Assembly (NCBI GenBank): GCA_039679385.1
Contig: JBDKVB010000026.1
Location: 1-34,722 of the forward strand
DNA length: 34,722 bases
Direction: 5' to 3'
Source of the DNA: Armatimonadia bacterium
Lineage (GTDB): Bacteria > Armatimonadota > Zipacnadia > Zipacnadales > JABUFB01
Of this stretch, positions 1 through 34,722 are shown piece by piece (within the stretch, counting starts at the first letter, position 1; each line of letters starts with the position of its first letter). The translations under genes and the position numbers were made by a program. The notes under the pieces are model-generated. The model worked only from the letters and a program-made list of their open reading frames with translations. It was not told where the DNA came from and did not search any database.

Positions 1-335
1 CCCAACCGCAGGCCGGCAAGTCCGAGCCAGGTGGCTTTGCCGAGCCCTCTGACGTGCTCGACGGTCGCCAGGAGGTCCTGCAGCCAGTCGGCCGGAGTGA
101 ACTGCCCGAAGTCGCCCTCGCTATCGCCGCAACCCCGGTAGTCGAAGCGCACCACACGGTAGCCGTCGGCGCACAGGCCTCGGGCGAGGTCGGTCAAGGG
201 CCGATGGGCACACTTCTTCTCCTCGGCGAAGGGATCGCAGAGGATCAGCACTCGCCCGGTCGGCTCCGCAGGTTCGTACCAGAGCCCGTGCAACCGCAGG
301 CCGCCGCTGGGGATCTGGAGGATCCGCTGCTCCAT
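1..335 (-). CDS. Alpha/beta hydrolase, N-terminal part (runs off left edge)
   Basis: This is an open frame with no stop to the window edge, so only about the first 111 residues are visible. The start is the ATG at 335, with AGGAAGGA about 9 nt upstream. The segment DPFAEEKK near residue 40, followed by the strand VVRFDYRGCGDSEGDFG, is the N-terminal half of a serine-hydrolase fold. It closely resembles the hydrolases associated with exosortase-A loci, which carry a PFAEE segment and GCGDS..GDFG. The nucleophile elbow and the rest of the catalytic triad lie outside the window. An acyl carrier protein gene precedes it by 116 bp on the same strand, so it may act as a thioesterase or acyl hydrolase on carrier-bound chains; that role is inference. 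No exosortase is visible here. Confidence 0.8.
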   Translation of the reverse strand, partial: MEQRILQIPSGGLRLHGLWYEPAEPTGRVLILCDPFAEEKKCAHRPLTDLARGLCADGYRVVRFDYRGCGDSEGDFGQFTPADWLQDLLATVEHVRGLGKATWLGLAGLRL

Positions 336-451
336 GGGGCCGTTCCTTCCTCAGCCCTCTCCCCGGACCCCGCGACGGGCCGGGGCCCCAGGCCTTCATA
401 CAGCAAAACACCCGGACCGTCACCGGCCCGGGAGGCAGGTCGTCCGCAGGG

Positions 452-706
452 CTATTCGCTGCGCTTCTTCTCAACGAACTCGGCGATGTTGCTCACGGTC
501 GAGAAGGTCTCGACGTTGAAGTCGTCTTCCTCGAGGGTGATCTCGAACTCGTCCTCCAGGCCCACGATGATCTCGAAGAGGTTCACCGAGTCGATGCTGT
601 ACTCGTCCATCAGGTTCTCTTCGTCCTCGATGTCCTCGGGGGCTACGTTGAGGAAGAGCCGCTCCACGATCATCTTCTTCAGTTGCAGCTTCAGGTCATC
701 TGCCAT
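452..706 (-). CDS. Acyl carrier protein
   Basis: This 84-residue acidic protein has the length and helical pattern of an acyl carrier protein. The phosphopantetheine attachment site is Ser40 in YSIDSVNLFEI, followed by an acidic recognition helix (GLEDEFEI). It starts at the ATG at 706 with GGAGGA upstream; an in-frame TTG 24 nt further upstream is less likely. It lies between the selenoprotein-like gene at 879-2138 and the partial alpha/beta hydrolase, all on one strand. Because it is not next to fatty-acid synthesis genes, it is more likely a dedicated carrier for a specialised acyl or peptide chain, perhaps working with the neighbouring hydrolase. The substrate cannot be told from the sequence. 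Confidence 0.92.
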   Translation of the reverse strand: MADDLKLQLKKMIVERLFLNVAPEDIEDEENLMDEYSIDSVNLFEIIVGLEDEFEITLEEDDFNVETFSTVSNIAEFVEKKRSE

Positions 707-878
707 CAGAGGGGTCCTCCGTTGCTGCACAAATCACAAACCTGTGGTTGTTTCCCCCTCGCCGGCCTCCTCACCTCTGCGGACACGCAGACACTCCCAC
801 GAGATGTGCTGGTCTCGCGCGAGTGCTCCTGGTGCCTGCTCTCTTGGTCTACTGGACGCCCTCTGCGGCCCGGCGGTT

Positions 879-2138
879 CTAGAGCTGTACCTTGAAGACC
901 TGGCTGCACTCGTCCTGATAGGTGCCAAGATCGAAGCGGATTACAACGGTGTACTGGCCTGACGGCCCGGCTACTCGCCCGGAGTAGCTGCAACTGCCGC
1001 CTCACCCAAACTCAAGGGCGCCGGTGTGCACCAACTCACCCTTGGCGGAGTACACCTTCACCTTGCCGCCGGACTCACCCGTGCCGGAGAAGCCGGACAG
1101 CTTCTGCCCCCAGTTCGTACCCGGCGCCGCCGTCACCTCGATGCGGCCACCCTTGCTGACGGTGCACTCGGCGTTGGCCTGCATCCGGCCGCCGATCTTG
1201 CGTGCCTTCCCTACCGGGGAGGTCGCGGGGAAGTCCGCCAGGCTCAAGGACATCTCGCGACCGCCGCCCAGATCGACGGTTGCTGACCCGTACCTGCCTC
1301 CGCCCCTCTCAGGGTCCACAGCCATCACGAGAGTCCCGCTGGGACGGATGAACCACACTCGCCCGACGGTAGGCAGGTAGCCGTTCAGCATCGTGAAGGC
1401 TGCGGGCTTCCCACGGGCGTCAACGAAGTCGCAGGAGACCCTGGTGGTCTGCCCCGGCACCGGCGCCACTGTGAGCTTCGTCCACGTAGCGTCAGATGTC
1501 ACCTCGCGCAGCTCACCGGCGATACCAAGGTACTTGGAGTTGCCCGGCAGCTCACAGCTCTGGCGCTTGCCGTCGCCGTTCTCGTCGAGCCACAGGGACT
1601 CGTGACAGGGAGCCGCATAGACGTCACAAGAGCCGCTCTGTCGAGGCACCCGCGCTCGCACGGCAGCGGAAGTCGTCGCACGGAACTGCCCATAGACGCC
1701 GCCCTTCTGAAGGGTCAGCACCAGCCGCGCGTCCTGGTACACCTTGGGCGACTTCGGGCGGAACTCGAAGGTCTGGGCGGTCTTCTCAGTGCCCGACAGA
1801 AGCTTACCGGCGACCACCGGGTCGTCGTCGGTCTGCCCGTTACCGTTGGCATCGATCGCGAGGAGAGCCCTGGGCGCCTTGCCGCTTTGGGTCACCCAGA
1901 CTCGCACCTGGATTGCGCGCGCTGACCGGTAGAGGACACCCTCGAGTTCCCGAAGCTCAGACGGCTGGACGGCCGTCTCAGGTGGGCTCGCGTAGCCACA
2001 GCTTTCCTGCCACTCCTCGGCCAACTGGACCTTCTCGAGCGCGTACTCACCGGTCTTCAGCGGCCCGGTGCCACCTGCCGCCCAACCCGGCCAAGCCCAT
2101 AGACACAACGCCAGAAGAACAGTCCCCCGTGCTGTCAT
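879..2138 (-). CDS. Putative secreted selenoprotein with EFG-Sec-GGSC motif (in-frame UGA)
   Basis: I read this as a 419-residue secreted protein with a recoded UGA at 1002-1004 (residue 379). The start is the ATG at 2138, preceded by GGAGGTGA at 8 nt spacing. A signal peptide of about 21 residues (hydrophobic VLLALCLWAW, cleavage after PGWA) follows. Two calcium-loop-like segments occur, DANGNGQTDDD near residue 94 and DENGDGK near 184, between beta-rich stretches. The conventional stop follows GALEFG, but the frame continues for 40 sense codons to TAG at 879-881. It begins Gly-Gly-Ser-Cys and contains a beta-strand-like GQYTVVIRFDLG. The adjacent paralogue at 2206-3672 shows the same arrangement, and both have a stem-loop just after the UGA. 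Residue 379 with Cys383 would form a Sec-x-x-x-Cys pair. The function is unknown. If UGA is not recoded, the protein ends at 378 residues. TGA is an ordinary stop elsewhere in this window, for example at 4683 and 10066. Confidence 0.75.
961..1004 (-). promoter_or_regulatory. Candidate bacterial SECIS element after UGA, gene 879-2138
   Basis: Immediately 3' of the in-frame UGA, a perfect 7-bp stem GCTACTC/GAGTAGC (982-988 with 970-976) encloses the loop CGGGC. The loop starts 20 nt after the UGA. An outer helix, GGCGGC with GCCGTC (one G-U pair), could close the structure with an internal loop between. Position, stem length and a G within the first two loop bases fit what is known of bacterial SECIS hairpins. 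The second copy at 2343-2376 has the same spacing and nearly the same loop but different, compensated stem bases. Confidence 0.72.
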
Positions 2139-2205
2139 CCGACCCGTCACCTCCAACCCTCGTCATGGCCTTACCGTCAAGGTGCGCTTGTGTGTCGCTG
2201 GGAAC

Positions 2206-3672
2206 TCATTCCGGCGCCGACATCGGTTCCATCGCCCGCCGGTCTCCCACGGTGTAGCTGGTCTCGCCGACTACTGTCCCAGCATACTCCCCGGTCTCCC
2301 AGGTCGCCCTTATCCGCAGCCCGTCGCCGGTCTTGACCTTGGGGGCTCGCACGGAGCCCTGGCAGGAGCCGCCTCACCCAAACTCGGCGTTGCCCTGCCC
2401 GATGACCGTGCCCGCCTTGTCGAGGACCTCCAGCTTGACCTTTGCCGCCCCCGAAGCGCCCTGGGCCCCGGTAAAGAGATGGTCCTTCGGGGTAAGCGCC
2501 TGAGTGGACACGATCAGGTCCCAACTGCTCACGCTCGCGCTCGTCTGGGGGACGACTCCTGTGACAACCCCGCCAGGGCTTGGCCCTGCGGAGGGCGAGG
2601 CGTAGTCGACCTTTACCTCGACACGCAAGGGCCCGCCGAGAACCACTTCCGACTTCCCAGCGGGGATGTTGACCGCCTCCCGCGTCGAGAAACCCCACGC
2701 TGGCCCTTTCTCGCCAGCCGAAAGGGTGTAGCTGAGGTCCACCTTGTCCGGCGGCCCGTCATAGCGCTCTGTTGCCCCGGTACGATAGGAGAGGAGGTCC
2801 TCGCTATGCAGCAGCAAGTCCACAGGGGTCACGCGCCTGCCTCTGCCGTCGGTGCCGATCAGCGTCGCCTCTGCACGCGGCCCGGTGTAGGGCGTGAAGG
2901 TGAGTTCGGTGCCGTCGGCCACCATCGCTGTTGTGTACCATCTGCCGTCCAGCTCACGGTACTTCAGGAGCGGCCAGACTTCGGGGCCGAGGTCCACTTT
3001 CCCATCGTTGTTGGTGTCGGTCCAGAGCATGTCGCCCTGGCTGCGCGGTGTCAGGCCGAAGAGGGCGTCGCCTCCCCCATCCATGACAGCAATCGCCACC
3101 GACTTGTCACCCAGCCTTATCCGCCCCCGCATGCAGGTCTGGGGATCGAGCAGGACGTACGGTCTGGCCTCCGCGGTGCGCTGGCTCGTAACGTAGGTGA
3201 TGAACTTGAGCTGGAAGCGGTAGGGACGCTCGAAGGCGGAGCCATCTTCGCGCCGATAGGTCACAGGCTGGACGATCGTCGGGGTCACGGACATCCCCGT
3301 TCTGGTCGTCCCCCGCATCTCCGGCTCAGCAGGGAAGGCCGCCCACCCGTCAGGCGGCCGGCCGCCTTCTGTGTCGAGGTAGACCGTATACACGGGGCGC
3401 TTGTTAGCGTCGAGACCGGTGCGGACGATGGCGAGGGACAGGGGCTTGCCGTCACCCAGGCGGAACCCACCATACCATACGTACTTGCCCCAGGAGGCCG
3501 GTGCCTTCGCGAGGCCCGCCGGGGCCTCTGCGCTAAGTGCGACAGGGGCGTAACCGTACCCGTAACCTCCCACCACCAGTGCCCCGCTCATGGAGCAGGT
3601 GATGACCCCGGGCGGTTCGTCAGCCTGGCAACCTAACACCGGCAACAGCAGCACCCCGACCAGCATCAGCAC
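2206..3672 (-). CDS. Putative selenoprotein lipoprotein with EFG-Sec-GGSC motif (in-frame UGA)
   Basis: This is a paralogue of the downstream gene at 879-2138, read as 488 residues with a recoded UGA at 2374-2376 (residue 433). The N-terminus is hydrophobic and ends in the lipobox VLGC, so the mature protein is probably lipid-anchored outside the cytoplasm. The start is uncertain: the GTG at 3672 has GAGG at 8 nt spacing, while the ATG at 3666 and the GTG at 3681 are alternatives. Residues near 218 contain the calcium-loop-like DTNNDGKVD. The region before the UGA (AKVKLEVLDKAGTVIG..AEFG) aligns with KVKVYSAKGELVHTG..LEFG of the neighbour. After the UGA, 55 codons remain open, starting Gly-Gly-Ser-Cys, and end at TGA 2206-2208. 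The UGA context GAGTTTGGGTGAGGCGGC is identical over 18 nt in both genes, while the flanks have diverged. Function unknown; a redox role for Sec433 and Cys437 is inference. Confidence 0.75.
2343..2376 (-). promoter_or_regulatory. Candidate bacterial SECIS element after UGA, gene 2206-3672
   Basis: A perfect 6-bp stem GGGCTC/GAGCCC (2354-2359 with 2343-2348) encloses the loop CGTGC. The loop begins 20 nt after the UGA, exactly as in the copy at 961-1004. The core CTC-CGKGC-GAG is shared, while the lower stem pairs differ yet still pair. A 3-bp lower helix (CCT/AGG) is possible below it. Confidence 0.7.
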
Positions 3673-3745
3673 ACCGATCACCTCGTGTCTGCGAACTGTT
3701 ACGGTTTCGCACTGCCACTTGCTCTCATGGCGTACCCTTATGGTT

Positions 3746-4612
3746 CTAGAGCAGCGGCGGGACGCCTGTTGCCTCCAGCGGACGGGTCTCGAGGTCGGCC
3801 CACTTGCAGTCCTCGTCAGCCGGCCCGTCCTCCTGCTCAAACCTGTGCCGCCAGCGACGCTTGAACTCCAGCCCGTTACGGATCGTGGTCCGCTTGAAGG
3901 CCATGCCCCCGGAGCGGGCTGTGGTCGTATTCTCGAAGTGGTACATCTCGGCCCTGGGCGTGTACAGCACTCGCCAGCCCTGCTCGCGAGCCCGGTAGCA
4001 CAGGTCGAAGTCCTCGAACTGGGCGGGGTTGAACACCTCGTCGAGACCGCCCAGAGCTTCGGTGATCTCCCGCTTCATCAGCCAGCAGGCGCTGATGAGG
4101 CACTGCACCTCGCAGTCGACGTTGAAGGCCGGCGTATCGATAGCTGCGCCGCGGCCGCGATACTGAACCCGGCCGGTGCGAGAGATCGCCGCGCCTGCAC
4201 ATTCTATGTTGTAGGGCTCAAAAGGATAGACCAACTTCGGCCCTACAATCCCGTTTTTCGCCTCCTGCGACAGCGACTCCTGCAAGGTTCCGAGCCAGTT
4301 TCGGCTGCGCGTCACCAGGTCATTGTCGCAGAAGGCCACCAGGGGCTCGCCTGCTCGCTCAAGGCCCTGATTCCGCGCGGTACAGGCACCCACGTTGCTG
4401 TCGTTCGCTACCAGCTCATATCGAAGGCCGCGCTCGGCTGCTAAGGACGGGAACTGCTCACCCAGGTACTCGCGAGTGCCGTCCGTCGACCCGTTGTCGA
4501 TGCACAGAATCTGCGTCGGCAGCGGATCGGAGGCCAGCAGGCTCTCCAGACACAGCCGGGAGTAAGGCAGCTTGTTGTGATGTACGATGATGACGCTGAT
4601 GGGTGCGTGCAT
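3746..4612 (-). CDS. Family 2 glycosyltransferase
   Basis: This 288-residue GT-A fold enzyme should transfer a sugar from a nucleotide-sugar donor. The N-terminus ISVIIVHHNK leads into the nucleotide-binding IDNGSTDGT. The segment CDNDL, close to residue 97, matches the metal-binding DxD motif. FEDFDLCYRAREQGWRV holds the C-terminal ED catalytic-base region typical of rhamnosyltransferase-like members. There is no membrane segment, so it should act at the cytoplasmic face. I chose the ATG at 4612 because AGGAGG lies just upstream; a GTG at 4624 has no such site. It sits 73 bp before the selenoprotein-like lipoprotein gene, in the same direction. The acceptor is unknown, and it may glycosylate a surface component made or exported by this cluster. 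Confidence 0.9.
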   Translation of the reverse strand: MHAPISVIIVHHNKLPYSRLCLESLLASDPLPTQILCIDNGSTDGTREYLGEQFPSLAAERGLRYELVANDSNVGACTARNQGLERAGEPLVAFCDNDLVTRSRNWLGTLQESLSQEAKNGIVGPKLVYPFEPYNIECAGAAISRTGRVQYRGRGAAIDTPAFNVDCEVQCLISACWLMKREITEALGGLDEVFNPAQFEDFDLCYRAREQGWRVLYTPRAEMYHFENTTTARSGGMAFKRTTIRNGLEFKRRWRHRFEQEDGPADEDCKWADLETRPLEATGVPPLL

Positions 4613-4682
4613 GGGCCTCCTCACTGGACTCGTCGATCGCGCTTTGGCAGCGGGGGTTTGAGTCCTCGGGCGACGCCAGGGT

Positions 4683-5987
4683 TCAACAGAACATGGAGTC
4701 CAGCAGGCTCAGGCCTGTCTGCACCATCATCTCGCCCGCAACGGGCGAAAGTTGGCTGGAAGTCGCCGGCCGCTGCTCGTAGCCGCCACCGGCAAAGGCC
4801 TCGCGAGTGGGTACGTAGCCGACGATGCCATTGGCCAGCTCCACCACAAAGGTACGAGCCGCCGGGGAGTTCAGCTTCGTCTCCAGACCGTACTCGACGA
4901 AGATCTCGCCGGGGTAGGTCACGATTCCAACGTCTCCCAGCCGGAAGGCCTGGATCGGAGCCGGGAAGGTGGGCTCGGTGCGCCACTCTTCCTGCATCTC
5001 GAAGGCAAGCCTGGCGTAGATGGCGTCGTGGAACTCGGCCTTGTCGCCCAGTTCGCGAGTGGCAGCCGCCCAGGCCATGAGCTCCTTCGTGAGCCGTCGT
5101 CGCGGCATCTGGACCTCGACGAAGCGCGAGTCCAGGTGCCACTGGTCGGAGTACTCCAGGCCTTCCTCGATCTGCTGCACATCCTTCGCCAGGCGTTCCC
5201 CCATGTATTGGGCCCACCGATGGCCCCGGTCGTTGCGCTCGGGATCGTAGACGTCGATCTGGCACAGATTCCCGCAGCAACCATTGGCGAACAGCGCCGT
5301 GTAGCCCTCACCGTACCTCGTCTGCATCGCAGCGGCGAAGTAGCCCGGGTAATCCGCCGACACCTCGGCGCCACCCAGCACGTTGACATGGCACGCGAAG
5401 TTCAGCAGGCATCCCAGGGGCTCACCGGCGGCCGTCCTGGCGGAGAGCACGCCGACCTCGGGGTCCACTCTGCCCTCCTGATAGAGGATGTCCGTGCTGC
5501 CCTTGGGCGGGTGCATGAGCACCTGCCGAGTGCTGCGCATCATGAAGCGGCGGTTGAAGGACAGCTTACCCTCAAAGCCCCAGCCGATCCCAAGGGTGCC
5601 GGGGACGCGAGACTCCCACGCGTGGATCGCGGCCTCAGAGATCCACTCCGGGAGCCGGTCGACGTACTCGGGATCGGGGTCCATCTGGAAGATGCGACTC
5701 GTCGCCGGTCCCGTGTGCGTGTGAGTGGCACTTACCATGACGCCCTCGGCGGGCGCTTTCGTCTGGGCGCTGATACGTTCCTTGGCGGCGAGAACCGTGA
5801 CCCGCTTGATGGAGAGCAGGTCGCAGGTTACGAGGATCAGCGGGTGCTCGCCGTTGTCGATCGCCATGGCCCGAGCGTACAGCGGGTCATGGATACCCTC
5901 GGCTCGCCGGTCATTGAAGAACCCGGCCATGCGCGTGCCCAGGGGTGGAGTGATCTCTACCTGTGAGAAGCCGAGCCGAAGGGACAT
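4683..5987 (-). CDS. Neutral/alkaline ceramidase-like hydrolase (N-terminal-domain family)
   Basis: This 434-residue protein belongs to the neutral/alkaline non-lysosomal ceramidase N-terminal family. It begins FSQVEITPPLGTRMAGF, typical of the family. It carries the metal-ligand segment ATHTHTGPA, a second His in FACHVN followed by SADYPGYF, and FANGCCGN. True neutral ceramidases are larger (about 650-750 residues) and secreted; this one has no signal peptide and lacks the C-terminal beta domain. The substrate is therefore unlikely to be free ceramide at the cell surface and remains unknown. The ATG start at 5987 is preceded by AAGGAG at about 10 nt. It ends in TGA, showing that UGA is a normal stop here. 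It is the second gene of the apparent minus-strand operon beginning at 9246, separated from its neighbours by 46 and 70 bp. Confidence 0.85.
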   Translation of the reverse strand: MSLRLGFSQVEITPPLGTRMAGFFNDRRAEGIHDPLYARAMAIDNGEHPLILVTCDLLSIKRVTVLAAKERISAQTKAPAEGVMVSATHTHTGPATSRIFQMDPDPEYVDRLPEWISEAAIHAWESRVPGTLGIGWGFEGKLSFNRRFMMRSTRQVLMHPPKGSTDILYQEGRVDPEVGVLSARTAAGEPLGCLLNFACHVNVLGGAEVSADYPGYFAAAMQTRYGEGYTALFANGCCGNLCQIDVYDPERNDRGHRWAQYMGERLAKDVQQIEEGLEYSDQWHLDSRFVEVQMPRRRLTKELMAWAAATRELGDKAEFHDAIYARLAFEMQEEWRTEPTFPAPIQAFRLGDVGIVTYPGEIFVEYGLETKLNSPAARTFVVELANGIVGYVPTREAFAGGGYEQRPATSSQLSPVAGEMMVQTGLSLLDSMFC

Positions 5988-6033
5988 CCCTACATCGCTC
6001 CTTGCGCGGATTGCCTGAGCTGCGGCCGGGCGG

Positions 6034-9000
6034 CTACTGCCACGGTCCGGGGATGATCGTGAAGGGCACGCTGTACTGGGCCAGACGCCCCTGGCTGCCC
6101 AGGAGTTCCGTCCGCAGGGAGTAGCTGCCCGCAGGAAGGTCCGCCGTGCCCACGTTCATGAACAGCGAGGTGCCCTCCAGGTCCTTCACCGTGGTCTCCT
6201 GCAGCGTCTTGCCGCCGGAGAGGACCGTGAGCTTGAGGCTGGAGGTCCGCTGGAGTCTGCGCCCCAAGTTGAGGCTCCCGGTGAGGTCAAAACCAGGCCA
6301 GCCTGCGAGCAACTCGACGCGTGGCGAGGATAGCTCCAGGGGAGTGCCGAGCGACGCCCGCAAGGGGATCACCAGCGGGGCGTCGGCGATCGGTGTGACC
6401 CGGTCGCGCAGGCTCTGCGAGTCGCTGCGGGTGAGACGGCGACCCGTAGCAGGCTCCTGCCGGGCGTCGTTCTCGCTGATCCAGCGGCTCAGCGGCAGCA
6501 GCTCGAGCAGCACCTGTGCAGTCCCCTGGCGCGAGAGTTCGTAGGGGACCTCGATCTGGGTCGTTCCGGCGCCCAGGAGGTATCTTGCCGAGGGCTGAGA
6601 GCCCGAATCTCGCCCGGCGAGGTAGGCCCGCATCGCTACCTCGGCCACAAGTCCGGGGTTCGCCAGCGTCACCAGGAGACGGTTGTCGCCCCAGGCTGCC
6701 GGGCTCTGCTGAACTGCGACCGGAGTCAGTGGCGAGGGGTTCATGAGGAGCTTCCCGAAGCGACCGGGTACGTTGAACCCTCGGAGGGTCGGTGACCAGC
6801 ACCCATACTCGACCCCGGAGGGTATCCTCCGCGTGCGGTTGAGATTCACACCCCACACGCTGGAGGACGGGCCCAGTTCGGATAGTGGGATGGCCATCTC
6901 CACGCACCAGCCCTCGGCGCAAGGGGCTGCAGCGGCCTGCCAGCGAGGGTTCCAGTTGACGTCCTCGACCTTGTCGGCCGGCTCGCGCTGCTGAGCAGCA
7001 GGATCGGCGCTGCGGAAGGCATGTCGGCTGTCGCGGCGGGTCCCGAGGCTGTTCACCATGAAGTGCAGATAGGTCTGCTGGTCGCAGTCGGGGTCGAGGA
7101 AGACCTCGACCGAGTCGTCAGACCACACCGGGCCGTCGTGGTCCTTCACGGTGGCCTGCAGCGACTTCATCTCGTCTTCCCAGCACCTGAAGGCCACGTA
7201 GAGGTTGGCTGCATCGCGACCGATCCAGGCCTGCGTTCGGTGCTTGTTGGTGGAGCCGTCCTGCCCCACGAGGTCGCTGATCTGGAAGGCCTTGTCCCAG
7301 GCCCCGTCAAGCTTGCCGTCGATGACGGGAAGGGTCGACAGAAACGGAGCCTGTCCGACCGGCAGGGCAGGCTGGTAGGCCTCTTCCGCGCCGGACACTC
7401 GGGTCTCGATCTGCGGCTGAGGAGGGGTCTTGGAGGAGGGCATCGGGGCCGGGATCTGCGCCGGTCGCCCACTAAGCATTTCGCCGCAGTCCAGCAGGCG
7501 CGAGGCGATCTTCCAGCGTGCGACCTGGGCCTGGGCGCTCGTCAGCGGGCCATACTGCACTCGCGTGCCCTTCGGCCCGTCCACATGGCCGTCGATCCAG
7601 GGGAGGCCCTGCAGGATCGTCTCGAGTTCGCGGTCGGAACGCTCGGCGAGGGCCGTGGCAGCGGGCTTCCCGAGCTTGCGAATGTCCTTAGCCGCCATGC
7701 GCAGCGTACTCGCGTAGCGCAGATCGTCGACGCCCTCCCGGATGCCCTCCCACTGCAAGGTGGGCACCAGGGGCGGCCTACCGTCCGGTGAGGGATACGT
7801 GATGCAGGCGTCCTTGGGCTCGCGGCCGGTGCCGTCGAAGTCGTCATAGGGCTTCTGGTTGGGGCGCTGGAAGGTCCAGGCCCAGGCTCCGTCCGCGCCG
7901 GTCTTGTCAAGCAGGAAGCCGCTGTAGTGCCGGTTCACGGCCATGTTGCCTTCCTGGCCGGTGTAGCAGCCGCTTCCGTACCACCAGTAGGTGGCCTTCG
8001 CCGCCTCGCAGTCATCGCGGCGAGCCCGGGCATCCTCCGCCGAACCGGCACAGAAGCCGATCCCGTAGCAGCGGACGTCCAGAAAGGGCGACAACACTTC
8101 ATTTGTGAACTTCACGTCGGCGGTGGTGAAGGTGCGGAACCCGGCTTCGTGCAGGATCCGCAGCGTCTGGGCCGCTTCACCTTCGGTAGCGGGGTGTCCA
8201 CCGGGCTCGTCGACCGTGTGATAGACGAACTCGGGCCATCCCCGAGCTTTGCGCAGGTCCTCGATCTGCCGCACGACCTCTACGAGCATGCGCGAGAACT
8301 CAGGACCATAGTCGTCGGCCGACTGGCCCAGCAGCTTGTGCACGAGGCTGGTGATGCCCTGACAACTGGCGACCACGGGACCGCCCAGACCACCCAGCTT
8401 GTACAGGTCCATGTAGCGCTCGAAGCGGCTCATGTCGGACTTCAGCTTGCCCTCCACCAGGGTGAAGGTGCTGTGGCGCAGCGGGTACATCATGGCGCAG
8501 GTGATGCCGTGGTCGCGCCAGTCGCGGACCTCCTTCAGTATCTCGCCTTCAGAGTAGGTCTCCCAGCGCCCTGTATCCGGCCACAGACCCCAGACCTTGT
8601 TCGCCGGAGCCAGGAGTCGCAGTGGAAGGACGCGCAGCCTGAAGGGCACCAGCGCTGTCTGGTCGTCTGCCACGACGCGAACATACCCCTCATATAGGCC
8701 CGGCAGGGCCGCTTCGGGTACTCTCACGGTTACCCAGAACTGCTGGAGAGCCCCTGCGGGAAGAGACAGGTTGGCGGGCTGCTCCAGAAGCTCGGGAATC
8801 TCGTAGTACCTCTTGGTGGCCCAGGAGGTGCGCTGCTTCCAGATGCGCACGGCACGGACGTCGACCACACTGGCCGGCAAGGAGGCCTTTGACGGGCCGA
8901 TGAACTGCCCGGCCTGGACGCTGATTCGACTCAGTGCGCGAGTGGTGTAGATGCCGAAGGTCGCCGGCTCGATCTCTCCCTGTGATGCGAAGGCCTGCAT

Positions 9001-9246
9001 CGGCCGGTCAATCTCGCTGCGGGTCGGAAAGGCCAGGGGGCCGATGCCGTCCAGCTCCGAGGGCACGAAGGTCACCCAGCCACGCTTCGCTTCGGCCTCG
9101 GTGAGGACGGGCTGCGGTCGCTCGGCACCCCAGGGCACGCGGGTGAAGGTGACCCCGTCACGCTGGAAGGTATCCGCAGGAGCAACCGCCGCAAAGGATG
9201 GCAGGAACAGTAGTATGCCAAGAAGGCAGAGGTTACGACACGTCAT
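6034..9246 (-). CDS. Secreted glycoside-hydrolase-like protein with CBM9-like domain (DUF4091 type)
   Basis: This 1070-residue secreted protein starts at the ATG at 9246 behind GGAGGT (5-nt spacing) and has a signal peptide of about 24 residues ending in APA. Residues about 25-215 are beta-rich (QFWVTVRVPEAALPGLYEG). Residues about 218-515 look like the TIM barrel of DUF4091 hydrolase-like proteins, with YHTVDEP near 345 as the likely acidic active-site strand. A family-9-like carbohydrate-binding module spans about 640-836, starting PVIDGKLDGAWD and containing SDDSVEVFLDP. The last 230 residues are further beta-sandwich. It probably binds and trims a polysaccharide outside the cell; the sugar is not identifiable. 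It is the first gene of the minus-strand run ending at 1. The family is recognised from general pattern, so the exact family number is less certain than the overall role. Confidence 0.8.
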   Translation of the reverse strand: MTCRNLCLLGILLFLPSFAAVAPADTFQRDGVTFTRVPWGAERPQPVLTEAEAKRGWVTFVPSELDGIGPLAFPTRSEIDRPMQAFASQGEIEPATFGIYTTRALSRISVQAGQFIGPSKASLPASVVDVRAVRIWKQRTSWATKRYYEIPELLEQPANLSLPAGALQQFWVTVRVPEAALPGLYEGYVRVVADDQTALVPFRLRVLPLRLLAPANKVWGLWPDTGRWETYSEGEILKEVRDWRDHGITCAMMYPLRHSTFTLVEGKLKSDMSRFERYMDLYKLGGLGGPVVASCQGITSLVHKLLGQSADDYGPEFSRMLVEVVRQIEDLRKARGWPEFVYHTVDEPGGHPATEGEAAQTLRILHEAGFRTFTTADVKFTNEVLSPFLDVRCYGIGFCAGSAEDARARRDDCEAAKATYWWYGSGCYTGQEGNMAVNRHYSGFLLDKTGADGAWAWTFQRPNQKPYDDFDGTGREPKDACITYPSPDGRPPLVPTLQWEGIREGVDDLRYASTLRMAAKDIRKLGKPAATALAERSDRELETILQGLPWIDGHVDGPKGTRVQYGPLTSAQAQVARWKIASRLLDCGEMLSGRPAQIPAPMPSSKTPPQPQIETRVSGAEEAYQPALPVGQAPFLSTLPVIDGKLDGAWDKAFQISDLVGQDGSTNKHRTQAWIGRDAANLYVAFRCWEDEMKSLQATVKDHDGPVWSDDSVEVFLDPDCDQQTYLHFMVNSLGTRRDSRHAFRSADPAAQQREPADKVEDVNWNPRWQAAAAPCAEGWCVEMAIPLSELGPSSSVWGVNLNRTRRIPSGVEYGCWSPTLRGFNVPGRFGKLLMNPSPLTPVAVQQSPAAWGDNRLLVTLANPGLVAEVAMRAYLAGRDSGSQPSARYLLGAGTTQIEVPYELSRQGTAQVLLELLPLSRWISENDARQEPATGRRLTRSDSQSLRDRVTPIADAPLVIPLRASLGTPLELSSPRVELLAGWPGFDLTGSLNLGRRLQRTSSLKLTVLSGGKTLQETTVKDLEGTSLFMNVGTADLPAGSYSLRTELLGSQGRLAQYSVPFTIIPGPWQ

Positions 9247-9664
9247 GGTGGACCTCCGTACGGGGAACGGGGGGAATCGGGAGCCAGAGGCGGACGACCC
9301 TTGAGCGACCTGCCCGGCAGCTCCCCAGCATGCCGGCTACTTCCTCACCTGGCCCTTCTCGACCTGCCCGCCGCGAGGAGGACGGCCCCGGCACACTGAG
9401 GATACCGCGTGCCGACGTGGCCGGTGTGGTCCTCCCGGCCTCCGATCCGGGCCTTACCACGAGTCTTCGGGCGCGTTACGAGGACAAAGGTCTCACCTGA
9501 GTCTGCGGCGAAAGACTATATGTTATATGTCTATGCGGGCACTTGGGGCCGCGCAAGCTGCGACGCCTACTTCGTTCCGTTCTCTGAGGTCTTCGACGAC
9601 TCGCTGCGATAGCCGCTCAGGAAGGCCACCCGACGAACCATCCACACTCACAGGAGGCGGCAGA
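9247..9664. other. Divergent intergenic region with AT-rich island
   Basis: No convincing gene lies in these 418 bp between the divergent genes at 9246 and 9665. Most of it is GC-rich, but 9514-9535 is a sharp A/T island containing TATATGTTATATG (TATATG repeated directly), a plausible promoter core. On the minus strand, TTGCGC-17-TAGACA would read toward the 9246 gene with a long leader. The match is modest and no start site can be fixed. Confidence 0.35.
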
Positions 9665-10066
9665 ATGGTCACACGCCTGCCGATTGCCACCCATCAGCGC
9701 GAGCAGTTCCTCAAGGTCACCGATCAGGTCGCGGAAGTCCTCAGAGAGTCAGGCGTTCAGAGCGGCGTTTGCACCCTCTTCGTCCCGCATACCACAGCGG
9801 CCATCACCATCAACGAAAACGCAGACCCCGATGTCGTCTCCGACATGCTGGAGGGTCTGCGCTGTATCGTGCCCCACCATCAGGACTTCTACCGTCACGC
9901 GGAGGGCAACTCCGACGCCCACATCAAAACCAGTCTCCTGGGTACCTCCGTCCAGATACTGATCGAGAACGGCAAGCTCCTGCTCGGCCAGTGGCAAGGC
10001 ATCTACTTCTGCGAGTTCGACGGGCCCCGGTCGCGCAGGCTGTGGGTCAAGATTGCCGCTGACTGA
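9665..10066 (+). CDS. yjbQ: YjbQ family protein (UPF0047)
   Basis: This 133-residue protein covers the complete YjbQ/UPF0047 family. The conserved TLFVPHTTAAITINEN, the EGNSDAHIKTSLLG His segment and LGQWQGIYFCEFDGPR at the C-terminus are all present. Family members form trimers, and some have thiamine-phosphate synthase activity in vitro; the physiological role is unclear. The start is the ATG at 9665, with AGGAGG at 7 nt spacing; the frame extends further upstream but without a ribosome site. The gene is transcribed alone and converges on the dehydrogenase gene with only 9 bp between the stop codons. Confidence 0.93.
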   Translation: MVTRLPIATHQREQFLKVTDQVAEVLRESGVQSGVCTLFVPHTTAAITINENADPDVVSDMLEGLRCIVPHHQDFYRHAEGNSDAHIKTSLLGTSVQILIENGKLLLGQWQGIYFCEFDGPRSRRLWVKIAAD

Positions 10067-10075
10067 CGTGCCTGC

Positions 10076-10948
10076 CTAGACCAAGCTCTCCCAACCGAGG
10101 AGCTTCACCAGGGCCTGAGTTCCCTCATCGCCCAGTCCTTCCATGGTCGCCGCGCCGAAGAGGCGTGTCGTCAGCTCCGTACCTGCGAACCCGCCGCCGA
10201 GCGTCTGCATCTCCTCGGAGGCGATGCGCAGGTCCTTGGCCTGCAGCCGGATCATGAAACCGGGCGCCCAGTCCCCGGCGATCATCTTGGGGCCGAGGCT
10301 CGAGAGCATCCAGCTCCCTGCGGCGCCGCTGGACACCACCGAATGTACCGTCTCGAGGTCCAGGCCGGAGCGCTGTGCGAACAGCAGGCCCTCGCTGGCC
10401 GCGAGGATATTCAGGGCACAGATAACCTGGTTGACCGCCTTGACACGCTGACCGTTGCCATGGCCGCCGCAGTAGACGATGTTGCGGCCCATGGCCTCGA
10501 AGGCCGGCTTCACGCGGTCAAACACCTCGCGCTTGCCTCCACACATGATGGTCAGTGTTCCCTCAACAGCCCCGGACTGTCCACCCGATACCGGTGCGTC
10601 CAGCATCTCGATACCGTCGGCCTCGAGCATCCCGGCGAATTCCTCGGTCGCCCCGGGCGAGATCGTGCTCATGTCCACCACAATCTGCCCGCGGCTGAGC
10701 CCTTCGGCGAGTCCGCCCTCGGCAAAGAGCACTGCCTCGACGTCTGGAGTGTCACTTACGCACAGGAACACGATCTCGGCCCCGGCGGCCGTCTCGGGAA
10801 GACTGCGTGCCACCTTTGCCCCGGCCTCCTGCAGCGGCCGGCACTTCTCAGCGCTGCGGTTCCACACCGTGACCTCATGTCCGGCCTTGAGCAGGTTCGC
10901 CGCCATCGCGGAACCCATGATGCCCATTCCGGCAAAAGCTAGCTTCAT
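10076..10948 (-). CDS. Beta-hydroxyacid dehydrogenase (3-hydroxyisobutyrate / tartronate semialdehyde reductase family)
   Basis: This 290-residue NAD(P)-dependent oxidoreductase begins MKLAFAGMGIMGSAMAANLL, the Rossmann signature of this family. The substrate-binding DAPVSGGQSGAVEGTL lies near residue 120, and the catalytic Lys is in GNGQRVKAVNQV near 170. Length is normal. Members reduce or oxidise short beta-hydroxyacids such as 3-hydroxyisobutyrate, tartronate semialdehyde or succinic semialdehyde; the sequence does not separate these. The ATG at 10948 follows GGGAG at 8 nt and is preferred to an in-frame GTG 9 nt upstream. It lies 89 bp downstream of the response-regulator-like gene on the same strand and could be co-transcribed with the glutamate synthase operon, though it has no obvious part in that reaction. 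Confidence 0.9.
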   Translation of the reverse strand: MKLAFAGMGIMGSAMAANLLKAGHEVTVWNRSAEKCRPLQEAGAKVARSLPETAAGAEIVFLCVSDTPDVEAVLFAEGGLAEGLSRGQIVVDMSTISPGATEEFAGMLEADGIEMLDAPVSGGQSGAVEGTLTIMCGGKREVFDRVKPAFEAMGRNIVYCGGHGNGQRVKAVNQVICALNILAASEGLLFAQRSGLDLETVHSVVSSGAAGSWMLSSLGPKMIAGDWAPGFMIRLQAKDLRIASEEMQTLGGGFAGTELTTRLFGAATMEGLGDEGTQALVKLLGWESLV

Positions 10949-11037
10949 CGTGCACACTCCCTTGTTGTGAACTGCAACGCACAGGGAATGACGCGGAGTA
11001 CCTGGACGAGGTGTCTACGCCACACCCGGCACGAGCC

Positions 11038-11784
11038 TTACGCGGCCCCGGAGGGGTTGAAGCGGTAGCCCACCCCGTGGACGGTCTCAATGCGGTCGGC
11101 GAGGAGAGGAACCTTCGCCCGCAGACGCCGGACGTGGATGTCCACGGTCCGGTCGCCACCGAAGTAGTCGTCGCCCCAAACCGCTGCGAGGATCTGGTCG
11201 CGACTCACAACGGCTCCGGAAGTCTCGACGAAGTACTGCAGCAGGGCGAACTCCTTGTAGGTCAGGCTGACCGGGACGCCCTGGTAGCGCACGTGCATGG
11301 CCTCGCAGTCGATCGTGAGATCGCCGATCTTCACCACGGCTGGGGTGCCGGCATCGTCACGCCGCCACAGCAGCAACTGCAACCGCAGTGCCGCCTCGGC
11401 AGCATCGCAGGGCAGAATCAGCACGTCGTCGGCACCCGAATCCAGGGGGTACTCGTCGATTACCGCGGCGTCCAGGACGGCCAGGACCGGCAACTGCTCA
11501 CCGGTAGGGTGCTTGCGAATCGCCTGGCAAGTCGCGATGCCGGATAGCACGTCACGCCCAAAGTGTACGACCGCAAGAGTGACGTCGCGATCGTACAAGG
11601 CGTCGCGCAGATCCCGCGGGGTATCGACCTCGCACTGGGCGAGGCGGAGCCTGCTGATGGCTTCGGTCAGGACGGGAAGAAGTCGGCCGTGGACCGCGTA
11701 CAGGAGCGCACAACGCTGTACCGTGCCGCCCTGAAGACGGCGCGGTACAGCAATCCCGCGACTAGTAGGCGTAGAGCTGGCCAT
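11038..11784 (-). CDS. OmpR/PhoB-type DNA-binding regulator with degenerate receiver domain
   Basis: This 248-residue protein has a C-terminal OmpR-type winged helix that is well conserved (VSLTYKEFALLQYFVE, VVSRDQILAAVWG, TVDIHVRRLRAKV, IETVHGVGYRF). The N-terminal receiver keeps its fold pattern but not its chemistry. The acidic pair after strand 1 is replaced by YAVHG. The phosphoacceptor Asp aligns with His74 in LAVVHFG. The switch Thr and the strand-5 Lys are also absent (ADDVLILPCD). It should therefore work without phosphorylation, perhaps by binding a ligand or partner. The ATG at 11784 lies inside the end of the GXGXG subunit gene (23-nt overlap), suggesting translational coupling to the glutamate synthase operon. 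No sensor kinase is next to it. Confidence 0.88.
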   Translation of the reverse strand: MASSTPTSRGIAVPRRLQGGTVQRCALLYAVHGRLLPVLTEAISRLRLAQCEVDTPRDLRDALYDRDVTLAVVHFGRDVLSGIATCQAIRKHPTGEQLPVLAVLDAAVIDEYPLDSGADDVLILPCDAAEAALRLQLLLWRRDDAGTPAVVKIGDLTIDCEAMHVRYQGVPVSLTYKEFALLQYFVETSGAVVSRDQILAAVWGDDYFGGDRTVDIHVRRLRAKVPLLADRIETVHGVGYRFNPSGAA

Positions 11785-12496
11785 AGGGGCGCGTCGTCTG
11801 CGACGTGATCCGGGTGAAGGGAACTGAGAGTACCTCGGCCACCTTCAGACCGAATTGCGCGCAGTACGGCGTAAGCACTTCCTTCAGAGTGGCGGTGTCC
11901 TCCTCCGTCGCCGCCTCGACCGCGACGCCCTTGCGGACATGGTCAGCCGGCACTTCTCCACGGATGTAGATCGTACCACCGTGCATGCCCGTGGCACAAT
12001 ACCGACCGACGATCGGCTCACCCGCGGGTAGGTCGAGGCCCAGCACCACGAGCTTCCCTCCGGCCAGGTACTCGCCGAAGAAGTCCCGTACGCGGCCGCC
12101 GATGATCACCACGGGCTCGCGATCCTCATAGGACTTCATGTGGATGCCGACCCGATAGCCCGCGTTGCCACGGATGTAGACACGGCCGCCGCGCATCGAG
12201 TAGCCGAGGACGTCACCCGCATGCCCCGGAACGATCACTGCGCCGTCGTCCATGGTGTTGGCGATCCCGTCCTGGGCGTTCTCGGAGCAGTAGATCCTCG
12301 GCCCGCTCATGAAGGCGCCCAGATCGTTGCCGGGAATGCCCTCGATCCGAACTGTGATCGGCTTGTCTATCCCGGAGCCGATGTAGCGGTGGCCGCAGAC
12401 GTTCATGAGGTCGAACTCGGTCTCTCCGTCCGCCACCGCAGCCTTGATCTGTTCGTTCAGTTGCCGGTAATGAAGTCCCGATGCATCGATTCTCAT
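11762..12496 (-). CDS. Glutamate synthase GXGXG-domain subunit (archaeal-type alpha C-terminal domain)
   Basis: This 244-residue protein corresponds to the GXGXG beta-helix domain at the C-terminus of classical glutamate synthase large subunits, here a free polypeptide as in archaeal-type enzymes. The repeated turns are visible (GRVYIRGNAGYRVGIHM, GGRVRDFFGEYLAGGKLVVLG, GMHGGTIYIRGEV). In the fused enzyme this domain supports the ammonia channel and domain packing and is not catalytic. Its start overlaps the stop of the oxidoreductase gene (ATGA), and its end overlaps the start of the degenerate response regulator. It is expected to assemble with the amidotransferase (15937-17031) and synthase core (14270-15775). 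Confidence 0.92.
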   Translation of the reverse strand: MRIDASGLHYRQLNEQIKAAVADGETEFDLMNVCGHRYIGSGIDKPITVRIEGIPGNDLGAFMSGPRIYCSENAQDGIANTMDDGAVIVPGHAGDVLGYSMRGGRVYIRGNAGYRVGIHMKSYEDREPVVIIGGRVRDFFGEYLAGGKLVVLGLDLPAGEPIVGRYCATGMHGGTIYIRGEVPADHVRKGVAVEAATEEDTATLKEVLTPYCAQFGLKVAEVLSVPFTRITSQTTRPYGQLYAY

Positions 12497-13782
12497 ACTT
12501 CGATCCCTGGCCCGCTGACCATATGCTTGCGGTAGTTCTTGGGCAAGGACAGCAGCCCGAGGTCCCGCTCGATCAGCTTCTGTTTGAAGGACGATACGTC
12601 GATCCCCTGACGAATGAGACCTGTGATGATCCCCGCGCGGTCGATGTCGCCAACGAATACCGCGCCCACGATCCGGTTCTCGTAGAGGAACATGCGTCGG
12701 TAGGCCTTGCCGTCCGGCGACCGGTACTCCAAGGACTCGGCCCCCTGCGGAGGGCTGATGAGACCGACGGAGATGGTCGGCAGCCCACAGACCTGGATCG
12801 AGTTCATCGGGATGCTGCCGATGTAGGTCTCGTCGGCACCGGCCATGTTCCAGCCTGCGATCTCGCCCTGCATGTAGGCGCCGGGCCAGATGGCAATCGG
12901 ACGCCGATCGTTGAGCAGCGGGTCGAAGGCCTCGGCCACGTCACCGGCGGCATACACCTCGGGGTCGCTGGTCCGCATGTGGTCGTCGACCAGAATCCCG
13001 CGGTTGACCGCCAGCTCTGCCTGCTGGGCGAGCGCCGTGTTGGGCCGCACGCCGACCGCCATCACCACGATCTGCGCCGGGACTCGTGAGCCGGTGTCCA
13101 GGGTGACGCTCTGGACCTTGCCATTGCTTCCGCCGACGCTGGTGGCCGCTGCGGAGGTGACGACGCGGACGCCGTGCTCCTCAAGCGACTGTCGGGCCAT
13201 CTGGGAGCCGGTCTCGTCCAGAGCCTGCGCCAGAACACGGTCCATCAGCTCTACCATGGTTGTGTCCAGGCCCAGGTAGGTGAGGGCTTCGGCGACCTTA
13301 ACGCCGATCATGCCGCCGCCAACAATGACGGCCTGGCGGACTGCGTTGGTCTTGATGTACTCGCGCACCCGGCACATGTCGTCGAAGCGTGTGAAGGTGA
13401 AGACGCCCTCGAGGTCTTTGCCCGGAACGTTGGGCACAATGGGAATGCCGCCCGTGGCGACCAGGAGCTTGCCATAGCCCAGCACGGTGCCGCTGGCCAG
13501 GGTCAGCTCATGGGCCTTCGTATCCAGGGCAGTTGCTTCCTGGCCCAGGTACGTGTCGGCCTTCATCTTGGTGTACAGGTCGCGCGGCCGATAGTTGATG
13601 CGCTCTTCCGGTACCTTGCCTGCCAGCACATAACTGATCAGGGGCGAGCAGTAGGCCTGGTTGAGTTGGTCGGAGACGATGGCGACAGTGCCCTCGCTGT
13701 CCCGCTCACGAAGTGACTCCAGGCAAGCGATGCCCGCGGTGGAGTTCCCCAGGATGACATAGTCGTAGCGCTTGCTACTCAT
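12493..13782 (-). CDS. FAD-dependent NAD(P)H oxidoreductase of the glutamate synthase operon
   Basis: This 429-residue member of the pyridine nucleotide-disulfide oxidoreductase class has an N-terminal FAD site (YVILGNSTAGIACLESL), a central NAD(P) site (AVIVGGGMIGVKVAEAL) and the second FAD contact VYAAGDVAEA. The redox disulfide of the lipoamide dehydrogenase type is absent. A single Cys45 in AYCSPLISYVLAG sits where nitrite-reductase-type and NADH-oxidase-type relatives have their conserved segment. It probably takes electrons from NAD(P)H and passes them to the four-cluster ferredoxin encoded just upstream, replacing the usual glutamate synthase small subunit. It overlaps the ferredoxin gene by 8 nt and the GXGXG gene by 4 nt, a tight operon. 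Preference for NADH or NADPH cannot be read with confidence. Confidence 0.9.
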   Translation of the reverse strand: MSSKRYDYVILGNSTAGIACLESLRERDSEGTVAIVSDQLNQAYCSPLISYVLAGKVPEERINYRPRDLYTKMKADTYLGQEATALDTKAHELTLASGTVLGYGKLLVATGGIPIVPNVPGKDLEGVFTFTRFDDMCRVREYIKTNAVRQAVIVGGGMIGVKVAEALTYLGLDTTMVELMDRVLAQALDETGSQMARQSLEEHGVRVVTSAAATSVGGSNGKVQSVTLDTGSRVPAQIVVMAVGVRPNTALAQQAELAVNRGILVDDHMRTSDPEVYAAGDVAEAFDPLLNDRRPIAIWPGAYMQGEIAGWNMAGADETYIGSIPMNSIQVCGLPTISVGLISPPQGAESLEYRSPDGKAYRRMFLYENRIVGAVFVGDIDRAGIITGLIRQGIDVSSFKQKLIERDLGLLSLPKNYRKHMVSGPGIEV

Positions 13783-14215
13783 AGACCAACGCCTCGTTTG
13801 GACAGTGAGCCACGCAAGCCGGCTTCTCGCCGCCCTTGCACAGGTCGCACTTGGAGGCTACACGTCCCTTTTCTTTGTCAATCTGGATTGCGCCGAAGGG
13901 ACACACCATCACACAACTCCAACACCCCACGCACTTCTCGTCATCATGCATGATCGCCCCGGTCTCCGGGTCCCGCGTCATGGCTCCGGAGATACAGGCA
14001 GCCACACAGGGCGCGTCGTCACAGTGTCGGCATTGCAGGGCGAAGGAGATTGCACCGTCCTCCTCGACCCGCACTGCCGGTTCCGGGCGATCTGCGGCCT
14101 CGGACTCGGAAAACGCCTTCACCAGAGTCTGGTGTCCCGAGTGCTGGAAGATGCAGTAGATCTCGCATAGCCGGCACCCGATGCAGTACTCCTCTTTGGC
14201 ATAGATCCTCTTCAT
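13775..14215 (-). CDS. Four-cluster 4Fe-4S ferredoxin-like electron transfer protein
   Basis: This 146-residue protein carries four cysteine groups able to hold four 4Fe-4S clusters: CIGCRLCEIYC near the N-terminus, CRHCDDAPCVAAC, CVGCWSCVMVCPFGAI and CDLCKGGEKPACVAHCP. The arrangement resembles HycB/CooF-type electron transfer subunits. Located between the synthase core and the FAD oxidoreductase, it probably relays electrons between them. The ATG at 14215 has GGAG 6 nt upstream; an in-frame TTG 12 nt earlier is less likely. No signal peptide, so cytoplasmic. Confidence 0.93.
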   Translation of the reverse strand: MKRIYAKEEYCIGCRLCEIYCIFQHSGHQTLVKAFSESEAADRPEPAVRVEEDGAISFALQCRHCDDAPCVAACISGAMTRDPETGAIMHDDEKCVGCWSCVMVCPFGAIQIDKEKGRVASKCDLCKGGEKPACVAHCPNEALVYE

Positions 14216-14269
14216 GGTAGGCTCCAATTCCCACGGCGAACACGGCCGCGTTGCACTGGGGGGCGACTA

Positions 14270-15775
14270 CTAGACACCCGCCGGGTCCACCTCAAGAATC
14301 TCCATCTCCTCCTTCGTCAGACCCACTCCTCGCAGCATCTCACGGTTGCCGCGCAGGCTGTCGATGCTGTTCATCCCCATGCCGCCCAGCATCTCTTTCA
14401 TCTCCAGCGCCCAAGCCCGAAGCAGGTTCGATGCCCGGCGCGTCCCGATCTCTGGGTTCAACCGCTTGGTCAGATACGGGTCCTGGGTCGCGATGCCCCA
14501 GGTGCACTTACCCGTGTAGCACTTCTGGCACATGTGGCAGCCAAGAGCGATGAGCGCTGAGGTGCCGATGTAGACCGCGTCGGCGCCGAGGGCAATCGCC
14601 TTGATGATGTCCGCGCTGTTCCGGAAGCCGCCGGCTGCCACCAGTGAGGCCTGGTTCCGGATTCCTTCCGCCCGCAGCCGCGAGTCGACCGCGGCGAGAG
14701 CGAACTCAATCGGGATCCCCACGTTGTCCCGGATGACCGTCGGCGTCGCGCCGCTGCCGCCTCGGACCCCGTCAATGGCCACGATGTCCGCACCCGCACG
14801 CACCGCCCCACTGGCAATTGGGACCACGTTGTTGACCGCGGCGATCTTCACCGAGATCGGTTTCGTGTAGTTGGTGGCCTCTTTCAGCGCATAGATGAGC
14901 TGCTTGAGGTCCTCGATGGAGTAGATATCGTGGTGCGGAGCCGGCGAGATGGCGTCTGAACCCACCGGGATCATGCGGGTCGCCGAGATCTCCGCGGTAA
15001 CCTTCTCACCCGGCAAGTGGCCGCCAATGCCCGGCTTGGCGCCCTGACCGATCTTGATCTCCACGGCCGCGGCGACGTCGAGGTATTCGGGTGTGACGCC
15101 GAAACGCCCGGAAGCTACCTGGACAATCGCGTGGTCGGCGTAGGGGTACAGGTCCTTGTGCAGGCCGCCCTCCCCGCTGTTGAAGAAGGTGCCCGCGTTC
15201 TGCGCCGCCCGGGCCAGGGAGATGATCGCGTTGTAGCTGATCGAACCATAGGACATGGCCGAGAACATCACCGGGACTTCGAGCTCCAGCAGTGGCCCGA
15301 CCTCGGTCACGAGACGGCCTTCCTCATCGAACTCGAGGTGATCCGGCTTCTGGCCCAGGTAGGTCCGCAGCTCCATCGGCTCCCGCAAGGGGTCGATGGA
15401 CGGGTTCGTGACCTGCGAGGCGTTGAGGACCAGATTGTCCCAGTAGACCCGGTAGGCCTTGTCGGTACCCATGCCCGTGAGGAGCATCCCGCCGGTCTCC
15501 GCCTGCCTGGCGATTGCGCGCTGTGCCGACAGGCTCCAGTTCGGGTGCGATCGGCCGGTGAGTTGCCGCTCGACGACCGTGAGCGCCCCCGTCGGACACA
15601 GGGTCACACAGCGCTGGCAGCCGACGCACTTGGAGCAGTCCGTGCTGACCTTGCCGTCCTCGGGATCGATCCGCTGGGCATCATAGGAGCATTGTCGGGT
15701 GCACACGCCGCACCCAATGCAAAGGTCCGCATCTCGTGTGACCGTGAATTCCGAATGGATCGTCGATAGTGCCAC
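14270..15775 (-). CDS. gltB: Glutamate synthase central (FMN/Fe-S) subunit, archaeal type
   Basis: This 501-residue synthase subunit converts 2-oxoglutarate and ammonia to glutamate by way of 2-iminoglutarate. An N-terminal ferredoxin module has two 4Fe-4S motifs (CIGCGVCTRQC and CVGCQRCVTLCPTGAL). The FMN-binding barrel follows, with MFSAMSYGSIS, NSGEGG, KIGQGAKPGIGGHLPG and GVRGGSGATPT. Near residue 412, CHMCQKCYTGKC supplies the 3Fe-4S cysteines of glutamate synthases. The ferredoxin module fused to the core, with the amidotransferase encoded separately, is the archaeal-type layout. I chose the GTG at 15775 with AGGAGG upstream; the frame runs up to 15916, but that stretch has no family similarity. 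It is the second gene of the operon. Confidence 0.95.
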   Translation of the reverse strand: MALSTIHSEFTVTRDADLCIGCGVCTRQCSYDAQRIDPEDGKVSTDCSKCVGCQRCVTLCPTGALTVVERQLTGRSHPNWSLSAQRAIARQAETGGMLLTGMGTDKAYRVYWDNLVLNASQVTNPSIDPLREPMELRTYLGQKPDHLEFDEEGRLVTEVGPLLELEVPVMFSAMSYGSISYNAIISLARAAQNAGTFFNSGEGGLHKDLYPYADHAIVQVASGRFGVTPEYLDVAAAVEIKIGQGAKPGIGGHLPGEKVTAEISATRMIPVGSDAISPAPHHDIYSIEDLKQLIYALKEATNYTKPISVKIAAVNNVVPIASGAVRAGADIVAIDGVRGGSGATPTVIRDNVGIPIEFALAAVDSRLRAEGIRNQASLVAAGGFRNSADIIKAIALGADAVYIGTSALIALGCHMCQKCYTGKCTWGIATQDPYLTKRLNPEIGTRRASNLLRAWALEMKEMLGGMGMNSIDSLRGNREMLRGVGLTKEEMEILEVDPAGV

Positions 15776-15936
15776 TGTAACTGTGCCTCCTGTTCGGGAC
15801 GCGACGCTCGCGTCCTTCCCCCGCAACTCGCACCTTCCGGTTGGGTGCTCCCTCTCCGCCCCAGCTCTCCTCCCCTGGGGGACTACCCATGTCCGGTACG
15901 ACGGCCCCAGACCCAACGGGCCTTTGAGTCAGCTTC
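15776..15936 (-). other. Spacer with two strong hairpins between glutamate synthase genes
   Basis: This 161-bp gap contrasts with the overlapping genes downstream. It contains a perfect 8-bp hairpin GGACGCGA/TCGCGTCC with a 3-nt loop (15797-15815) and a 6-bp hairpin CCCCAG/CTGGGG (15859-15880). Neither is followed by a T-run in the direction of transcription, so they look more like RNA-processing or stability structures than terminators. No gene is supported here. Confidence 0.4.
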
Positions 15937-17031
15937 CTAGCTCGCGCTATACAGATCGAAGCACACCGGCTTACCTGCATCGACCGGCCAGGCCTGCTCG
16001 GGCTTGCCGCCGGCGGCCCAGATCGCGGCCTCTTCGCTTCCCAGGTAGGCCTTGTCGCCCTTCACCGCTGCCGCCAAAGGACGCAGCTTCAGACGATCGC
16101 TGAGACCTACCATCCCGGTGTCGTGGCCTGCGATGACCGCGAAGGGTCCGTTAAGCAGCGCTCCCGCGTAGGTGGTGCGCAGGGTCTTGAGCAGCCGCTT
16201 ACGCTCCGGATCGCTGACCTCGTCGACCTGCTCCCACTCCGGTGGCGCCATGGCCAGTGACGCCATCTCGACACTCAGCCCATGCTTGCGGCACAGCAGG
16301 TCGAGCATGTAGCTGATGACTTCGGAGTCGGTGAAGAGTGTGCACTCGTACCCGAAGGACTTCACATAGCGCTTGTTGACGCCGTAGGAGGAGAGCTCAC
16401 CGTTGTGGACGATGGACCACTCCAGCAGTCCGAAGGGGTGAGCGCCTCCCCACCAGCCACCGGTATTGGTCGGGAAGCGGGTGTGAGAGACCCACAGGTA
16501 CGCCTGGTACTCGTCGAGCCGGTAATACTCGGCAATCGGCTCGGGGTAGCCGACGCCCTTGAAGATCCCCATGTTCTTGCCGCTGGAGGCCACGTAGCCG
16601 CCTTCCACGTCACGGTTGAGGCCCATGATCATGCTGACCATGTAGTCCTGCTCCGTGCGACCCTTGCGCAGGTCGAGGCGGTCCTGGCGAGGCTGGACGA
16701 AGTAGCGCCAGAGTCCGGGCTCGTCGGAGATCGTCGCGGTCTGCTTGGTGGGGATGGGCTCGTCGTGCTTGATCTCGCAGGTGCTCCTGAGGTACTCTTC
16801 GACTGCATCCTTGGCCTGGCTGTCGAGAAGCATCACGTGGAGGGCGTAGTCCTGCGCATGGTCAGGGTAGATGCCATAGGCCACATAGCCCGCGCCCAGC
16901 CCGTTGCCTCGCTCATGCATGTTGGCCATGCCGCGCACGACCTCTTCACTGCTGAAGAGCTTTCCACTCCGGTCGAGGATGCCCAGAGTGCCGCAGGCGG
17001 CAGGAATCTTGAAGCGTGGGAGTCTGTGCAT
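15937..17031 (-). CDS. Glutamate synthase class II glutamine amidotransferase subunit
   Basis: This 364-residue N-terminal-nucleophile amidotransferase should release ammonia from glutamine for the synthase subunit. The likely catalytic residue is Cys13 in AACGTLGIL, so a 12-residue propeptide would have to be removed, as in classical glutamate synthase. SHTRFPTNTGGWWGGAHPF and IVHNGELSSYG are the glutamine-binding and oxyanion segments of the class. It starts at the ATG at 17031 behind AGAGGT. It is the first gene of the operon and lies directly downstream of the promoter and near-palindrome at 17094-17138. The operon is divergent from the NrpR-like regulator, consistent with nitrogen control. 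Confidence 0.93.
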   Translation of the reverse strand: MHRLPRFKIPAACGTLGILDRSGKLFSSEEVVRGMANMHERGNGLGAGYVAYGIYPDHAQDYALHVMLLDSQAKDAVEEYLRSTCEIKHDEPIPTKQTATISDEPGLWRYFVQPRQDRLDLRKGRTEQDYMVSMIMGLNRDVEGGYVASSGKNMGIFKGVGYPEPIAEYYRLDEYQAYLWVSHTRFPTNTGGWWGGAHPFGLLEWSIVHNGELSSYGVNKRYVKSFGYECTLFTDSEVISYMLDLLCRKHGLSVEMASLAMAPPEWEQVDEVSDPERKRLLKTLRTTYAGALLNGPFAVIAGHDTGMVGLSDRLKLRPLAAAVKGDKAYLGSEEAAIWAAGGKPEQAWPVDAGKPVCFDLYSAS

Positions 17032-17089
17032 ATTGACCTCTTGCCCCTCGGCGGCTTGGTAACACGTCCGAGGTAGTAAAGGAAGGGCT

Positions 17090-17264
17090 TTGCCGGAAAG
17101 ACGTTACCGATTGTATTGCCGGGGTGTTTCCAAGTCAATCGGAAATCTCTCCCCTATTCACCGGCAGCAGCGGGCCCAGAAGTGGTAGAATGCCACTGGT
17201 TTTGCCGGAACAACGGAAATAATGCAGCCAAACGGGGGGCCTGGAGGGGGTCCAATTGCCGGAA
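17090..17264. repeat. Three TTGCCGGAA direct repeats between gltB operon and nrpR
   Basis: The 9-mer TTGCCGGAA occurs at 17090-17098, 17202-17210 and 17256-17264, with a variant TTGCCGGGG at 17116-17124. The first overlaps the near-palindromic operator, and the last contains the TTG start codon of the nrpR-like gene. An inverted pair TTTCC/GGAAA (17127-17131 and 17141-17145) lies over the -35 region. Such clustered GGAA/TTCC half-sites suggest several binding positions for one regulator, possibly with autoregulation. Confidence 0.5.
17094..17138 (-). promoter_or_regulatory. Promoter and putative NrpR operator of the glutamate synthase operon
   Basis: Reading the minus strand, TTGACT (17133-17138) and TACAAT (17110-17115) are separated by exactly 17 bp, a strong sigma70-like promoter. 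Directly after the -10 box, CGGTAACGTCTTTCCG (17094-17109) is a near-perfect inverted repeat, CGGwAA-N4-TTwCCG with one mismatched pair. It covers the expected start site, where a bound repressor would block transcription. Its GGAA-N6-TACC core is one base from the GGAA-N6-TTCC operator known for methanogen NrpR. The first gene starts 63 bp further on. Confidence 0.72.
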
Positions 17265-18227
17265 ATAGACCGGAAGGAATTCGCCATTCTCCGTGTTCTC
17301 GGTGAGCATCACTTGCCCCTGGGTGCCGCCGCAATCGCCAACGAGCTCAAATCCCATGGAATCGACCTCACCGAGCGCGCCGTTCGCTATCATCTACAGG
17401 ACCTCGACAACGCGGGACTGACCGTCAGCACCGGGCGCGCCGGACGACGCATCACAGACGCGGGCAAGGCTGAACTGGCGAACGCTCGCGTCGCGGATAA
17501 GGTGGCCCTCATCTTTGCCCGCATCGACGCCTTGGCCTACCAGACCCGCTTCAGTCTCACCGAGGGCCGCGGGCCCATCGTGATCAACCTATCGCTGTTC
17601 CACCAAAGCGAGTTCGACCAGGCGATGAAGGTCATGCGACCGGTGTTCCTGTCTCGCTTTGCCACAAGTGACCTGATCGCGACCTTCTCGCCGGGCCAGA
17701 GGGTCGCCGATATGGTGGTTCCCCGCGGCATGATCGGACTGGGCACCGTCTGCAGTGTCACGGTCAGCGGCATACTGCTGCGCCACGGTATCCCGGTCCA
17801 GTCCGAGTTCGGCGGCCTGGTGGAGGTCATCGGGCACGAGCCGACGCGCTTTACCGATGTGGTGCGCTACGGCGGAACCTCCATCGACCCGGTCGAGATC
17901 TTCATCAAGAGCCACGCCACCTCCACCACAGCAGCGGTCACCACCGGTCGCGGGAAGATCGGCGCCGGTGCGCGAACCTGCCCGGCCATCGCGCGTGAGG
18001 AGGTGATGGGGCTCATCGACGACATGTCTGCCTGGCGCATCCGGGGAGTCCTGGCGATTGGGATGGAGAGCCAGCCCCTGATGGAGATGGAGGTCGATGT
18101 GGGCCGCATCGCCTTTGCGGTCTGCGCCGGGATCAACCCTGTGGCTGCCGCTGAGGAAGCCGGCTTCAGCACCACCAGCCAGGCGCTGGCGGCAGTCTTC
18201 AACTACGAGGACCTCGACGTGATCTAG
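17256..18227 (+). CDS. nrpR: NrpR-like transcriptional regulator (winged helix plus NrpR effector domain)
   Basis: This 323-residue protein has an N-terminal winged helix (about residues 5-65, including LGAAAIANELKSHG and TERAVRYHLQDLDNAGL). A single NrpR/DUF128 domain fills the rest, with HQSEFDQAMKVMRPVF, VPRGMIGLGTVCSVTV, GTSIDPVEIFIKS and the terminal AVCAGINPVAAAEEAGF. In methanogens NrpR represses nitrogen-assimilation genes and releases DNA when 2-oxoglutarate rises; some members carry two effector domains, this one only one. The start is TTG at 17256, with GGAGGGGG 5 nt upstream and no usable ATG nearby. It is divergent from the glutamate synthase operon, whose promoter bears a matching operator-like palindrome. 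The regulatory link is inferred from this arrangement. Confidence 0.88.
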   Translation: MPEIDRKEFAILRVLGEHHLPLGAAAIANELKSHGIDLTERAVRYHLQDLDNAGLTVSTGRAGRRITDAGKAELANARVADKVALIFARIDALAYQTRFSLTEGRGPIVINLSLFHQSEFDQAMKVMRPVFLSRFATSDLIATFSPGQRVADMVVPRGMIGLGTVCSVTVSGILLRHGIPVQSEFGGLVEVIGHEPTRFTDVVRYGGTSIDPVEIFIKSHATSTTAAVTTGRGKIGAGARTCPAIAREEVMGLIDDMSAWRIRGVLAIGMESQPLMEMEVDVGRIAFAVCAGINPVAAAEEAGFSTTSQALAAVFNYEDLDVI

Positions 18228-18295
18228 TAGCTGTCTGCCCGGCCGACGTCGCCGGTGAGCCTTGCCGTATGCGCGAAGACTCAGGAGGACGACCC

Positions 18296-19447
18296 ATGAC
18301 TGCCCGCGAGCGCCTACTGACCGCTCTTGACCACCGTGAACCGGACCGCGTTCCGTACGATCTGGCCTCGACCCACGTGACGGGAATATCCGTCGTCGCC
18401 TACCAGAACCTGCGTCGCTATCTCGGACTTCCCGAGCGCGAGCCGACGGTCGTAGACGATGTGCAGCAGATCGCGCTCCCGGACGACGATGTGATGGAGT
18501 ACTTCGGGGTGGATACCCGCGGCCTCTTCCCCATCACCAGCAACCAGATTCGGCAACCCCTCATCGACGCCGGTGATGCCTGGGAGTACCGCGATGAGTG
18601 GGGACTCGTGCACCATCGGCCCAAGGAGGGCGGGCTCTACTTCAGCCTGGTCAAGAGCCCTATCGACGGGATGACGGCGACCATCGACCAGATCGACGCA
18701 CACGATTGGCCCGTGGCGGCCGATCCGACGCGGATCGCCGGGCTCCGTGAGCAGTCCGAGGCATACCGGGCCGCCGGATTCCCGGTGGTGCTCAAGGGCC
18801 TCTGCGCAGGGCTGTGCGAGGTCGCGATCCGGATCCGCGGCATGGAGAACTTCCTGGTTGACCTGATGGTCGAGCCCGAGGTCACCGCACGACTGCTGGA
18901 CAAGATCCTGCAGCTCAAGCTGGAGTTCTGGGAGATGGCGCTGGGGCAACTGGGCGATGTGGTCGATGTGGTGCTCGAGGCGGACGACTACGGCACCCAG
19001 GACTCGCAGCTCGTGTCGCCCGCGAAGTTCCGTGAGGTCTTCAAGCCGCGTCTGGCCGAACTCCTCGGCGGCATCAAGCGCAGTGCTCCACACGCGAAGG
19101 TGCTGTTCCACTCCTGCGGGAGTCTCCGTGAGATTCTGCCTGACTTCATCGAGATGGGCGTGGACATCCTCAACCCCGTGCATGTCGCCGCTGCAGGCAT
19201 GGAGCCGTCGGCCCTGAAGCGTGACTTCGGCGACGCCCTCTGCTTCTGGGGAGGCGGCGTTGACACCCAGGGCATACTCCCGCGCGGCACTGAGCAGCAG
19301 GTACGCGACGACGTGAAGCGAAATGTGGAAGCGTTGATGCCCGGTGGCGGTTACGTGTTCAACACCGTGCACAATATCCAGGCCGACGTGCCGCCGCGGA
19401 ATATCGTCGCCATGATCGAGGCTCTCCGGGAGGTCGGCGTCTACTAG
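18296..19447 (+). CDS. Uroporphyrinogen decarboxylase family protein (MtaA/CmuA-like)
   Basis: This 383-residue protein belongs to the UroD superfamily, in the branch that includes corrinoid-dependent methyltransferases rather than haem biosynthesis enzymes. The opening TARERLLTALDHREPDRVPYDL is typical. VLFHSCGSLREILPDFIEMG, near residue 268, provides the His and Cys that bind zinc in MtaA-like enzymes, and FWGGGVDTQGILPRGT follows. No corrinoid protein gene is visible nearby, so the methyl donor and acceptor are unknown. The ATG at 18296 is preceded by AGGAGG at 7 nt. It lies 68 bp after the nrpR-like gene on the same strand; co-transcription is possible. Confidence 0.85.
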   Translation: MTARERLLTALDHREPDRVPYDLASTHVTGISVVAYQNLRRYLGLPEREPTVVDDVQQIALPDDDVMEYFGVDTRGLFPITSNQIRQPLIDAGDAWEYRDEWGLVHHRPKEGGLYFSLVKSPIDGMTATIDQIDAHDWPVAADPTRIAGLREQSEAYRAAGFPVVLKGLCAGLCEVAIRIRGMENFLVDLMVEPEVTARLLDKILQLKLEFWEMALGQLGDVVDVVLEADDYGTQDSQLVSPAKFREVFKPRLAELLGGIKRSAPHAKVLFHSCGSLREILPDFIEMGVDILNPVHVAAAGMEPSALKRDFGDALCFWGGGVDTQGILPRGTEQQVRDDVKRNVEALMPGGGYVFNTVHNIQADVPPRNIVAMIEALREVGVY

Positions 19448-19543
19448 CCCCAGACTCCCAGGGCAAGGCGGAAGGAGCCCCCGGGCCTCGCCTGGCATCC
19501 TCCTCAACCAGTTGAGACAACCAGCCCGCTGGAGGTCCTTACC

Positions 19544-22276
19544 ATGCGTCCTGTGGTCGCCGCCTGCTGCCTCCTCTTGGTCTGCACCACGGCCGTCTCC
19601 GCCGCCCCCTTCAGCGTCCTGTTCAAGGTGGGGCTCAAGGACTCCGCTCCCACGGCATGGCAAGGCACGGTGAGCGCCACCGCTGCCACCCTGACGGCGG
19701 TCACGGGCTGGCGGTTCCGCACCGGGGACTCCGTCGGCCAGGGGAACGCGTATCAGCTCACGACCGACGAGCGTCTCAACGGTCAGGGCAAGCTCCTCGG
19801 CACGCTTCCCAAGGGCCTCCTCGTTACCGGCGACACAGAGGGCGGAGCTCGCCTCAAGTTCACCGCGAACTCTGTGACCTGGGAGGTCTCGGTCGCTGAT
19901 CTCACCTGGGGCGAAGCAGCGGTGCATGCCTCGGGCGACCTCTCCGCCCAGCTTGCCCCGGCCTACACCACACTCTCCGGTCCGACTCGCGAGGACGACT
20001 ACCCGGCGGCCTGCGCACTGCCCGCAGACGCGACCGTCGCAGTGTGGCAGTCCTATGCGAACAATGAGGATCAGCTCCTGTGGTCCATCTGCCGTCAGGG
20101 CCGCTGGGAGCCTGCCCGGCAGGTTCCGGAACTCACCGGTGACCTGTACCGACCCGGCTGCGCCTCTGATGGCAAGGGCGGGTTCTGGGTCGTGTGCCCG
20201 CGCCAGGAGCGCGGCGACTTCGACCTTTGGGCGACGCGCTGGGATGGTGCGAACTGGAGCGCACCCCAGAAGCTCACCGACCAGCCCGGCAACGACTTCG
20301 ACCTCGCCCTGACCACCGACGCGGCAGGGACCGTTTACTGCACCTGGCAGGCCTTCCGCGGCGGCTCCTCCGACATCCTCCTGGCCACCTGCTCCGGCGG
20401 CGCGTGGAGCAAGCCGCTGGTGGTTGCCAACTCCCCGGCGAACGAATGGATGCCGGCGATTGCGGCCACAGCTAACGGAGCCTGGATCGCCTGGGACACC
20501 TATCAGAACGGGAGCTACGACGTCTACGCCGCCGAGATGCGCGACGGGAAGCTCGAGGCGCCACTGCCCATCGCCGCTACCGACCGTTTCGAGGCGAAGG
20601 CCTCCGTCGCCGTGGACAAGCTGGGCCGCGTTTGGTTTGCCTGGCAGGAAGCCGGCAGTGGCTGGGGCAAGGACACCGGCAACACCGTGCCCACAGCGCT
20701 GCGCCGGGAGGCCATCTACCGCGAACGGTCAACGAAGGTGGCCTGCCTGAGCAACGGCCGCCTGCGATACGCACCGGACCTGTCTCTCGCCATGCCCCAG
20801 GGAGAGCGAACCAACCTGGAGGAGCCTCGTCTGTCCTGCGACGGCCAGGAGCGACTGTGGCTGGTCCTGCGCCATCCGGTGCGCATCAACTCCCCGCGGG
20901 GCAACAAAGTGTGGGCCGAAGCCGCCTGGGAGGACTACGCGACCTACCTCGACGGCGAGGCCTGGTCACCAGTCCTGTACTTCCCGGACAAGCTCGCCCG
21001 CATCGATACCTTCCCGGCCCTGGCGCCCTTGTCTCAGGGGCTGGCTGTGGTCTTCCACACGGACGGCCGGAACCTCGAGCGACTGCGAGGCATGACTCGC
21101 AACCAGGTGTTCGCCACAGTCCTGAACACCTCGCAGCCCGTGCGTGAGCCGCAGCTAGTAGACGCCGAACCTCCCGCACCGGTCGCTGTGAATGTCCAGG
21201 AGGCGGCCGACGTACAGCGTGCTCGCAGCTTCCTGGTCAATATCGGCAACAAGGCCTACCACCTGCTCCGCGGCGACCTGCACCGTCATACCGAGGTCTC
21301 CTGGGACGGCAACGGTGACGGGTCAGTCCTCGACTGCTACCGCTACGCGATGGATGCGGCGTCCCTGGACTTCCTGATGGTCTCCGACCACAACCAGGAT
21401 ACGGGAGTGGACCTGGAGTACATCCGGTGGCGCTGCTACAAGGTCGCGGACGTGTACAACAACCCGCCAAGGTTCAGCACCCTCTACGGCTACGAGCGAT
21501 CGCTCGGGTTCCCGAACGGTCACCGCAACATCATCAACACGCAGCGCTTCCACGCGTCCTTCCCCTTCACCCGCGGGGCCAGCCGAGGCGTAGCACCCGA
21601 CGACCTCCAGCAGCTCTATGAATACTGCCGCCGTGAGGGCGCCGTCGTCATTCCGCACACCAGCGGCACGAACCACGGGACGAACTGGCCCACCTACGAT
21701 CTGGGCCTGGAGCCGGTGGTCGAGATCTTCCAGGGCTGCCGCAACAGCTATGAGTACGAGGGCTGCCCGAAGGGCGATACGCCGGGTAGCCCGCAGTCGC
21801 AGAACACGGGCTACCAGCCCGAGGGCTTCGTGTGGCGTGCCTGGAAGCGCACACTCGACCTGGGCATCATCTGCTCTTCCGACCACGGTTCCACCCACTA
21901 CTCCTACGCCGGCGTGTACTGCGAGACCCCGTCCCGCGAAGGTATCTACGCCGGCATCCAGGCCCGCCGCACCTTCGGTGCCAATGACAACCTCATCGTG
22001 AGCATGAAGTGCGGCGAGCACTTCATGGGCGAGTCCTGGAAGCAAACGCAGGCTCCGGCACTGGATATCGAGGTTCTCGGCACGGGTCCCATCGTGCAGA
22101 TCGACCTCATTCGCGACTTCAAGTTCGCCTACACCGCCAAACCCAACCAGCCGAGCTTCAAGGCTCAGTGGCTCGACAACGACTTCACGCCGGGCACGCA
22201 CCTGTATTACGTCCGCGCCATCCAGGCCGACGAGAGCATCGCCTGGGGTAGCCCCGTGTGGATCACTCGCGGCTAG
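19544..22276 (+). CDS. Secreted beta-propeller protein with C-terminal DUF3604/PHP-like domain
   Basis: This 910-residue exported protein has a signal peptide of about 20 residues (VVAACCLLLVCTTAVSA). Residues about 140-545 hold repeated sialidase- or TolB-like propeller blades (GGFWVVCPRQERGDFDLWA, GTVYCTWQAFRGGSSDILLA, GAWIAWDTYQNGSYDVYAA). From about 575 the DUF3604 domain begins with GDLHRHTEVSWDG and continues with MVSDHNQDTG (about 613), GHRNII and CSSDHGSTH; these His and Asp residues resemble the metal ligands of PHP phosphoesterases. The start has GGAGGT, and the 12-mer GGAGGTCCTTAC (19531-19542) recurs before the next gene. It is a paralogue of the gene at 29070-31859. A metal-dependent hydrolase acting on an extracellular substrate is likely; the substrate is unknown. 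Confidence 0.85.
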   Translation: MRPVVAACCLLLVCTTAVSAAPFSVLFKVGLKDSAPTAWQGTVSATAATLTAVTGWRFRTGDSVGQGNAYQLTTDERLNGQGKLLGTLPKGLLVTGDTEGGARLKFTANSVTWEVSVADLTWGEAAVHASGDLSAQLAPAYTTLSGPTREDDYPAACALPADATVAVWQSYANNEDQLLWSICRQGRWEPARQVPELTGDLYRPGCASDGKGGFWVVCPRQERGDFDLWATRWDGANWSAPQKLTDQPGNDFDLALTTDAAGTVYCTWQAFRGGSSDILLATCSGGAWSKPLVVANSPANEWMPAIAATANGAWIAWDTYQNGSYDVYAAEMRDGKLEAPLPIAATDRFEAKASVAVDKLGRVWFAWQEAGSGWGKDTGNTVPTALRREAIYRERSTKVACLSNGRLRYAPDLSLAMPQGERTNLEEPRLSCDGQERLWLVLRHPVRINSPRGNKVWAEAAWEDYATYLDGEAWSPVLYFPDKLARIDTFPALAPLSQGLAVVFHTDGRNLERLRGMTRNQVFATVLNTSQPVREPQLVDAEPPAPVAVNVQEAADVQRARSFLVNIGNKAYHLLRGDLHRHTEVSWDGNGDGSVLDCYRYAMDAASLDFLMVSDHNQDTGVDLEYIRWRCYKVADVYNNPPRFSTLYGYERSLGFPNGHRNIINTQRFHASFPFTRGASRGVAPDDLQQLYEYCRREGAVVIPHTSGTNHGTNWPTYDLGLEPVVEIFQGCRNSYEYEGCPKGDTPGSPQSQNTGYQPEGFVWRAWKRTLDLGIICSSDHGSTHYSYAGVYCETPSREGIYAGIQARRTFGANDNLIVSMKCGEHFMGESWKQTQAPALDIEVLGTGPIVQIDLIRDFKFAYTAKPNQPSFKAQWLDNDFTPGTHLYYVRAIQADESIAWGSPVWITRG

Positions 22277-22354
22277 GGGCGAGAGCTTCCTGGGGGCTGT
22301 CCATACCCGGTCGCACGGTTCGCCTGACGGAGGGTCACCAAGGAGGTCCTTACG

Positions 22355-23485
22355 ATGAGCCTGCGTTCTCTCGTGACACTCGGAGCCCTGCTGTGCCTTG
22401 GGCTCCAGGCCTCAGCGGCCTCGCTTCTGGAGGATCGCTTCGAGGAGCTGAACCCATGCTGGGCCAAGAACATCAGCGGGACGGGGACTGTGGAGATCGT
22501 GCCTGGCGGGTACGAGGGTAAGTGCCTGCGAGTGAGCGTGACCAGCGGCACCAGCTACCTCACCACCAAGCTCGACCCGCAGGCCTTCGGGGGCAAGACG
22601 ATCGAGATCCGGGCGATGGTGAAGCTGGCGGACGTCAAGCAAGGCCCGCAGGTGTACTCCACCGCCAAGATTCAGGTCGCCCAGAAGATTCCCGGCGCAG
22701 CAACCCTCAACGCCGCTGCCCGCTGGGTCGGCACCACGGACTGGCAGGAGCAGTCCCTCCTCGTGGACGTGCGGCCTACCGCCTCCGAGATCATCCTCAA
22801 CCTGGGCCTCCAGGACGCCGTCGGCACCGCCTACTACGACAGCCTTGTCATCGAGGATGTGACGGGTCGCAAGACCGTAGAGGGTGGCGGAGCCTCGACC
22901 TCCTCAGGCCGAAGTATCTCGCTGGCTGCCGTCGCCAAGGCCGGGCGTAGTGATGGCGTGGCCGACGACGGGCGAGGCAGTTTCATCGACGCGGGGATGC
23001 ATGACCTGTATACGCTGCCGACTGGCGCCCTAACGCTTGGGGAGGCGCTGTTTGACCTTCCGCCGGGAGGTGCGAACGGCGGCCGCACGTGCCTTGTGTT
23101 GAAGGGTGCGCGTCGTCCGAACCTGCCGGCGTCGGCGGGGCCGATTGAGGTGAATCGCCGGGCCAAGACGCTCTACTTCCTGCAGGCCGCTGCCTGGGCC
23201 GATCTCGCCGCCCAGGAACCGTGCCTGACCTACGCGGTCACCTATGCGGACGACCAGAAGGTGCAGGTACCGATGAAGGCGGGCGTCGACGTGGGCAACT
23301 TCGACGAGCCGCGCGACCTTGCGAACTGGAAGCTGGCCTGGCAGGGCACCGACCAACTGGGCATGCCCGTCTGCGTGGGCTGCAGCTCCTGGACGAACCC
23401 GAGGCCGGAGACCGCGATCAAGTCGCTGGAGATCGCCTCCGCGGGCAAGGGCGTGCCCATACTCCTCGCTATCAGCTTCCGCTGA
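22355..23485 (+). CDS. Secreted protein of unknown function with carbohydrate-binding-like N-terminal domain
   Basis: This 376-residue protein has a clear signal peptide (LVTLGALLCLGLQASAA). Residues about 24-170 (LLEDRFEELNPCW, TIEIRAMVKLADV, YYDSLVIEDVTG) look like a galactose-binding jelly-roll as found in CBM4/9/22-type modules. Residues about 200-376 form a beta-rich domain with ALFDLPPGGANGG and NPRPETAIKSLEIAS..VPILLAI, a type I associate with secreted glycan-processing proteins but cannot name. No catalytic motif is evident. It starts at the ATG at 22355, 78 bp after the DUF3604 gene. The 12-mer GGAGGTCCTTAC sits at the same distance from the ATG as in that gene. A strong terminator follows, so it closes the unit. 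Confidence 0.7.
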   Translation: MSLRSLVTLGALLCLGLQASAASLLEDRFEELNPCWAKNISGTGTVEIVPGGYEGKCLRVSVTSGTSYLTTKLDPQAFGGKTIEIRAMVKLADVKQGPQVYSTAKIQVAQKIPGAATLNAAARWVGTTDWQEQSLLVDVRPTASEIILNLGLQDAVGTAYYDSLVIEDVTGRKTVEGGGASTSSGRSISLAAVAKAGRSDGVADDGRGSFIDAGMHDLYTLPTGALTLGEALFDLPPGGANGGRTCLVLKGARRPNLPASAGPIEVNRRAKTLYFLQAAAWADLAAQEPCLTYAVTYADDQKVQVPMKAGVDVGNFDEPRDLANWKLAWQGTDQLGMPVCVGCSSWTNPRPETAIKSLEIASAGKGVPILLAISFR

Positions 23486-23517
23486 GCCTGCGTCTCAATA
23501 GTCCCGAGAACCACTGC

Positions 23518-23558
23518 GAGGGGAGCCACCCAGTCTGTGCTCCCCTCGTCTTCTGTTC
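23518..23558 (+). terminator. Rho-independent terminator after 22355-23485
   Basis: A perfect 9-bp stem GAGGGGAGC/GCTCCCCTC (23518-23526 with 23539-23547) with a 12-nt loop is followed by GTCTTCTGTTCT. It lies 32 bp past the stop of the plus-strand gene. It could also stop transcription of the convergent minus-strand gene ending at 23595, though the opposite side is less T-rich. Confidence 0.75.
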
Positions 23559-23594
23559 TGAAGGCAGTTGACCTCTTCCCCGGCGCTTTGGACC

Positions 23595-24131
23595 TCAGTC
23601 CAGGGGCTGCTGACCGGGTGCTTCGTTGGCAGCGGCTGTCGGCTGCTTGTTGAGCGGCGTCACCGGAGTCCCGTAGCGGATCAGGCTCGGGTGCCGCTGA
23701 CCTCCGGCGATGCTCACGATCTTCCACGTTCCACCGGCACGGGTGAGCCCAAAGCGGTGCTCCTCTTGCCCGTCCTCATAGACCAGGTCGGCGACCACCG
23801 TGGCACTGTCCGGCGTGTCCTGGCGCACGTCGCGGACGGCGTAGGCTTTGACCTCACCGGCCGTCTTCTTGAGGTAGTCGGCGAAGGCGGCCCGGCCGGT
23901 CTCCTCCACGGACTGCTTCGCCACCCTAAGCGCGTCGCCGTCCATCTGGGCCAGGTAGGCACGCACGTCCGCCTTCCGCTGCGCCTCAAAGAGGTTCCAG
24001 ACCGCCGTGGCAGGTTGACTGGGATCGCCCTGCGTGGAACTCGGCCCTGCGCGACGGCTCAGGACGATGACCGCCATGATGAGGAGGGCGGTCACGATCA
24101 CCGCAGCAACCCGGTTGCGATCGGTCTTCAT
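23595..24131 (-). CDS. Small membrane-anchored protein with NTF2-like (DUF4878-type) domain
   Basis: This 178-residue protein has one N-terminal membrane segment (VAAVIVTALLIMAVIVL) followed by an outward-facing domain. The pattern AVWNLFEAQRKADVRAYLAQM, a central VVADLVYEDGQEEHRFGL and the final GGTWKIVSI match the lumazine-binding/NTF2-like DUF4878 group. These are usually ligand-binding or scaffold domains. The C-terminal 30 residues are Pro/Gln/Ala-rich and probably disordered. Its ATG overlaps the stop of the HflK-like gene (ATGA), so it is translated with the SPFH genes and is probably an accessory subunit of that complex. No enzymatic residues are recognisable. Confidence 0.7.
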   Translation of the reverse strand: MKTDRNRVAAVIVTALLIMAVIVLSRRAGPSSTQGDPSQPATAVWNLFEAQRKADVRAYLAQMDGDALRVAKQSVEETGRAAFADYLKKTAGEVKAYAVRDVRQDTPDSATVVADLVYEDGQEEHRFGLTRAGGTWKIVSIAGGQRHPSLIRYGTPVTPLNKQPTAAANEAPGQQPLD

Positions 24132-25075
24132 CGGCTGCCACCTGCGGTGTTAGGTGTCGGCTCGCCGCTGAGGATCCCCAGGTCCAGCGGTCGGGTCCCT
24201 CCGGCGGGATCGGCCACGATCACTTTCATCCTGGGCAGCAGCTCCTCCATGGTCTCCACGTACATCCTGTCCCGGGTCACTTGAGGCGCCTGCGAGTACT
24301 CACGGTAGATCGAGGCGAAGCGTGCAGTGTCGCCACGCGCTTCGGTTGTGACCTTCTGGCGGTAAGCGTCGGCCTCAGCCGTCATTTTGCCGGCCTCTCC
24401 CGCCGCCTGCTCGGTCACCTCATTGCGGTACCCTTCCGCGAGGTCGATGATCCGGTCACGGTCGGAGCGAGCTCCCGCTACGGCCTTGAAAGCGTCATTC
24501 ACTTCGGCCGGCGGGTAGGCGGCCTTGATGTTGGCGCTGACCAGGCGCACACCGGCACCGTAGCCGTCGAGCACGCGCTGAGCCTCGCGACGCACAGTCT
24601 CCTGGAGCTGCGCACGGCCGGTGGTCAGCACCCAGTCGACGCCCTGGCCCTCCACCGCATGACTCAGTTCGCGCTCCACGACCGCGCCGACCAGCTTGCC
24701 GACGTCCTTGCTGCGGAACAGGAAGGCCGTCGGTCGCTCGACGCAGTACTGCGCCACGAGCTGGAGGTTGACGATGTTCTGGTCGCCGGTGAGGAAGTGA
24801 CTCTTGCCCGGCGCGGGCTGGCGTCCGGCGGCTTCATCCGCGAGATCGAAGCCCACACTGAGGCGTCGTGCCTCACTGATCCGCACCTTGCTCAGGCGCG
24901 TCAGCGGCCACGGAACCCGCCAGTGCAGGCCCGGCTGAATGCTCTCGGCCACCACTCTTCCCAGCAGCCGCACGACAGCCTGCTGCTCCGGGCGCACAAG
25001 GTACAGGCCCGACAGCAGCCATAGCGCCACCAGCGCCAGGGCTCGATGCTTCGAGTTGTGCTTCAGGTCTGCCAT
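24128..25075 (-). CDS. hflK: HflK-like SPFH membrane protein
   Basis: This 315-residue SPFH/band-7 protein has one N-terminal membrane segment (ALALVALWLLSGLYLV) and an SPFH start, RPEQQAVVRLLGRVV..QPGLHWRVPWPL. The segment SHFLTGDQNIVNLQLVAQYCV is the usual HflK strand. After the fold comes a long charged coiled coil with repeated EA-rich stretches (GEAGKMTAEADAYRQKV). In E. coli, HflK with HflC cages FtsH and restrains membrane-protein degradation; no ftsH gene is visible here. The ATG at 25075 has GGAG 9 nt upstream. It is the third SPFH protein in a row, after the ATPase-SPFH fusion and the HflC-like protein. Confidence 0.88.
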   Translation of the reverse strand: MADLKHNSKHRALALVALWLLSGLYLVRPEQQAVVRLLGRVVAESIQPGLHWRVPWPLTRLSKVRISEARRLSVGFDLADEAAGRQPAPGKSHFLTGDQNIVNLQLVAQYCVERPTAFLFRSKDVGKLVGAVVERELSHAVEGQGVDWVLTTGRAQLQETVRREAQRVLDGYGAGVRLVSANIKAAYPPAEVNDAFKAVAGARSDRDRIIDLAEGYRNEVTEQAAGEAGKMTAEADAYRQKVTTEARGDTARFASIYREYSQAPQVTRDRMYVETMEELLPRMKVIVADPAGGTRPLDLGILSGEPTPNTAGGSR

Positions 25076-25120
25076 CGCGCGTGTCTCCGTGTCCGTCCAC
25101 ACCCGAGGGTGCCGCCCGGG

Positions 25121-25987
25121 CTACTGGCCCTTCGTGAGCAGTCGCAGCAGCTCCGAATCCGAGGACAGCACCACCGTTGTCTTGTCGCCGAAGACCTTCT
25201 TGTAGGAGTCCAGGGTGCGCGAGAACTTGTAGAAGTCCGGATCGACACCGTAAGCGGCAGCGTAAGTCCGCGAGGCCTGGGCGTCGCCCTGACCTTTGAC
25301 GGTCTCCGCGTCCCGGTAGGCGTCCGCGAGGATCTCGCTCTTCTTCTTGTCGGCCTCGGCACGAATCCGCATCGCCGCACTCTCGCCTTCGGCCCGGTAC
25401 TGCTTGACGATGCGCTCGCGTTCGGCACGCATCCGATCGAACACGCTCTGCTTGTTCTGCTCCGGGAAGTTCAGCCGCTTGATTGCGATGTCCAGGATCT
25501 CCACGCCGTAGTCCACTGCGGCCCTCCGGGCACAGCGCTGGGTGACTTCGGCCATGATGCGGTCCGTCTTCACCTGCCCGGCATCGGGCGACAGCACGGC
25601 GTCAATCGGCTCACGACCAAGTGCTGCCGAGACGGAGCCCCACACGATGTCATGCAAGGCTCGCTCTGCCGCGGGGACCGTGCCGACGACCTTCAGGAAC
25701 TGCACCGGGTCCTTGACCCGCCACAGCACGTAGTTGTCAACGATGATGTTCTTCTTGTCCGAGGTCAGGAACTCGGAAGCGGGCGGATTGTACACCATCA
25801 GCCGCCGGTCCAGGACGATCTTGGTCAGCCAGGGCCACTTGAGGTATGGCCCGGCCCGGTCGACCACGGCCACCGGACTGCCGAAGCTGGTGAGCACCAC
25901 CAGTTGCGTCTCGTCCACGGTGAAGATGCACAGCTTCATCGCCACCAGGACTCCGACGGTGATCCAGAACCAGCGCTTACGCAGCAT
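25121..25987 (-). CDS. hflC: HflC-like SPFH membrane protein
   Basis: This 288-residue protein shows strong HflC features: an N-terminal membrane anchor (WFWITVGVLVAMKLCIF), DETQLVVLTSFGSP, and the very typical stretch RLNFPEQNKQSVFDRMRAER. The coiled coil ends YAAAYGVDPDFYKFSRTL, and VVLSSDSELLRLL closes the protein. The start is the ATG at 25987 with AAGGA upstream; the frame extends 42 nt further without a ribosome site. It lies 43 bp after the ATPase-SPFH fusion and 45 bp before the HflK-like gene, so a heteromeric ring of HflC with one or two HflK-like partners is plausible. Confidence 0.92.
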   Translation of the reverse strand: MLRKRWFWITVGVLVAMKLCIFTVDETQLVVLTSFGSPVAVVDRAGPYLKWPWLTKIVLDRRLMVYNPPASEFLTSDKKNIIVDNYVLWRVKDPVQFLKVVGTVPAAERALHDIVWGSVSAALGREPIDAVLSPDAGQVKTDRIMAEVTQRCARRAAVDYGVEILDIAIKRLNFPEQNKQSVFDRMRAERERIVKQYRAEGESAAMRIRAEADKKKSEILADAYRDAETVKGQGDAQASRTYAAAYGVDPDFYKFSRTLDSYKKVFGDKTTVVLSSDSELLRLLTKGQ

Positions 25988-26030
25988 GGCAGTCCTTCCC
26001 TTGTGGGGTCCCTGGGCTCTGCACGTCATG

Positions 26031-29027
26031 CTATCCTGCAGGCGGCGGCACGTTCTGCAGGTCCGCGGCAGGTGGTGCCTCTTGCGGAAGACTCAGGCGC
26101 AGGCCCTCGGGGCCGACATAGAGCAACTGGCGTCTCCCGACCGCCTGACTATCGAGCACGATCTTCCGCGGACTCGTCAGACCCTCGTCGACCGCCTTGA
26201 GATGCAGGCGGATTCGCTCGACCTGCGGCCCGCTTCGGTAGGCTTGCTCGCGAAAGGTGAAGCGAGTTGCATCGCCGACAGCCCGGCGCTCGCGGTTGAC
26301 GGCATAGGCGGCGGCGTCAAGACGCTGCTTCGCAGACTCGCCCTGACCAAGGAGCAACTGCTCGCCGGCGTAGGCCTCGGCCTCGTTGATCTTGCGCTGC
26401 TTCTGTTCGGCCTCGCTCGAGACCGACCGGTAGGCATCCACGACCTCCACCGGCGGATGGACATCCTGTAAGGCCACGCGGACGATTCGCAGGCCGCTCC
26501 CGTAGTGATCGGCGAGAGTCTGGGCCTCCTGCAGGATTGCCTCTTCGAGTCGAGCACGACCACTCACCAGGAGGTCGTCCGCCGGCGCGCCGTTCACTGC
26601 ACAGCGGACTGCATGCTCACAGATCGCCCGGACCAGAACCGGTCCTGAGGTCAAGGTCAGGGCATAGCGCACCGGGTCCGCAACCTGGTAATGGACCACG
26701 GCCGTCACGTCCACAAGGTTGGCGTCGCCGCTCACCATGATCGACTCGGCGGGAACGGCCCGGTAGCTCTTGGAGCGGTGCTGGGTGTTCCACTCGTAAG
26801 CTGCCGACTGTGCAAGGCCGACGCCGCCACTGGACCGGAAGCCAATCTCGAGGGCACGCACGCGGCTGGTGGCTACCGCCGTCACTCGTCCGATCGGCCA
26901 GGGTGGCGAGTAGCGTAGACCCGGTTGAGCGGTGCCCAGATACCGGCCCAGCACTCGAACCACGCCCACATCGCCCGGCCCAATCTGGTACGCACCGGAG
27001 GCCACCCACAGCAGAAGGAGCCCACCGACCAGCACGCGACGATCCGCCTGCCAGACTCGCCGCAGCAGCGCAGCAAGCGCTCGGCGCTTTGGCAAGGCCG
27101 GAAGCCCGACATACTCCCGCAGATTCCGGAGCGCTTGGCCGCCGGTTCTCGCAGCCCGCTTCCCGAGCTGTCGCGGCGATCCTAGCAGTCGCAGCGAGTT
27201 GCTGATCACCGCCAGCGACCCAATCTGGTGGATCACGGCGGCGACCACCGGCGTAACCTTGCCCCAGCCGGCAAGGGCAACGCCGACGCCGTTGAAGGCC
27301 AGGGCGAACCAGCGGATGTTCTCGTCAATCGTCTGCAGCGCCCGGCGGCTGATCCTCAGGAGTGGCTCCAGGCGCGTAAGGTCGTCGGTCATGAGGACGA
27401 CGTCGGCGGCTTCGGCAGCGAGGTCGGTGCCAATGTCGCCCATCGCCACACCCACCTGTGCCGCCGCCAGGGCCGGTGCATCGTTGACGCCGTCGCCGAC
27501 CATCAGCACTCGCAGCCCCTCGGCCTGCAGGTCACGAATCCGCTCGGACTTCTCACGGGGAAGCAGCCCCGCATACACCTCGTTGATGCCGACCCGGTTC
27601 CCAAGATTGCGCGCAGCGTTCTCGTTGTCACCCGTCAGTATCACAATCCGACGCACTCCGGCCTCGCGCAGGGAAGCGACGGCTGCCGCTGCGTGCTCAC
27701 GTACCTGGTCGACTACTGACAGCAAGCCCACGACCTCAGTGTCGACGCCAACCAGCACCAGCGTTTGCCCGGCAGCGTGGAGACCTTCGACCTCCTGTAA
27801 GGCCTGGGCCGAGAGCGCAATCCCGCACTCCTCCAGAAGCTCCCGGCGGCCGACAGTCACTCGGCGTCCCTTGACGGTCGCCCTCACGCCAAGCCCCGGA
27901 AGCGCCTCGAAGTCCTCGGGTACGACAACGGGCAAGCCTCTCTGGCGCGCTTCGGTCTCGATGAGCCGACCGATGACATGCTCGGAGCGCGACTCGGCCG
28001 CAGCGGCAAGCTGGAGCACCTCTTCCTCAGGCAAGCCCAGGCCAACCACTTCGCCCACTCTCGGCTGCCCAAGGGTCAGGGTGCCGGTCTTGTCGAAGAC
28101 CACGCAGTCGATGGCGCCGCAGGCCTCCAGCGCCACGCCGCTCTTGACCAGGACGCCATCCCGGGCCAGTCGCCCGAGGGCCGCCACGACCGCCGTGGGG
28201 ACCGCCAGCACAAGCGAGCACGGACAGGCCACAACCAGCACCGAGATCGCGCTGACCTTGTTCTTGGTGATCAGGAACACGGCGAGGGCGATCGCCAGCA
28301 CGACCGGCACGAAGTACACCGCATAGCGATCGGCCCGGCGCTGCACCGGCGCTTCCTGCTCCTCAATCTGCTCCATGAGGCGGATGATCCGCGCCAGCGT
28401 GGTGTCTTCGCCGACCTTGCTCGCCCGGACTTCCAGCGCACCGGTCAGGTTGACGGTGCCGGTGAGGACCTCCTGCCCCGGCGTCTTCGCGACGGGGATC
28501 GGTTCACCCGTGAAGGCGCTCTCATCGACATCCGAGGCGCCCTCGACCACTTCGCCGTCCACCGGGAGACGCTCACCGGGGCGCACAATGACCAGCGTGC
28601 CGACGCAGACTTCCTCGACCGGGACCTCGCGCTCCTCGCCATCGACACGAACCCGCGCACGCCGAGGCATGACCGAGATGAGTCGGCGCAGGTCTGCCTG
28701 AGTGCGGCTGGAGGTGAACTCCTCCAGCGCCTCACCAATCAGCATGATCAGGATGACTTCGGCGGCGGCGAGGTACTGCCCGATGGACAAGGCCGCCAGT
28801 GAGGCGATAGCGACCGGCAGATCGCCCTTGATCTGGAACCGCAGGAGGTTCTCGACGGCGCCGAGGAAGATGCGCCAGCCGCCGAAGGCGACGATCAGGA
28901 CTGAGAGGTCCAGACCGCCGATCGACTTCCACGGCCCGAGCCAGCGCAGGAGCACCAGCACCGCGACGACGGCCGGGAACACAAAGGCCTTCCAGGGAGC
29001 GTGGCGCTCAGGTTCGTGCAAATCCAA
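26031..29027 (-). CDS. Heavy-metal P-type ATPase fused to an HflK-like SPFH domain
   Basis: One uninterrupted frame of up to 998 residues joins two normally separate proteins. Residues 1 to about 620 are a P1B-type metal ATPase: membrane segments, the actuator-domain FTGEP, the transmembrane metal site CPC (VACPCSLVLAVPT, about 266), the phosphorylation site DKTGTL (about 309), TGDNENAA and GDGVNDAPAL (about 512). The nucleotide-domain SEHP motif reads SEHVIG, so the usual Pro is Val, and there is no N-terminal HMA domain. After a basic linker, a membrane segment at about 663-680 leads into an SPFH domain (IGPGDVGVVRVLGRYLG..PGLRYSPPWPIG) and a coiled coil to the end. The TTG at 29027 is the longest start and has a poor ribosome site; the GTG at 28982 has GGAAGG 5 nt upstream and is a good alternative. 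It heads the HflC/HflK genes. Confidence 0.9.
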   Translation of the reverse strand: MDLHEPERHAPWKAFVFPAVVAVLVLLRWLGPWKSIGGLDLSVLIVAFGGWRIFLGAVENLLRFQIKGDLPVAIASLAALSIGQYLAAAEVILIMLIGEALEEFTSSRTQADLRRLISVMPRRARVRVDGEEREVPVEEVCVGTLVIVRPGERLPVDGEVVEGASDVDESAFTGEPIPVAKTPGQEVLTGTVNLTGALEVRASKVGEDTTLARIIRLMEQIEEQEAPVQRRADRYAVYFVPVVLAIALAVFLITKNKVSAISVLVVACPCSLVLAVPTAVVAALGRLARDGVLVKSGVALEACGAIDCVVFDKTGTLTLGQPRVGEVVGLGLPEEEVLQLAAAAESRSEHVIGRLIETEARQRGLPVVVPEDFEALPGLGVRATVKGRRVTVGRRELLEECGIALSAQALQEVEGLHAAGQTLVLVGVDTEVVGLLSVVDQVREHAAAAVASLREAGVRRIVILTGDNENAARNLGNRVGINEVYAGLLPREKSERIRDLQAEGLRVLMVGDGVNDAPALAAAQVGVAMGDIGTDLAAEAADVVLMTDDLTRLEPLLRISRRALQTIDENIRWFALAFNGVGVALAGWGKVTPVVAAVIHQIGSLAVISNSLRLLGSPRQLGKRAARTGGQALRNLREYVGLPALPKRRALAALLRRVWQADRRVLVGGLLLLWVASGAYQIGPGDVGVVRVLGRYLGTAQPGLRYSPPWPIGRVTAVATSRVRALEIGFRSSGGVGLAQSAAYEWNTQHRSKSYRAVPAESIMVSGDANLVDVTAVVHYQVADPVRYALTLTSGPVLVRAICEHAVRCAVNGAPADDLLVSGRARLEEAILQEAQTLADHYGSGLRIVRVALQDVHPPVEVVDAYRSVSSEAEQKQRKINEAEAYAGEQLLLGQGESAKQRLDAAAYAVNRERRAVGDATRFTFREQAYRSGPQVERIRLHLKAVDEGLTSPRKIVLDSQAVGRRQLLYVGPEGLRLSLPQEAPPAADLQNVPPPAG

Positions 29028-29069
29028 TCACCGTTGATGTCCGTAGCGGTTCCGTGCTGACCATCGGCC

Positions 29070-31859
29070 CTAGCTCGGTCCGTTGGTGCCCAGCCACACC
29101 GGCGACGACCAGGCAATCTCGCCGTCCCTCTGGATCACCCGCACATAGTAGTAGCAGGAGCCCTTGGGCGGCTGATTGTCCAGGTACGTGATGTTGCACT
29201 CCTTGCCCTGCACCTGCGGCGTGTAGACGAAGACGTTGCTGCGGCACACGTCCACACGGTCGATGTCGCCCGGGCAGGTCGCATGAATCTCCACCCTCAC
29301 GGGCGTGCCGTCCGAAGCAGGTAGCTTCTCCCCCATCAGCCGGCCCTGCACCCGAACGTCCAGCGCGATCTTGGCCGCCGTCGTGCCGTAGGTGTGCCGC
29401 TGCCGGATCGCTTCGAGGATCGCCTTGCGCGACAGCTCCGGCGCATACACCGCTGCCTTGCCCATGCCGCCACCGTGATCCGGCGAGGCGATGACGCCGA
29501 TCACCACTCCCTGAGCCCAGGCGTCCTGCAGGAACCAGCCCTTCGGCGTGCTGTTCTTCGCCTGCCTGGGCGTGCCCTCGTACTCATAGGAGCCCCGGGT
29601 CTGGAAGATCTCCGCCACCGGCTGGGCCTTCTCGTCAACGAAGCTCCAGTCGGTCGGCACGTTGCCAGTGTCCGCCAACTGGTGCGGGATGTGCACGAAG
29701 TCGGCCTTCGCCTTGCGCAGAATCTCCCATACCTCCGCCGGCGTCTTCCCGTCGCGCTCGTTCAGCCAGAACGGGAAGTACGGATCACCCAGGATCAGGT
29801 TGCGGTGACCGTAGTAGCCGTAGGGCCGCTTCGGGTCATCATACTTCTCAAAGGAGGAGGTCCACTCCTCCGCCAGAAAGGTCAGGAAGCGTCCCGGGTC
29901 ATTGTTGGCCCGAGCGATCTTCGCCAGGTAGTTCCACAGGTACGCGTTGATGTTGTAGCCATGGTCCGTGCAGGCGGCGAAGTCGTGCCGGGCGATATCC
30001 CGCATGCTCTGGTATGCCTGCACCTGGGTCTGGTCGCCCACACGATTACAGATCGAGATATCCGTGTGGTTGTGAAGGTCGCCAAAGTAGAGGTTCAGTC
30101 GCCGGCCGTCGTAGTCGATGCTGGTGCCGGGCAAGTCCTCGCCTCTTGCCTGACGGATCGTGCCCGCTTCGAACACCTCCACCGGCTCGAGGTACGGGGC
30201 CAACGTCATCGCCGAGACGGAGGGGACTTGTGTCGTGTTGAGCGCCGCCGCGTAGATTCCGCTCAGCCCGTTCTGGCTGTCCTCTATCGTCGCCCAGGAC
30301 CCGGGTGTGGTATCCGCCTGGTAGATCACCACCGGCCGGTCCTTCAGCATCACCAGATTGGGACGCCGACAGAGCCCCTTCTGTGTGCTCATCCGCAGCT
30401 CGCCGGTCCAGACCGTTCCGGCATAGCACAGCGGCGAGACCACGAAGCCCGACTTCGGCCGAGGGGTCTGCGCTGCCACCCACAGTCGCCCGGTGCTGTC
30501 GAAGGCGAAGTCTCCGGCCTCGGCCCTCTCCTGCAGCAAGGTCTTCTCGATTCCCAGCGGGGTCTGGAGGCCCCGGGGCGTGATCTGAGCGATCTGCACC
30601 CGTTTCGTGGCTGCTGCGCCGATGTGATAGCCCGTCGGGTTGGCGGTGTCCCAGGTCATCCAGAACTGCCCCTTGTGGGCAACCAGCTTTGCCTCGCGGT
30701 CGATGATCGAGGCCTGCGTCAGCCGCATCTCGTTGCCGGCCCCTTCGGCGGTCCAGTGTCGGCCGAAGAGGTCCATGTTGTTGTCGCGAAAGCTGTGCCA
30801 CACGACCCAGAGGTCCTCCGGCGATACCGCGGCCAGGGTCGGCGCGTAGTTGTCGCTGCCACCGGAGGACAGACGCTGTGCCCGGCCGACCTCGTCACCG
30901 CTGATCGTGCACAGGTAGATCTGGCGCATCCCCGCATCACGATTGCTCTCCCAGCCCGCCCACACGCGATCACCGAGCACCGTCAGCGCCGGCTTGAGGT
31001 CGACGGCCGGGTCGCGAGACAAACACAGGAGAGTGCCGGGGCCCTGATCACTCAGCCGGGTCGCGTAGACCTCCCAGTTGCCCTCCCTCTCCGAGGAGTA
31101 GGCGAGCCAGACGCTGGTGCCGTCGCTTGCCAGGCAGGGATCGAGGAGATAGGTCATCGGCCCGCCCTCGACCTGCCAGGTGCGGTCGATCTTGACGTCC
31201 TCGCCCTCCAGGTGGCCTCGAGCGACCTGCAAGGTGTCGTGATTGTCGCGGAAGGATACCCAGGCGGCCCAGAGGCTGCCGTCTTGAGTGCTGGTCACTA
31301 CGGGGAAGTCGTTGTAGCCAAGTCCGCCGGAGATCTCACCGAAACGAGCGGTCGTATACTCTCGCATCGCGACATCATCCACCCACATCTTGCCGAAGGG
31401 GGCGCCGTGGGAGGAGGCGATGATGAACTCGAGGGTGTACTCACCGGGCCTATCGACGGAGAAGGTCGCAAGGCAGCGCTGCCAGCGTGGCTTGACGTTC
31501 TCGAAGGCTGAGATCATCGTGCGCTCGGTGCCCTGACTGCGCCACAACACGAGCTTGGTGTTGTTGGTTGCCCGTGCCCAGGCCTCGACCTCATACAGGC
31601 GACCGGGCACGAGGGTCATGCGACGTGCCAGGAGCCCGTGCCGATTGGGCTCGGTTGTCTCGGCGGTCACACACCGGGGCTTCGAACGGGCTTGCGTGGC
31701 ATCCTCGAGCACTGTCGCACCGAGGTCCAGCGTCCAGCCGTTCAGGTCGGCGTCGAAGCTGCCGTTGGGGATCATCTCCACGACTTGCGCGGACGCCCAG
31801 GGCCCTCCCAAGCCCGCCACAACGGCTACCGCTATCAGAAAGCGCCCTAACCTGTGCAT
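29070..31859 (-). CDS. Secreted carbohydrate-binding, beta-propeller and DUF3604/PHP-like protein
   Basis: This 929-residue exported protein starts at the ATG at 31859 with GGAGG at 8 nt spacing, preferred to the ATG 6 nt upstream that lies too close. After the signal peptide (FLIAVAVVAGLGGPWASA), residues about 25-180 form a CBM4/9-like jelly roll (NGSFDADLNGWTLD). A beta-propeller with repeated WAAW/WLAY/WVVW blade strands follows to about 560. The DUF3604 domain starts near residue 591 with YFGDLHNHTDIS, followed by CTDHGYN (about 631), GHRNLI and ASPDHGGG; the His and Asp pairs resemble PHP metal ligands. It is a paralogue of the 19544-22276 protein, which lacks the N-terminal jelly roll. 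It lies directly upstream of the ATPase-SPFH gene (42-bp gap), but a functional link to it is not evident. Confidence 0.85.
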   Translation of the reverse strand: MHRLGRFLIAVAVVAGLGGPWASAQVVEMIPNGSFDADLNGWTLDLGATVLEDATQARSKPRCVTAETTEPNRHGLLARRMTLVPGRLYEVEAWARATNNTKLVLWRSQGTERTMISAFENVKPRWQRCLATFSVDRPGEYTLEFIIASSHGAPFGKMWVDDVAMREYTTARFGEISGGLGYNDFPVVTSTQDGSLWAAWVSFRDNHDTLQVARGHLEGEDVKIDRTWQVEGGPMTYLLDPCLASDGTSVWLAYSSEREGNWEVYATRLSDQGPGTLLCLSRDPAVDLKPALTVLGDRVWAGWESNRDAGMRQIYLCTISGDEVGRAQRLSSGGSDNYAPTLAAVSPEDLWVVWHSFRDNNMDLFGRHWTAEGAGNEMRLTQASIIDREAKLVAHKGQFWMTWDTANPTGYHIGAAATKRVQIAQITPRGLQTPLGIEKTLLQERAEAGDFAFDSTGRLWVAAQTPRPKSGFVVSPLCYAGTVWTGELRMSTQKGLCRRPNLVMLKDRPVVIYQADTTPGSWATIEDSQNGLSGIYAAALNTTQVPSVSAMTLAPYLEPVEVFEAGTIRQARGEDLPGTSIDYDGRRLNLYFGDLHNHTDISICNRVGDQTQVQAYQSMRDIARHDFAACTDHGYNINAYLWNYLAKIARANNDPGRFLTFLAEEWTSSFEKYDDPKRPYGYYGHRNLILGDPYFPFWLNERDGKTPAEVWEILRKAKADFVHIPHQLADTGNVPTDWSFVDEKAQPVAEIFQTRGSYEYEGTPRQAKNSTPKGWFLQDAWAQGVVIGVIASPDHGGGMGKAAVYAPELSRKAILEAIRQRHTYGTTAAKIALDVRVQGRLMGEKLPASDGTPVRVEIHATCPGDIDRVDVCRSNVFVYTPQVQGKECNITYLDNQPPKGSCYYYVRVIQRDGEIAWSSPVWLGTNGPS

Positions 31860-32113
31860 CCTCATCGCCTCCGAAGCCCTGCACGAAGTGAGCACTGCGG
31901 ACGACGCTCGGCGTCTCGTCGGTGGATGCGGTTACGCTCTGCCTTGTTCGTTCTTCCCTGCCTTCGGCCCGGATTCCTGCGCTCGCCACCTAGTCAGGGA
32001 CACCTCCGACCATGCAGGAACTCCTGTGCTCAGTCGGGAAGTGCTGACTGCGATATCCCCACAGAACGCCCGCAGCAGTTCTTGCGTCCGGGCGGAACAG
32101 GGAGGTTCTCTCC
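31860..32113. other. Divergent intergenic region
   Basis: This 254-bp gap separates two divergent genes for secreted proteins. I see no gene and no promoter with good -35 and -10 boxes in either direction. On the minus strand GACGC-CGA-GCGTC, with an outer GAC/GTC pair, can form a small hairpin in the leader of the 31859 gene. Confidence 0.3.
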
Positions 32114-34555
32114 GTGACGGCGTATCTCGCCTTTCCCCTCGCTCTACTCCTATCTGTTCCCGTCTTCGCTCAGGATCAGCCTCTGGCCCACTATGGTTCG
32201 AGTGGCGCCGAAGTGCAGTTGCGTCGCGATGGTTCCTTCACCGTCACCGATCAGGGCGCCCCACTGGTCACCGATGCTAAGCTCATGATCTTCGGCCCGA
32301 ATTGGGAAAGCGCGGTGCAGCGCGATGCCACCGTCAGCAACCCGACCGCGAGCCAGACCGGTGCGCAGCTCTCCGGGCGGATCACCGAGAAGGCCTCCGG
32401 CAAGCCCTGGGAGTACAGCCAGCGAGTGACCGTCCAGGGCGAGGCCTTGCGGTTCGAGTACGAGCTTCGGCCCCTCGACACGATGCGGGTCAACGAGGTC
32501 TCCCTGGTCCTGGACCTGCCCCTTGAGCGCTTCCAGGATCGGCAACTCTTCCTCTATCCTCGTCTGCAGATGGCCTTCCCGGCGAAGCTGCCCGCGAACT
32601 ACCACTTTGTCGCCGGGCGCACTTCGGCCTATGTCTTCGATTCCGGCTCGCCCTCACAGCTCAGCCTGTCTCTCGACCGCCCGCGAACCTGTAATGTCCA
32701 GGACACGCGGCAGTGGAAGGGCTCGTCCTACCAGGCCTTCGTAAAGATTCTCGAAGGCGCCCGTGACGTGACCCCCGCCGACCGTTTCACCCTTTCCTTC
32801 ACTCTTACACCCCGTGACCCCAAGACCTGGGTGGTGCCGACGATGAACCTCACCAGCGACCAGCCGCTCAAGCTCGTCGTGAAGTCTGTCGAGCCGGCGC
32901 AGGCGACGCAGGGGAACCTGGCTACCGTGCACCTGGACCTGCAGGGCACCTGGAAGACGCCCTTCTGGCAGGAGGAGGTCGCCGTGGACGCAACCATCAC
33001 CGGCCCCGACGGCAAGACTTTCACCGTACCCGGCTTCTACAACCAGGACTACCTGCGCGAGGACGTATCCGAAGCAGCCAACCAGCACGCCGAGCTGCTG
33101 ACGCCGCAGGGGAACCCGGAGTGGCAGGTCCGCTTCCTGCCTCAGCTTCCCGGCAACTACCAGGTGGCCCTCGTCGCCAAGGATCGCACCGGACAGGTCA
33201 CTGCCGACACGCAGGTCACCGTCGCACCGGGCAAACCACGACCCTTCGTGCGTGTCAGCAAGTCCGATCCGCACTACTTCGAGTTCGCCTCCGGCGAGCC
33301 CTACGTCGCCAACGGTCTGAACGTCTGCTGGTACCGCAGCGATCCCGGCACCTTTGACTACGATGACTGGTTCAGCCGCCTCGCAGAGAACGGCGGCAAC
33401 TACGCGCGAATCTGGATGCCGAGCTGGGCCTTCGGTTACGAGTGGGGCAAGCCCGGCAGCTACAAGCTCGACCGAGCCTGGCAGTTCGACTACGTCCTCC
33501 GGCTGGCCCAGGAGAAGGGCATCTACCTCAAGCTGTGCCTCGAGGCCTTCCGCACCTTTGACGCCGACAACCCCTATGCGAAGGCCAACGGTGGTCCCTG
33601 CGACAAGGTGCTCGATGTCTTCACCAAGGAGCAGGCGCGGCAGATGTGGCGCAACCGCCTCCGCTACGCCGTCGCGCGCTGGGGTTGGTCGCCGAACGTG
33701 ATGGCCTTCGAGTTCTGGAACGAGATCAACTGCGTGCAGGGCTACGAGGAGAAGCCGGTGCAGGAGTGGGCACGAGATATGGCCCACTACCTGCGCAGCA
33801 TCGACGCGAACCGCCACCTGATCGTCAACAGCCTGGGCAGCTTCGTCTTCGAGCCCGACCTGTGGGCCATGCCGGAGATGGAGTTCGCCCAGATGCACGG
33901 CTACTGGCACCCGCAGTGGAAGTCCACCGAGTTCGGCAAGGACATGGCGCAGATGATGGTCGACCACGTCGCCATGATCCGCACCTTCGGCAAGCCCTGT
34001 TTCTTCGCTGAGTTCGGTCTCGTCAACGAGACTTGGGGCGGCAGCCCGCGAATGAAGGACGACCCGGAGGGCGTAAACCTCCACAACGGCATGTGGGGTG
34101 CGCTGATGGCGGGAGCGGCAGGTCCTGCGCACCTGTGGTGGTGGGATAACTACGTAGCGCCGCAGAACCTCTGGTTCCACTACCGCGGGGTCGCGAACTT
34201 CGTCCAGGGCGTCGGCTTCAACACCGAGGGCTTCGTGCCCATCACTCCCCAGGGCCAACCGGCGGCGCTGCGAGTCCTGGGGCTGCGAGGCAAGACGACG
34301 ACTCTGGTCTGGGCGCAGAACAGGGCCCACACCTGGTGGAACGTGGCTGAAAAGCACGAGATCGCGCCGGTCGAAAGCGCCCGGGTGACCCTCGAGGCGC
34401 CGGCGGGATTCACGGGGACGACCTGCCGCGTGCAGCTCTGGGACACCTGGTCGGGTAAGCTCACCGGAGAGAAGTCCCTGCCGGTGACTGATGGGAAGGT
34501 CGCCCTCGACTTCGGTCGCGTGGAGCGTGACCTTGCAGCCAGGGTCTTCTGGTAG
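32114..34555 (+). CDS. Secreted clan GH-A glycoside hydrolase with N-terminal beta domains
   Basis: This 813-residue protein begins at a GTG (32114) with GGAGG 8 nt upstream and has a signal peptide ending in VFAQ. Residues about 20-370 are beta-sandwich, including a DUF5060-like stretch (WKTPFWQEEVAVDATITGPDG). From about 375 a TIM barrel starts (YFEFASGEPYVANGLNVCWY). The acid/base Glu is in FEFWNEINC (about 532) and the nucleophile Glu probably in FFAEFGLVNE (about 629), the GH-A pair of GH5-like enzymes. The C-terminal 80 residues form a small beta domain. It likely hydrolyses an extracellular beta-glycan or mannan; the specific GH family and substrate cannot be fixed from inspection. Confidence 0.85.
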   Translation: MTAYLAFPLALLLSVPVFAQDQPLAHYGSSGAEVQLRRDGSFTVTDQGAPLVTDAKLMIFGPNWESAVQRDATVSNPTASQTGAQLSGRITEKASGKPWEYSQRVTVQGEALRFEYELRPLDTMRVNEVSLVLDLPLERFQDRQLFLYPRLQMAFPAKLPANYHFVAGRTSAYVFDSGSPSQLSLSLDRPRTCNVQDTRQWKGSSYQAFVKILEGARDVTPADRFTLSFTLTPRDPKTWVVPTMNLTSDQPLKLVVKSVEPAQATQGNLATVHLDLQGTWKTPFWQEEVAVDATITGPDGKTFTVPGFYNQDYLREDVSEAANQHAELLTPQGNPEWQVRFLPQLPGNYQVALVAKDRTGQVTADTQVTVAPGKPRPFVRVSKSDPHYFEFASGEPYVANGLNVCWYRSDPGTFDYDDWFSRLAENGGNYARIWMPSWAFGYEWGKPGSYKLDRAWQFDYVLRLAQEKGIYLKLCLEAFRTFDADNPYAKANGGPCDKVLDVFTKEQARQMWRNRLRYAVARWGWSPNVMAFEFWNEINCVQGYEEKPVQEWARDMAHYLRSIDANRHLIVNSLGSFVFEPDLWAMPEMEFAQMHGYWHPQWKSTEFGKDMAQMMVDHVAMIRTFGKPCFFAEFGLVNETWGGSPRMKDDPEGVNLHNGMWGALMAGAAGPAHLWWWDNYVAPQNLWFHYRGVANFVQGVGFNTEGFVPITPQGQPAALRVLGLRGKTTTLVWAQNRAHTWWNVAEKHEIAPVESARVTLEAPAGFTGTTCRVQLWDTWSGKLTGEKSLPVTDGKVALDFGRVERDLAARVFW

Positions 34556-34630
34556 CGGAGGCACAGGAGGCCCTGAGGGAACCCGGGGCCGCCCCCTGGC
34601 CGTCAAAGACACTGGTCCGGCACGTTGTGT

Positions 34631-34647
34631 TTCTGCAGGCTGCAGAA
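34631..34647. promoter_or_regulatory. Perfect 17-bp palindrome, likely operator
   Basis: TTCTGCAG-G-CTGCAGAA has perfect 8-bp arms around a single centre base. It sits 38 bp before the ATG of the gene at 34686 and 75 bp after the preceding stop. The size suits a dimeric repressor site. There is no T-run, so it is not a terminator. No clear -10 box is seen nearby. Confidence 0.45.
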
Positions 34648-34685
34648 CCGCCGTCCGACCACAGGACGATCTCAGGAGGGTAACG

Positions 34686-34722
34686 ATGAACCACAGACAG
34701 TCCACTTGCCTCAATCCCTGCA
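34686..34722 (+). CDS. Start of an unidentified gene (runs off right edge)
   Basis: An ATG at 34686 is preceded by AGGAGGG at 5 nt spacing, a strong ribosome site. Twelve codons are visible (MNHRQSTCLNPC). This is too short to identify; the frame remains open to the window edge. Confidence 0.6.
   Translation, partial: MNHRQSTCLNPC

Follow-up and report, generated by a model that had tools for sequence, protein, structure and literature searches.

Two neighbouring genes of an Armatimonadia bacterium each contain an in-frame TGA beyond which the reading frame stays open. We asked whether these codons end the two proteins or encode selenocysteine (Sec) and, if Sec is inserted, what kind of proteins would carry it. 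The window analysed is the whole 34,722-nucleotide stretch of contig JBDKVB010000026.1 (C26), part of a 5.6-Mb draft genome that is 97% complete. The best explanation as a whole, held with good confidence, is that the genes encode extracytoplasmic Sec-decoded proteins with a proposed redox centre.

Two adjacent genes with in-frame TGA codons

Gene A (positions 879–2138, minus strand) would encode a secreted selenoprotein of 419 amino acids, running from an ATG at 2138 (alternative TTG at 2156) to a TAG at 881–879. Its predicted Sec codon is the TGA at 1002–1004, which is aligned with TGA or Cys in homologues. Gene B (2206–3672, minus strand), a putative lipoprotein-type selenoprotein, extends from a GTG at 3672 (alternative ATG at 3666) to a TGA at 2208–2206, and its Sec-encoding TGA was likewise assigned from aligned homologues (2374–2376, minus strand). 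Both start codons were set by eye from ribosome-binding-like sequences, such as the GGAGG that precedes the ATG of gene A. As the initial annotation had described, the internal TGA follows Glu-Phe-Gly in both genes, the frame remains open for 40 sense codons in gene A and 55 codons in gene B, and the continuation begins with Gly-Gly-Ser-Cys, giving the reading E-F-G-U-G-G-S-C at both sites. The identical 18-nucleotide context that it had pointed out, GAGTTTGGGTGAGGCGGC, is present in exactly two copies in the window, compared with 0.08 matches expected in shuffles even when three mismatches are tolerated, and a degenerate form occurs at genes A and B alone across the 5.6-Mb genome. TGA terminates 6 of the 22 other genes in the window, and is therefore also a genuine stop here, as had been proposed. 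Together with the homologues, Sec machinery and hairpin described below, these features indicate that the internal TGA of both genes almost certainly encodes Sec.

The N terminus of the gene A product, MTARGTVLLALCLWAWPGWAA, is signal-peptide-like, and the gene B product carries a lipobox (LLLPVLGC, with a VLGC core); both assignments were made by reading the sequence and agree with the signal peptide and lipobox noted earlier. An extracytoplasmic location is very probable for both. The genes are separated by 67 nucleotides, a gap that makes co-transcription likely. The earlier description of the two proteins as paralogues holds for the C-terminal Sec domain, which spans 882–1190 in gene A (minus strand; profile match, AlphaFold2 model and fold comparison) and 2233–2565 in gene B (minus strand; profile match): the sole significant local match between the proteins covers the Sec motif (E = 7e-5). 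It does not extend further, as the two are scarcely similar beyond that domain. Elsewhere in the window, a single ORF (26031–29027) fuses a P-type (E1-E2) ATPase to an SPFH/Band 7 domain, and the two ORFs that follow it appear Band 7-like by eye.

Homologues and relation to known families

A search with the gene A protein returned no relative within its own taxonomic family (four genomes), and a profile of the C-terminal domain was required to detect homologues. A two-sequence profile built from the C-terminal domains of both proteins matched 15 of 291 Armatimonadota genomes, mostly with one TGA within the match. These TGAs fall in the same column, with the consensus [FY]-G-U-G-G-[ST]-C-x-Y-S-x-R-[VI]-P. 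A DNA-pattern scan of 84,980 species returned 23 stretches from Armatimonadota, Phycisphaerae and other Planctomycetota, Verrucomicrobia and Sumerlaeota, all 23 of which were confirmed with a profile made of Armatimonadota sequences only; the members from the other phyla thus constitute an independent check. With a larger profile, UGA forms were detected in 26 of the 291 Armatimonadota genomes and, by stop count, in 44 of 392 Planctomycetota genomes, for which 31 matches were read. Nearly all matches in these 291 and 392 genomes contain a single TGA, in the same column wherever it was read. Among viral contigs, 75 pattern matches were obtained and none was confirmed, and the pattern was not found in plasmids. 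Four matches (L033, L035, L115 and L123) were discarded as false on reading.

At least 91 UGA-bearing homologues from Armatimonadota, Planctomycetota, Verrucomicrobiota and Sumerlaeota were read residue by residue. Gly occupies position +1 in 88 of the 91, and the tail after Sec measures 36–55 residues in 35 of 39 members. Cys is present at +4 in 63 of the 91 and anywhere from +3 to +6 in 74, the real share being lower since part of the set was picked with a pattern that requires Cys. The Sec-x-x-x-Cys site put forward initially is therefore common, but it is not invariant: about one-fifth of members lack a Cys anywhere from +3 to +6. The constant of the family is a Sec between glycines, not Sec-x-x-x-Cys. 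Few forms lack UGA: G280 has Cys at the site, G232 has Ser and G003 has Arg, alongside a handful of divergent or uncertain cases; in the Cys form L022, the tail is in frame with a Cys at the Sec site. Homologues thus continue past this position with UGA kept or Cys aligned, and none ending in TAA or TAG at the site was seen. Conservation over the full length was dropped as evidence, as the N-terminal halves are too diverse. The Phycisphaerales MAG Emb289P4bin17 (G295) contains 12 UGA members in 4.6 Mb, an unusually strong expansion for a single family of selenoproteins.

The initial annotation recognised no described family with this motif, and the comparisons bear this out. None of the 119 prokaryotic selenoprotein families or subfamilies catalogued in 2026 (PMC13188914, Table 1) matches. 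Like genes A and B, the catalogued selenoproteins have an in-frame UGA with a bacterial SECIS (bSECIS) element directly downstream, depend on SelB and SelC, and commonly have a nearby Cys, but none has a G-U-G-G-x-C motif on an Ig/macroglobulin-like domain (PMC13188914). No NCBIfam selenoprotein family (release 20) scored over its cut-off, with sub-cut-off matches only; the UGSC protein (NF041046) and hypothetical protein DG (NF049953, GUxG) contain similar strings and are not matched by family members. A match to OS_HP2 (E = 0.12) was not repeated with 20 full-length proteins. No Pfam family covers the Sec-domain proteins, and sequence searches of the PDB and PHROGs gave no match. Weak matches to MG2 (PF01835) were obtained for 6 of 23 C-terminal domains (best E = 4.5e-6), and none for the two window proteins. 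No paper on the family was found among the main texts of openly accessible papers; the main text of a selenoprotein study of three planctomycetes describes other families. The proteins belong to a large and apparently undescribed selenoprotein family, secreted or anchored in the membrane, with members in at least four phyla. The newest selenoprotein families all had Cys homologues, and the present family may have been overlooked because current finders rely largely on such homologues, of which it has few.

Sec machinery and the bSECIS hairpin

All four genes of the Sec machinery (selA, selB, selC and selD) that the initial annotation had suggested looking for were found in the genome: SelA (555 bits), SelB (357 bits), a tRNA-Sec with anticodon TCA (73 bits) and SelD, which adjoins selC. 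The genome's own selD, directly upstream of selC (L047, G000:C74, about 7154–8220, minus strand), likewise carries an in-frame TGA, in the catalytic loop CAG-U-AAKL; read through, its upstream frame gives LTQTSSCAG-U-AAKLGAAALSQVL. This TGA lies at the catalytic site typical of SelD, and the reading through it serves as an internal control.

SelB scores over the cut-off in 25 of the 26 Armatimonadota genomes with UGA forms versus 141 of 291 overall (p = 6e-8), and in 39 of the 44 Planctomycetota genomes with UGA forms versus 235 of 392 overall, one of them added later (p = 1e-5), both p-values being inflated by relatedness. All 11 MAGs reached through the pattern scan contain SelB. UGA forms with SelB not detected are confined to G232 in Armatimonadota and to G309, G432, G572, G606 and G614 in Planctomycetota; as most of the genomes are draft assemblies and a cut-off of E = 1e-62 applied in the second search, SelB fragments may have been missed.

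A hairpin follows the internal TGA in both genes. In gene A (970–988, minus strand) it comprises GCTACTC-CGGGC-GAGTAGC, with a stem of 7 bp, and in gene B (2343–2359, minus strand) GGGCTC-CGTGC-GAGCCC, with a stem of 6 bp; both have an apical loop of 5 nt (CGGGC and CGTGC) and a spacing of 20 nt. The minimum free energies (MFE) over 35 nt are −10.9 and −17.4 kcal/mol, respectively. Both hairpins agree with the published bSECIS model, which describes an apical loop of 3–9 nt with an early G, a stem of 4–16 bp, a distance of 16–37 nt from the UGA and an MFE of at most −7.5. Across 19 Armatimonadota genes, the helix pairs positions 17–23 with 29–35 (T of TGA being 1). Pairing in these genes reaches 89.5% versus 75.4% in shuffles, with 0 of 500 shuffles attaining the observed values on any measure, and changes on both sides occur in five of the seven helix pairs. 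In 39 genes, 5.79 of the six inner pairs are formed on average versus 3.44 in synonymous-codon shuffles, which preserve both the protein sequence and the codon usage of the gene, and all six are perfect in 36 of the 39; as these genes are related, they are not combined into a joint p-value. Wobble choices keep the pair, with Tyr TAC accompanying Val GTA and TAT accompanying Ile ATA. The compensatory changes exceed the needs of the protein.

In 48 sequences from the other phyla, examined in a fixed register, pairing is 75% versus 61% in shuffles and all six pairs form in 28; in the remaining sequences, insertions and shifts of the register weaken it. The Cys homologue in G280, a genome in which SelB was not detected, retains five hairpin pairs with the sixth broken, as would be expected after a recent Sec-to-Cys change. 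The z-score of the MFE was rejected as SECIS evidence (mean z about −0.1 versus synonymous shuffles; z = 0.18 for gene A, where the hairpin region as a whole is of ordinary stability). The SECIS evidence is positional and comparative, and only pairing at the fixed position is informative.

Fold, genomic neighbourhood and possible roles

In the AlphaFold2 model of the long form (gene A), the C-terminal domain is all-beta, with a pLDDT of about 82–96 over most of it, and Sec lies in a loop between the strands 351–359 and 365–370. A short form is modelled with two helices at its N terminus plus two beta domains. Fold comparison indicates an Ig/macroglobulin-like sandwich (Z up to 10.6 and 8.4, middling values that are taken for broad fold class only), and the fold as modelled implies no enzyme active site. 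The models align to domains of complement, alpha-2-macroglobulin and adhesins (Z of 7–10.6). However, no thioester or multi-MG array as in the alpha-2-macroglobulins is seen here, and the glycine loop with its Sec is peculiar to the family. Unlike thioredoxin-fold selenoproteins with CxxU or UxxC, the family has U-G-G-x-C or no Cys, on a modelled all-beta sandwich. The domain is carried either by long proteins that have DxNxDG loops and are secreted or of the lipoprotein type, such as the products of genes A and B, whose loops are putative calcium-binding sites, or by short membrane-anchored proteins, which are encoded in the selA-selD-selB-selC locus. One protein (L081, 3385–5286) continues for 185 residues beyond Sec, into a C-terminal region of the H-X9-DG type.

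In 17 genomes of two phyla, sel genes are present on the contig of a family member, mostly within about 10 kb: nine of Armatimonadota (G196, G199, G231, G239, G247, G257, G258, G267 and G271) and eight of Planctomycetota (G294, G295, G296, G332, G363, G585, G588 and G687). The typical order, with variations, is [polyferredoxin]-[Sec protein]-selA-selD-selB-selC, and in G295 tRNA-Sec is the neighbour of a family member. Ten of the sel-linked loci contain a NapH-like membrane polyferredoxin (Fer4_5, PF12801). Such genes lie, for example, in L074 (11442–12287), L079 (2303–3097), L126 (10911–11816) and L128 (5792–6688), and further ones in L168, L170, L171 and L174. In other bacteria, formate dehydrogenase is encoded beside selAB (PMC4807772), likewise a selenoprotein next to the Sec machinery; the partner here differs in being a secreted or membrane-anchored beta-sandwich with no recognised enzyme domain.

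On the comparative evidence, SelB and tRNA-Sec decode UGA as Sec under the direction of the hairpin at positions 17–35 (U of UGA being 1), placing Sec in a glycine-rich [FY]-G-U-G-G-x-(C) loop that joins two strands of the C-terminal beta-sandwich. Its most likely role would be in redox chemistry at the cell surface or in the periplasm, with the selenol as reactive centre: a substrate would oxidise Sec, the +4 Cys, where there is one, would act as resolving residue by forming a selenenylsulfide with it, and membrane electron carriers, such as the polyferredoxin beside the short forms, would re-reduce Sec. The chances of a redox role are about even, given the one-fifth of members with no nearby Cys and the lack of a catalytic fold; the polyferredoxin, moreover, might go with the sel locus and not with the Sec proteins.

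The principal alternative is that Sec serves as a ligand of soft metals or metalloids (for example Hg, Cu or As), or in the capture or delivery of selenium, instead of catalytic redox, with the members beside selA-selD-selB acting in selenium supply or detoxification. Their linkage with selD and other sel genes speaks for it, as do the HGD-D and BadF-type genes that share these loci and the review's listing of SaoB and SaoC, recent selenoproteins, as proposed metal ligands. However, no His, Asp or second Cys is constant beside Sec in all members, and genes A and B, both of the long form, do not lie near sel genes; we consider this alternative rather unlikely. That the proteins instead end at the TGA, with the downstream conservation reflecting a regulatory RNA hairpin only, would accord with the use of TGA as an ordinary stop by other genes in the window. 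It is nevertheless highly improbable, since the tail shows conservation at the protein level in different phyla, completes the beta-sandwich in the models and is in frame with Cys in L022, and since the presence of SelB tracks the UGA forms. Reassignment of UGA to another amino acid, leaky read-through, sequencing errors or pseudogenes would explain the open frame and nothing further that was found, and are scarcely credible given that UGA ends ordinary genes, that one identical site recurs in dozens of genomes, and that tRNA-Sec, SelA, SelB and SelD, a hairpin at SECIS spacing and a Cys homologue at the site are all present; a changed code had been judged unlikely from the outset.

Decoding as Sec would mean that automatic annotation cuts a large selenoprotein family at the TGA. 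It would also mean that a family whose fold is unlike that of the thioredoxin-like majority of selenoproteins is concealed, by the rarity of its Cys forms, from any method that relies on homologues with Cys. The linkage to the sel locus suggests that this is a principal selenoprotein of these little-studied phyla, and what maintains the Sec trait there becomes a testable question. Tentatively, the family may represent an ancient redox module on an Ig-like scaffold that almost always uses Sec in preference to Cys, has been inherited together with the Sec locus in several phyla and is coupled to a membrane polyferredoxin. If so, it would be a main reason why these bacteria retain the Sec trait, a part said to be played elsewhere by formate dehydrogenase.

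Two further features of the sel-linked loci were observed. In most of them, SelD is a fusion of a Cys-rich N terminus (CICNP..CPC..), SelD and a CMD/AhpD-like C terminus (PF02627), as in L072 (5223–6830), L074 (6468–8084), L126 (9058–10689) and L055 (5638–7233). Genes for HGD-D (2-hydroxyglutaryl-CoA dehydratase D-like, PF06050) and BadF-type ATPases are frequent beside selB or selD in two phyla, including those in L074 (962–3191), L126 (6625–8631), L130 (6189–8333) and L171 (7340–8464).
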